This document shows positions 1 to 64,000 of a DNA stretch of 64,000 bases, one piece after another. This DNA is from Tachypleus tridentatus (taxonomy: Eukaryota; Arthropoda; Merostomata; Xiphosura; Limulidae). The DNA lies in NCBI RefSeq assembly GCF_004210375.1, contig NC_134834.1, positions 93,872,170 through 93,936,169 of the forward strand. Direction: 5' to 3'. Numbering within the stretch: the first letter of the stretch is position 1; each line of letters begins with the position of its first letter. The notes beneath the pieces were generated by a model. That model saw nothing but the letters and a program-made list of their open reading frames with translations, was not told the origin of the DNA and ran no database searches. The position numbers were made by a program, and so were the translations under genes.

Positions 1-950
1 AGTGTAGTTTGCGTTCGGTGACTAAGTTCTCCTGCATGTCTTCGTATATATTAGCATGAATATCCGTTTTATTCTTCAGCAACTTGAAATATACAGCAGA
101 TGATGGATGTGTCTTGGGAGCAAATTGTGTCGCTTTTACAGACAAAATTCCTTCTCGACTATGTTGCATACTGTTAAATGTGGATTACTTTTGTTCGTAA
201 ATTTTCATTTATTATAATACGTCGAATTTAACATGGCTGCGGTACGACTTATTGCAGGTCTCTTTCTGTATGGTCCTAGCGTCTCAAGTTATTTCATATT
301 CCTTTGTTTTCCAACGCCATAATGTATGAGATATATATATACCCGTCTTGGAAATTCTAAATACCCGATTTGAACCCATCTTTATGATCTTAGTGTATGA
401 ATATTTTGCATTGTAAAGCATTGTTACATACCAAAACCAATCAGTTTTGGTGACACTACGATACCTATGTAATGTCAAATAATATAAGGATGTCATTTTG
501 ATACAACCCGTTCCATCGCAACTTTTTATCAACTGTGGTTTTGCGTTATTTACTGATTTGTTTATCCAGATTGTGTCAATATAACATGCTTAAACCTTTG
601 TAATAATTTAATTATAAGGTAATTTAAGTCTAAATTAGACGGAAATAAAACGATCAGAAATAAATAGTATGTGTCATAGAACGGGTAAATTTTTCTCCTA
701 GTAATAATTCCCGTGGCTTCGAAAGTATAGCGACAAGATAAAATCACGTGTGATAACTTGCGAAGTAAAACCGTCTTTTATTGTAGTTTTTCGTTTTTCT
801 TATCACACGTCGTTGTTTGAATAAGATGACATGAAAAATAAATATAAGTGTTATGTCTTTATGCTGATTGTGTCTCTCTGTTGCGAAGCGAGAGTGAGCT
901 TGTTAGCACGGTTGATACGTAAGCACTGTGCGATTATATCAAAATACGTT
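1..950. other. noncoding flank, nothing recognised
   Basis: AT-rich sequence with only short open frames (at most 82 codons) that lack recognisable motifs or splice context. A short TA run lies near 331-341. Nothing here supports a gene. Confidence 0.6.
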
Positions 951-1193
951 CGTTCGTTTTTGAATTTCGCACAAAGCTACTCGAGTGCTATCTGTGCCAG
1001 CCGTTCCTAATTTAGCAGTGTACGACTAGCCCAACTCTTGGGCTACCCTTTTACCAACGAATAGTGGGATTGACCGTCACATTATAACGCCCCCACGGCT
1101 GAAAGGGCGAGCATGTTTGGCGCGATGGGGTTGTGAACCCGCGACACTCAGATTACGAGTCGCACTCCTTAACACGCTTGGCCATGCCGGGCC
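951..1193 (-). mobile_element. type 1 SINE (MetaSINE/RUDI-like), internally deleted
   Basis: Read on the - strand it begins with the tRNA-like head (GCCCGGCATGGCCAAGCG, then a box B near GGGTTC) and ends at the tail TGCGAAATTCAAAAACG. About 35 bases of the 3' half, normally between the 'agactag' and 'caactcttgg' blocks, are missing. This is the first of about 29 independent copies in the window. Confidence 0.88.
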
Positions 1194-2890
1194 TGTATCA
1201 AACTACAACTACTAAACTCAATATTCTTAATTTAATAGAATAGCCAGTGCTAACTTAAGGCACTGGTTGGCCCTGGGCAAAGTTTAAAGTGATGATCTCC
1301 TTCCCCGCTTACTCTTGCTTTTAAGAAAACACCTTACGATTTGATAAACTAAATTTAGTAATTATAAAAAAGACAGTGCAATAAATAAGTGAAATTTATT
1401 TATAAAATAGGTTTATTATTATTTTAATACACTTGATAATTTATTTATCATCATTATACTCGCAATACACGGTGGGCCCATGTTGGGGCTTAGGCTACTT
1501 ACTGCCCCTTGGATAATACAGTCCTGAGAATAGATCATGAATAATGAAAGTTTCAGGGGATCCACCAGAATAACCTATCATCTATTATGAACTATCCAGA
1601 AGCATCTTCAAGCAATGCTGATTAATTAAATTATCTCGTGCTATTACGTGACACTTTGAAATCGGATATATAGTTTACATACGTTTATTTCCGTACTAAA
1701 TAATTTACTGAAAACGTGTTATATACAGCAAGAGACAAAGATAAGCCTGGCACTAAAAAATCGGGTTTCGATACTTGATGTGGGAAGAGCACAGTTAATC
1801 CATTGTGTAACTTAGCACTCGAAAGCAACGAAACGAAATTCTAATTTACTACACAGATTTGATTAGTCGATCTTACAACTATTCATAACTTAAGCGTTTT
1901 CGTTAGTGACTGTAAAAAAAAAAATCTTTATCAGAAACGAATACTAGACAATTCATAGAAGGATAAAACTTGTGTCCCACAGAAAAGCGATAAAAAAATG
2001 AAAGATCTAGTTTGAATATGTCTACAGTTACGTTATAACGATATAACCTTGTATTTTATAGAACTGTGTAATTGTTTAGTGTATACAGAAATACTGCTCT
2101 GGTGGTTCACTTCACCGAAACAGCCTTCACCAAACAAAAGCCCTGGCTCCATTCTGGCAAGATACGATGACGTAGGTTTTCTACACGACTTGGTACAGGT
2201 TGTACAGTTACACTACTTCTACATGTGGATGGACGTAAGCATACGTAGTTAATGATTTTCAAAGCTCCACCGAAACACACACACACTCACCAAACGCTGA
2301 TGTGAGGTGTTAGTGTATGGCTGTTACTATAGAAACTATCAAACATCTCTTGGCACACCAGTGAGTCAGGAATTAGTAGTCTTGAAAAGAGGTCATGCAA
2401 AAGCGGTGGGTAAACGGAGAAATTAGGTGTGGCCATGAGGTAAAGGTACGAAAATAATGGAAAGGTTAATATACTAATTCCACGTGCAGTAAAAGAAATA
2501 ATACACAAACTGACCTAAAAAGTATGATATAGGTAATTCACTAACATGAGATAATCTAAAAAAAAAAATTACAGTAATTTACAATCAAATAATTTGAGAA
2601 AGTTCGCTATCTTGATATAACCTAACAAAACGGATAGAGCGAACATATTAATTTCAGTTAATAAAATAACTAATAAACGGGGTACTTCAGTATATTCAAA
2701 TAACCTAAAACAAAGTGGATACACATTCTCTGCTATTATCACGAAACTTGAGAAAACCAATACATTGGTCAGTTAACTACAGGCAAACTTGTAAGTACAA
2801 CACACAATGATTTGTAAGCACAATGAAAACATTTTAATACGTACTACGTGTTCCAACAGAAAATTGGTCTGTCTTTATACCCGTAGAATG
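1194..2890. other. noncoding stretch, one type 3 SINE inside
   Basis: Apart from the SINE remnant at 1745-1836, nothing was recognised. Open frames of 60-75 codons at 2049-2252, 2287-2508 and 2569-2760 show no domain, signal peptide or splice signals. Confidence 0.55.
1745..1836 (+). mobile_element. type 3 SINE, 3' part
   Basis: Contains the box B-like GGGTTTCGATAC followed by a diverged body (GTGGGAAGAGCACAG...CCATTGTGTAACTTAGCAC). The 5' tRNA-like head is lost. Type 3 is defined by a body resembling GGGCAGAACACAGATAGCCC and a tail of the form CTTTGTGCTTAAAAACAAAC. Confidence 0.65.
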
Positions 2891-2996
2891 TTTTTTCTTT
2901 TACAACAAAACCACATCAGGTTATCTACCGTGCTTACCGAGGTGAATCGAACCCATGATTTTAGCGTTATAGATTCGTAGAATTACCACGGGAACT
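2891..2996 (-). mobile_element. type 2 SINE, diverged
   Basis: The reverse complement shows a head ending in the box B-like GGGTTCGATTCACC, then a body comparable with the better preserved copies at 44971-45086 and 62900-63014. Type 2 is defined by the tail CTTTGCTATAAGAAAACACA, which is only faint in this copy. Confidence 0.6.
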
Positions 2997-3378
2997 CATA
3001 CCTACAGAACAAAGACTAATGTTCTCTCGAAACAAGTTGTAACAAATGTGTCTCGTGTTTTACACGTGCAAGACTTCTAGGGTAATTCTACATAGATAGC
3101 TACAAGTGACTTCCACACGCAAAACAAAAAATATATATTATTTTGATAAATAATAAAACTTGATAAATAATAAAACAAATGGTTCCTGAGGGAAAAGTGT
3201 AATGTTCCTGTTTTTCTTATTACATAAAACTTATCGCCAGTTAGTTTCTCTTCTACAAACAAATAATATAAATAAACAAACCGGTTGATTCGATTGGTTA
3301 TGTCTCCCTCTCAAAATCCTTTCTATTTGTTTTACTAATTTACCGCCTCTCCCTTCTAAATAATTCTGCAAGTTGTTG

Positions 3379-3416
3379 TATATATATATATAAATATATA
3401 TGTGTGTGTGTGTGTT
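3379..3416. repeat. (TA)n-(TG)n microsatellite
   Basis: A compound run of TA then TG dinucleotides, repeated in the right copy at about 11590-11629. Confidence 0.9.
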
Positions 3417-3569
3417 TCTAACTTAAAATTTAAACCTTTTTTTAGATCACACATATCACACTTTGTATCCAATGTATCTTTTCAAACATTACTTTTAATA
3501 AGTCTATTAAGTATCAACAACACGAATATCGCCCTACCCTTGAAATAACTAAACAGATGCAAGCCTGTT

Positions 3570-3692
3570 GGCCCCAACGGCACAGCGGGATATCTGCGGA
3601 CTTATAATGCTAGGAACCGGGTTTCGATACCTGTTGTGGGCAGAACACAGATCGCCCAACTTGAAGCTTTGTGATTAATTATAAACAAACAA
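3570..3692 (+). mobile_element. type 3 SINE
   Basis: It begins with a GGCCCC...ACGGCACAGCGGGAT head that includes a box A-like stretch. Then come CGGACTTATAATGCT, the box B-like GGGTTTCGATACC, the diagnostic GTGGGCAGAACACAGAT, and an A-rich tail ending in AAACAAACAAG. This is one of the most complete type 3 copies. Confidence 0.8.
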
Positions 3693-4372
3693 GTGTACGC
3701 GTTTCGCAATTCACTGAACTACTTTTAAAACCAATAGACTCCATTGTGTAACCCAGCTTCGTGGATATTAAATTAGTTCAAATATATATACAGTTTTTAT
3801 TTTTAAGGTTAACTGTATGGCTGTTATGAACTAATGAGCATTAAGCCTAGCAGTTTATTGTTTAAAGCACGTGTTGTATATTCTGGTCTCAAATAGGCAG
3901 AAATTCAGTTATGCATTATTGATATTGCTATGGTATTTGGATCTAGAAAGTATTAGTAGCAGATAAGTTTGTCGCCACAAACCAAAAGGTAGAGATAATT
4001 TGACAGAGTGAATCAGTGGCTTATCAATGGCTTATCGATAAAGAGACGATCAGACAAGGAGACAATAAACAAATTATTTTTGTTTTATTCAGAAGAACAA
4101 CAGGCCTCAAGAAAGAGAAATCGAGAAAAGGTTTGTTTGCTTGTATTAAAACTCGATTTCTAATGTTATAAGTCAGCAGGACTGTCGCTGTGCCACCGGA
4201 GCTCGGGCAGGGAAATGTCTTATACAAAAGAATAATGCAGTTTATGTGCACGGAAACCTAAATAAGTGAATGAAATTAAAACATAGACTGGTCTGTGAAA
4301 GGAGATAAATATATCATAAGGATAATCATTCCCAGATCATATCTGTATACATATATTTTTACGTCGCTTAAC

Positions 4373-4648
4373 GGCCCGGCATAGCCAGGTGGGTTGAGGC
4401 ATTCGACTCGTAATCGGACGGTCGCGGGTTCGAATCCTCGTCACACCAAATATGCTCGCCCTTTCAGCCGTGGAGGCGTTATCATGTGACGGTCAATTCC
4501 ACTATTTGTTGGTAAAAGAGTAGCCAAAGAGTTGGCGGTGGATGGTGATGACTAGCTGCATTCGCTCTGGTCTTACACTGCTAAATTAAGGACGGCTAGC
4601 ACAGATATCCCTCGAGTAGCTTTACGCAAAATAAAAAAACAAACAAAC
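4373..4648 (+). mobile_element. type 1 SINE, full length
   Basis: The head has box A (TAGCCAGGTGGGTTGAGG) and box B (GGTTCGAATCC), with a CTCGTAA anticodon-loop equivalent like tRNA-Thr(CGU). The central block (CTCGCCCTTTCAGCCGTGG), the conserved 3' block (GTTGGCGGTGGATGGTGATG) and the A-rich tail follow in order. Confidence 0.92.
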
Positions 4649-4995
4649 TGGCTTTAAGCAGTGAATTCGGAAATTATACTTATTCGAAGTATCCATATCA
4701 TGTATTATCCATTCTCATAGAATAACTGTCATTATAGGAAAATTATCATTTTTATATCTTCGCGATAATAAATTAAAAATTATTTGCCATTTCTTCTACT
4801 TGAACAGTTAATATAGCATTCATTTTGTTATTTTTTTTTTCTTAATGCATAGGTTCTTTTTTCTAATATTAATTAACATCCTTACGTTACAATAAAAGGT
4901 AAAGGTGTTGATAATATGTCATAATAAGACATACAAAAACAAGAGCAAATTTCACAGGTCACTAACGACAAGCGGCTCATGATGTGCCAATCACC

Positions 4996-5255
4996 AGTTC
5001 ATGGCTAGATGGTTAAGGCGTTCACTCGTAATCCAAGGGTCGCGGGTTCGAGTCCCCATCACATTAAACATGTTAGCCCTTTAGCCGTGGGAGCATTATA
5101 ATGTGACGGTCACTATTCGTTAGTAAAAGAGTAGCCCAAGAGTTGGCGGAGGGTGGTGATGACTAGCTGTCTTCCATCTAGTCTTACACCGCTAAATTAG
5201 GGACGGCTAGCGCAGATAGCCCTCGTGTACCTTGCGAGAAATTCCAAAATAAACA
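4996..5255 (+). mobile_element. type 1 SINE, 5' end diverged
   Basis: The head starts at TTCATGGCTAGATGG rather than GCCCGGCATGG. Box B (GGTTCGAGTCC) and the rest of the element are intact down to GCGAGAAATTCCAAAATAAAC. It lies about 350 bp after the previous copy in the same orientation. Confidence 0.88.
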
Positions 5256-5794
5256 ATCGCCAATTAAAAATTAGAAATCAATCGATATTTAAATTTATTT
5301 GTCTTTGAGGCCTATAATTCTTAATTGACCTAATAATAAGTCACTTTTAACAGACTTAATTTAATTCGTATAATTGAAACAATCTTTATCGAAACGAATT
5401 CAAAGAAAAACAAAAAAAGCGAAGGTTCACCCAGTGGCGATAAATGTAACTTTTATTAAATCTTCATAGGAAAAACGTTTTCAGATTTTTTTTAGTATCC
5501 CTATAAATTAATAAAGATTAATTAAAGTAATTAAACTGAGCACTGTATGAGGTTTGTTAAAAACAGCTCTATTTGTACGAAGATTGATTATATATAGCAC
5601 GTAGGGTAAAGCTGAATATCGGGAGATGTGGTCGCTTTAAAATAAAATAACTAACAGCAGGTACAGAAGTTGTAGTTAACGGATTATCAACCATATATAG
5701 TTATTTAAGATAGTAAAATTTCTTTATTGTAACTTAAACGAATCTGTCTGAAAGTTCATACTTCCTCCCTAGAGACTCCCTAGAGACCCTAGAT

Positions 5795-5900
5795 ACAGTA
5801 AGTATCCAGACTTATGATGCTAAAATTCAGCTTTTGATACCCGTGACTGGCATGGCACAGATAGACCACTATGGAGCTTTGTCCTTAACAACAGAGAAAC
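5795..5900 (+). mobile_element. type 3 SINE
   Basis: Partial head (CAGTAAGTATCCAGACTTATGATG), a degraded box B (TTTTGATACCC), the body GGCATGGCACAGATAGACC, and the tail CTTTGTCCTTAACAACAGAG. Confidence 0.7.
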
Positions 5901-7197
5901 GAAAACAAATTGAAAGCTGGCTTCTATTCCATCCAATATGTCTGTTTTGAAAGATCTCATTCGATTACATATGTAGCCTTGCAAAGAGATGCTTATAATA
6001 AGTTGGTGTTTCTATGGAAACATGAGTTTTTTCTTTTAAGTGACTAGATTACTATTGGCTTACTTGCATCGATTGTTATCTTTCAAATCCGTTAACAAAT
6101 GGGCACAGAGACACATGGCCCACAATACATGTTTCAATTATTTTCAAAGAGAAAAATTTGTGATTGGTTCTTTTCTACCCTATATATACGTATAACAGCT
6201 TATAAATATGTTAAATTTTCATACTGTATAAATAATAACCAAAACTAAAAGTTACGTCAAAATAACAACGGTGAAAGGTTTCTCAGGTTAAAGATTAATA
6301 AATTTCAACACTCTCGAAGGTCATTCATGTTGAACCCCTTTCTGGTATCGTACGTCGTTATTGAATAAACAATAAATGTGTTTCTTTCACAAAAAAATAT
6401 TGGACTGACGAGGACACGTAAATATGTTGAAGCTTGAATTTATATAAATTTAGGTGTTTTTTTTGTTATTGTAGACTTTTGACTTATGAGCACAACACAG
6501 ATAGCTTATAGTGTAGTTCTGTAAACAACGCACAAAGCAAAATAAACCAACTCTGACCTTAAACTTTATTTTATGTTAATTCTTGGTTAAAAAATTCCAA
6601 TAAGCGTGCATCTAGTAATCTATCAATTAATCACAAAAAGTAGAAATATTGGTTATTTGGAGTAAGCCAATTTTACGGATTTTTACTGGAGAATGAGTAC
6701 TGGATTTGTACATGAAGTAAATAGTGCACTGTTTCAAAGTTCGTGTCTAATGTAAAACTTCTTTCGTTCAACAGATTTATCACTAAATTCGTCAAATACA
6801 ATTATATAAGAAAAGTGCGATTTACATCTAAAAACGTCTCTTTTCAGTTTCTATCCTTTTTCAAGAGAAATGTAAAGAATTGAAGAATCGCATTTTGTTT
6901 CGATATATTACCAAGTATTACTAAGTATTACCAAGTTATGAAAATAGCTAAAATTAACACTGCACAGCTTATGTTTTGGTTTACTTTCACGATGTTTAAG
7001 AATTACATTGATGGCACGAACAGCACAGTGTATTCCAGTGTGTTTTGGACATACGATTTACAAACTCATAAATGTTATGGTTCAAACATGATAGGCTGGG
7101 CGTGGTCTAGTGACTAAATGTTAGATTCAGATCAGAAAGTTCAAAGTTCGACTTTTAATACACAGTTGGACATGTTTCTTTCTCACTTTTAGATGTA
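5901..7197. other. unique sequence between SINEs and minisatellite (left copy)
   Basis: No coding signal is supported. In the right copy the same stretch is open for 60-70 codons at 14258-14467 and 14912-15103. One-base differences alter or interrupt both frames in this copy, which argues against either being a gene. Confidence 0.55.
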
Positions 7198-9345
7198 GAA
7201 GAATTATGACAGTCAATCCCAATATACCAGTATTAAAGGTAGCAATGTAGACGGCGGATTGTGACAGTTAATCCCGTTATTCCATTGTTAAAAGTAGCTA
7301 TGTCGACGGGGGATTGTGAGAGTCAATCCCTCTGTTCCATTGTTAAAAGTAGTTATGTAGACGACGGACTGTGACAGTCAGTCCCACTATTTCATTATCA
7401 AAAGTAGATATGTAAATGACGGACTGTGACAGTAAATCACATTATTCCATTATTAAAAGTAGCTATGTAGACGGCGGACTCTGAGAGTCAATCCCTCTAT
7501 TCCATTGTTGAAAGTAGCTCTGTAGACGGTGGATTGTGAAAGTTTATCCCTTTATTCCATTATTAGAAGTAACTGTGTAGATGGTGGATTGTGACAGTCA
7601 GTTCCGCTATTTCATTATTAAAAGTAGATATGTAGATGACGGACTGTGACAGTAAATCACATTATTCCATTATTAAAGTAGCTATGTAGACGGCGGACTC
7701 TGAGAGTCAATCCCTCTATTCCATTGTTGAAAGTAGCTCTGTAGACGGTGGATTGTGAAAGTTTATCCCTTTATTCCATTATTAGAAGTAACTGTGTAGA
7801 TGGTGGATTGTGACAGTCAGTTCCGCTATTTCATTATTAAAAGTAGATATGTAGATGACGGACTGTGACAGTAAATCACATTATTCCATTATTAAAAGTA
7901 GCTATGTAGACGGCGGACTCTGAGAGTCAATCCCTCTATTCCATTGTTGAAAGTAGCTCTGTAGACGGTGGATTGTGAAAGTTTATCCCTTTATTCCATT
8001 ATTAGAAGTAACTGTGTAGATGGTGGATTGTGACAGTCAGTTCCGCTATTTCATTATTAAAAGTAGATATGTAGATGACGGACTGTGACAGTAAATCACA
8101 TTATTCCATTATTAAAAGTAGCTATGTAGACGGCGGACTCTGAGAGTCAATCCCTCTATTCCATTGTTGAAAGTAGCTCTGTAGACGGTGGATTGTGAAA
8201 GTTTATCCTTTATTCCATTATTAGAAGTAACTGTGTAGATGGTGGATTGTGACAGTCAGTTCCGCTATTTCATTATTAAAAGTAGATATGTAGATGACGG
8301 ACTGTGACAGTAAATCACATTATTCCATTATTAAAAGTAGCTATGTAGACGGCGGACTCTGAGAGTCAATCCCTCTATTCCATTGTTGAAAGTAGCTCTG
8401 TAGACGGTGGATTGTGAAAGTTTATCCCTTTATTCCATTATTAGAAGTAACTCTGTAGACGGTGGATTGTGACAGTTAATCCCGTTATTCCATTGTTAAA
8501 AGTAGCTATGTCGACGGGGGATTGTGAGAGTCAATCCCTCTGTTCCATTGTTAAAAGTAGTTATGTAGACGACGGACTGTGACAGTCAGTCCCACTATTT
8601 CATTATCAAAAGTAGATATGTAGATGACGGACTGTGACAGTAAATCACATTATTCCATTATTAAAAGTAGCTATGTAGACGGCGGACTCTGAAAGTTTAT
8701 CCCTTTATTCCATTATTAGAAGTAACTCTGTAGACGGTGGATTGTGAAAGTTTATCCCTTTATTCCATTATTAGAAGTAACTCTGTAGACGGTGGATTGT
8801 GACAGTCAATCCCTCTATTCCATTGTTGAAAGTAGCTCTGTAGACGGTGGATTGTGAAAGTTTATCCCTTTATTCCATTATTAGAAGTAACTGTGTAGAT
8901 GGTGGATTGTGACAGTCAGTTCCGCTATTTCATTATTAAAAGTAGATATGTAGATGACGGACTGTGACAGTAAATCACATTATTCCATTATTAAAAGTAG
9001 CTATGTAGACGGCGGACTCTGAGAGTCAATCCCTCTATTCCATTGTTGAAAGTAGCTCTGTAGACGGTGGATTGTGAAAGTTTATCCCTTTATTCCATTA
9101 TTAGAGGTAACTGTGTAGATGGTGGATTGTGACAGTCAGTTCCGCTATTTCATTATTAAAAGTAGATATGTAGATGACGGACTGTGACAGTCAATGTTTT
9201 CTATTTCATTAGTAAGACTAACTGTGTAGATGACGGACTGTGACAGTCAGTCTTTCTATTCTCTTACTAAAAGTAGTTATGTAGACGACGGACTGTGACA
9301 GTCAGTCTCTATTCCATTATACAAAGTAGCTATGTTGAGAGCGGG
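7198..9345 (+). repeat. 55-bp minisatellite with 220-bp higher-order repeat (left copy)
   Basis: About 39 units of roughly 55 bp, each built on a pattern like GTGACAGTCAATCCC...ATTCCATT.TTAAAAGTAG. Four distinguishable unit types (A starting GACTCTGAGAG, B GATTGTGAAAG, C GATTGTGACAGTCAGTTCC, D GACTGTGACAGTAAATC) cycle in the order A-B-C-D, giving a 220-bp period seen at about 7472, 7693, 7913, 8132 and 8351. An introductory block (7255-7470) recurs near 8463-8680. Edge units are more diverged. Confidence 0.93.
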
Positions 9346-9441
9346 TGCAGTTGATTGTTTGTCCTTTCTCTCTCTCTAGTCAAGATCTGTAAATTAATGA
9401 TGGCTGTACCGAAACCTGATATAGCCATTTAGCCCGCTTGT

Positions 9442-9871
9442 GAAGGTGTGATTACATTGGATAATACAATGAATGTCTGGTTACACTTGATAATACAATG
9501 AAGGTCGGTTACCCATGGTAATACAGTGAAGTCTGATTACTCTTGGTAGTACAGTTAAGGCCTGGTTACCCTTGGTAATACAGTGAAGGTCTAGTTACAG
9601 TAGGAAATGCAATGAAGGTCTGACTACACTGATAAACACAATGAAGGTCTGGTTACAGTGAGCGATACAATGAAGGTCTTGTTAAACTGGGTAATTTAGT
9701 GAATATCTGACTACTCTGGTAAATAGAATGAAGGTCTGGTTATAGTGGGTAATACAGTGATCTGGTTATAGTGGGTAATACAGTGAAGGTTTGGTTATAG
9801 TGGGTAATAGAGTGAATGTCTGACTAACCTGGTAAATAGAATGAAGGTCTGGTTATAGTGGGTAATACAGT
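9442..9871 (+). repeat. 29-bp minisatellite (left copy)
   Basis: About 14-15 diverged units of the form GGTAATACAGTGAAGGTCTG plus GTTACAGTG. It starts about 100 bp after the 55-bp array and shares no obvious unit with it. Confidence 0.88.
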
Positions 9872-10834
9872 ACTGAACCAAAATTTCTGAAGTTTATTTC
9901 CGGCGATATTCTTCTTTTGATAATTCGCTTTTATGATTTTAGTTTTAGAAGTTTTAAGTAAACATTAGGTTTAGTAAATTAGTTTTATATGTTAGTCAAT
10001 TTACAACATAGCTTTAAGTATTTAAATAGATAAATAAATCCAGAGAAAGGAGAAAACACCGAGATAAAATCTTAGGGAAATGTTCAGTCAATGCTGTATT
10101 GCATCTAGAAAATTTAACCAAAACTTAGCTGCTCATTATATTATGGCAAATATTTTACGTTCGCTTATGGGTATTTAAAAAGAATCCAAGTCGTCACATA
10201 TGCTTCCTATACATGAACTGAGTGTATAATACTAAATGTTAGCATTGTAAAAACCTGTGTTTAGAATTTAGAAGCCATCGTTTGTACTAAAGTTATTTAA
10301 TATTGGTTAAGGGTTAAACATGTGATGAATTATTCCAACAAGACATCTGAATATTTCATATTTATGTGGTTCAGTAATGGCTTCCAGGAAAAACAATAAT
10401 GAAACATAACGGACAGTTCTATTACTAGACTGGTCAATATTCTTTAAGTTTAATATTCATAGAAAGGCGAATGGTGGTTTCCGGAAGGAAAGCTTCTGAA
10501 TTATCCTAACGAGACCATTAAATAATTGTAATTTTTTAATATTTATTTAGTCCAGTGACGGTTTTCAAATGAAATTTGACGAATCATTGCAAGGCCATGT
10601 TTCGCACTGATCTGATCCATTATTGATTTTCAGACATGTCATGGATTATTTAATAATACCGCTGAATATTCATAATACTTCATACTTCTGTGACTTAGAA
10701 ATTAAGTTTTCCTGTTTTAGGTTATAGGTCACTCAAAATATTTATTGTAAAACCCATCACATTTTGTTTTCTGAGAGGCCTCATGCTCGTTAACTTCGAT
10801 GTAATTTAATCAACACAATGAATTCGTCTGTCTC
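9872..10834. other. unique AT-rich sequence up to the assembly gap
   Basis: No repeat, splice-flanked open frame or RNA gene was recognised. The same sequence continues past the equivalent point (19058) in the right copy without interruption. Confidence 0.55.
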
Positions 10835-11334
10835 NNNNNNNNNNNNNNNNNNNNNNNNNNNNNNNNNNNNNNNNNNNNNNNNNNNNNNNNNNNNNNNNNN
10901 NNNNNNNNNNNNNNNNNNNNNNNNNNNNNNNNNNNNNNNNNNNNNNNNNNNNNNNNNNNNNNNNNNNNNNNNNNNNNNNNNNNNNNNNNNNNNNNNNNNN
11001 NNNNNNNNNNNNNNNNNNNNNNNNNNNNNNNNNNNNNNNNNNNNNNNNNNNNNNNNNNNNNNNNNNNNNNNNNNNNNNNNNNNNNNNNNNNNNNNNNNNN
11101 NNNNNNNNNNNNNNNNNNNNNNNNNNNNNNNNNNNNNNNNNNNNNNNNNNNNNNNNNNNNNNNNNNNNNNNNNNNNNNNNNNNNNNNNNNNNNNNNNNNN
11201 NNNNNNNNNNNNNNNNNNNNNNNNNNNNNNNNNNNNNNNNNNNNNNNNNNNNNNNNNNNNNNNNNNNNNNNNNNNNNNNNNNNNNNNNNNNNNNNNNNNN
11301 NNNNNNNNNNNNNNNNNNNNNNNNNNNNNNNNNN
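10835..11334. other. assembly gap of exactly 500 Ns
   Basis: Five hundred consecutive Ns. The round length suggests a scaffolding placeholder rather than a measured distance. The sequences on either side belong to the same 7.7 kb segment, so the real gap is probably negative (an overlap). Confidence 0.98.
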
Positions 11335-11782
11335 AAAACAAAAAATATATATTATTTTGATAAATAATAAAACTTGATAAATAATAAAACAAATGGTTCC
11401 TGAGGGAAAAGTGTAATGTTCCTGTTTTTCTTATTACATAAAACTTATCGCCAGTTAGTTTCTCTTCTACAAACAAATAATATAAATAAACAAACCGGTT
11501 GATTCGATTGGTTATGTCTCCCTCTCAAAATCCTTTCTATTTGTTTTACTAATTTACCGCCTCTCCTTCTAAATAATTCTGCAAGTTGTTGTATATATAT
11601 ATATAAATATATATGTGTGTGTGTGTGTTTCTAACTTAAAATTTAAACCTTTTTTTAGATCACACATATCACACTTTGTATCCAATGTATCTTTTCAAAC
11701 ATTACTTTTAATAAGTCTATTAAGTATCAACAACACGAATATCGCCCTACCCTTGAAATAACTAAACAGATGCAAGCCTGTT

Positions 11783-11906
11783 GGCCCCAACGGCACAGCG
11801 GGATATCTGCGGACTTATAATGCTAGGAACCGGGTTTCGATACCTGTTGTGGGCAGAACACAGATCGCCCAACTTGAAGCTTTGTGATTAATTATAAACA
11901 AACAAG
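11783..11906 (+). mobile_element. type 3 SINE (duplicate of 3570-3692)
   Basis: Same copy as in the left segment, with the same head, GGGTTTCGATACC and ATAAACAAACAAG tail. It counts as one insertion if the segments are one locus. Confidence 0.8.
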
Positions 11907-12586
11907 TGTACGCGTTTCGCAATTCACTGAACTACTTTTAAAACCAATAGACTCCATTGTGTAACCCAGCTTCGTGGATATTAAATTAGTTCAAATATAT
12001 ATACAGTTTTTATTTTTAAGGTTAACTGTATGGCTGTTATGAACTAATGAGCATTAAGCCTAGCAGTTTATTGTTTAAAGCACGTGTTGTATATTCTGGT
12101 CTCAAATAGGCAGAAATTCAGTTATGCATTATTGATATTGCTATGGTATTTGGATCTAGAAAGTATTAGTAGCAGATAAGTTTGTCGCCACAAACCAAAA
12201 GGTAGAGATAATTTGACAGAGTGAATCAGTGGCTTATCAATGGCTTATCGATAAAGAGACGATCAGACAAGGAGACAATAAACAAATTATTTTTGTTTTA
12301 TTCAGAAGAATAACAGGCCTCAAGAAAGAGAAATCGAGAAAAGGTTTGTTTGCTTGTATTAAAACTCGATTTCTAATGTTATAAGTCAGCAGGACTGTCG
12401 CTGTGCCACCGGAGCTCGGGCAGGGGAAATGTCTTATACAAAAGAATAATGCAGTTTATGTGCACGGAAACCTAAATAAGTGAATGGAATTAAAACATAG
12501 ACTGGTCTGTGAAAGGAGATAAATATATCATAAGGATAATCATTCCCAGATCATATCTGTATACATATATTTTTACGTCGCTTAAC

Positions 12587-12862
12587 GGCCCGGCATAGCC
12601 AGGTGGGTTGAGGCATTCGACTCGTAATCAGACGGTCGCGGGTTCGAATCCTCGTCACACCAAATATGCTCGCCCTTTCAGCCGTGGAGGCGTTATCATG
12701 TTACGGTCAATTCCACTATTCGTTGGTAAAAGAGTAGCCAAAGAGTTGGCGGTGGATGGTGATGACTAGCTGCATTCGCTCTAGTCTTACACTGCTAAAT
12801 TAAGGACGGCTAGCGCAGATAGCCCTCGAGTAGCTTTACGCGAAATTCAAAAACAAACAAAC
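12587..12862 (+). mobile_element. type 1 SINE (duplicate of 4373-4648)
   Basis: Same insertion as in the left segment, with scattered substitutions (for example ATGTTACGG here versus ATGTGACGG) and a tail reading CGCGAAATTCAAAAACAAAC. The left copy has CGCAAAATAAAAAAACAAAC. Confidence 0.92.
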
Positions 12863-13208
12863 TGGCTTTAAGCAGTGAATTCGGAAATTATACTTATTCG
12901 AAGTATCCATATCATGTATTATCCATTCTCATAGAATAACTGTCATTATAGGAAAATTATCATTTTTATATCTTCGCGATAATAAATTAAAAATTATTTG
13001 CCATTTCTTCTACTTGAACAGTTAATATAGCATTCATTTTGTTATTTTTTTTTTCTTAATGCATAGGTTCTTTTTTCTAATATTAATTAACATCCTTACG
13101 TTACAATAAAAGGTAAAGGTGTTGATAATATGTCATAATAAGACATACAAAAACAAGAGCAAATTTCACAGGTCACTAACGACAAGCGGCTCATGATGTG
13201 CCAATCAC

Positions 13209-13473
13209 CAGTTCATGGCTAGATGGTTAAGGCGTTCACTCGTAATCCAAGGGTCGCGGGTTCGAGTCCCCATCACATTAAACATGTTAGCCCTTTAGCC
13301 GTGGGAGCATTATAATGTGACGGTCACTATTCGTTAGTAAAAGAGTAGCCCAAGAGTTGGCGGAGGGTGGTGATGACTAGCTGTCTTCCATCTAGTCTTA
13401 CACCGCTAAATTAGGGACGGCTAGCGCAGATAGCCCTCGTGTACCTTTGCGAGAAATTCCAAAAATAAACAAT
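13209..13473 (+). mobile_element. type 1 SINE (duplicate of 4996-5255)
   Basis: Same insertion as in the left segment. It differs by single-base indels in the tail (CCTTTGCGAG versus CCTTGCGAG), as expected from sequencing error or allelic change. Confidence 0.88.
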
Positions 13474-14008
13474 CGCCAATTAAAAAATTAGAAATCAATC
13501 GATATTTAAATTTATTTGTCTTTGAGGCCTATAATTCTTAATTGACCCTCATAATAAGTCACTTTTAACAGACTTAATTTAATTCGTATAATTGAAACAA
13601 TCTTTATCGAAACGAATTCAAAGAAAAACAAAAAAAGCGAAGGTTCACCCAGTGGCGATAAATGTAACTTTTATTAAATCTTCATAGGAAAAACGTTTTC
13701 AGATTTTTTTTAGTATCCCTATAAATTAATAAAGATTAATTAAAGTAATTAAACTGAGCACTGTATGAGGTTTGTTAAAAACAGCTCTATTTGTACGAAG
13801 ATTGATTATATATAGCACGTAGGGTAAAGCTGAATATCGGGAGATGTGGTCGCTTAAAAATAAAATAACTAACAGCAGGTACAGAAGTTGTAGTTAACGG
13901 ATTATCAACCATATATAGTTATTTAAGATAGTAAAATTTCTATATTGTAACTTAAACGAATCTGTCTGAAAGTTCATACTTCCTCCCTAGAGACTCCCTA
14001 GAGACCCT

Positions 14009-14115
14009 AGATACAGTAAGTATCCAGACTTATGATGCTAAAATTCAGCTTTTGATACCCGTGACTGGCATGGCACAGATAGACCACTATGGAGCTTTGT
14101 CCTTAACAACAGAGA
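14009..14115 (+). mobile_element. type 3 SINE (duplicate of 5795-5900)
   Basis: Same insertion as in the left segment, apparently without differences across the body and tail. Confidence 0.7.
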
Positions 14116-15417
14116 AACGAAAACAAATTGAAAGCTGGCTTCTATTCCATCCAATATGTCTGTTTTGAAAGATCTCATTCGATTACATATGTAGCCTTGC
14201 AAAGAGATGCTTATAATAAGTTGGTGTTTCTATGGAAACATGAGTTTTTTCTTTTAAGTGACTAGATTACTATTGGCTTACTTGCATCGATTGTTATCTT
14301 TCAAATCCGTTAACAAATGGGCACAGAGACACATGGCCCACAATACATGTTTCAATTATTTTCAAAGAGAGAAAATTTGTGATTGGTTCTTTTCTACCCT
14401 ATATATACGTATAACAGCTTATAAATATGTTAACTTTTCATACTGTATAAATAATAACCAAAACTAAAAGTTACGTCAAAATAACAACGGTGAAAGGTTT
14501 CTCAGGTTAAAGATTAACAAATTTCAACACTCTCGAAGGTCATTCATGTTGAACCCCTTTCTGGTATCGTACGTCGTTATTGAATAAACAATAAATGTGT
14601 TTCTTTCACAAAAAAATATTGGACTGACGAGGACACGTAAATATGTTGAAGCTTGAATTTATATAAATTTAGGGTTTTTTTTGGTTATTGTAGACTTTTG
14701 ACTTATGAGCACAACACAGATAGCTTATAGTGTAGTTCTGTAAACAACGCACAAAGCAAAATAAACCAACTCTGACCTTAAACTTTATTTTATGTTAATT
14801 CTTGGTTAAAAAATTCCAATAAGCGTGCATCTAGTAATCTATCAATTAATCACAAAAAGTAGAAATATTGGTTATTTGGAGTAAGCCAATTTTACGGATT
14901 TTTACTGGAGAATGAGTACTGGATTTGTACATGAAGTAAATAGTGCACTGTTTCAAAGTTCGTGTCTAATGCAAAACTTCCTTTCGTTCAACAGATTTAT
15001 CACTAAATTCGTCAAATACAATTATATAAGAAAAGTGCGATTTACATCTAAAAACGTCTCTTTTCAGTTTCTATCCTTTTTCAAGAGAAATGTAAAGAAT
15101 TGAAGAATCGCATTTTGTTTCGATATATTACCAAGTATTACTAAGTATTACCAAGTTATGAAAATAGCTAAAATTAACACTGCACAGCTTATGTTTTGGT
15201 TTACTTTCACGATGTTTAAGAATTACATTGATGGCACGAACAGCACAGTGTATTCCAGTGTGTTTTGGACATACGATTTACAAACTCATAAATGTTATGG
15301 TTCAAACATGATAGGCTGGGCGTGGTCTAGTGACTAAATGTTAGATTCAGATCAGAAAGTTCAAAGTTCGACTTTTAATACACAGTTGGACATGTTTCTT
15401 TCTCACTTTTAGATGTA

Positions 15418-17568
15418 GAAGAATTATGACAGTCAATCCCAATATACCAGTATTAAAGGTAGCAATGTAGACGGCGGATTGTGACAGTTAATCCCGTTAT
15501 TCCATTGTTAAAAGTAGCTATGTCGACGGGGGATTGTGAGAGTCAATCCCTCTGTTCCATTGTTAAAAGTAGTTATGTAGACGACGGACTGTGACAGTCA
15601 GTCCCACTATTTCATTATCAAAAGTAGATATGTAAATGACGGACTGTGACAGTAAATCACATTATTCCATTATTAAAAGTAGCTATGTAGACGGCGGACT
15701 CTGAGAGTCAATCCCTCTATTCCATTGTTGAAAGTAGCTCTGTAGACGGTGGATTGTGAAAGTTTATCCCTTTATTCCATTATTAGAAGTAACTGTGTAG
15801 ATGGTGGATTGTGACAGTCAGTTCCGCTATTTCATTATTAAAGTAGATATGTAGATGACGGACTGTGACAGTAAATCACATTATTCCATTATTAAAAGTA
15901 GCTATGTAGACGGCGGACTCTGAGAGTCAATCCCTCTATTCCATTGTTGAAAGTAGCTCTGTAGACGGTGGATTGTGAAAGTTTATCCCTTTATTCCATT
16001 ATTAGAAGTAACTGTGTAGATGGTGGATTGTGACAGTCAGTTCCGCTATTTCATTATTAAAAGTAGATATGTAGATGACGGACTGTGACAGTAAATCACA
16101 TTATTCCATTATTAAAAGTAGCTATGTAGACGGCGGACTCTGAGAGTCAATCCCTCTATTCCATTGTTGAAAGTAGCTCTGTAGACGGTGGATTGTGAAA
16201 GTTTATCCCTTTATTCCATTATTAGAAGTAACTGTGTAGATGGTGGATTGTGACAGTCAGTTCCGCTATTTCATTATTAAAAGTAGATATGTAGATGACG
16301 GACTGTGACAGTAAATCACATTATTCCATTATTAAAAGTAGCTATGTAGACGGCGGACTCTGAGAGTCAATCCTCTATTCCATTGTTGAAAGTAGCTCTG
16401 TAGACGGTGGATTGTGAAAGTTTATCCCTTTATTCCATTATTAGAAGTAACTGTGTAGATGGTGGATTGTGACAGTCAGTTCCGCTATTTCATTATTAAA
16501 AGTAGATATGTAGATGACGGACTGTGACAGTAAATCACATTATTCCATTATTAAAAGTAGCTATGTAGACGGCGGACTCTGAGAGTCAATCCCTCTATTC
16601 CATTGTTGAAAGTAGCTCTGTAGACGGTGGATTGTGAAAGTTTATCCCTTTATTCCATTATTAGAAGTAACTCTGTAGACGGTGGATTGTGACAGTTAAT
16701 CCCGTTATTCCATTGTTAAAAGTAGCTATGTCGACGGGGGATTGTGAGAGTCAATCCCTCTGTTCCATTGTTAAAAGTAGTTATGTAGACGACGGACTGT
16801 GACAGTCAGTCCCACTATTTCATTATCAAAAGTAGATATGTAGATGACGGACTGTGACAGTAAATCACATTATTCCATTATTAAAAGTAGCTATGTAGAC
16901 GGCGGACTCTGAAAGTTTATCCCTTTATTCCATTATTAGAAGTAACTCTGTAGACGGTGGATTGTGAAAGTTTATCCCTTTATTCCATTATTAGAAGTAA
17001 CTCTGTAGACGGTGGATTGTGACAGTCAATCCCTCTATTCCATTGTTGAAAGTAGCTCTGTAGACGGTGGATTGTGAAAGTTTATCCCTTTATTCCATTA
17101 TTAGAAGTAACTGTGTAGATGGTGGATTGTGACAGTCAGTTCCGCTATTTCATTATTAAAAGTAGATATGTAGATGACGGACTGTGACAGTAAATCACAT
17201 TATTCCATTATTAAAAGTAGCTATGTAGACGGCGGACTCTGAGAGTCAATCCCTCTATTCCATTGTTGAAAGTAGCTCTGTAGACGGTGGATTGTGAAAG
17301 TTTATCCCTTTATTCCATTATTAGAGGTAACTGTGTAGATGGTGGATTGTGACAGTCAGTTCCGCTATTTCATTATTAAAAGTAGATATGTAGATGACGG
17401 ACTGTGACAGTCAATGTTTTTCTATTTCATTAGTAAGACTAACTGTGTAGATGACGGACTGTGACAGTCAGTCTTTCTATTCTCTTACTAAAAGTAGTTA
17501 TGTAGACGACGGACTGTGACAGTCAGTCTCTCTATTCCATTATACAAAGTAGCTATGTTGAGAGCGGG
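15418..17568 (+). repeat. 55-bp minisatellite with 220-bp higher-order repeat (right copy)
   Basis: Unit order and unit count match the left copy: the offset is 8220 both at the first units (7198/15418) and deep inside (9001/17221). Only small indels differ, for example CAGTCTCTCTATT here versus CAGTCTCTATT there. Confidence 0.93.
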
Positions 17569-17663
17569 TGCAGTTGATTGTTTGTCCTTTCTCTCTCTCT
17601 AGTCAAGATCTGTAAATTAATGATGGCTGTACCGAAACCTGATATAGCCATTTAGCCCGCTTG

Positions 17664-18094
17664 TGAAGGTGTGATTACATTGGATAATACAATGAATGTC
17701 TGGTTACACTTGATAATACAATGAAGGTCGGTTACCCATGGTAATACAGTGAAGTCTGATTACTCTTGGTAGTACAGTTAAGGCCTGGTTACCCTTGGTA
17801 ATACAGTGAAGGTCTAGTTACAGTAGGAAATGCAATGAAGGTCTGACTACACTGATAAACACAATGAAGGTCTGGTTACAGTGAGCGATACAATGAAGGT
17901 CTTGTTAAACTGGGTAATTTAGTGAATATCTGACTACTCTGGTAAATAGAATGAAGGTCTGGTTATAGTGGGTAATACAGTGATCTGGTTATAGTGGGTA
18001 ATACAGTGAAGGTTTGGTTATAGTGGGTAATAGAGTGAATGTCTGACTAACCTGGTAAATAGAATGAAGGTCTGGTTATAATGGGTAATACAGT
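17664..18094 (+). repeat. 29-bp minisatellite (right copy)
   Basis: Same series of diverged units as 9442-9871, including the same irregular shortened unit (ATACAGTGATCTGG). Confidence 0.88.
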
Positions 18095-19058
18095 ACTGAA
18101 CCAAAATTTCTGAAGTTTATTTCCGGCGATATTCTTCTTTTGATAATTCGCTTTTATGATTTTAGTTTTAGAAGTTTTAAGTAAACATTAGGTTTAGTAA
18201 ATTAGTTTTATATGTTAGTCAATTTACAACATAGCTTTAAGTATTTAAATAGATAAATAAATCCAGAGAAAGGGAGAAAACACCGAGATAAAATCTTAGT
18301 GAAATGTTCAGTCCAATGCTGTATTGCATCTAGAAAATTTAACAAAACTTAGCTGCTCATTATATTATGGCAAATATTTTACGTTCGCTTATGGGTATTT
18401 AAAAAGAATCCAAGTCGTCACATATGCTTCCTATACATGAACTGAGTGTATAATACTAAATGTTAGCATTGTAAAAACCTGTGTTTAGAATTTAGAAGCC
18501 ATCGTTTGTACTAAAAGTTATTTAATATTGGTTAAGGGTTAAACATGTGATGAATTATTCCAACAAGACATCTGAATATTTCATATTTATGTGGTTCAGT
18601 AATGGCTTCCAGGAAAAACAATAATGAAACATAACGGACAGTTCTATTACTAGACTGGTCAATATTCTTTAAGTTTAATATTCATAGAAAGGCGAATGGT
18701 GGTTTCCGGAAGGAAAGCTTCTGAATTATCCTAACGAGACCATTAAATAATTGTAATTTTTAATATTTATTTAGTCCAGTGACGGTTTTCAAATGAAATT
18801 TGACGAATCATTGCAAGGCCATGTTTCGCACTGATCTGATCCATTATTGATTTTCAGACATGTCATGGATTATTTAATAATACCGCTGAATATTCATAAT
18901 ACTTCATACTTCTGTGACTTAGAAATTAAGTTTTCCTGTTTTAGGTTGTAGGTCACTCAAAATATTTATTGTAAAACCCATCACATTTTGTTTTCTGAGA
19001 GGCCTCATGCTCGTTAACTTCGATGTAATTTAATCAACACAATGAATTCGTCTGTCTC

Positions 19059-19896
19059 GGTTCCATGCTTTACGATCCCATAAAAGCAAGAGCATTAGTG
19101 ACGAATCTTCGAGTTAATATATGTTTATATGATTTGTACCCATTTATTTTGAGTGTGTGCTATGTATCTAGTTGGATCATGAAAGAATTATATTTATTTT
19201 TGTACCGAAACACACACTAGGGATAAAACCACTACTTCCTTTTTTTCTTCTGTCTGGGTGTATTGTAATTTATAAACATAAGCCTAAAAACTGTTAACTT
19301 TAGCATAATAATTAAGGGTAAATCCTAATGTATACTAAACTTATACGTACTGATGATGTCTCATCATATTCATGCATCTACTAATTAAAGTTAACCTATC
19401 TGTAGCAAAGTACAACAAAATCTGGATGAAACTGATATAATATATCTCTTTTAATTAACTTATTGGTTTCGAAAATACAAGTTCGTATTCAGTTAGCAGC
19501 TGAAGAAATTGCGTTCTAAGCCTATCTTTACTGATATATATATATATATATATTTCATAAACTTGACTTTGAACAACATATTTTATTGAAAAAACAAAAT
19601 GGGCACTGCCGTACCTAACCATGTCTCGATATCCTATTAATTGACTATCCAAACTTAACGTTGTAAACACGGAATCACAAGGGTAATTTTGTTTTTGTTT
19701 GTACTTTATATTTTGTAAACGATTGTTTTTGGCCTTACATTACTAAAATTTCAATTCAAACAATTATTGATAAATTCAGCTGCAAATGAGAAGTGTTATT
19801 CCTTAACATTTAAATTAAATCAACACATCAACTGTATGGCTTCTTGATAATCCAAGTCCTCAGTCATAAACTAGAAAGTTTTAATGCTATTTTTCT
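19059..19896. other. intronic sequence of the ONECUT gene, no feature recognised
   Basis: Unique AT-rich DNA just beyond the duplicated segment, with a TA microsatellite at about 19535-19552. If the ONECUT gene has its usual structure, this lies in the intron between the cut-domain and homeodomain exons. No cut-domain coding was found in any frame upstream in the window. Confidence 0.55.
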
Positions 19897-20684
19897 TTAC
19901 AGTATTAGAATGTTTTAACGTTTTGTTATATTCTTAGAATGTTTCAACGTTCTATTACAGTATTAAAATGTTTAACGTTTCGTTATAATCTTAGAATGTT
20001 TCAACGTTCTATTACAGTATTAAAATGTTTAACGTTTCGTTATAATCTTAGAATGTTTCAACGTTCTATTACAGTATTAAAATGTTTAACGTTTCGTTAT
20101 AATCTTAGAATGCTTCAGCGTTCTATTACAGTATTAGAATGTTTTAACGTTTTGTTATAATCTTAGAATGTTTCAACGTTCTATTACAGTATTAGAATGT
20201 TTTAACGTTTCGTTATAATCTTAGAATGTTTCAACGTTCTATTACAGTATTAAAATGTTTAACGTTTCGTTATAATCTTAGAATGTTTCAACGTTCTATT
20301 ACAGTATTAGAATGTTTTAACGTTTCGTTATAATCTTAGAATGTTTTAACGTTTCGTTATAATCTTAGAATGTTTCAGCGTTCTATTACAGTATTAGAAT
20401 GTTTTAATGTTTCGTTACAATATTAGAATGTTTCAACGTTCTATTACGGTATTAGAATGTTTTAACGTTTCGTTATAATCTTATAATGTTTTAACGTTTC
20501 GTTATAATCTTATAATGTTTTAACGTTTCGTTATAATCTTATAATGTTTTAACGTTTCGTTATAATCTTATAATGTTTTAACGTTTCGTTATAATCTTAG
20601 AATGTTTCAGCGTTCTATTACAGTATTAGAATGTTTTAACATGTCGTTACAATATTAGAATGCTTAATTACAATGTTAGAATAA
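19897..20684 (+). repeat. 28/29-bp alternating minisatellite in the last ONECUT intron
   Basis: Two related half-units alternate: one of the form TTAGAATGTTTCAACGTTCTA, the other TATTAGAATGTTTTAACG plus TTTCGTTATAATC. Early units form a 57-bp composite with near-identical repeats at 19939-20100. Near 20460-20590 only the second half-unit is repeated five times. The array ends about 155 bp before the splice acceptor. The 73-codon open frame across 19939-20160 is a by-product of the repeat. Confidence 0.92.
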
Positions 20685-20839
20685 TGCACTCTAGAAAGGT
20701 AACTTATGATTCTCTTGTAATAATTTTCCTTCGACAAATGTTTTCTTGTTTTACTAAATTTAATAACTATAGTTTTCTTTCACGCATCTTTATTTCTGTC
20801 GTTGTATTAATTATACTTCTTGGAACTCTTGTTTTTTAG

Positions 20840-21234
20840 CATGTAAGCGAAAGGAAGAAGCCCCCCAGCAGAAAAAACACAACCAGCCTAAGAAACCGCG
20901 CCTCGTCTTCACCGACCTTCAAAGGCGGACGTTACAGGCAATCTTCAAGGAGACCAAAAGGCCTTCGAAAGAAATGCAGATTACCATTGCACAACAACTT
21001 GGACTTGATCTAACTACGGTAGGGAACTTCTTCATGAACGCTAGACGTCGTTCTCAAGACAAGTGGGCGGAAGAAAATAAATCTCAACCACATGATGGCG
21101 CAGCAGTCGACAACATCAACGTGTCTTGTGTAACACTTATCAATAGCAGCGCCCCCTCGCCGCTGTCACCATCAACAAACTGTGAGTCGCCGACTCTTTC
21201 AACAGTTTCGGTCAGTAACTTAACATCATCCTAG
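20840..21234 (+). CDS. onecut: ONECUT (HNF6-type) homeobox transcription factor, terminal homeodomain exon
   Basis: ONECUT proteins are nuclear transcription factors that bind DNA through one cut domain plus a divergent homeodomain. They act in nervous-system and endoderm-type differentiation. This exon follows an acceptor at 20838-20839 (GTTTTTTAG) and begins with CA, completing a split codon (phase 1), then CKRKEEAPQQKK, the linker that follows the cut domain in this family. The homeodomain spans roughly exon residues 15-75 (LVFTDLQRRTLQAIF, helix 3 TTVGNFFMNARRRSQ) with the family-specific Phe48 and Met50. A Ser/Thr/Pro-rich tail of about 50 residues ends at TAG 21232-21234. An internal ATG at 20974 is not the start. 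The cut-domain exon lies beyond the window, usually behind one large intron. ONECUT identity is near certain; which paralogue cannot be told. Confidence 0.96.
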
Positions 21235-24200
21235 ATCTATTGAAACGTACAGCTCCATCTAGCATCAAAACTTTTCATCATGCGGAAACGAAGACTTATC
21301 ATATTGATGAATCGGCAGACATAATGAGATCTATTAATGTGATTAGTTTATCACTTTCAGTTTCGATTTTCACGAAGAGAATATTGTACTTATCTGCTAA
21401 GTTACGTGACAAGCGTCGCATACAAAGTGTTTTCGAAGCTCAAGTTCAGTTTTAGATACCTCTGGGTGGTGTCCTTACATTCCTGAAACCACGGTGATAA
21501 TTATGCACATTTGTAACTTTGGTTTCTTGACTGAATCATTTCATCATAACTTTCTCCTGTTTAGGAGAAGCTCCTGAACTGAGGGCAATAACGTTAACGT
21601 TACTGTAGTCACAAGTCAGTATAAACCAATACGTAAACAACAACAAACATTTAATAATATATTAAGAAAACGTTTTAGAAATGGATGTTTGTGCATTTCT
21701 GCTACGTTAAAAAGCGTGAATATTTCGCGTGTTTTTCTTCGTTCTGGATGTGTAGGGCTGATTAAAAGTAAAAGAAAAAACAAAACATTCCAGTATTTAA
21801 ATTATGAATTAATATACATGATATTTTAAACTAGAATTATATGTTTTATATATATATATATATATATATTTATTTATTTATTCTATTATTTAACAAGCTA
21901 CTTAATTCGTTGAATACTCAGTTTTCAATTTTTTCAAGTCAAACTGTGTGTGTGAATATATTTTTAGCTCAATCTAGTCGAAGGATACGCGTTTTTTTTT
22001 TACTACATCAATTGCTTTTTGCATAATTAAGGTGTTTCGGCTGAAGTTTATAAAATTCTCTGATATTCCTGATATACCAAAGATTGAAATGTTGTAGAAT
22101 GGACAAGATACTTACGTTAGTTATATTATTCAGCCTACAAAAGCGGATTATGTTAGAGACTGATTGGTTTATAACATAATTAAGATCTGGTTGATTCTTT
22201 AGGTCATTGGACTTACTGTGTGTGAATTATGATGAAGACAGACATTCCGTGAGAGACGGCAAATTATAGTAATTATTTTAAAAGATAATTAGAAGCTGGT
22301 TAGACATTTACGGATAATCGAATGTATTGTAGGCTTTGTAAAAGAGGCTACTTGATTATAACTATGGTGTTATTTCTTATTGTTATTTTTAGGCTATTTG
22401 GTTAGTTTAGATATTTAACTTACAGACCATAGATGGACGCTCAGTGTTTTAATTGTGATTTTGAAAGAGGCTGGAATTCACTTTCGTGATCTAATTTGAC
22501 ATTGAAGTCAGAAAAATTAAAGGCTTGAACCCTTTTCGCACTGTTCCGCCCTAGTTTGATCCTGGCGGACGAGACGTGCGAGTAGACAAATCAGAAGTAT
22601 ATATATTCTAGAATTTTTTCTCAACTGAGCAGCTTTATTTGAAAACACAAGTTGTAGCTCGTAAATTTGCTGCAACAAATAGTTGCTTCGAAAAATTCAG
22701 ATATTTAGGTCACCCAAACGCAGATCCATTCTTTTTTTTTTTGTTTCTTAATGACAAATACGTATATTTACAGTAAATATTTCTCGCATTCTTTACTAGC
22801 AAGAGAACTTAGAGTAGGGTTTGCAACAGAAAATCTTACGACTGTTTTTGTTATGGAGTTTTATTACGTAGAATGTGTCTTTTTAAGTTATTTTAGGATA
22901 TCTGTAACAGTATAGAAAATAAAGTTCACCACCGACTAATCTTCAAACTACTGGTAATATAAGTAATAACAAAATGTGGATGGATTATTTTGTAACATAT
23001 TTATTTTCCATTACAGTTTTTTTTTCTTTCTTAAACTATCTTTTTTTTTTCCTTTTTATTATGTTCTATGAAATTCAAAATACATAGATTTTCTGTTGAA
23101 GAATAATTACAGCAGCTATTAACTAGTTGAAATTAACCGGAAGTGGCAAGATATGTTGAATAAACCATAAAGTTTGTTGTTGGTGTTTATTATAATTGTA
23201 AATTGTCTTTAACGATACGATTGTTTTAACTGCCCTCTGCTGTCGGTAAATGGCTTTACCTTTCTAAAATATTCCAGTTTAACTCAAGTAAGGGTCTCAG
23301 AGTCTAATTAGTCTTAGCAAAAGTTAGCGTGAATAGAAATACTTAAATGTGAATGTTTCGCTAGATAAAGTGAGGCTTATGATTATTCTTGCAATCAATT
23401 CATCCACCTTCAAAATAGTTCCTACAATTTTAAATTTGTTTGTTTAAACCTTTGATTTTTTTAACTTCATATTGTGTAATATATAAAATGAGTTATATAT
23501 TTTTATTGTAGGAGTGTTTATCACATTCGTTATTTTCCCAAACATGGTTTTAATTCTACTTGTTTACTTAATTACAGACGAAGTGTAGAAGCGTGGAGCG
23601 GAGTTTTATATTTTATCTAATTTATTACTCAAATCCATAAATATTTTAAAATGATAGACGCTGCTCATGAAGTTTATATTTTGTAGCATTGTTTTATATA
23701 TTTATATTTGTTTTATGAGTGAAAAGTTTCTTTTTTTACGTTATGTTTTAAGAATTATGTTATTTTTTATGATCTCAGACATTTCACTTTGGGAACGAGA
23801 TTGCTAGTCTGAATGCGTGATATAAAGTTGTAAAACGTGTGTGATTGTGATTTTATGTGTACAATCAGTAACGAGTTGTCTTTTTTTTTTCATTTACAAA
23901 ATTTTTCATCGTGAAAACTAGTGTGAAAGTGTTAAATGTAGTTATTCACACAAAGCTCTATATTTTATTGTAACTTACACAAAACTGTTCATGTTTATCG
24001 GCGTGAGTCGAAGACTTACAATACGAACTTACAGCTTCATAAAACGCATTACCTGCAAACACTAGAGTTTTAGTTTTCCTCGTAGATAAGTACGTTTATT
24101 TGCAAACACATTTAAAATCAAATCAATGCACATGAATGTTCGGTAATATATCTTTATGTGATTATATGGACGAGGTATTTTAGAAGATACTAAAGTATTT

Positions 24201-25545
24201 TACTTAGAAACAACATAACTGAATGCAATCAGAATAATAATAATAAATGGATTTGACTGTAAACAGTTGATATTTCGCAAATTAATGAAAGAAATAAACA
24301 TTTAATGAGATAGCTTAAGATAATAATTTTATATTAGTCTAAGATGAGACAGTGATGGGCTGACTTGTGGTATTTTGCGTATGAGATTATGTACAATGTG
24401 AGAATTTAATTTGTTATCAAATAGCATATTATGTTAACATCAAAAACCAAGTCTGTAACATGTGCAGGTCTTGGTCCACAACCTCTTGTAGCGTAAGTCG
24501 AACATATTGTATTGAATGGATCTTATAAAGGAGCACCTGAAGGTTTGTGTGTGGATATGTTTCTGTTATATGAAATTACAGAATCGTTCATCATTTAGGA
24601 CACTTGTGGTTTTATTATAAAAAACAACAACACACGTTGAAAAAAAATTATAAGTTTTGTAAATGTAAATATTTAGAACAAGAAAGAGGGTGGACTGATA
24701 AAATAATAATGAAGAAAGACATTTTATTAATATAGAACTTTAATTTCATACCACTTGAACCACTTCGATTGGTGAAAAATTTTTGGTCATGTAATGTCTC
24801 CCAAATTACTTCTATTTAAAAAATGCTCGTTTGGCAATGACTTCTTTCAAATATATGTACAATCTGAAAATGACTCTAATCCGTTTTACGATTTAGTGTT
24901 ATATTTTTATGCTTAATTGTTGACAGTTGTTTATTTTTATTGTCTTTTTTATGATAAAGTAACGATTTGTTTGAATTCATTGATTATATGTAATACCCTC
25001 CTTAAGAAGTTCTAGCAATTGATACACGCAAGCACGTAACATGAAACCGTCTTATATCTTGATAACTGGATTCCCTGTCCGACTTAAAATAATACTTTAT
25101 CTTAAGGCAAAACCATTTCCCTAAGGTGAAATAACATGCGAGATTCACCTAATACTAAAACTTCCGAATACAAGTGTTCCTGTATGATAAATCTGAATTG
25201 TTCAACAGAGACTTCTAATTCAAGGTAATCAAAATTTGGCTATAAAAAGGTTCACCCAAGCTTGCCACTACCATTGTTTTACTAGATACGTAATAAATAT
25301 GGTTCTCATACATATAATTACTCACAATTTTAACCAAAATCTGCCTAAAACTGCCGAAAGTCTAATGTAAAATAAACTAGACTTTTTCAACAAAAAATGT
25401 TTCATTGTATGCTAGAACAATCTTTAACAAACTGGTATAAAGTATTTCATCAGTGCTGATTAATAGACGATAAGAAGAAACACTATTGAGATAAACTAAA
25501 ACTGACATTCATTTTTTATTACATTACGATAATTTAAATAAAACT
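21235..25545 (+). other. ONECUT 3' UTR and downstream flank
   Basis: No further coding sequence was recognised. Candidate polyadenylation signals AATAAA occur at 22918-22923 and 23159-23164. The transcript end cannot be fixed from sequence. A TA microsatellite lies at 21847-21872. The open frame at 21240-21455, immediately after the stop, has no domain and is taken as UTR. Confidence 0.5.
22918..22923 (+). promoter_or_regulatory. candidate polyadenylation signal for ONECUT
   Basis: A canonical AATAAA about 1.7 kb after the stop codon. A second one lies at 23159. Long 3' UTRs are common in ONECUT genes, so either could be used; AATAAA also arises by chance in DNA this AT-rich. Confidence 0.25.
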
Positions 25546-25975
25546 GTAACTTGGCGACCCGAAGCCGTTTGATACAAGGGTACAACATAGTGACCCAATA
25601 CTATCTTATCAAGACTAAACGACGTAGTGACCCAATACTGCCCAACACCAGGCTGTACCACCAAAAGTATGCAATGTAATGACCTTAAACCATACGAGAC
25701 AATACTTTACAACATAGTAGCCCAAGACTGTTCAACAACAACCTAAGAAGGTGGAAATATTGTTCTGTACTTTATTTTAATTGAAGTTTTAATACCCACA
25801 CCAACCGTCTTTAGAATACAGGCTACAACACAATTACTCAAGACTGTCCGACTCCTAGTACAATCTGATGGTTCTAAACCATCTAACACAATACTACAAC
25901 ACAGTGATCCAAGATCATCCGACACAGAGTGCAACTTGAGGATCCGAAACTGTTTGATACAATATTCTATATACA
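25546..25975 (+). repeat. degenerate tandem repeat, split by a PLE fragment
   Basis: Loosely repeated motifs such as ACAACATAGTGACCCAATACTG and ACAATACTACAACACAGTGATCC recur at roughly 50-65 bp spacing. The fragment at 25741-25812 interrupts the series. It may be an older relative of the array that follows. Confidence 0.55.
25741..25812 (+). mobile_element. terminal fragment of a Penelope-like element (PLE)
   Basis: CCTAAGAAGGTGGAAATATTG is followed by TTCTGTACTTTATTTTAATT, closely matching 44136-44208, where it directly follows a PLE GIY-YIG coding remnant. Only the end of the element is here. The hammerhead-like core is incomplete: the CTGANGA part is missing. Confidence 0.6.
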
Positions 25976-26095
25976 ATATAACAAAAAAAGACTACAAAAC
26001 ATAATTATCTACAACACACCAGCTATAAATCTATCCGTGATTTAGTTGCAGTGCATAATAAGAAAAATATACAAACTGAAAAAACCCAGTAAAGA

Positions 26096-28148
26096 CAGTA
26101 ACAGAAGATTTTGCCACAGAAAATGCTACACAAAATTGGTCGACACAAAAATTCTATAAGGTGCTAACACAAGACTGCCAGACAAAATGGTAACACAGAA
26201 TTGTGCTATACTAAATCCTATAAGATGGTAACACAATACTGTTTAACATAAAGTTCTTCAAGCTGGTACCACAAGATTGTGTTATATCAAATCCAACGAG
26301 ATAGCAACACAGGACTGTTTCACACAGTGTTCTGTAAGATGGTAACAGAAGACTGTTTGATATGAGTTCTTAAAGATGGTAACGCAAGACTATTTGGCAT
26401 GAGTTCTTTAAGATGGTAATAAAATATTGTTTGGCATGAGTTCTTCAAGATGGTAATAAAACGTTTGACATCAGTTCTACAAGATGGTAATAACAACATT
26501 GTTTGGCATCAGTTTTACAAGATGGTAATAAAACATTTTTATTGACATGAGGTTCTATTGACATTAGATGGTAATAAAACATTTTACTGTTTGACATTGA
26601 CATGATTAACATAGGTATACAAGATGGTAATAAAACATTGTTTGACATCAGTTCTACAAGATGGTAATAACAACATTGTTTGACATCAGTTCTACAAGAT
26701 GGTAATAACAACATTGTTTGACATCAGTTCTACAAGATGGTAATAAAACATTGTTTGACATCAGTTCTACAAGATGGTAATAAAACATTGTTTGACATCA
26801 GTTCTACAAGATGGTAATAACAACATTGTTTGACATCAGTTCTACAAGATGGTAATAAAACATTGTTTGACATCAGTTCTACAAGATGGTAATAACAACA
26901 TTGTTTGATATCAGTTCTACAAGATGGTAATAAAACATTGTTTGACATCAGTTCTACAAGATGGTAATAAAACATTGTTTGACATCAGTTCTACAAGATG
27001 GTAATAACAACATTGTTTGACATCAGTTCTACAAGATGGTAATAAAACATTTTTTGACATCAGTTCTACAAGATGGTAATAAAACATTTTTACTGTTTGA
27101 CATGAGTTCTATAAGATGGTAATAAAACACTGATTAACATTAGGTATACAAGATGGTAATAAAACATTGTTTGACATCAGTTCTACAAGATGGTAATAAA
27201 ACATTTTTACTGTTTGACATCAGTTCTACAAGATGGTAATAAAACATTTTTATTGTTTGGCATGAGTTCTATAAGATGGTAATAAAACACTGATTAACAT
27301 TAGGTATACAAGATGGTAATAAAACATTGTTTGACATCAGTTCTACAAGATGGTAATAACAACATTGTTTGACATCAGTTCTACAAGATGGTAATAACAA
27401 CATTGTTTGACATCAGTTCTACAAGATGGTAATAAAACATTGTTTGACATCAGTTCTACAAGATGGTAATAAAACATTGTTTGACATCAGTTCTACAAGA
27501 TGGTAATAACAACATTGTTTGACATCAGTTCTACAAGATGGTAATAAAACATTGTTTGACATCAGTTCTACAAGATGGTAATAACAACATTGTTTGACAT
27601 CAGTTCTACAAGATGGTAATAAAACATTGTTTGACATCAGTTCTACAAGATGGTAATAAAACATTGTTTGACATCAGTTCTACAAGATGGTAATAACAAC
27701 ATTGTTTGACATCAGTTCTACAAGATGGTAATAAAACATTTTTTGACATCAGTTCTACAAGATGGTAATAACAACATTGTTTGACATCAGTTCTACATGA
27801 TGGTAATAAAACATTGTTTGACATCAGTTCTACAAGATGGTAATAAAACATTGTTTGACATCAGTTCTACAAGATGGTAATAACAACATTGTTTGACATC
27901 AGTTCTACAAGATGGTAATAAAACATTGTTTGACATCAGTTCTACAAGATGGTAATAAAACATTTTTTGACATTAGTTCTACAAGATGGCAATAACAACA
28001 TTTTTTGACATTAGTTCTACAAGATGGCAATAACAACATTGTTTGACATCAGTTCTACAGAATGGAAACGCAGGATTGTTTCATAAACAGTTCTACAAGA
28101 CAGAAAGAAATGCAAGATTGTTTCACACCCTGTTCTACAAGATCCTAA
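26096..28148 (+). repeat. 37/40-bp minisatellite, degenerate at the edges and homogeneous in the core
   Basis: The core unit reads TTTGACATCAGTTCTACAAG then ATGGTAATAAAACATTG (37 bp), with a 40-bp variant that has ATAACAACATTG. Units in 26630-28050 are almost identical and number about 35-40. Units in 26096-26440 and after 28060 are progressively diverged. A longer variant with ATAAGATGGTAATAAAACAC recurs near 27110 and 27275. The 77-89 codon frames on the - strand exist only because no unit carries a stop in that frame. Confidence 0.93.
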
Positions 28149-28169
28149 CATAAGAGTGTCCGATTAAAA

Positions 28170-28302
28170 TTGTTGGTTTTGTTTGGAGTGTCGTTTAGTA
28201 CAAAGCTACACAATGGCTTATTTGTACTTTGCTTACTAGATGTATCTAAGTCTGAATTTTAGTGTCGTAAGCACATAGACTTACCATTGAACCATTGGGG
28301 GA
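28170..28302 (-). mobile_element. type 3 SINE, diverged
   Basis: The reverse complement starts CCCCCAATGGTTCAATGGTAAG, an identifiable box A region. The tail side contains TTGTGTAGCTTTGTACTAAAC. Box B is eroded. Confidence 0.65.
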
Positions 28303-28462
28303 CATCAAACAATTTATGGAAAAAGTTTTTGATAATGAACTTTTTCATGTAAAAAACGTCTGACACCCAGGAACTAAATTCACAAAATAATCTGGTATGC
28401 AAAAAAATATAAGAATGTATTTGTGTTGTATTGCTCTGATAATAGGAGAAGCCTGCTTTATG

Positions 28463-28736
28463 TTTTTGTTTTTTGAATTTTGCACAAAGCAAGTCGAGGG
28501 CTATCTGTGCTAGCCGTCTCTAATTTAGCAGTGTAAGACTAGAGGGAAGGCAGGTAGTCATCACCACCCACCGCCAACTCTTGGGCTACTCTTTTACCAA
28601 CGAATAGTGGGATTGACCGTCACATTATAACGCTCTCAAGGCTGAAAGGGCGAGCATGTTTGGCGCGACGGGGATGCGAACCCGCGACCCTCAAATTACG
28701 AGTTGCACGCCTCAACTCGCTTGGCCATGCCGGGCC
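28463..28736 (-). mobile_element. type 1 SINE, full length
   Basis: Complete from the T-rich (reverse-tail) end at 28463 to CATGCCGGGCC at 28736. Box B reads GGGTTCGCATCCC on the - strand. The 84-codon frame through it is a frame of the SINE, not a gene. Confidence 0.93.
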
Positions 28737-30373
28737 CCGGAGAATGCTGTAGAATTCTGTGAAAATCGTTAAGAAAACCATCCATAGAGATGAAGATAAA
28801 ACGAGATATAACTCAAATAAGAAAACGAAAGATTGTTCTCCATATTTATACCATTTAAAAAAAAAGCGATGCATGAAATTTGATTTTCATACTTAAATGA
28901 TTAAATTTCACGAATCCATTTAAAAACGCATCTATTTTCAACTGCATTATCGTCAATAAGGAAATGTGACCAAACTTTTTAATAAATATTTCACCATGAA
29001 AAGTGAGTAAATCCAATCCAAAGGAAAACAAAGTGCCTGACAGGTTTTATTTAAAATGGTTTTTGATGAAGATATTTTAAATACTGATATCACTGCACAA
29101 CGAGGGTTGTGCTTCTTGAACACTGTTGGGTGTTTCTTATAGTTTTTTGGCTGCTGATCACGAAAACCAAGTCCAAATTTGCCCATCACGTACCGTTTCA
29201 TCGAAATCTTCAGTTTTGCTACAATGGAAAAACGATATCAGGGCAACTGGAATCCGTCAATGCTTGCTGACTACTGTTGGACACTGCAAGGTGATGCATC
29301 GGACATTGAATACAAACGAAAATCAGTAGCAAAACACTTTTAATTATGTTGAACTTAATATCGTATTAGAAACATAAATGCAATTAAATACGTTATTGCC
29401 GGTAAACAGTTAACTGTCTATTTCTCAGAGTTCCTACGTGATGAAGCAAAACCAAAACTATATTTGTGCATACTCATCAGGAACCTGTCACAATCAGCAA
29501 AAACTTTTGAGGAAGCAAAACTTTTCAAAAAAATTGTTGTGCGGTGTAATTTATATTAATTGTTTTAGAAATACCGAAAGTCATAATTTCACAATGTCGT
29601 GAAATACCAAAAGCTTACAAACAGAAATGCTCTATCTGATTTTTTTAATGTTTAATGTATACCGGTACTACTTAGGTAAATATCTCATGGAACTTTGCTG
29701 ATTATTCTTATTTGTGCTTTGTCCTTTACTAGGACTTTTTGGGATTTTGCATCGAGACACTTTAACAACCATTTCTCCAGTTAATGGTCCTGAATTAGGA
29801 CTGTTTAAGGTAAATTTTCTTATCTATTAATTTATTTCCAACTGATCTCCACCCTCCCGTAGCCAATCTGTTTTTCCTGTTGTTTTTGTTTTCACTTTTC
29901 TAGTTTTCTTAATCTCCACTTGTTCTTTTTCTGCTTCTTCATTCTTCATAATACGTGTTTTCTACGTCCTCAGTTAGTGCCTTGTCAGCAATTTTTTTTT
30001 CTTTTCATTTTTCCTTTTCCTACTTTAGACTTATATTGAAATACAAGGGTGGCTGTCGAACATTGAACTTTGACCTTTAATATTAACTTGACCTTGATAT
30101 TTGACCCCTTTGATACCATAGTCAACTTTTACGTCTTTGGTTAGCTACACAAGCTTCTGTAATAGGTGATTGAGTCTTGATTTTGGAGTTCATTTAACGC
30201 GATTAATTTAAGAAAATTTCCTCTCCCTGTCATATCCCCCTTCACCCCACCCCCACCCAAAACGCTTTTATTAAATAAAATAATTTAGGAAACATTATTA
30301 ATTGTGTTTCTACTAAACCTTATGTGATAAGTTTTGATAAATATCAAACATATATATATATTTTTAAATTTTT
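28737..30373. other. intergenic stretch with one short coding-like fragment
   Basis: Apart from 29224-29343, no gene or repeat was recognised. Pyrimidine-rich DNA occupies about 29840-30040 and a C-rich block lies near 30229-30262. Confidence 0.5.
29224..29343 (+). pseudogene. 39-codon coding-like fragment, possibly transposon-derived
   Basis: From ATG 29224 to TAA 29341 the frame encodes a peptide containing QGNWNPSMLADYCWTLQGD followed by IEYKRKS. The run W-N-P-S-M-L-A-D-Y-C-W looks like a short conserved motif recalled from the C-termini of repetitive, transposon-associated ORFs in arthropods. No family name can be given with certainty. The frame stays open for a short way upstream (IEIFSFAT) and has no obvious partner exons. 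A decayed fragment is the likeliest reading. Confidence 0.3.
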
Positions 30374-30488
30374 GTGGATCAGCGAAAAGATTGAGGACTT
30401 ATAACGATAAAATTCGGGTTTCGATACTCAAGGTGGGCAGAACACAGATAACTCATTATGTCCTTTGTGCTTAAAATAAACAAACAAA
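30374..30488 (+). mobile_element. type 3 SINE
   Basis: GAGGACTTATAACGATAAAA, then GGGTTTCGATACTC, GGTGGGCAGAACACAGATAA and a tail GTGCTTAAAATAAACAAAC. The 5' end is truncated before box A. Confidence 0.78.
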
Positions 30489-30954
30489 ATCTTTTTTTTT
30501 ACTCTTTACGTACGAGAAAAAATCAATTTATCTTGATTTCATAATTATCAAAATTCCTTCAAAAAGCGAATGAGAGAACAATAAACGCGTATTTTGTGGG
30601 TTTTTTTTCTTTCATTTGTTAGAATATACAACTTTACATGTGCTTTGTACATATTCAATAGTATCAAACTAAGCCTAATACTGACTTTGCGTTAAGCCTG
30701 GTCTTCAACTCTTTGACTTCAGAAGGTAAAGTCTGCAACTGGAAACTGAACATTCATTATTCTTACAGCTCCACTGGGAGATGATTACATGGCATGTATA
30801 AAAAGTACAAGAAACGTGTAACGTAACTTTGTTATTATTTCAAGATTTTGAATATTTTGTCAGCTTCTTCTGCACTATATTTAAACTTGAATCTTTTTTT
30901 TTCCTAAGACAAAATCTAATACTACCGTAGACCTATAAATGTTGACAATAATAG

Positions 30955-31147
30955 GTTTGTTTGTTTGTTTTGGAATTTCGCAAAAAGCTACTCGAGGGCT
31001 ATCTGTGCTAAATTTAGCAGTAGGCAGCTAGTCATCACCACCCACCGCCAACTCTTGGGCTACTCTTTTACCAAACGAATAATGGGATTGATGTTTATAA
31101 TGCCCCATTTCAAAACCCGCGATCCTCGGTTTACAAATGCCAGGCCT
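30955..31147 (-). mobile_element. type 1 SINE with several internal deletions
   Basis: Tail and 3' half are recognisable (CGCAAAAAGCTACTCGAGGG). The 'gccgtccc' block, part of the 3' domain and much of the tRNA head are missing. The 68-codon frame here is a SINE frame. Confidence 0.8.
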
Positions 31148-31211
31148 AACAATAAAAACAGATCCCAATAGGTTGTGTTAATATTTCAAACTGACGAAAT
31201 GTGTGTAAAAT

Positions 31212-31472
31212 CGTTTGTTTGTTTTTAAATGTCACACAAAGCTACACGAGGGCTATCTGGGCTAGCCGTTTCTAATTTAGCAGTGTAAGACTAGAGGGAA
31301 GGCAGCTAGTCATCACCACCCACCGCCAACTCTTGGGTTACTCTTTTACCAACGAATAATGGGATTGACCGTCACTTTATAACACCCCCACTGCTAAAAG
31401 GGCGACCATATTTGGTGCGACGGGGATTCAACCCCGCGATCCTCGGATTACGAATCAAGCGCCTGACCATGC
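31212..31472 (-). mobile_element. type 1 SINE
   Basis: Nearly complete, with the head shortened at 31472 (GCGCCTGACCATGC). It pairs in inverted orientation with the + strand copy that starts about 200 bp further on. Confidence 0.9.
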
Positions 31473-31673
31473 ATGTTAAGTTTTTGTCATTGTTAGTTTA
31501 TTATTTACTCAACAGTACTTTTAGCTCAGGTGAGACAAATGTCGAACATCTAGGAAACAGTATCTTCTGAAGACAGTCAAAAAATAAAGTGATTAAATGG
31601 TTAGTCGACTATAACTACGGTCCCTAATTTATCATATGAAGTCTCTTACAGAAAACACTGTAAAAAATTCCGA

Positions 31674-31925
31674 GACCCGGCATGGCCAAGCTTGTTAAGT
31701 TGTGCGACTCGTGATCTGAAGGTCGCGGGTTTGCATCCCCGTCGCGCCAAACATACTTGCCCTATCCCCCGTGGGTGCGTTATAATGTGACGGTCAATCT
31801 CAATATTCGTTGGTAAAAGAGTAGCCCAAGAGTTGGCGGTGGGTGGTGATGACTAACTGCCTTTCCTCTAGTCTTACACTGCTAAATTAGAGACGGCTAG
31901 CGCAAATAGCCCTCGAGTAGCTTTG
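31674..31925 (+). mobile_element. type 1 SINE, 3' end replaced by a minisatellite
   Basis: Head GACCCGGCATGGCCAAGC through CGAGTAGCTTTG is intact. The usual TGCGAAATTCAAAAC tail is absent, and the 50-bp array starts at the next base. Confidence 0.92.
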
Positions 31926-32970
31926 TCATTACACTGTGGCTAATACTGTACATTTAATATATGATAGTTCTACCTGTCATTACACGGTGGAGGTCCTCTA
32001 TATTTAACATATGATAGTTCTACCTGTCATTACACGGTGGAGGTCCTCTATATTTAATATATGATAGTTCTACCTGTCATTACCGTGGAGGTCCTCTATA
32101 TTTAATCTATGATAGTTCTACCTGTCATTACACCGTGGAGGTCCTCTATATTTAATATATGATAGTTCTACCTGTCATTACAATGTGGAGGTCCTCTATA
32201 TTTAATATATGATAGTTCTACCTGTCATTACATCGTTTAGGTCCTCTATATTTAATATATGATAGTTCTACCTGTCATTACACCGTGGAGGTCCTCTATA
32301 TTTAATATATGATAATTCTACCTGTCATTACACCGTGGAGGTCCTCTATAATTACTATATGATAGTTCTACCTGTCATTACACCGTGGAGGTCCTCTATA
32401 ATTAATATATGATAATTCTACCTGTCATTACACCGTGGAGGTCCTCTATAATTAATATATGATAGTTCTACCTATCATTGCACGGTGGAGGTCCTCTATA
32501 TTTAATATATGATAGTTCTACTGTCATTACACCGTGGAGGTCCTCTATAATTAATATATGATAGTTCTACCTATCATTGCACGGTGGAGGTCCTCTATAT
32601 TTAATATATGATAGTTCTACCTGTCATTACACCGTGGAGGTCCTCTATATTTAATATATGATAGTTCTATCTGTCATTACACCGTGGAGGTCCTCTATAT
32701 TTAATATATGATAGTTCTACCTGTCATTACACCGTGGAGGTCCTCTATATTTAATATATGATAGTTCTACCTGTCATTACACCGTGGAGGTCCTCTATAT
32801 TTAATATATGATAGTTCTACCTGTCATTACACCGTCGAGGTCCTCTATATTTAATATATGATAGTTCTACCTGTCATTACACCGTGGAAGTCCTCTATAT
32901 TTATCTGAAAGGTCCTCTATATTTAACATACACAATAGGTTTATAGTTGATAGTTCTACCTGTCATTGCA
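31926..32970 (+). repeat. 50-bp minisatellite between two SINE fragments
   Basis: About 20 units of 50 bp: TCTACCTGTCATTACACCGT, then GGAGGTCCTC, then TATATTTAATATATGATAGT. Most are over 95% alike by eye, with one recurrent subtype (TATAATTAATATATG). Most units are exactly 50 bp; a few lose one base, and the last unit (32900-32970) is rearranged. Confidence 0.95.
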
Positions 32971-33050
32971 TGTTTGTTTGCGACGGGGATGCAAACCCAT
33001 GATCCTTAGATTACAAGTCAAGTGTCTTAACCTCCAGGCCATGTCGGGCC
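32971..33050 (-). mobile_element. type 1 SINE, head-only fragment
   Basis: Only the tRNA-like part survives: CATGTTTG...CGACGGGGATGCAAACCCAT through CATGTCGGGCC. It faces the copy at 31674-31925 across the minisatellite. Confidence 0.85.
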
Positions 33051-33698
33051 AAATGCAAGTTGTAAATATACTTTATCTTGCATTTCCTAAAGAGATCCCT
33101 GTTCTTACATTTTAGTTACTTCTATAAAAAATAAATTAAGAATAAACAAGAAGAACAAGAAATAAATTACTTCCCCAAATATTGTTTTCTCTTGTTTTCA
33201 ATTGTGAATGACACTTACTCTTACCTTTTTTATACTAATGGTAGTAATGCACAAAATAATTTATATTTAAATAATGCACCAAAGAATATAGATTAATAAC
33301 TGTCAAAAAGCAGACAATTTACTCCAAAAAACAACAGTTGTTTTGGCTCTCTAACTATGAGACAAAACCTGTTACAATTTCATTCAAACTAGCCATTGCG
33401 ATTCTTGTGGGTATCAAACGTGTATCATAAGTGAAACTGATGCTAGTCTGTTTAGAACACAACATAGTACAGTCAGTCATTTGATGGATGAAAACCTAGC
33501 GTTTCTGTTGGTCAGAGGTTATATATAATTAAATGTAAGATAGAACTTTTAACGAATCCTAAAAGAAAGGATGTGGTTAAGTAGGTGTGGTAGGAGGGGT
33601 CCGATTTTTTATTTAACCTTTTCTTGATGGTTCATGGGTCAACGGCCATGTCATTGCATTTGTTGACTTGCATTAACAATTTTATTGGACTACTATAT
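33051..33698. other. unique sequence, nothing recognised
   Basis: AT-rich, without open frames of note or repeat similarity to the rest of the window. Confidence 0.5.
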
Positions 33699-33962
33699 GA
33701 CCCGGCGCGTTAAGGCGCGCGACTCGTAATCTGAGGGTCGCGGGTTCGCATCCCCGTCTCGCCAAACATGCTCGCCCTTTCAGCCGTGGGGGCGTTACAA
33801 TGTTACGGTCAATCCCAATATTCGTTGGTAAACGAGTAGCCCAAAAGTTGGCGGTGGGTGGTGATGACTAGTTGCCTTCCCTCTGGTCTTACACTGCTAA
33901 ATTAGGGACGGCTAGCGCAGATAGCCCTCGAGTAGCTTTGCGCGAAATTAAAAAAAACAACA
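33699..33962 (+). mobile_element. type 1 SINE, box A region shortened
   Basis: Starts GACCCGGCGCGTTAAGG, missing about 12 bases (ATGGCCAAGCG) that hold most of box A. The rest is close to consensus, including the tail CGCGAAATTAAAAAAAACAAC. Confidence 0.92.
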
Positions 33963-34956
33963 AGAAACTCCGACAATGGTATCATCAACGATCTAATTCT
34001 TACTGCTACATGTTTTTAAAATAACTTAAAAGCTCGAATACTGAACTTTAACAACATGTATTTTATTAACGTACCGCCAGAGAGCTCAAAACGGAAGTAA
34101 CGTATTAAACGAAACTTCAAATTTTTCCAGACGAAAATATACACGTCTTAACATTTTAACATTTTAATAAAGAAAAATATATTTTAAACAATTTTACTTT
34201 GTGTTTATATGATGTTTAACCTGTATTTTGTAGTTTTATGTTTTCCCAATAAAGTACAGTAAAGTATTTTTCCCAATAAAAATAAATAATTCAATATTCT
34301 CTGACAAACACGGTTCCCAGAATTACGTCTTTTCTTTTAATGAAATTCTTTTTTGTATCTAAATAACGTTTGCACTTTCCCATTTTTCCCTTCAAGCACG
34401 TTGCTTCAGCGAAACGTTTTCTCGCAAAACTTTGAAAAAGTGTTTTCTCAGTTTTCGCACTTAGCAACAGAAAGACATTTGAAAGTTTCTGTATAACTTT
34501 CAGAGTCTCGTTGTTAAGACTTTGAGAATAATTGTGTACATTTTTTCCTTTAAAATTCCGTTTAATTTATTGCATCGTTCATAATGACTGTAGGCTTAAA
34601 TTCCTTCAGAAATGCTTTACAGTATTTGTAAACGAAAATATATAAATTATGAGGCGCCGTTGCTGAGTATTTGGATTTGTCTCTAATCAGATTCTTTATG
34701 TATTAAGCATGGTTTCTATAGTAATCTAACAGCTTTCTTTAGAATTTTAGCTAAGGAGTAAAAATGAATTGAGACAGTGATTCGTTGTTATCATTTTTAA
34801 CAATAGCCTCTGCTTTAGATTCCATGTACTTTATAATTATAATTCAGCTCTTGCATAAAGTTTTACGGTACTTTGCCATTTACGCAAGTTCTTCACTATT
34901 ACTGTTCTTTAATTCCCTTATTAACAGCCCCTATATCATATGTATCAGTTTATATT
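33963..34956. other. unique AT-rich sequence, nothing recognised
   Basis: Contains a local direct repeat around CCCAATAAA (34246-34282). No gene-like signal; the 62-codon frame at 34785-34973 runs into the next SINE. Confidence 0.5.
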
Positions 34957-35195
34957 GGTTTGGTTTATTTTGAATTTCACGCAAAGCCACACGAGGACTA
35001 TCTGCGCTAGCTGTCCCTAATTTAGCAGTGTATGACTAGAGGGAAGGCAGCTAGTCATCATCCACCACCGCTAACTCTTGGGCCACTCTTTTATCAACGA
35101 ATGGTGAGACTGATCGCACATTATAACGCCCCCACAGCTGAATGGGCGAGCATGTTTGATGCAACCGGGATTCAAACCGGCGATCCTCGGATAAT
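34957..35195 (-). mobile_element. type 1 SINE, head truncated
   Basis: From the T-rich end at 34957 to CGATCCTCGGATAAT. About 40 bases of the tRNA-like head are missing. Base changes (GATGCAACC for GGCGCGACG) suggest an older copy. Confidence 0.88.
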
Positions 35196-35708
35196 TGACA
35201 CTAATCGTATTCTCAAAAGTTAGTTTCTAAGCTTTAAATAAACAATTCCCTCAAATATTGCACGAGTGAACTGTGTTTGAGTATTTAAACAAAATTCATC
35301 AAGACTCTTCATTATAAAAACAATTATCTCTGTAAAACGTTGAGATGAAATTAAAAAGTTCTCTCTCTAGAATAATTTATATTTTTTGTTTTATGAGAAA
35401 AGTGACTTTTAAACTGGATAAGCTAAGGCTTAAGAAACATTGAATTTATTAAATATCTTGTATAAGATACGTTAATTATAACAAGATTTTGATATATAAT
35501 TTGCTTCTTTAGATTTTAAGCCTTGTATATTGTCATCATTTATGTATTGTGGATTATTTGATAAATATTCACTTATCAATTAGTCTTTAAACTTGGAAGA
35601 TTTAATTTTCTCTAACACCAAGGGGAAAAATATTTATATCAACAGTTGGAAGCCATTGGGTGTTAATTCTTCTTCACGTGCAATTTATTTCTGATGTTAT
35701 TATTATGG
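35196..35708. other. unique sequence, nothing recognised
   Basis: AT-rich, with no open frames or repeat matches noted. Confidence 0.5.
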
Positions 35709-35984
35709 GGCCCGACAAGGCCAGGTGGGTTAAGGTGTGCGACTCTTAATCTGAGGGTCGCGGGTTCGCATCCCCGTCGCTCCAAACATGCTCGTCCTTT
35801 CAGCCGTGGGGGCGTTATAAAGCGACGGTCAATCCCACTATTCGTTGGTAAAAGAGTAGCCCAAGAGTTGGCGGTGGGTGGTGATGACTAGCTGCCTTCT
35901 CTCTAGTCTTACACTGCTAAGTCAGGGACGGCTAGCACAGATAGCCCTCGAGTAGCTTTGTGCGAAATTCAAAAACAAACAAAC
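35709..35984 (+). mobile_element. type 1 SINE, full length and little diverged
   Basis: Head GGCCCGACAAGGCCAGGTGG, box B GGTTCGCATCC and tail GTGCGAAATTCAAAAACAAAC. The flanks resemble an imperfect target duplication (TTATTATGG before, ATTATCATGG after). Confidence 0.93.
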
Positions 35985-36682
35985 ATTATCATGGTTAATG
36001 GTTTTGATTCGATCACGCAATCCTAACTCTTAGTTACTAACAGATCTTCCGTCAGTGTAGAAGCAGAGGATTCGATCTCAGGTCTTCTTTCTAAGAAAAA
36101 GAATTACAAAGACAGATGTGCTGTCCACACGTCAGATATGTCTCCACTGAAACACCGATCAACGGTGACGTTAACAGAAATACTCAAGTTTTGCTGGCTT
36201 CTCTTCTTGGTTGACTGATGTTTTGTCAGTTAGATGGATGTATATAGCTCCATCACATTTCATTTTGTCTCGTGCATAGTTCATATTCCAATATTTTATT
36301 GTTTTCTTCATTTGATTATGTGACCTACTTCTCTGAAATTACATTGTCTTCCGTATGTATCCAATACTTCCTGAATCCTAGTCTTTATTCTATCTCTAGT
36401 GTATTGTAGTACACATTTATAACATTACCGAAACAATAGCAACCAATTATTCATTCAATGTAAGTGATCGTACAAGTTACTTACCATGATCATGATTAAC
36501 CTCTGATTACCTCATCCTTTCCATGAGTAAAATATTGTTCTTTCGGCACATTTGCAAAAAAGACAAAACTTCATCTATTTCTTTGTAGGTAAAATTTAAT
36601 TATGATCAAATCCGACGACTTTAGGTTACAGTCTCTCCAAAGTAAATAGTATTAATCGTACGTATATAGAACGTACTGATTT
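35985..36682. other. unique sequence, nothing recognised
   Basis: Around 36040-36160 there is a faint tRNA/SINE-like GATTCGATCTCAGG, but no matching head or tail. No coding signal. Confidence 0.45.
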
Positions 36683-36917
36683 TTGGTTTGGTTTTTGAAG
36701 TTCACGCAAGGCTACACGAAGGCTATATACGCTAGCCGTCTCTAATTTAGCAGTGTCAGGCTAGGGGGAAAGCAACTAATCATCACCACCAACCGCCAAC
36801 TCTTGGGCTACCCTTTTACCAATCTATAGTGGGGTTGACCGTCACATTATAACGCCCCCACAGCTAAAATGGTGAGCATGTTTGATGTGACAGGGATTCG
36901 AACCCGCGACCCTCGGA
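36683..36917 (-). mobile_element. type 1 SINE, head truncated
   Basis: Runs from TTGGTTTGGTTTTTG to GCGACCCTCGGA, with the distal tRNA-like head lost. Box B is still readable as GGGTTCGAATCCC. Confidence 0.9.
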
Positions 36918-38799
36918 AGAAAGTACTGATAGACTGATATGTTATGTGAAAAATGTGTGTGTGAGTAAAATGGTAACTGGGGAAAAACGTTTTTGTTCAA
37001 CTACAACCGTTGAGTAAATTATAAGAAAAAGAATGTGGAACGTTACTACGTCATTACTGTTCGCATTGCCAAGTTCTGTCGTATTCTATCTGACGATCCT
37101 ACATCCAGATAATAATCTTGCAGGGTCGTTTATTTTACAAAAGGCTCTATCAAAAAGTTGTTATGTTCAAAGCACACCATTATTCTCTCGTTAACCTTCT
37201 AATGTACTAGAATGACATTTTTTCCAGCGCCTATTTCAACGGTTCAATCACATAGAAATCCGTGCGTCCAGCGACCACACGAGTTTATTATCTGATGGAT
37301 TAGCATGAATACCAGTTTAATTCTCTAGTTAATCCTTATACCAATTTTCCAGATGAAGATAATTTGGATCATGTTATGCAATATTTTCTGGAACACATAG
37401 ACAGCTTTTACCACTTTGCCACAATTTGCTTTCCACAGCCAGAGTACGACTTGCTGCAGGTCTCATTCAGAATGGTCCTGGTGGTCCAAGTTGATCCGTA
37501 TTCTTTTGTTTACCCCCTATCTTTAAAATCATCACATGTTCGAACTAAACACAAATGTTTTATGTTAGATTATGAAATTTGCGTCGAAAAGAGCTATTGC
37601 ATATCCTTCTCCAGAGCGAACAATTTTTATTAGTATGTCATCACCAACAAAACGTCAAATGATGTCAAAATACGGTTCTGACATATTCTATTTTATTGCG
37701 GCTCTATACGGCTGTGATTATTGCGTGATTTGACGACTTGCTCACTCAGTTTTAATATACCGTAATCAATCTTCTAAATTCGGAATTCTATAATAAGGTT
37801 TGAAGTTGTTTAAATATTAATTTTCGTGATATAGTTTAGCGCAAATACAATGTTCAGTTGTTAACTCAAGTAATACGATCTATCATTGTATTAAAATGTG
37901 GAATTTAATTTTTTTATAAGATAATAAGTTTAATATAAACTGAATGTGTATTTTATTGGAAGTTTTCCTGTTTAAGTGTGAATAATTTATTTGTTAACTA
38001 TGTCTGTCATACTAAAACACATTGTACACGAACAACAAGTACTACGTATTAACATGTTATTATTTTGAAAATACATACAAAATTTATACAAAAAGCCTTT
38101 GTTAGTTTCTAAGAATTATATCCATATTGTTTGTTTATGTTATGGATTTTTCCCTTGGTGGAATTGAAACGCCACGTTTTGAAATGGTCAGCGATCAGTT
38201 TTGTGTAGAAATAATAAAAACCCTTCTTGGAGCTATCTTATAGTTACATATATTAGTAAGTTTGTAGAAAAGAAGACAGGACAACGTAAGAAAAGTTAAT
38301 GTAAGCGATTCCTTGTGGATTATATTTATGATTTAAGATTTAGAATTTAGGTATTGTCCCTTTTGAAAATTAGTATAGACGAAAGTATGAGAAAACCCGA
38401 GATCCACATATTTACGTTATAAAATACGTATCTATAGAAAATTAAGCCTAATTTGTATTTGAGACTTTATTGAAATGGAATAATGTTTTCACGTATGCCC
38501 AGTAAGAAACGAACGTTCACATTATCATACACAATCTTTATTAATTATTGTGCGAACAAAAGGTGTAAATATTTGAACATTTGAATTGTTCCGTCGATCT
38601 TTTAAGATTATTTCTGTTTTGCAATTACTTTGATCAACAACAATTTAGGGCAAATTTTCCTTCCATACTTGAACAACTTATAACGACGAGAATAATTGTT
38701 TTTTGAAATGGTTAGGTGTGATGACTTGTAAGTTTATTATGTTGTTACACCTCGGCGTAAGGCGTCTGGAAACATGGATGATTTCCATAAGTAGGTGCT
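36918..38799. other. unique sequence, no gene recognised
   Basis: An 89-codon frame at 37364-37633 has no recognisable domain, signal peptide or flanking splice logic and is not called as a gene. Confidence 0.5.
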
Positions 38800-38811
38800 A
38801 GCAACGCAGTA

Positions 38812-39093
38812 GGCCCGGCACGGCTAAGCGAGTTAAGGCGTGCGACTCGTAATCTGAGGGTCGCGGGTTTCGCATCCCCATCGCGCCAAACATGCTCGCC
38901 CTTTCAGCCGTAGGGGCGTTATAATTCTACGGTCAATCCCACTATTCGTTGGTAAAAGAGGAGCCCAAGAGTTGGCGGTGGGTGGTGATAACTAGCTGCC
39001 TTCCCTCTAGTCTTACACTACTCAATTAGGAACGGCTAGCACAGATAGCCCTCGAGTAGTTTTGGCGAAATTCAAAACACAAACAAACAAACA
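38812..39093 (+). mobile_element. type 1 SINE with 12-bp target-site duplication
   Basis: Full-length element flanked by AGCAACGCAGTA at 38800-38811 and 39094-39105. Its tail reads TTTTGGCGAAATTCAAAACAC and then AAACAAACAAAC. The exact duplication shows insertion by target-primed reverse transcription. Confidence 0.95.
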
Positions 39094-39473
39094 AGCAACG
39101 CAGTAAACAAGACGTGAGATTGTACTTGTGTGGATACGAATGCGAAACAGATAGATACACGTGTTTGGATAACCATCGGATGAAGGCGGTGATAGTGGGT
39201 TGTCGATGTATAGAGATCCAAGGGTTAGTCAATATGAGATATCTTTTAAGATCAAGTGACCTCATAGTTCCACAAAGTAACACCAGAAGACAGATTGTAT
39301 GCCAATAGAGTGGCCACTTTTACAAAGTGGCGGCAAGAGGCGAATAATTTAAAAAAAATGTTTGTTAGTGAGAGAATTATTCCATATCCTCTTTCATGTG
39401 TTTTAAACTGTGATTCTAATCTCTTATTTCGTCTCAGAAATTTTACAAAATACTGTAAAATGCTTCACAAAAA

Positions 39474-39760
39474 CGCCCAGCACAGCCAGATGGTTAAGCC
39501 GCTCGACTCGTAACCTAAGGATCACGAGTTCAAGTCCCCGTCACACCAAACATACTCGCTCTTTCAGCCGTTGGGGCGTTATAATGTACGGTCAATCCCA
39601 CTATTCATTGGTAAAAGAGTAGCCTAAAGGTTGGCGATAGGTGGTGATGACTAGCTGCCTTCCCTCTAATCTTGCACTGCTAAATTAGGAACGACTAGCG
39701 CAGATAGCTTTCCTGTAGCTTTGCGCGAAATGCAAAAACAAAAACAAAACAAACAAACAA
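39474..39760 (+). mobile_element. type 1 SINE
   Basis: Head GCCCAGCACAGCCAGATGG, box B-like GTTCAAGTCC and a long A-rich tail. The 3' half is more diverged (GGTTGGCGATAGGTGGTG). Confidence 0.9.
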
Positions 39761-41130
39761 TTCAATTAATTCACTCATCGTGAACCCTCGATACGATATC
39801 AAGGAAGTTCATGAGCGGATATAGACTCAATATTGTTTGTAACTTTGTAAAATTTTTGTATATAAATCATTTTTTTGTAATAACCGTTATTACAAATTGT
39901 ATTATTGTCTCTATATTAAAATATATTTGTATTAATAAAGGAAATTACTCGTGTCAGTCATTTTGGCAAATATCGCAAATTAGATACATATCAACATTTG
40001 TTTAACTTCTAAATTCACGTTACAGTTTAACTCAGTTTTATGCTATTTCGCTTCGTAATGCATAACATAATAAAATGGGGCTTATTCGAGATATATTATT
40101 ACACGTAGCAGGATTTGAATATTATCTCATTCTTAGTATTCAGCAAATTGGCTGGATATTTCGCGCCGAAATCGGGACAAATGTATCAAAACAAACGGAA
40201 CAACTATCTAGAGTGCTTATAGATTTTAGTGGATTCAAAATAAATATTTCTATCTTGAGAAGATAAATCGACATTAATTCTAGCCTAGTTTATTTACGTT
40301 TAGATATTCCATAGTTGTAAACTTGAAAACATATTATTTGCATTTGATGGATTTAACTTGTTTCTGTGGGTTTTTGGTTCTTTTCTTGACAATCCATCTT
40401 CTCTTTTCAAACTAACAGTTAACTTGTGCAATAGGTAAGTATCAAATGCCAACACGAAACTCACTTATTATATATATAAACAATTGCGATGTTTAGTTAC
40501 TAGGATATCAATAATCTGATGACTCAATCAGACTAGCTCAGCATTGACAGCAACAAACAAGATTGCAAAACAGGAATCTTTATTCGCAGTAACATGGCCT
40601 TCAAAAGATGATAAACTGGTTTAGGTGGACCTTTACCATTAAGTTCTGGTTCTTGGAGCAGGTTAAGCACGTGTATATAAGACGAAGATAAACGTAAGAT
40701 TAAATCCGAACGAAAGTTTCCAGTGCGTTGTTCTATGGTCTATATTAATCTGAACAAGTCTATCTATCAACCCTCATAAAGAGTACAACCCGATCATGAG
40801 CTTTATGAAATGGTCGTCATGGTTTCTAATCCAATCTTTGCTCAGTGAGATTAATGCGATCTTTACGACATTTCATAACTTGTTTGTGAGGACGCCATCT
40901 ATATAATATACAACGTCTGCTTGTCTTTTGGTATAACTGAATACACCTAGAAAAATCTATTTTTCTTTACTGTAGAAAAACATCTCTATCAAATTTCATC
41001 ACAGTCAAACACAATAACTATTATAACAGCAACTTAGAAAACATTAATGTTGAAAGCTCATCATAAATAATCTTCCACGCAACTTTAACATTCAGAAGTA
41101 GAAAAACCCCAGGTAAAATGTTTCACAAAG
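39761..41130. other. unique sequence, nothing recognised
   Basis: Two 63-64 codon frames (39811-40005, 40075-40266) are hydrophobic or AT-biased and without motifs. No splice-flanked exon was identified. Confidence 0.45.
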
Positions 41131-41417
41131 ACCAATGGATGTCAAACCAGTCCTTTAGTGAGAAAGTGTTGGACAAGGAACAATTGGTTTTTATGGATGT
41201 TAAACCATTCTTTCACTGCCAAAGTGTTAAACAAGGAACAATGGCTTTTATTAGGTGTTAAGCCACTCTTTTAGCTCCAAAGTGTTAAACAAGAAACAAT
41301 GGAGTCTAATGGACGTTAAACCACCCCTTTACTACCAAAGTGTTAAACAGGGGATTATGGGGTCTAATTGTTGTTAAACTAATCATTTGTTGCCAAAGTG
41401 CTAAGCAAAGAACAAGG
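41131..41417 (+). repeat. about five copies of a diverged 57-60 bp tandem repeat
   Basis: Units read roughly GGATGTTAAACCA, a variable CTTT stretch, then CCAAAGTGTTAAACAAGGAA and CAATGG. They differ by many substitutions, so the array is old. Confidence 0.8.
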
Positions 41418-41972
41418 TAATTTATTTCTGTGGTTTTGATGGCTGATTGGGTCAATGAATAGTCTATAAGTCTTTATAGTTTTGCAATTATTACGCCTGA
41501 ATCCTGTACAATTAAACAAAAAGCATCTCCAATTATGAATTTTCTATCCTTCTTTCTCTCAGTTATATTACGGTTAAATCATAAAACAGCAGTTTTGGAA
41601 GTCAATGCCACTTGGTTTTTTTTGAACGACAGCACCACTTATATTTTGCGTGAGACTTGGGTTTTATAAAAGAATCACAAACCTTACATTAATAACTGTA
41701 AGAGTATGTTTATCTAGATTAGAATACTATAGGATTTTTTTCTGTCCTCGGACAGCTTCACTTAACAACTACCTTAAACCTCGCATTTAGTAATAAGCTT
41801 ATGATTAGAATTAATTCGTCTAATGTTGATGCATTGGTAATATTTAAAGTTACAAAACCACCGTTTAAAATGTGCTGATAGTATCAAAAAGTGTGTGTGT
41901 AAGTGTTCTAATTAAGCATGATGTTGGTCTGTGAGCTGAAACAAAAACAAAGAAGAAAGGAAAGCAGTTAAA

Positions 41973-42240
41973 GAAGTATTTATTTTTATATATGCAAAAA
42001 CGGCTCGTTTGGGTTGAGAAAATATTTTACGTAGAAGAGCTAACAACGTTTCGACTTTCTTCGGTCATTATCAGTTTGTTTTGGTTTTTTTTGTTTTTTT
42101 TTAACCTGACGATGACCGAAGAAGGTCGAAACGTTGTTCGCTCTTCTACGTAAAATATTTTATCAACCCAAACGAGTCGTTTTTACATATATATTTCTCT
42201 ACAAGTGGGTTTTCTCGACATCACTGAAGTATTTATTTTT
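41973..42240 (+). mobile_element. short inverted-repeat PLE-derived insertion with exact 15-bp target duplication
   Basis: GAAGTATTTATTTTT occurs at 41973-41987 and again at 42226-42240, enclosing a 238-bp insert. The insert is a near-perfect inverted repeat of about 80-base arms (41994-42073 with 42106-42185) around a T-rich loop, followed by CTCTACAAGTGGGTTTTCTC. Each arm carries CTGACGA...GAAGAAGGTCGAAACGTTG, the same terminal motif that follows a PLE GIY-YIG remnant at 44130. That points to a non-autonomous PLE terminal-repeat insertion. Confidence 0.8.
42106..42133 (+). ncRNA. hammerhead-ribozyme-like core in the PLE terminal repeat
   Basis: CTGACGA, then T, then the potential stem GACC-GAAGAA-GGTC, then GAAAC: the order of the hammerhead catalytic core (CUGANGA, stem II, GAAA). 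Hammerhead motifs are known from PLE termini. One unpaired base lies between CTGACGA and stem II, and stem I was not found, so activity is doubtful. Confidence 0.35.
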
Positions 42241-42470
42241 GTAATTAAATTCGGTAAATGTTTTCGGTAATGACGTAAATATTTACTGCATTTTTAATAA
42301 AGAAAATGACACATTATTCTTATAACGATGTGTTTCGTTGAAAGACTGAACTCATAAATGTTTATGTCCTTAAACAATTCAAAATATCAGAAAATATAAA
42401 CTTACCTCTGTTTTTGCGTTATTACATGCACCATATAATTGCTTTTTTTTACTAATCAATTCTGAAATTA

Positions 42471-42748
42471 TGTTTGTTTGTTTTTTAATTTCGCACAAAG
42501 CTACTCCAGGGCTATCTGCGCTAGCCGTCCCTAATTTAGCGGTGTAAGACTAAGAGGGAAGGCAGCTAGTCATCACCACCCACCGCCAACTCTTGGGCTA
42601 CTCTTTTACCAACGAATAGTGGGATTGATCGTCACATTATAACGCCCCCACGGCTGAAAGGGCGAACATGTTTGGCGCGACGGGGATGCAAACACGCGAC
42701 CCTCAGATTACGAGTCGCACGCCTTAACACGCTTGGCCATGCCGGGCC
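42471..42748 (-). mobile_element. type 1 SINE, near consensus
   Basis: Complete from TGTTTGTTTG at 42471 to CCATGCCGGGCCC. Box B on the - strand reads CGTGTTTGCATCCC, slightly mutated. Confidence 0.93.
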
Positions 42749-43080
42749 CTCTAACAATTTTGAATAATAATGTAACTTTTAATTCAAGGACTTGATAACA
42801 ATACTTTACATTTAAATATTAGACAAAATGAAACTGTGTTATTTGTAATTTCACAAAGGAGAAAGTTTTGCTGGGGAAACATTGTGACCAAAATAAACAA
42901 ACTTTTACTCTGTACAACCAAAAAACCTTTTGTGAAATACTTTAGAATGTTACTATGACAAACAATCTTATAAAATTGTATTACAGGTCTGTTTTCACTT
43001 CCTCAAAAATAAAACTGAAAATAAAATCTGTGACGTCGAGAACTCATGCATTATTTGATTCGCTGAAGGCAGTATCTATG

Positions 43081-43180
43081 ATTTCTTATAGGGGCTATCT
43101 GCTGAGTCCACCAAAGGGAATTGAACCCTTGAGTCTAGTGTTATAAATCCGTAGCCTTATCGCTATACCAGAGAGGGACT
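43081..43180 (-). mobile_element. type 2 SINE
   Basis: Reverse complement: CCCTCTCTGGTATAGCGATAAG head, then GGATTTATAAC, AAGGGTTCAATTCCC (box B), and GACTCAGCAGATAGCCCC before the TATAAGAAA tail. Confidence 0.8.
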
Positions 43181-43359
43181 AGCTGCAGGCTCTCTTATGA
43201 ACTACAGCTTTGATTATTTAAAACTCATCAGTTAGTACTCTTATAATAGTGATATGAAAATAAACACGTAATATGGTCATTAAACTGCTCGCCCACTGTA
43301 TAATACTAACTTATAAATTAAATGTAATGTTTTGTTTCATGTGTAAAACAAAAACTCAA

Positions 43360-44208
43360 CATATTAAGAAACCAAATAAACACAGCCACATAACCATGTT
43401 CACCTGATAAAGTTAACAATGAAATCGGCAAAATAACACAACACTTCATCAATACCAATAAATGTCTTCCAAAAACAGTTGAAAAATTTTAAGATATACC
43501 AAGGCCAACAACACACAAACATCAATAAATCCCAAGATACAAAACTACAAAAATGCTGTCTACCATATATTCTTGATATCAGGGAATAAATAACCAATAC
43601 TTGAAAAAAAAAAACAACAAACTTATAACAAAACACAGGTTTCAGTAAACACCGAATTTATTCAAAAACTAGGTACAAAACTAAAGTCCATACTATATAA
43701 AAATACACTGACAAACACAACACCAACATTATTTATAAAATGCAATGCAACAACTGCCACGACTTCTATATTGGAGAAATAAGCAGAAAAATGGAAACTT
43801 GATTCAAACAACAACAACAACAAAAAAAAAAAAAACACCTTCACATGTTTTTGAACACTGCAAATCAAATAAACACAACATACCCATAGAAAACATCCAG
43901 ATACTAAACAGGGGAAACAATCATAAGCAAATGCAAAATCAAAGAAGCCCAACTTGTACAGCAACTGAAACTAAAATTAAACCAATATAAAAAAAACACC
44001 TTTATACCTATACTAATTAATAATTTAACATCCAACTGCAACGCCACTTATACTCCAGTACTCATTTATACTCTCGTTCCTAAGACATGCGCCTGGCAAC
44101 AGTCAGTTGCAAACTATCTCTTTGTTAACCTGAAGATGACTTAAGAAGAACGAAACGTTGTTCTGTACTTTATTTTAATTAAAATTCTAATATTCATACC
44201 AGTAATCT
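43360..44208 (+). pseudogene. Penelope-like retroelement remnant: broken GIY-YIG C-terminus and 3' end
   Basis: PLEs encode a reverse transcriptase fused to a GIY-YIG endonuclease. Pieces of the C-terminal part are readable in several + frames. At 43740-43799 there is QCNNCHDFYIGEISRKMET (the GIY-YIG signature as FYIGE), closed by TGA at 43800. After an A-run, HVFEHCKSNKHNIPIENIQIL follows in another frame. After a further shift comes KIKEAQLVQQLKLKLNQY. Upstream fragments (FIQKLGTKLKSILYKNTL) fit the linker before the endonuclease. The coding stretch is followed by the hammerhead-like CTGAAGA...ACGAAACGTTG at 44130-44158. The reverse transcriptase core is absent, so this is a 5'-truncated, decayed copy. 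Confidence 0.75.
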
Positions 44209-44210
44209 TG

Positions 44211-44485
44211 GGCCCGGCATGGCCAGGTGGTTAAGACCATCGAGTCGTAATCGAAGATCGCAGGTTCGAACTCCCGTCACACCAAACATACTCGCCCTTT
44301 CAGCTATAGGGGCGTTATAATGTGACGGTCAATCCCACTATTTGTTGGTAAAAGAGTAGCCCAAGAGTTGGCGGTGGGTGGTGATGACTAGCTGCCTTCC
44401 CTCTAGTCTTACACTGCTAAATTAGAGACGAATAGCACATATAGCCCTCGAGCAGCTTTGTGCGAAATTCAAAAACAAACAAACC
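44211..44485 (+). mobile_element. type 1 SINE adjoining the PLE end
   Basis: Starts GGCCCGGCATGGCCAGGTGG immediately after the PLE-derived sequence and ends TTCAAAAACAAACAAACC. No clear target duplication was found. Confidence 0.93.
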
Positions 44486-44970
44486 AAGATGATAAACAAT
44501 TTTTACTGTCAGGTAAGCTTCGAATGCGTGAATCGTTTTTGAATTATAGGTAATAAGAAACCATAAGAAAGTCGTTTCTAAGTTAAAAAAACTAAGTTAT
44601 ACTTTTATATTAAGTTACCGTAACAATACAACACGTTTCAGTTAAAAGTAGGGCACTTTTGATATTCGTTACGTATTTTCACGCCTGCGCACACTTCAAC
44701 TTCAAATAAACAATTTTTTGGCAATAAATAATATTTTGTGCGATGACCCAGTGTATTCTTTACATTATATGTCAAGTTGTGTTTCTGAAACTTAAGTACA
44801 TGCAAGAGTAAGTGTACTCTTCACTAAGAAGGATTTTAAAAAATATTTGTTTTATCCTGAAAAAACATGCTTTGTTTCAAAAAATAGTGGTCCAAAACAT
44901 GTTTTACGTTACATAAAATTATACGGAGTATAGTTGTTCACATTAAAATGTATTTTGTGCCTCGTTATTT
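44486..44970. other. unique sequence, nothing recognised
   Basis: AT-rich with no open frame of interest. Confidence 0.5.
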
Positions 44971-45086
44971 TGTGTGTTTTGGTGGTAGAAAAACCACAGC
45001 GGACTATCTACTCAGCCCATCAAGGGGAATCGAACCCCGGTTTTAGCATTCTAAATCCGTTGACATACCGCTGAACTAGCGGGGTG
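44971..45086 (-). mobile_element. type 2 SINE, well-preserved tRNA-like head
   Basis: The reverse complement begins CACCCCGCTAGTTCAGCGGT (box A TAGTTCAGCGG), then GGGGTTCGATTCCCC (box B), then GAGTAGATAGTCCGCTGTGG. The head folds like a tRNA acceptor/T-arm, but the anticodon arm is not conserved, so it is not a functional tRNA gene. Confidence 0.82.
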
Positions 45087-46299
45087 CTTGTTGTTTTGGT
45101 GTCTGTGTTTCGAATCAAATATAGTTTTTTTAATTTATTTATTAAGTCCTGAGTGACGAAAGACAGCTTTTGAAATATTCCTTCCAACTTTTTACACCAG
45201 GATGAAATTTGTTAACACTTTCACTAATGAAACACCCACAAGAAAGTACAGTTTCTCATAAAGTTCGACAAACATTAAGCCTTAATTACAAACCCATAGT
45301 TTAATGGAAATACGTTCTTTTCTTAAGGGGTTTTTGAATCCTTTTAAAATCATCATACAGTGATACACCAAAATAAATTTAGGTGCGTGAATATTGTTAT
45401 ATCATTGCGATTTATCAGTGTTCGACATTAAAGTAATTCCACTGTTTAATGAGTATATATACACATCACCATTATAACAGGCCTAACCGCATTTATTTGG
45501 CTTGCTGATACAAGCTATGCTGATGAGCCTTGAATAGGAGAAACAGCAACCCACAGCAAATGGTACAGCCAATCAAATAATATATTAGGTCTCTACATCA
45601 CAGAATCTCTTTTCAATTTTGCCTTCAGCGAAATATATCATTATTGCTGTCGCAACTCATGAACCTGTCGCATTTTCGGTTACATTTTAAAAGTATTTTA
45701 AACAATATGTTCTCTCAAGGGAATGTGAAATACATTTAAGACACAGAATCTGTCAGTCGCAAATAGATGTAACTTAGTGGGAGTAAAAGGTATTTGACTT
45801 TGAGGGTTTCACAGTAGGGATATTATTCTGTTTTGAAAGATTTGTGAAAAACTGTTTACAAAATTAAACAGTCTACAAAGACTAACTATTACAAAACTAG
45901 GACTAGGTGATCGCACAACTTGTATGTATTAAATTGTAATAAAATAAATAGACGTGCAGTTTTCTCGTTTTTGCTTGTTACTATTAATTATGCCACTCGA
46001 TGACAAACAATCAGGTTTACCAATATCTTATTCTTCCTAGGAGGTTGAAACTACTTTTGAGATGCCGCTTTCTGAACACTTTTACTTTGTAATGGAGCTC
46101 CAGTGTCGTAAAAGGTCCAGTGAAGTTCAATAGCGAAATCTGTAAAAATAATAACATAAAAGCTGTAGCTATCCGTAGTATAGTCCTTAAAAACAAAGGT
46201 CAACATTGCATCTAATGTGTACTTGTGAAAATGAAATCGAGAGTTATTTTCCAACACCTCGTCAAGAAATTTCTTTATCAAAGTAATGGAGTCAGGAAA
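45087..46299. other. unique sequence, nothing recognised
   Basis: A 76-codon - strand frame at 46051-46281 has no motif and ends close to a SINE. It is not called as a gene. Confidence 0.45.
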
Positions 46300-46399
46300 C
46301 GTGTGCTTGAAGATTTATAACGCTGAAAGTTCGAATTCGGTTCCTGCGGTGGATAGAACAGCGGGCAGTCCATTGCACAACTTTGCATTTAAATAAACG
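46300..46399 (+). mobile_element. type 3 SINE, diverged
   Basis: GAAGATTTATAACGCTGAAA, TTCGGTTCCTGCGGTGGATA and GAACAGCGGGCAGTCCATTG. The tail is TTTGCATTTAAATAAACG. Confidence 0.7.
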
Positions 46400-46779
46400 A
46401 TGACTAAAGTATGTTTGACTTATTAAATAATTACTCATGTAATGAGACTGCGTATCAAAGAGTTCGGAAGTAGGTAACTAAATGAACAAAAATGTTCGTG
46501 GTTATAATAAACACGTGATCAAAACAAGAGGTCAGTGTCCCTAGGATGACATATAATCTCAATCGGTGGCATGACATATCTCAAAAATCAAAAGAGGGAT
46601 TAAACATTTTCAAAAATGGTTTTAAGGAACACCAATGTTTTGTCATTTTAGATTTTGTAACATAAGTAAATGAGTACTACACATAACTTTTAACGTTTCA
46701 AACATTACATTACATCTGTTTGATTTCATATGTACTGTACCTTCGAAAATTTAGCTATAATGTATTTTTCTAGAAAAAA
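46400..46779. other. unique sequence, nothing recognised
   Basis: No repeat or open frame noted. Confidence 0.5.
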
Positions 46780-47050
46780 GGCAGACATGGCCAGTTGGTT
46801 AGGGCGGTTGACTAACCTGAGGGTCCCCGGTTCGAATCCCCATCGCAACAAACATGCTCGCCCTTTCAGCTATGGAGACGTTATAATATGACTGTGAATC
46901 CCACTATTCTTGGGTAAAAGAGTAGGCCAAGAGTTGGCGGTGGGTGGTGACGACTTGCTGCCTTCCCTCTGGTCTTACACTGCTAAATTAGGGACGGCTA
47001 GAGCAGATACACCTCTCGTAACGTTGCGCAGAATTGGAAAAACAAAGAAA
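46780..47050 (+). mobile_element. type 1 SINE
   Basis: Head GGCAGACATGGCCAGTTGGT with the anticodon-arm region shortened. The 3' half includes GTTGGCGGTGGGTGGTGACG. The tail is weak (GCGCAGAATTGGAAAAACAAAG). Confidence 0.9.
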
Positions 47051-47070
47051 CATATTTAAGAAAACAATAT

Positions 47071-47172
47071 ACAGCGGTAAGTCTACGGATTTACAACGCT
47101 AAAATCATGGGCTCGATTCCCCTCGATGGACTCAGCAGATAGCCCTATACGGCTTTGCTATAAGAAAATATG
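47071..47172 (+). mobile_element. type 2 SINE
   Basis: ACAGCGGTAAGTCTACGGAT, TTACAACGCTAAAATC, GGGCTCGATTCCCC, CAGCAGATAGCCCTATACGG and the diagnostic CTTTGCTATAAGAAAATA. It lies 20 bp downstream of a type 1 copy. Confidence 0.85.
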
Positions 47173-47472
47173 AACACAACGATTTCTTGTTTATGCGCCG
47201 CTATTCCCAACTTTGAACTATTGTTCATTGAAAAGACAGCCAGTTAGCAGCACCCTACTACCTACATTACTTGCTAAGAGATTTATGATACACCCAAAGC
47301 TCAAAGTGGGAGAGATTATTTTTTTAACTCATCGCCACCATTTTCGTAATACAGGGCTGTAAAACATGTCCAAACTGTGTTTATCTCACAGCGTTCTTAG
47401 CTGGTTCAGTAAGAAGGTTTAATTTTACTTCAAATACTCCAGAAACAGATACGTTCTCAGTTTTTGGAGCGC

Positions 47473-47745
47473 TTTGGTTTTCTTTTGATTTTCTCGCAAA
47501 GCTATACGCGAGCTATCTGCGTTAGCCGTCCCTAATTTAGCAGTGTAAGCCTAGAGGAAAGGCAGCTAGTTTACACTACCCACTGACGACTCTTGGGTTA
47601 CTCTTTTAACAACGAATAGTGGGATTGACCGTCCCATTATAATGCCCCACGGCTGAAAAGGACGAGCATATTTGGTGTGATGTGACAGGGATTCGAACCC
47701 AACACCCTCGGATTACGAATCGAGTGCCTTAACCACCTGGCCATG
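47473..47745 (-). mobile_element. type 1 SINE
   Basis: Runs from TTTGGTTTTCTTTTG to CCACCTGGCCATG. It contains a small duplication (GGTGTGATGTGACAGGG) next to box B and lacks the outermost head bases. Confidence 0.9.
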
Positions 47746-48010
47746 AATCTGAATTGATATAACTGTAAATAATTAATAAAAGAAAGTCGCAAGTAAACGA
47801 AGTTTGAGAAGCAAAATTAGTTTATTTCAGTCATGTTGAAACAATGGTCTTCCACTACCATTATATCAACAAATAATTTATTATTAATTCAGGGTTAACA
47901 GTTTACACATTTAAGTTATTTTTAGATTTATACTGCCACCCTACAATGATGTGCTCTATTGCGGTAACAACAAAAAACTAGAAGTCTTTTATTTACATCT
48001 TTGGTAACTT

Positions 48011-48100
48011 GTAATTAAGCAAGAAACTACACACCACGAGTATTGAAACCCGGTTTCCACTGCTATAAGTCCGCAGACATACATACCCCAGTACCGCTTT
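48011..48100 (-). mobile_element. type 3 SINE, partial
   Basis: The reverse complement shows ACTGGGGTATGTATGTCTGC head bases, GACTTATAGCAG and GGGTTTCAATACTCGTGGTG. The 3' body is cut short. Confidence 0.65.
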
Positions 48101-48896
48101 CAAATAAGGTGATCAACATTGTCCGACTCCAGAGACGGTGTTTTACGATGGTGCTGCTCTCTGTCGTGAGAACGAACATTTAGTTGACTGTTTGCAGGCA
48201 CGAGTACTTCATAAAGGCCCAAAGAAGATATTTATAACAAGTAAGTTAGAAAGGCGAATTGCACTTTTAAAACTATGCAAGTCTTCCATGAGTAGACCTT
48301 AAAAATACAAAGGAATATGAAACTAATTTAAAGAATAGATATGTATAACAGAATGAAGTTTAAGAACTACTCAAGATTATTAGATCCTAAAATATTAATA
48401 CGTGGTTGAAATAAAGTGTTATGCTTTGTAAATTTGAACACAAAAAGCTCAAAATACGTGTTATCAAAGCTTATATTGTTTCGTCGTATTATCAATACTT
48501 GTTTTTGAAGAAAAAACATTTCTATTTTTGCTAATTTATTGTTTTAAGAATTTCTGTTATGAGCTCATGGTGCTTACGTAATATAAATACCATTTCAGTT
48601 TGAATACGAATCATTATTAAGTTAGAAAAAGAACGAAAGATATTAAAGTTATGCCTTTAAGAAATAATATTATAGTTTGTTTAGAAATTAATATATTACC
48701 TCACTGGGATACAATGTAATAAGATACTCAAATCTTGGCTTCAGTTATCACCTTGTGTTCTTGAAAGTACATCAAACGTCTTTATATCTTTACCGGAAGT
48801 GGGTTAATCCTGTTTTTCATCGAAGCATCAGTACGTTCGTATGAAAATTAAGTAAGCCTTTTATAAATATTTTATTCAAGTTATTAGGAATAAGAT
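48101..48896. other. unique sequence, nothing recognised
   Basis: AT-rich with no supported gene or repeat. Confidence 0.5.
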
Positions 48897-49170
48897 TTGT
48901 TTGTTTTGAATTTCGCGCAAAGCTACACGAGGGCTATCTGTGCTAGTCGTCCCTAATTTAGCAGTGTAAGACTGGAGGGAAGGCAGCTAGTCATCACCCC
49001 CCCCCTGCCAACTCTTAGGTTACTCTTTTACCAACGAATAGTGGAATTGACCGTAACGTTATAACGCCTCCACGGCTGAAAGGGCGAGCATGTTTGGTGC
49101 GACGGGGATTCGAACCCGAGACCCTCAGATTACGAGTGGAACGCCTTAACCCACCTGGCCATGTCGGGCC
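48897..49170 (-). mobile_element. type 1 SINE, full length
   Basis: Complete to CCATGTCGGGCC. A C-run (eight to nine Cs near 48998) replaces the ACCACCCACC stretch. The 60-codon frame at 49015-49197 is a SINE frame. Confidence 0.93.
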
Positions 49171-49880
49171 GTTATTTGGGATAAAAGTTTCCGCCACGTT
49201 CTCACATTCTACGAATTATTAGTACAATAGAAATCACAAAATGGAAAACAGCTTCCAGGAATATTACTGTAACCCTCGAGAAGCTGAAAACTAAATACAA
49301 CTTTTTGTTATCCATAAATTAACTTAAAAACCACGAAATCAACTTTCAACATTTCATTCTCACCACAGTAAGAGTCACTTTAGAAAATATTTTTGTTAAC
49401 TTGTTTTGTTTTTGTATATATCTATATGTGTATGTGTGTTCGAATTCTCTTAATAACAATATTTTGTGGTTTCCTTTCTTTTGACATTATAGTTTAACTG
49501 ATTGAAATCGGTTTTGCATCTTTTCGCCCTACTTTTCTCTAACGCAGAACAACTTTCAGCTAAGAATATGGTGCTTACACACCTGATGTAATCCAATAAA
49601 TATGTTAGGTATCACTGCTCTAGTTTCTCTCGCTCATTCTCTGTGAACTGGTTTAAAAAAATAAAAAGTAGCAAGTTCCGGGTGCTGAGCTGCTATCAGC
49701 TGTGACCGTTCCAGTTTCACTCACTTTCAGGTTTTCATTAAAGTAGTTTTTATCAAAAGAGCTCACGTTAATTTATAACACGTTGTGTCGCTTTGTGTTT
49801 AACTTCAAACAAACAACTACGTGACAACGTTTTTTTTCTATATAGAAATTATTGTGAACTTTGGGCTCGCAAGAATAATG
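49171..49880. other. unique sequence, nothing recognised
   Basis: No feature supported. A short GT-rich run lies near 49418-49440. Confidence 0.5.
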
Positions 49881-50134
49881 TTTGTTTGTTTTTTAGAATT
49901 TCGTGCAAAGCTACACGAGGGCTATCTACGCTAGTCCTTCCTAATTTAGCAGTGTGGGATTAAAGGGAAGGCAGCTTGTCATCACCACCCACCGCCAAAT
50001 CGTTGGCTACTCTTTTATCACCGAATAGTGGGATTGACCGTAACTTATAATGCCCCCATGACTGAAAGGGCGAGCATGTTTTGTGTGATGGGGATTCGAA
50101 TCCGCGATTCTCAGATAACGAGAATCAGGGCCCA
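49881..50134 (-). mobile_element. type 1 SINE with 11-bp target-site duplication
   Basis: Flanked by CAAGAATAATG at 49870-49880 and 50135-50145. The head is shortened near 50112-50130 (TCAGATAACGAGAATCAGGG), so the deletion probably followed insertion. Confidence 0.93.
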
Positions 50135-50330
50135 CAAGAATAATGAAGTCATGATTTTGTACTGTTAATTTACGTCATGACTGTAGTTCATAAAAATACG
50201 AGGAAATATTTGAGTCTGAATCCAATAACATAAACGTTATTTATATTCATCTAAAAGAGAACCATAGGGTGTTTATTTATTTAACATTCATTTGCTTAAA
50301 TTGATTTATGTGTCAATGGAAAGGCCTCCA

Positions 50331-50434
50331 GGGGGCCCTGCGGTAAGTCTGGGATCTAATAATGCCAAAAAATATACATAGTTGGTACACCGCAGATAAC
50401 TCAATTTGCGTCTTTGGACTTAAAAACAAATAAA
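50331..50434 (+). mobile_element. type 3 SINE, diverged
   Basis: GGGGGCCCTGCGGTAAGTCT head, a damaged box B, then GTTGGTACACCGCAGATAAC and the tail CTTTGGACTTAAAAACAAAT. Confidence 0.7.
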
Positions 50435-50564
50435 TTAAAAGATAATGGAAATAGGTAACCGATATAATCCAATAGGATAGAGCTGGTGTTTTGAACAAAA
50501 ATATCTCATAATATAAAAAAAAAATCATGTTAAAACAATCGACAGATAAAAGATAGAATTAGAG

Positions 50565-50830
50565 TTTTGTTTTGTTTTGAATTTCGCGCAAAGCTACTCG
50601 AGGGTTATCTGTGCTAGCTGTCCCTAATGTAGCAGTGTAAGACTAGAGGTAAGGCAGCTAGTCACCCCCACCCACCGGCGACTCCTGGGCTACTATTTTA
50701 CCAACGAATAGTGGGATTGACCGTAACATTATAACGCCCCCACGACTGAAACGGCATGCGTGTTTAGTGTGACGGGATTCGAACCCCCGGATTACGAGTC
50801 GAGTGCCTTAATACCTGGCCATGCTTGGCC
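50565..50830 (-). mobile_element. type 1 SINE with short target-site duplication
   Basis: AATTAGAG flanks it at 50557-50564 and 50836-50843. Near complete, with a 10-base loss beside box B (GATTCGAACCCCCGGATTAC). Confidence 0.9.
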
Positions 50831-50843
50831 ATTATAATTAGAG

Positions 50844-51683
50844 ATTAGCTAACACCTGATAGCAGTACGTCTTCAGTAGTTTTAATACGTGTTCGTGGTT
50901 AACGTTTCAACTTGTCAAGAAAATTTCACATGTTAAGTACAAATGTCAGGTGACGACTTTAATCTACAATCTAGACTTATCGGTTTGTTTTAAGCATCAA
51001 GTTATAAAATAAATTATGAAACTCGATAAATGTATGTATTTTTTATTAGCAACATACTCTTATAAAGTTTTCAATTATTATTTCCTGTAACATTCTGGTT
51101 GGTAATATACAAGAGAAGAATACAGCAACCAACACAACATTTTACACTAAACACCTAAACTTGAACACTGTAACCGGCACTCTTCGATATTTGTTATTTA
51201 AGTTCTAGTTGCTAAACAGCCTTAGGTTTGTAAGTTTCAGAGATAGTGCGAAAAGTTCCGTGGAACGTGGGTGTATATGTGCACATTTCGAATTTTTCAG
51301 TATATAGATTCCAAATGTTATGTATGGAGTTGTTTACAGGAGACACGCGGGAAAATTTTAAATATTCTCTGCTATTGCCAGGACATTGACAGGAATCCCC
51401 TTGCTACGTTGTTGTTGTTGTTTTTTTTAAATATCAAAACTGGGTCCTCCTTTTCCCTATGGCAATCATACAGGTAAGCGAGTTCTCGAATTACACCGTG
51501 AGTTGGACTTACGTGAACTTCCGTAAATAGTATAAAAAATTGGTGAGGAAAACGGGTTATTGACCCAAATAAGGCTACAGCGGTACTTCACGCTTTAAAC
51601 CTGATATATAAGTATGTTTTCAATTAAAAAAGAATCATATTAAAACCTCACAATGACTGCTTCAGTCCTCATATTTAAGTTAT
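50844..51683. other. intergenic sequence downstream of the chitin deacetylase gene
   Basis: No repeat or exon recognised. A 68-codon + strand frame (51271-51477) lacks motifs. Confidence 0.5.
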
Positions 51684-51689
51684 TTTATT
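51684..51689 (-). promoter_or_regulatory. candidate polyadenylation signal of the chitin deacetylase gene
   Basis: AATAAA on the - strand 11 bases after the stop codon. That is close for a 3' UTR, and the AT-rich context makes chance occurrence likely. Confidence 0.25.
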
Positions 51690-51700
51690 TTAAAATATAT

Positions 51701-52536
51701 TTACTTTTTAAAAGCGAAAAAATCACCAGTGGGATCTTCTAGCCAAGGGTAATTGTGGGGACACTCCAAACATGTGTGTAATCTGTTTGTTTCTCCAGGC
51801 AACTCTCTGGTGGTCAATGGACAAGCGTTGGGAATGCTGCAGTATGCTTGACCTTTGATGTCACATTTTTCTTTCCATGGAGCAAAGTCCCGGATGGAAC
51901 TGAGTTCTGTTGGATTTTGCATCCATTGCAGAACCTGTGTCATGGTGACAAAGTAAATATCGTTCTTGTCCAAAGATTCATCAATCCAAGTGATTAGAGC
52001 TTCCAAAAAACTTGGAGTTAAGTTTCAAGAATCCAGCATGAAAATATAAACCAAGAGGGGCGCGGTTGGTCTTGTAGTGGCGTTGCAGGTTGTTGTTAAG
52101 GAAGTTGTAGAACTGATCCCGTGTGATGATGTTGCTACAGGTGTCCACCATAGCGCAACCAGCTAGCTCTTCATCAAATTCAGGGTCATCACGTCTGTCC
52201 AATTCGTTCATGACCATCTCCCATACAGCGTGAGAGCGTGTAGGACAACGTTGTCCATTACCATGACACTTATGGGGCATACTGAAGTAAAGGGTATAGG
52301 GCCAAAGAGGAGGGTTGCTGAGAGGGGCTGTGATGGAAGAGTCGTAGAGGAAGGCCTGTTCTTCCATCATGGCAAATTGACTGTTTCCACCAACTCGCAG
52401 GTAAGGAGCACGAACGCCAACAACCGAATTGTCTGATATGTTTGCAAACCGTTCAATGATAAGCCTAGAACCCGCCATTTCCTTAGCCCAGGTGTCAATG
52501 TCAGCATTTGTCCAATACTCTTCGTTATTGCGATGG
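51701..52536 (-). CDS. CDA2: chitin deacetylase exon 4 (rest of the deacetylase domain and C-terminus), frameshifted
   Basis: Acceptor TACTTTTCAG at 52538-52537. One base completes the Thr of HSITH. It encodes the remaining catalytic motifs and the Cys-rich C-terminal tail. The main frame runs off at 52005-52010 into a premature TGA, while the neighbouring frame carries EALITWIDESLDKND onward to TAA 51703-51701. Without the extra A the exon is one open frame of 277 residues. Confidence 0.94.
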
Positions 52537-55500
52537 CTGAAAAGTACAAAGTGATATCTGTGAGCTTTAAAAGACATTTTTATATAATATTGGCATTACT
52601 TATTTAAGAACTAATAAGTTTAATCATCTAGGCCGAACATATATTACTGGAATCGAAAATAAATTAAAACGAAACGATAAGAATACCTAATTTAATTTCA
52701 CGTTTCCAGAACTTCGTCGTACATTATATCGTATAAGTTGTGCTAAAACACATTAATATTTTAAACAAAATATTGGATCTGTTTTCAGATAAGAAACAGA
52801 CGAGTTTTTTAAATAGTTTTCATTTTTCACTGGATTTTTGTTATGATGAAACGAAAACTGGTTCTCACGTGATAGAGTGCGCTGCTATCTCATGGCCTTT
52901 CCTATGCAACTCTTGTACAGCGGAGTAATTGGTATACTTGTGAGAAATGAAAAATGTGGATTTAATAGAACATCCATTGGGGTTGTTGCGACCTTCTTTA
53001 AATATGTCATGATAAACTGCCAAGTTATTGACGTTCACGGCGTCGTCAAAAGTAATAGCTACCATCTGAGGAATGTTGTTTGGTTCCAGTTTTCCAGGTA
53101 TTTGGGTACCATCCGGAGAACAAAAGCAGTCGGGAAGAATACATTGACTCTGGTCACAAGGCGGCGCTTTGTTCGGATCGTGCTCGGCTAAGAGCATGGA
53201 AACAATATCTCTAATAAGAAACAATTAAACTAACAAATTTATCGTTATCTTCTGATAAAACAAAGTTACGAAACAATAAATGAAATCATTAACTTCGAGT
53301 TGTAAGTTAATCAGTTTTTAAGGTAGTAGACTAGAATTAGATTTGTTATCACTTTTAAACAGAATTATTCAAACATACATATACAATTATATGTATATTT
53401 TAAGAAAATTAATGCTGATAAAGCAATCAAACTCAAAAGGAAGAACTATGTTAAAACAGCAAATCCAGACTTCTGACTAATTATATTAATTTGTCATAAC
53501 CTAAAAACAAGCGAAAAAAATAACTTTTTAATTAATTTAATTTACTTTGTTTCGGCTTCTTTATAGGTTATAACAAACCATATAACTATATATGTATATA
53601 TACAACATTGTTTATCTATGACGCAGCGAGTTTGTCAACTTTTATCCCTTGTTTATAGAAACCACACTTTGAGATTCAAAATTTTAGGCCAAATCAAATA
53701 TGCTCGACCTTTCAGCCGTGGGGGCGATATAATGTTACGGTCAATCCCACTATTCGCTGGTAAAAGCGCAACCCAAGAGTTGGCGGCGGTTGGGAATGAC
53801 TAGCTCTGGTCTTACACTGCTAAATTAGGGACGGCTAACGCAGGTAGCCCTCAAGTAGCTTTGCGCGAAATTCAAAACAAACCAAACGCGAAAGTAAGTT
53901 TTGTTGGTAATACATATATAACATTTTGTTATGTTGAACACGCATATTATCCTGTGCGATATCATTCGTAAGGTTTTTCTGTGAAACAAAATAGCCTCTT
54001 CTTCCCCATAAAACCTTGAACGTGTAAATTAGGCAACATGTAAAACGTTACAGCGAAGGATAATATTTAAACAAAAAAGAATAACCCTACTCACTGCAAG
54101 CATTCTCGTCAGATCCGTCGGAGCAGTCAGGAACACCGTTACAGAAAAGATCCCGCTCCATACAGTCTCCATTTCCACATGCAATTTTGTTAGCGCTGCA
54201 GATGGGCTCGTTGGTGGCGTAAAGAGGTACAGCTAACTTCTTTTTCTCAGTTTGATCGCAATTAGTAACTTCGTCTCTCCAGTTGCACGTCTGCGTTTCG
54301 ATGTCGAAGACAAGCCCAGAAGGACATCTTAAGGCCAGTAGACCATGGGTGGAACATCTGACAACATCTCGGCATTCTTCTTCTGGCGAAAGACGAAAAT
54401 ATTCACCAGGAAGTCTGCCTTTACATAGATCCGCATCATTCTGGCTAATTCGCAGTGGAGCACCTTCTATTTGTCGTTTGACGATGGACAGTGTTGACAC
54501 TAAGAAAAAATATAATAATCTTAAATACCATCTATCTGTGTCCCCACCAGTGACACAGTGGTATTTCTGTGGACTCACACCACTGGAAACTTGATTTTAA
54601 TACCGTGGTGTAACTTTGAGCTTAATTCCAAACAAACGTTTGGCGATGGACTGTGCTAACACTAAAAGAAAAATATTATAACTCTGAATACCATTTAAAA
54701 TTCGTCTAAAAGGACAGTACTGACACAATGAAAAAGACGAAATATTACAGCCTTCAACAGTGTAATTCTCATGTAAACTATTTTGAAATATGAAGATAAA
54801 TTTTCTTTTTACATTATTGGGATCATTTATTGAATAGTACGAGCTTTCTCTAACTTAATCAAATATTTATTTGAGACAATTCTGAACCATCTAAAAGTAT
54901 AATGAATAAATATATCTATATATACTTTCGTAGTTGTCTGGTTTTTAATGCTCGGATAAAACGAGAGGGCGCTATTTCTCACGTGCTTTAAACAATAATA
55001 ACTGTTCTGTTTTTTAACTAGTTTTCACATAATATTGCTTATATATTTATATTTGTCGAAACAACGCTGGTGGCTCTCGTGTGTAATAGAAATTCCAACT
55101 TAGGCAAAATGCATTTAACTGAATTATTTTTGGATTATATAGAAATGTTTTTATTGTTTTGTTTACAAATTATATAATTTACCAGTTTATTTATTACTTC
55201 TGACCTAGTTGGCAAGTGCGTAGCACTTTCTACAAAAGTAGGTTGATTTTAAGGCAGGCTTATTATGATTAAAACTGAGCAAAGTATGACAAAAAATTGT
55301 TTAAATAATGATACACTTTTCTCTTAGATCTCCTTTCTCAAAACAGATAGAAGATTATTTTAATATCAGTTTTCCTTCATCTAATTTGTCACTGGTGATA
55401 AAGCAGTACTTGAAGGCTGAAATGATTTTTGATCGTACAGATACATGGAGAACAAACAGTGCCACCTGGACCAATAGTCTGCCTCACCATCAACTGACGA

Positions 55501-56426
55501 TATAACCGAAACGACATCTAGAAGTTGTTGAACGAGTTAACAAGTAGGTCACGTAAGCTGGCAGATCTGGACGTAGGAGGCTAGAGAACTACGGCTTATT
55601 TATATTAGTCGAATTATGAGTTTACTGCCCCTGTATTCTAGATCAGGAAACTATTACCGTCTTTTGTTTAGGACCTTCTTTATCGCTAACAGATCTACAT
55701 AATTTTTTGTTTCTGAGCATGCGTAAGAGTATAAAAACTAGCAAATAACTTATTCATAAGCTTTTACTACGTCCTACTGTTGGATGAGATCACCTTGTAC
55801 TTACCGCTTTTTTCCGTTCTCAGCAGCCAAACCGTCATTGGGTCAAAATATAATTTAAGATAATAATATCCTTCACTTCTTAATAATTAAAATAACAGTA
55901 CTATTTAGCAAAAGGTACTTCTCTACTTTATTAAAAGAAATTCTGTGTTCGTTATTGAAATGTTAATAGTCATTCATAATATTATAATAATCTAAATACC
56001 TTTGAAAACATCTCTACTGCAAAGTCTAACAACTAACGATTATGCGCATTGTTCAATTTCCAATACAGGAAGTTTCAGAGAAATGTGACCTTAAGGTCCT
56101 GAAAAATAACAATCATTCATTTATTTTGATTCAAGTTTACGAAGGCTTATAGTAATAATTTCGCTTCAATAAAGAAATAAAACCTTACTAAATCTCTGCC
56201 GAAATAAAGGACATGTGTTAAAAATATTTCATAAATGAATGTAAGATGATTGGGTATTATATATAAATATATGATTAACTTTTAAACAAACTCACTTCTC
56301 AAGATGGATGCACCATTTCCACTTTACAAAAGAATGTTATTCATACACGTCAAATAAAATTACTGGTCACTTACCACTGATCAAGAGAGAAGCCACAAAA
56401 AGGAATCCCAGAATACACGATCCCAT
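51701..56426 (-). CDS. CDA2: class I chitin deacetylase (CDA2/Vermiform-like), four exons, one-base frameshift in the last exon
   Basis: Secreted, metal-dependent enzyme that removes N-acetyl groups from chitin in cuticle and tracheal matrix. Exons on the - strand: 56426-56375, 54499-54095, 53187-52869 and 52536-51701; introns are phase 1, 1 and 2 with GT-AG ends. The product is about 536 residues, usual for the class. Order: signal peptide 1-18; CBM14 chitin-binding domain (Cys 43, 60, 66, 76, 89, 98); LDLa (Cys 118-152, CSDGSDENAC); NodB deacetylase about 190-440. Motifs: TFDDAV (Asp200 base, Asp201 metal), HSITH (His256, His260), RAPYLRVGGN (301-310), DSSITAP and GLYFHAGF (His425). All catalytic residues are present. 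The domain set is class I; MMEEQAFLYDS and NPPLWPYT recall CDA2/Vermiform more than CDA1/Serpentine (from memory). A run of six As at 52005-52010 breaks the frame near residue 436. The frame resumes one base away and matches to the end (NYPWLEDPTGDFF), so this is probably a sequencing indel. Confidence 0.95.
52537..52868 (-). other. chitin deacetylase intron 3
   Basis: A 332-base AT-rich phase 2 intron (GTGAGA...TTTTCAG), with no repeat inside. Confidence 0.85.
52869..53187 (-). CDS. CDA2: chitin deacetylase exon 3 (first half of the deacetylase domain)
   Basis: Encodes a Cys-rich linker (CDQSQCILPDCFCSPDGT) and the first catalytic motifs through HSIT. The donor GTGAGA is at 52868. The acceptor at 53189-53188 (CTCTTAG) is preferred because it joins as ENAC-T-EHDPN, the spacing usual in the family. 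A second acceptor 21 bases upstream is also in frame. Confidence 0.9.
53188..54094 (-). other. chitin deacetylase intron 2, carrying a SINE
   Basis: About 0.9 kb, phase 1, beginning GTGAGT. It contains a truncated type 1 SINE in antisense orientation to the gene and AT-rich filler. Confidence 0.85.
53690..53887 (+). mobile_element. type 1 SINE, 5'-truncated, in deacetylase intron 2
   Basis: Lacks the entire tRNA-like head. It starts at GGCCAAATCAAATATGCTCG and ends GCGCGAAATTCAAAACAAACC. 5' truncation is usual for reverse-transcribed insertions. The ACTAGC[TGCCTTCCCTCTA]GTCT block is also shortened. Confidence 0.88.
54095..54499 (-). CDS. CDA2: chitin deacetylase exon 2 (CBM14 and LDLa domains)
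   Basis: Acceptor TTTTTTCTTAG at 54501-54500, donor GTGAGT at 54094. It encodes a short dibasic stretch after the signal peptide (VKRQ), the six-Cys peritrophin-type chitin-binding domain and the six-Cys LDLa domain with the Ca-binding DCSDGSDE. The exon's domain content is typical for class I enzymes. Confidence 0.94.
54500..56374 (-). other. chitin deacetylase intron 1
   Basis: About 1.9 kb, phase 1, GTAAGT...TTCTTAG. No type 1-3 SINE was recognised in it. A partial echo of the exon 2 boundary (GGCGATGGACTGTGCTAACACTAA at 54642-54665 resembling ACGATGGACAGTGTTGACAC) suggests a small local duplication. The 65-codon frame at 55308-55505 has no motif. Confidence 0.8.
56375..56426 (-). CDS. 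CDA2: chitin deacetylase exon 1 (signal peptide)
   Basis: ATG at 56426-56424 begins MGSCILGFLFVASLLIS, a short polar start plus hydrophobic core typical of a secretion signal. The exon ends one base into a codon before the donor GTAAGT (56374-56369). The start is chosen because it gives the signal peptide and its phase joins exon 2. Confidence 0.85.
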
Positions 56427-56484
56427 GCCTTTTAGTTTAAAGAAACAGTGCAAGTGGAAAGGCAGTAAAAAGAGAGTACGTTGG

Positions 56485-56492
56485 TTTATATA
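56485..56492 (-). promoter_or_regulatory. TATA box of the chitin deacetylase gene
   Basis: TATATAAA on the - strand, 59 bases before the ATG. A pyrimidine-rich CTCTCTTTTTACTG about 20-30 bases downstream could hold the start site. That would give a 5' UTR of about 30 bases. Confidence 0.5.
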
Positions 56493-57050
56493 GTTACCTA
56501 ATTATCCGAAATCAACCAATTGAGGGCAAGAAACAGCCCACCATGTCTTGTCCTTTATTTAATGGTTTTCTTGATGTGTGTGAATTAGCATTGTTGACGT
56601 TGGAGTCAAACAGCCAATCAGTTCTTTGAATAGTAACCAATGCCGTAAGTACAGAGTAATACCAAATTGAAGCACGAAAACAGCGTTATAAGGCATGATT
56701 ATTTTAACATAAAGGTTGTGACATGTTTTGACAACCCCAAGTTGCCTTTTTCAGAATGACTTGCCTGCTGTGTAAAGGTGCGTTTATAAAATTTCACAAA
56801 TTATTTAAAAGAGTCATCTGGAACTATTTTTTATTAGAAGTGTTACGTAACCACCGTGTTTTTCTAAAACAAATACCTATTTTACAAATTCAATTGTTTG
56901 AAAGATGTCATAATGCAACCAATGAAAAAAAAAAAACTTTTCCGTTTCTGAGGTTATCATGACTCCTTGTCTAGATTTACAATCGAATCTTTCTTTGATA
57001 TTTCTACTGATTCACGTGTGTTTCTCCCTACACAGTACATTTCTACACAG
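56493..57050. other. upstream region of the chitin deacetylase gene
   Basis: Presumed promoter-proximal DNA. No specific factor sites are claimed. The 68-codon frame at 56756-56962 ends in an A-run and has no motif. Confidence 0.45.
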
Positions 57051-57330
57051 TTTCTGAATTTCGCGCAAAGCTACACGAGGGCTACACGCTCTAGCTGTTC
57101 CTAATTTAGCAATGTTAGACTAGAGGGAAGGCATCTAGTCATCACCATCCACCGCCAACTCTTGGGCTACTCTTTTACCAACAAATAGAGGGATTAACTG
57201 TCACGTTATAACGACCCCCGGCTGAAAGGGCCAACATGTTTGGCGTGACGGGAATTCGAACCCACGACCCTCGGATTACGAGTTGAGTGCCTTAACCACC
57301 TGTGAGCGAAATTCAGAAACAAACACAAAC
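57051..57330 (-). mobile_element. type 1 SINE with a stray tail fused to its head
   Basis: A - strand element from TTTCTGAATTTCGCGCAAAG to CCTTAACCACCTG. It is followed directly by GAGCGAAATTCAGAAACAAAC, a + strand tail of the same family. The outer head of the first copy is missing at the join. Confidence 0.88.
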
Positions 57331-57880
57331 AATAAACCTTACAAGTCTTTTCATGACTTTTTCTAGAACGGTTTGTGTTACGTCATTTCCTCGTGACTTT
57401 TCCTTTCCGTTATTAATAACGATAAACTTTCTCGATAGATAATTTAACCTCATCGTAACATTCTCTTCCAGATGATCCACAACACAAGTACTTCTCCGTG
57501 TTTACGGAATCCAGTTAATAGCCTGTTGCTGTACCAGATCAGCATATTTTGAATACAAATCAATTCAGCGGATTCAACAAATTGATGAAAGGATCTTAAA
57601 AACCTTAATCATTCAGTGGACGGATGTAAATCCTACCATGTAAGTATCATCTTTAAATTATTACGCTTAATTTAGTTTCCTAGGAAAACAACTTTATAGA
57701 CAAGCAGCTTAAGCTAGTATTACTCGTGATGTAATAAGAACTTGCATCAGTTTATTTTCCATTAAGCAATACAGACAAACAAGGTATTTTGGAATGATTA
57801 TTATTAAAATCATTTGAATACGTAAAAAAAAAAAGATTCGAACTTTTATTTTATGTGTCAGCGTCTTGATAAAAATACGT
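57331..57880. other. unique sequence, nothing firmly recognised
   Basis: Contains an acceptor-like CATTCTCTTCCAG at about 57461-57473 followed by a 15-codon frame, too little to call an exon. Confidence 0.4.
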
Positions 57881-58103
57881 ACGGGTTCGAATCCCCGTCA
57901 TATCAAACATGTTTGCCCTTACAGCTGTGGAGGTGTTATAATGTTACAGTAAATTCCACTATCTGTTAGTAAAAGGGTAGCCCAAGAGTTGGCGGTGCGT
58001 GGTGATGACTATCTGCCTTCCCTCTAGTCTTACACTGCTGAATTAGGGATGTCTAGCGCAGATAGCCGTCGAGTAGATTTGTGCGAAATTCAAAAAACAA
58101 ACA
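57881..58103 (+). mobile_element. type 1 SINE, 5'-truncated
   Basis: Begins at the box B region (ACGGGTTCGAATCCCCGTCA) and runs to AATTCAAAAAACAAAC. Several substitutions (GGCGGTGCGTGGTG) mark it as older. Confidence 0.9.
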
Positions 58104-58240
58104 TATTCACAGTGCTAAAATTCTGTGTTCGATTTCATTCAGTGGAAAGAGTGCAGATAGCCAGTGGTGTACCTTTGTACTAAGAAAAGTAACATTAAGT
58201 GTGTGTCTGTGTACGCGAAATATAATAATTTAACGCTTTA

Positions 58241-58371
58241 TTCTTTGTTTGTTTTGAATGAAGCACAAAGCTACACAATGGTCTATCTGTGCTCTTCCCA
58301 CCACGGTTGTCGAAACCTGGTTTTTAGCGGTGTGAGTCCGTATACCTACCGCTGTGCCACTGGGGGGGGGG
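58241..58371 (-). mobile_element. type 3 SINE, full length
   Basis: Reverse complement: CCCCAGTGGCACAGCGGTAG, GTATACGGACTCACACC, GGTTTCGACAACC, GTGGGAAGAGCACAGATAG, ATTGTGTAGCTTTGTGCTTC and then an A/C-rich tail. It shows the shared head joined to the type 3 body. Confidence 0.82.
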
Positions 58372-58600
58372 GCATCTACTACTTTCTGTCACTCAATACA
58401 TTTTAAGTAATAAAATGCATTTTATCCAAGTGTTTTCAAAATACACGTAGCTTAATAAAACTAGAGGACGTTTGCTATTAAATAATTAGGATGTAGGCCA
58501 TTATTTCCAACTTATTCTATAAAAAGAAGTTATTACGTTAAAAGAAACCGATAAACTTGATTTCTCACAGCCAAGGGAACTCTGCTTACGTAGACTTACC

Positions 58601-58828
58601 GCTATACCAGGGTGGTTTTGCTATAAGAAAACACAGATACATTTCTCTCAGACAAACAAGGACATCCAGAGTGCTCAGTTATCCAGGTTGAATAATTAAT
58701 ATGATTTCAAGCTATACCATGGTGGTTTTGCTATAAGAAAACACACATACATTTCTCTCAGACAAACAAGCACATCCAGAGTGCTCAGTCATAGAAGTAT
58801 CCAGGTTGAATAATTAATATGATTTCAA
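58601..58828 (+). repeat. 110-bp direct tandem duplication
   Basis: GCTATACCAGGGTGG at 58601 and GCTATACCATGGTGG at 58711 start two copies that both end in AATATGATTTCAA. The second copy has an 8-base insertion (about 58789-58796). Each copy includes a type 2 SINE tail (GGTTTTGCTATAAGAAAACA) fused to a piece of an inverted type 2 head. Confidence 0.9.
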
Positions 58829-59032
58829 AAAAAAATAGTTTAATCTTATTATATCACACTTTGAAAACTGAGACCTTTTTTATTCTTCGGTAATGAAAAG
58901 AATTCGATCAATAAAAGTTATATTTAGAATCCTTAGAGCTACAAAGACTATCGTACGATAATTGTTTCAAAATTTTTGTAAGCGACCGGCGTTATCTTTC
59001 CTTTAAAATTTGTTATTCTATTTTGACTGGAA

Positions 59033-59300
59033 GTTTGGTTTAGAATTTCGCGCAAAGCTACACGAGGACTATCTGCGCTAGCCGTCCCTAATTTAGCTGT
59101 GTAAGACTAGAGAGAAGGCGGCTAGTCATCACCACCCACCGCCAACTCTTGGGCTACTCTTTTACCAACGAATAGTGGGATTGTAACATTATAATGCCCC
59201 CACGGCTGAAAGGGCGAGTATGTTTGGTGCGACGGGGGATGCGAACCCGCGACCCTCAGATTACGAGTCGCACGCCTTAACACGCTTGGCCATGCCGGAC
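59033..59300 (-). mobile_element. type 1 SINE, full length
   Basis: From GTTTGGTTTAGAATTTCG to CCATGCCGGAC. A small deletion sits at GGGATTGTAACATTATAATG, where the ACCGTC block is lost. Confidence 0.93.
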
Positions 59301-59898
59301 GACAATTATGTTAGCGCTTGTTGTTTTTTTATACGCGTATGGAACCGTGATTTTAAGACCCAACCCTAACTCTATCAGGTATAGTACTATCTAGCCAGAT
59401 TGCAACCGAATCATTCAGGGTTATCCATGAAGGTCTTATCTGTACTTGTTTTTTGTTATTAAATAGGTCATGTGACACAAGTTTACAATTAATTTTTAGA
59501 GAAGGTCAGCTCATATTTGCCAAAATTTCATCTTTATTTCATTGTTGAATTTAAATTTGTAAACGTTTTGGCGTTTTGTACTTGGTGTAATTTAATAACA
59601 AATTTTATCAACTTCAAGGTGAATCATTAATCATAAGAACAATTATTTCTTTGACAAATGTTTAAAATTTTGGAACAAATCCTCCACAAAACTGGAAGAA
59701 AATCAGTTGATAAATTTGAAATTCATTCTTAGTTGTCATTTTTATCAAGATTATCAATAATATTAAATATTCTTTAAATTAAAAAAAATCGAATCTCTTA
59801 CCAAAAAAATACGAAGTTTATTTTACAATTTTTGCTCAAAAATAAGAATTTTAGTTGAATACTGAAATTAATTCAAAGGAAACTTTCGTCAGAAATTT
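59301..59898. other. unique sequence, nothing recognised
   Basis: AT-rich, no features. Confidence 0.5.
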
Positions 59899-60029
59899 AT
59901 TTGTTTGATGTTAAACATAAAACTGTGTAATGGGCTATCTATGCTGTGCTCATGACGGGTATCGGAACCTGTTTTTGTTATTTTTATAGTGTTATAAGCT
60001 TTCAGCTTTCCTACTGAGCTAATGTGGGG
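59899..60029 (-). mobile_element. type 3 SINE
   Basis: Reverse complement: CCCCACATTAGCTCAGTAGG head with box A, a diverged anticodon region, GGTTCCGATACCCGTCATGA and AGCATAGATAGCCCATTACA. Confidence 0.75.
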
Positions 60030-60739
60030 TTATTTCAAATCTAGAAATTAAATCGTAAAAATATTATTAGAAAATATAAAGTGGTTTAGAATTACTTTTA
60101 AGTATACAATGAATAATTATTGCACTTTTACGGCAGAAAGGTTTAGTCTGTTCCCCAATTACAAAGAGTGTGGTATAAAATGATTCACAAATGCGAGCAG
60201 GGAATTACGACAGCAAAACCGACTTTCAAATTAATTTCAAAAATGCTCATGAGATTCACAATCTGTGAGTTTGTGTGTTAAGAAATAAGGCTGGAGCTTT
60301 AGTTATTACTTTCAAAATGAATTTGAGCGAAAGAAGGCGATGCATTTCCGTGAAGTGTTTTTTGAATAATTTAAAGTACAAAACATATAATACGAAGACC
60401 TTTCCCGCACCATTACACCACCACTAGCGGATCGCTCTGCCAGCACAAAACAAGCAAGATCAAATACATCGTGTGATGATTCATTTTATTATCTCACAGC
60501 TAACACGCACACACTCAAAAGTTTCAAAGTGATTAATCAGATGACATCACACAATTCGAGTCCCCATATTTTAAACACAACTAAAGCTATGTTATATTGA
60601 TTGCATTTGAAATACTCGATTTTCGCACACAATGTTTGTAATGCCTTATATTTGTAAGAATTAGGGTTATTCATATACTAGTCATAGTTGAAGGAACCGG
60701 TGAGTTTGAACATAGTCTGATAATTGTTGTATCTTACAG

Positions 60740-60852
60740 GCCTTATCTTGATTATCTCTGTTGAAGAAGCCGTATGGAAGTCTTAGAAAATGTGATAAAA
60801 ATGTTTCAAATTAATTGTGATACGACTAGATCTTTGTATCGAATAGATTCAG
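60740..60852 (+). CDS. candidate first coding exon of an unknown gene (weak)
   Basis: The acceptor-like TTGTTGTATCTTACAG precedes 60740, and the donor GTAAGC follows 60852. In between, ATG 60774 opens MEVLENVIKMFQINCDTT and then RSLYRIDSG, running without a stop to the donor and ending one base into a codon. The upstream part has stops in all frames and would be 5' UTR. A phase-compatible acceptor (TCTATTACTCCAG before 63676) precedes an open frame starting VKTEKKSETLIVW, but pairing the two is speculative. No family is recognised. Confidence 0.2.
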
Positions 60853-61119
60853 GTAAGCAAAGCGCCTGACAGGTGATAGGTTTATTATACAAATGTAAAT
60901 AAATAAAGTGTTCTTTAAAAAGTAGAACTGTTTTAATTATTAAAATATAAATATTATAAATAGATGTGCACTCTACACATAAAACAAATTAATTTTCCGT
61001 TTTCTTGAGTAATTAATAAACATAATATATTTATCATTTTATACTAATTTTAGGCCTAACAAAGTTCCAGAAATTAGGCGAGACCGGTGTAGCTTGCAAG
61101 TTTATGACCACTGAAACTG

Positions 61120-61334
61120 TTTTGTTTGTTTCGAATTTTGTGCAAAGCTACACGAAGGCTATAGTTATTACCACTCACCGCCAACTCTTGGGCTTCTCTT
61201 TTACTAAAGAATAATGGGATTGACCGTAACATTATAACGCTCCCACAGCTGGGAGGACGAGCATGTTTGGCGTGACAAAGATTCGAGCCCGCGATCCTCA
61301 GGTTAGGAGTCGAGCGCCCTAACCACCTGACCAT
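61120..61334 (-). mobile_element. type 1 SINE with an internal deletion
   Basis: From TTTTGTTTGTTTCGAATTTTG to CCACCTGACCAT. It lacks about 60 bases between GAAGGCTAT and TTACCACTCACCGCC. The 86-codon frame is a SINE frame. Confidence 0.9.
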
Positions 61335-61600
61335 CTGTAATTAATAAACAATCAATCAGCTAACTTAAAAACAATGTAACATCTGAATTATTAACGAAGA
61401 TTAAAAATATATTAAATATTTTTTTCCAACTACCCGAACTCAGTTAATCTTTAATTCTCCTCTTTAAAGTATTTCTTTTTTAAATTGACGGTGTGTTAAT
61501 TTTGCAAGTTGATTTACACAGCAAAATATTTTTCTACCGTGACATATGCGCATTACAGAAATTTTCCGGACAATGTAAGCTTATAAATCGACCAATGAGG

Positions 61601-61878
61601 TTTGCTTTGGTTTTTGAATTTCGCGCAAAGCTACTCGAGGGCTATCTGCGCTAGCCATCCCTAATTTAGCAGTGTAATACTAGAGGGAAGGCAGCTAGTC
61701 ATCACCACCCACCGCCAACTCTTGGGTTACTCTTTTACCAACGAATAGTGGGATTGACCGTCACATTATAACGCCCCCACGGCTGAAAGGGCTAGCATGT
61801 TTGGTGCGACGGGGACTCGAACCCGCGACCCTCGGATTACAAGTCACATGTCTTAACCCATCTGGCCATGTTGGACCT
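61601..61878 (-). mobile_element. type 1 SINE with 11-bp target-site duplication
   Basis: Flanked by GACCAATGAGG at 61590-61600 and 61879-61889. Full length and near consensus, so a relatively recent insertion. Confidence 0.95.
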
Positions 61879-61965
61879 GACCAATGAGGTATATCGACTA
61901 AATACGTATTGTAGAAAATTCGATAGTTATTCCATGCACTAACTGTGGAGGAGTTTGAACCTCAT

Positions 61966-62246
61966 GGGCCCGGCATGGCCAAGCGCGTTAAGGCGTGTGC
62001 TTCGTAATCCGAGGGTCGCGGGTTCGCGCCCGAGTCGTGCCAAACATGCTCGCCCTCCCAGCCGTGGGGGCGTTATAATGTGACGGTCATTCCCACTATT
62101 CGTTGGTAAAAGAGTAGCCCAAGAGTTGGCGGTGGGTGGTGATGACTAGCTGCCTTTCCTCTAGTCTTACACTGCTAAATTAGGGACGGCTAGCGCAGAT
62201 AGCCCTGGAGTAGCTTTGTGCGAAATTCAAAAACAAACAAACAAAC
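61966..62246 (+). mobile_element. type 1 SINE, near consensus, inverted to its neighbour
   Basis: GGCCCGGCATGGCCAAGCGC head, box B GGTTCGCGCCC, tail AAATTCAAAAACAAACAAAC. The flanks TTGAACCTCATG and TTGAACCCCAGG look like a slightly mutated target duplication. Confidence 0.95.
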
Positions 62247-62485
62247 TTGAACCCCAGGAAATGTGTATGTTCACCTATGCTGTTGTTAGAATTCAGCATT
62301 GATAGAAAATTTTTAGCTGTTAAAATATTTATGTTTTTAATTATCTGCTCTCTTTCCTGCTGGTATTGTATATTTCTTGACGATGAGGTATAGTATTAAA
62401 TAATAATATATGTATAGAGAGGACAGAATTTTAAGATAAAGAGAAGAAAGATGTGAAAATGACTTGTATTTTAATATCTTCATTT

Positions 62486-62548
62486 CCCCGTGATGGGCAG
62501 AGCACAGATAGCCCATTGTGTAGCTCTGTGCTTAACTGCAAACAGACA
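62486..62548 (+). mobile_element. type 3 SINE, 3' half only
   Basis: CCCGTGATGGGCAGAGCACA, GATAGCCCATTGTGTAGC and CTCTGTGCTTAACTGCAAAC: the body closest to a consensus in this window, without a head. Confidence 0.8.
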
Positions 62549-62899
62549 TCAGTACCTTCACCAAGCACAGTTATAATACTCATAGGAATTCCACTGACCT
62601 CGTGACAGAACCACGTGTGAGATTAATTGTTCTCCGTTCTCCTGGTGTGAAAGATTATTTATTTATTAGAATATGAGGGCTGGAAAAAGAATGGTTTTGT
62701 TAACAAAACTAAGATCCGAAAGTAACATATTTGAACAGTTTTTTTTTGCTTTAAATCATTTCTGTACCAAAAATTAGATTAAAATCGTGGATGATTTCAT
62801 GAAAATTAATCAAGGTAAAATTCCTTTTGCTATATTTTATATCTTATAGATTTTATAATCCAATTAATTAATATTGAACTGTTAAATTATTCTGAGTGT

Positions 62900-63014
62900 A
62901 TGTGTTTTCTTATAGCAAAGCCACATTTGGCTATCTGCTGAGTCCACCGAGGGGAATCGAACTCCTGAATTTAGCGTTGTAATTCCGTAGACTTACCGCT
63001 GTAACAGCGGGGGA
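62900..63014 (-). mobile_element. type 2 SINE, full length
   Basis: Reverse complement: GTCCCCCGCTGTTACAGCGG, TAAGTCTACGGAATTACAAC, GTTCGATTCCCCTCGGTGG, GACTCAGCAGATAGCC and the tail TTGCTATAAGAAAACACA. Confidence 0.85.
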
Positions 63015-63929
63015 CAAATTGTTCTCAAACCATTGTTTTTGCATAGAAAGATACTTTGATCACTAATACTTTTAATACTCTTTTTCTATACAGAATCTCA
63101 GTTCCACAAAAAATCTTCACGAGTTAATTTTGAACTTCGTGTTGCATAAAGGTGGTAGGATGAATCATATAATTTAAATGTAGCGTATAATGTTTTGTAA
63201 ACAGAAACATACTTATAAGCTTCAAGGGGAAAATATGTTTTTGTTCCTTTTTTTTAAACTACGAATGGAAAATCATTCGTCACACATCTACAGATCCCAT
63301 TATTCGTACAAAGTCTTGCTTTCGTTTCACCTTGACAGTCCTAGAAGTCACCTTTACGTCCCGTTAAAGGAAAACCTGATTTCATTTCTTATCGTTCGAA
63401 ATAATTAAAACTGTACTGTGAGCACTTATCTAGATTACCTGGAATACTAACCAGTTCTTGCATGTGCTAACGTTTTTCACTTTTCCAAACTCGAAGTCCA
63501 CGAAACGTTCGATAATGAAGAAATTGTATCAAGAACTCATTGACGAAGTTCAATTACGAAAGTAAATGTTTGAATTTTTAAAGGAATTCTTTCAGTTTAA
63601 GAAACAAATAAGGTGTAAAACAGGTAAAATGTTGGACATCAACAAAATCTCACGTGCTTATTTCTATTACTCCAGTTAAAACTGAAAAAAAATCTGAAAC
63701 CTTGATCGTCTGGCCTTCGAGATGCTTATATGGGAGGACAACAACTGTTCAATGCTGCGTAGAAAGAATAATGACGAATAAACCAATAAAGAAAACTAAT
63801 CAGGACACTTGTTCCTTCGTTTATAGTACCACATACATTATATTTAGAAGCTCACCAAAACAATCACGAAACAAAGGTTTAAGTAAAGGAAACTATTAAA
63901 CATTAGTTTATGACGCAGCTCGAGAAAAA
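63015..63929. other. unique sequence, no firm feature
   Basis: Frames at 63190-63408 and 63654-63899 are open for 72-81 codons but lack domains. The second follows an acceptor-like site (see the candidate exon at 60740). Confidence 0.4.
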
Positions 63930-64000
63930 TGTTTTGTTTGTTTGTTTTTAAATTTCGCACAAAGCTACTCGAGGGCTATCTGCGCTAGCCGTCCCTAATT
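63930..64000 (-). mobile_element. type 1 SINE, cut by the window end
   Basis: Tail and first part of the 3' domain only (TTCGCACAAAGCTACTCGAG, then GCTAGCCGTCCCTAATT). The element must continue past the end of the window. Confidence 0.92.

What the first reader, a model, noticed from the sequence alone, without database searches (positions are those of the whole stretch)
41973..42240. Inverted-repeat PLE insertion with exact 15-bp target duplication and hammerhead-like arms
An 80-base-arm palindrome is framed by identical 15-mers and followed by a short conserved tail. Both arms carry a CTGACGA/stem/GAAA motif shared with the 3' end of a PLE remnant in this window. It may be a minimal non-autonomous PLE made almost only of terminal repeats whose RNA would fold into a long hairpin. 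The single unpaired base after CTGACGA makes it a variant hammerhead or a decayed one.
Basis: partly seen in the sequence, partly recalled or inferred. Interest (0 to 1): 0.7.

Follow-up and report, generated by a model that had tools for sequence, protein, structure and literature searches.

The report
Minimal inverted-repeat Penelope retroelement, non-autonomous
This is a tiny, gene-less jumping element made of two back-to-back end pieces of a Penelope-type retrotransposon; relatives in the same genome suggest that such hairpins can be copied on their own, and in the two-armed copies checked a short 'tail' sits on exactly one of the two ends.

Summary
Window 41973-42240 holds two near-complementary arms, a 32-nt tail on the right arm only, and an exact 15-bp target-site duplication (TSD). 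Arm and tail are the 3' end (pseudo-LTR plus 'tail') of a Penelope-like element (PLE) abundant in this genome: 6,350 exact hits of a 36-nt arm piece.

Of 73 related loci fetched without selecting for the tail, 65 had both arm ends readable; all 65 carry exactly one tail, on either side. Without duplicates, 57 of 62 have a TSD of at least 11 bp with up to one mismatch (mismatched-flank control 4 of 600).

One hairpin junction occurs 498 times, against 7-46 for four other junctions, so a minimal hairpin was copied as a unit. In 20 of those the tail is 10 left, 10 right. This fits two coordinated target-primed reverse transcriptions, one per strand, from two start sites (inferred).

The hammerhead is the PLE type with a loopless stem III; its single unpaired base recurs in other PLE-like motifs here, so it need not be decay. 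In this copy the left core is broken and right stem I is shortened; the 498-copy junction removes the catalytic core. Head-to-head pseudo-LTRs with one optional tail are already published. New variant of a known kind.

The parts
41973..41987 (.). left target-site duplication GAAGTATTTATTTTT
41988..42077 (-). left arm: inverted pseudo-LTR without tail; its outer end ATATATGCAAAAACGG recurs, with small changes, in other copies
42046..42074 (-). hammerhead-like motif of the left arm, core broken (CTGATAA instead of CTGANGA; one stem II mismatch)
   Evidence: sequence
42078..42102 (.). T-rich loop between the arms (junction of the two pseudo-LTRs)
42103..42193 (+). right arm: pseudo-LTR in sense orientation
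42106..42135 (+). hammerhead motif CTGACGA-T-GACC-GAAGAA-GGTC-GAAACGTT, loopless stem III (ACGT); predicted cleavage after 42135; stem I only 3 bp in this copy
   Evidence: activity not tested
42194..42225 (+). PLE tail, present on the right arm only; in L115 the same kind of sequence lies just downstream of a 5' pseudo-LTR
42226..42240 (.). right target-site duplication
43345..44163 (+). older PLE remnant of a related family (coding piece 43345-44023, pseudo-LTR piece 44119-44163); not part of the insertion

Best explanation
41988-42225 is a non-autonomous retrotransposon copy: two inverted (head-to-head) pseudo-LTRs of an RT-encoding, probably GIY-YIG-type Penelope-like element with almost nothing between them, inserted with a TSD.

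Shown: its ends and tail are those of RT-encoding PLE copies; the family is large; a minimal hairpin with one fixed junction is present about 500 times; each of the 65 two-armed loci whose ends were readable has exactly one tail.

Inferred mechanism: the PLE protein cuts both strands of the target at staggered sites. One 3' end primes reverse transcription at the outer start site (end of the tail), the other at the inner start site (end of the pseudo-LTR). The two cDNAs meet head-to-head, by microhomology between partial PLE cDNAs (founding a hairpin) or by annealing of hairpin cDNAs (copying one). The template can be a hairpin RNA without protein-coding capacity and, in the commonest junction, without a hammerhead core.
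For: PLE identity: loci sharing the arm hold open frames with RVT_1 (E 2.6e-11, 2.9e-12, 1.5e-11 in L050, L073, L051), and a C-terminal frame of L042 matches GIY-YIG (E 2.5e-4, 21.7 bits, just under the gathering score 22.6).

Family: 40 of 3,872 candidates scored. A 36-nt arm piece has 3,194 + 3,156 exact hits, reversed-pattern control 0. Among the 100 places listed there, consecutive opposite-strand arms within 10 kb number 21, and in all 21 the order is minus then plus.

One-tail rule: 65 of 65 two-armed loci of 73 examined, tail scores at least 47 on one side and at most 17 on the other, decoy maximum 20; 62 after dropping L061, L074 and L122. TSD with up to one mismatch: at least 11 bp in 57 of 62 against 4 of 600 mismatched-flank controls; at least 9 bp in 59 of 62 against 51 of 600.

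Unit copying: junction TTTTACATAGAAGGTCGAAACGTTG 498 exact, against 46 for its ACGT sister form, 13 loci for a palindromic junction, 16 and 7 for two others. 20 of 498 fetched: cores 95-100% identical to L058, no similar flanks. L097 and L103 keep the junction but are cut short in the tail-less arm next to an 11-13 bp TSD, read by eye, so the junction was in the template.

Tail side relative to that junction: 10 left, 10 right of 20.

Precedent: PMC11167929 (abstract and main-text section read; methods not) reports cutting and extension of both strands and two RT start sites that delimit the tail.
Against: The two-ended step is inferred from ends, not observed. [quoted passage not shown] none was seen among the 65. 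The random tail side of one junction could also arise by flipping of the hairpin core in DNA. Some longer copies are single-ended (L051: 13-bp TSD and a 5' truncation instead of an inverted arm), so two-ended insertion is not obligatory. The junction counts are not normalised: arms of the two subfamilies (CATAG and CGTAG) were not counted apart. Copies that share a junction are related, so the 62 loci are not fully independent. GIY-YIG is below Pfam's cut-off, and RT phylogeny was not tested.
Confidence: 0.7

Rival explanations
1. Single-primed insertion of a hairpin RNA: reverse transcription starts once at the tail and runs through both arms to a fixed RNA 5' end.
For: L097 and L103 are truncated on the tail-less side with TSDs, as single priming from the tail predicts.
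Against: It keeps the tail on a constant side of the asymmetric junction, but the tail is 10 left and 10 right in 20 copies. It also needs an RNA 5' end exactly at the arm boundary.
Confidence: 0.15
2. Snap-back self-priming: a tail-primed cDNA folds on itself and copies its own arm outward; each hairpin forms anew.
For: The common junction can be written as a fold-back on AGAAG/CTTCT (inference from sequence). PMC3846280 (passages) proposed self-priming, on an antisense template, for head-to-head PLEs.
Against: Priming from the tail predicts copying of the tail onto the second arm, or an unexplained stop exactly at the tail border, and a constant tail side; neither is seen. 498 copies of one junction against 7-46 of four others argue against independent origin.
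Confidence: 0.1
3. One tail is fixed at insertion and the core later flips by recombination or cruciform resolution between the arms.
For: Would give 10:10 tail sides from one master; the arms are long and nearly identical.
Against: It does not explain why the second arm lacks the tail. No test of flipping was possible in one genome.
Confidence: 0.15
4. A DNA-transposon MITE with terminal inverted repeats.
For: Short, inverted ends, TSD.
Against: Ends are not symmetrical (tail on one side), arm and tail belong to RT-encoding copies, TSD length varies (mostly 10-16 bp), and some copies are 5'-truncated.
Confidence: 0.02

Closest known systems
Penelope families of Adineta vaga (PMC3846280; passages read)
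   Same: pLTRs, an inverted pLTR closing the insert, a 31-bp tail optional on one of the inverted pLTRs, 8-10 bp TSDs, head-to-head most frequent; a few unrelated sequences between solo pLTRs with TSDs
   Different: There the families described have few copies; here a hairpin of two pLTRs with almost no interior, one junction near 500 copies, and the one-tail rule counted in 65 loci
Poseidon PAc of Anolis carolinensis (PMC11167929; abstract and main-text section read)
   Same: tail set by internal RT start sites; hammerhead in the pLTR-ORF region; AT-rich targets
   Different: PAc is described as tandem; its hammerhead is protein-assisted and dispensable for insertion in vitro; I saw no hairpin derivative in the text read
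Minimal PLE hammerheads (Cervera and de la Pena 2014, not held; Lunse et al. 2017, recalled; both seen only as cited in passages of PMC7761336, PMC7229834 and PMC10085705)
   Same: type I core with little or no stem III, thought to act as dimers
   Different: This copy's motifs are partly broken; the amplified hairpin junction lost the core
Metazoan retrozymes (PMC7229834, passages)
   Same: small non-autonomous retroelements with hammerheads
   Different: [quoted passage not shown] these are inverted repeats

Membership tests
Penelope-like element (non-autonomous derivative) | shares termini with copies encoding RT | tested here: met
Penelope-like element (non-autonomous derivative) | GIY-YIG endonuclease C-terminal to RT in the autonomous partner | tested here: inconclusive
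   PF01541 E 2.5e-4, 21.7 bits vs gathering 22.6 in L042:2568-2882; E 0.046 in L042:436-942; none in L041:3253-3636 or L073:3429-3758
Penelope-like element (non-autonomous derivative) | pseudo-LTRs with a 30-40 nt tail on one end | tested here: met
   65 of 65 readable two-armed loci of 73; a sense tail stands upstream of the coding region in 3 of 10 loci fetched there, L114, L115, L119
Penelope-like element (non-autonomous derivative) | target-site duplication | tested here: met
   57 of 62 at least 11 bp (up to one mismatch), control 4 of 600
Penelope-like element (non-autonomous derivative) | RT placed in the PLE clade by phylogeny | not tested
   no animal PLE reference set was searched
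Hammerhead ribozyme, minimal PLE type | core CUGANGA ... GAAA | tested here: met
   right arm 42106-42135; left arm not met, CTGATAA
Hammerhead ribozyme, minimal PLE type | stems I and II pair and covary | tested here: inconclusive
   stem II supported across PLE-like motifs; stem I pairs next to the core in 12 of 16 fetched motifs, at least 3 bp in 7 of 16, no control run; only 3 bp in the window copy
Hammerhead ribozyme, minimal PLE type | self-cleavage | not testable with these tools
   no assay; no Rfam hammerhead hit
Retrozyme | direct tandem repeats of a hammerhead unit | tested here: not met
   arms are inverted, one per end
MITE (DNA transposon) | symmetric terminal inverted repeats without retro features | tested here: not met
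   one-sided tail, shared 3' end with RT copies, 5' truncations

The most novel reading that the evidence does not exclude
PLE insertion into a two-armed product is a coordinated two-ended reaction: one strand always starts reverse transcription at the outer RNA site, the other always at the inner site. A hairpin RNA of two pseudo-LTRs, coding nothing and lacking the hammerhead core, is a sufficient template and has formed its own family of about 500 copies. The ribozyme is therefore not needed for mobilisation.
Probability: 0.4. Interest if true: 0.75.

Novelty: new variant of a known kind. Interest (0 to 1): 0.55.

Why it matters
How Penelope-like elements finish the second side of an insertion, and what their conserved hammerheads are for, are open questions. 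Many short inverted copies with readable ends act as a natural record of the reaction. They suggest that the two strands use different reverse-transcription start sites, and that a template without the ribozyme core can still spread. Both points can be tested with the purified PLE system already published (PMC11167929).

Tried and rejected
Rfam scan of the whole window at gathering score: no hit. The permissive scan of 401 bases gave 21 sub-threshold matches, the best of them microRNA-precursor families, which long hairpins tend to attract (inference); none was a hammerhead. Pfam gave nothing for L073:3429-3758, L050:1918-2500 or L041:3253-3636. NCBIfam gave only RT families below their cut-offs, and the PDB search only two weak RT hits, E 0.075 and 0.089.

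I first took the copy 113 kb away as a second insertion; it is a duplication. I first thought each hairpin forms anew; the 498-copy junction and the truncated copies L097 and L103 argue against that for this junction. I considered L037 to hold captured foreign sequence; by eye its middle resembles the inverted PLE 5' region seen in L114 and L119, so I do not claim capture. The TSD of L049 was looked for and not found.

Papers: searches, in open-licence PMC only. In those listings I saw no report of an amplified two-pLTR hairpin or of a one-tail count; most subscription papers are not held, so this is weak evidence of novelty. PMC3846280, PMC10085705, PMC7229834, PMC7761336 and PMC12910113 were seen as passages only. 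One search timed out and was repeated in a lighter form.

Full report
What is there. The finding's coordinates are right. Two arms of 91 nt (91% complementary, 25 nt apart) lie between two identical 15-mers, and a 32-nt tail follows the right arm only. The region folds far better than shuffles (z -21.7, 0 of 200). From memory, a repeat in it resembles one of horseshoe crabs; no tool named the species.

Other copies. A search with 41973-42240 scored 40 of 3,872 candidates and listed 91 matches. I fetched 22 two-armed copies with flanks. 17 of 22 share at least 11 identical bases just outside the two ends; L021, L025, L026, L046 and L047 show only 7-9. Left end (about TATATGCAAAAACGG) and right end (tail) are much the same throughout. 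Some of the 22 are duplicates by their flanks (L018/L024; L022/L023/L026), and L009, 113 kb from the window copy, belongs with it to a longer duplication. This set was found with a query that holds the tail, so it says nothing on how often tails occur.

Parent element. 17 further loci (L029-L045) have the same arm plus tail. Eight of them also hold an inverted hammerhead core upstream, and L044 and L045 a short left arm. Frames with a GIY-YIG-like motif were found in 5 of 8 loci looked at (L033, L040-L043). Open frames in L050, L051 and L073 match RVT_1. A frame in L042 matches GIY-YIG at 21.7 bits against a cut-off of 22.6; other pieces did not match. Of 10 loci fetched upstream of the coding region, L114, L115 and L119 carry a sense tail at about the same distance from it, and L115 shows pseudo-LTR with hammerhead, tail, 5' region, coding region in that order. 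So the tail at the end of an insertion corresponds to RNA just downstream of a pseudo-LTR. That is what internal initiation of reverse transcription predicts, as described for the anole PLE (PMC11167929, main-text section).

Exactly one tail. To avoid selecting for the tail I used an arm-only 36-mer: 3,194 + 3,156 exact hits, control 0. Among its first 100 listed places, 21 consecutive opposite-strand pairs lie within 10 kb, all minus then plus; I fetched 20 of these 21. I added 20 of 498 loci with one junction, 20 of 46 with its sister form and all 13 with a palindromic junction. Of these 73 loci, 65 have both arm ends readable, and all 65 have exactly one tail (37 left, 28 right). The other 8 lack one or both readable arm ends: 6 show one tail, 2 none. 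Dropping the duplicates L061, L074 and L122 leaves 62. With up to one mismatch, 57 of 62 have a TSD of at least 11 bp, against 4 of 600 pairings of flanks from different loci; at 9 bp it is 59 of 62 against 51 of 600. The tail-less side's flanks are 71% A+T; no genome background was taken. If each end chose its start site independently with equal odds, 62 of 62 would have a probability near 2e-19 (inference). Copies that share a junction are related by descent, so the 62 are not fully independent draws.

Copied as a unit. The junction 25-mer of L058 and L062 occurs 498 times. Its ACGT form occurs 46 times, a palindromic junction, with by eye a longer shared stretch, at 13 loci, another at 16 places and another at 7. 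These counts are not normalised for the numbers of arms of each subfamily. For comparison, the uninterrupted PLE 3' UTR-arm stretch occurs 4,083 times. The 20 fetched copies have no similar flanks (90 nt each side, E 1e-8) and are 95-100% identical to the L058 core, over shorter stretches in a few. L097 and L103 keep the junction but stop inside the tail-less arm next to a TSD of 11-13 bp, read by eye in the sequences (the automatic TSD search does not catch these two). So this hairpin was in the template. The window copy belongs to another junction, with a T-rich loop, and no count was made for it.

Tail side. Relative to that asymmetric junction, the tail is left in 10 and right in 10 of 20 copies. 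In the sister form it is left in 12 and right in 8 of 20, L121 and L122 being duplicates. A single read of one hairpin RNA would keep the side constant. Two priming events, one at each start site and with either strand taking either, give this pattern. DNA-level flipping of the core is not excluded.

Hammerhead. The family motif is GTGAAC-CTGACGA-T-GACC-GAAGAA-GGTC-GAAACGTT^GTTCGC (for example L031): stem I 6 bp with one G-U, stem II 4 bp, stem III only the palindrome ACGT, which could pair between two molecules (inference). With T after CTGACGA excluded, the pattern CTGACGA..GAAACGTT has 321 genome hits against 22 in the control. Of 100 listed, 62 are family-like. Of the 35 other distinct motifs, 9 have a stem II of at least 3 bp with exactly one unpaired base, against 2 with none (shuffle means 1.8 and 1.9; 0 of 2000 shuffles reach 9). 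In the window copy, stem I is 3 bp on the right arm and the left core is CTGATAA. The core of the 498-copy junction, read from L058, has no CTGACGA on either strand. That agrees with the finding of PMC11167929 that hammerhead mutants still insert in vitro.

What is known. PMC3846280 (passages) already describes PLEs with an inverted pseudo-LTR, one optional tail, TSDs and a head-to-head preference, so the architecture is not new. I saw none of these four in the listings, nor in the passages and sections read.

Noticed in passing
window 3143-9871 and 11357-18094: An about 8.2-kb block with the same tandem arrays appears twice in a row, with a run of N between (about 10.8-11.35 kb); possibly an assembly duplication.
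   Followed up: no
L059/L061 and L073/L074 (contig C1, 1.2 and 0.77 Mb apart): The same insertions with the same flanks occur twice on one contig, the first pair in opposite orientation; segmental or false duplications.
   Followed up: partly
window, e.g. 42467-42783, 44201-44496, 61962-62246: About 30 copies of a roughly 270-nt SINE-like repeat lie in the 64 kb (counted by eye, six query loci shown).
   Followed up: no
window 43345-44163: An older PLE remnant (mostly 77-81% identity) with its own hammerhead-like motif at 44130, 1.1 kb downstream of the hairpin.
   Followed up: partly
L051: A single-ended, 5'-truncated PLE copy with a 13-bp TSD and, by eye, rearranged PLE sequence at its 5' edge: not all insertions of the family are two-ended.
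   Followed up: partly
L114, about 819-931 of its reverse complement: By eye, a junction like that of the 498-copy hairpin stands directly in front of a PLE 5' end, with a short inverted tail before it.
   Followed up: no
window 20773-21234, 51981-52595, 54087-54596: Open frames that by eye look like a homeobox piece, a chitin-deacetylase-like piece and a chitin-binding/LDL-receptor-like piece, suggesting an arthropod; not searched.
   Followed up: no
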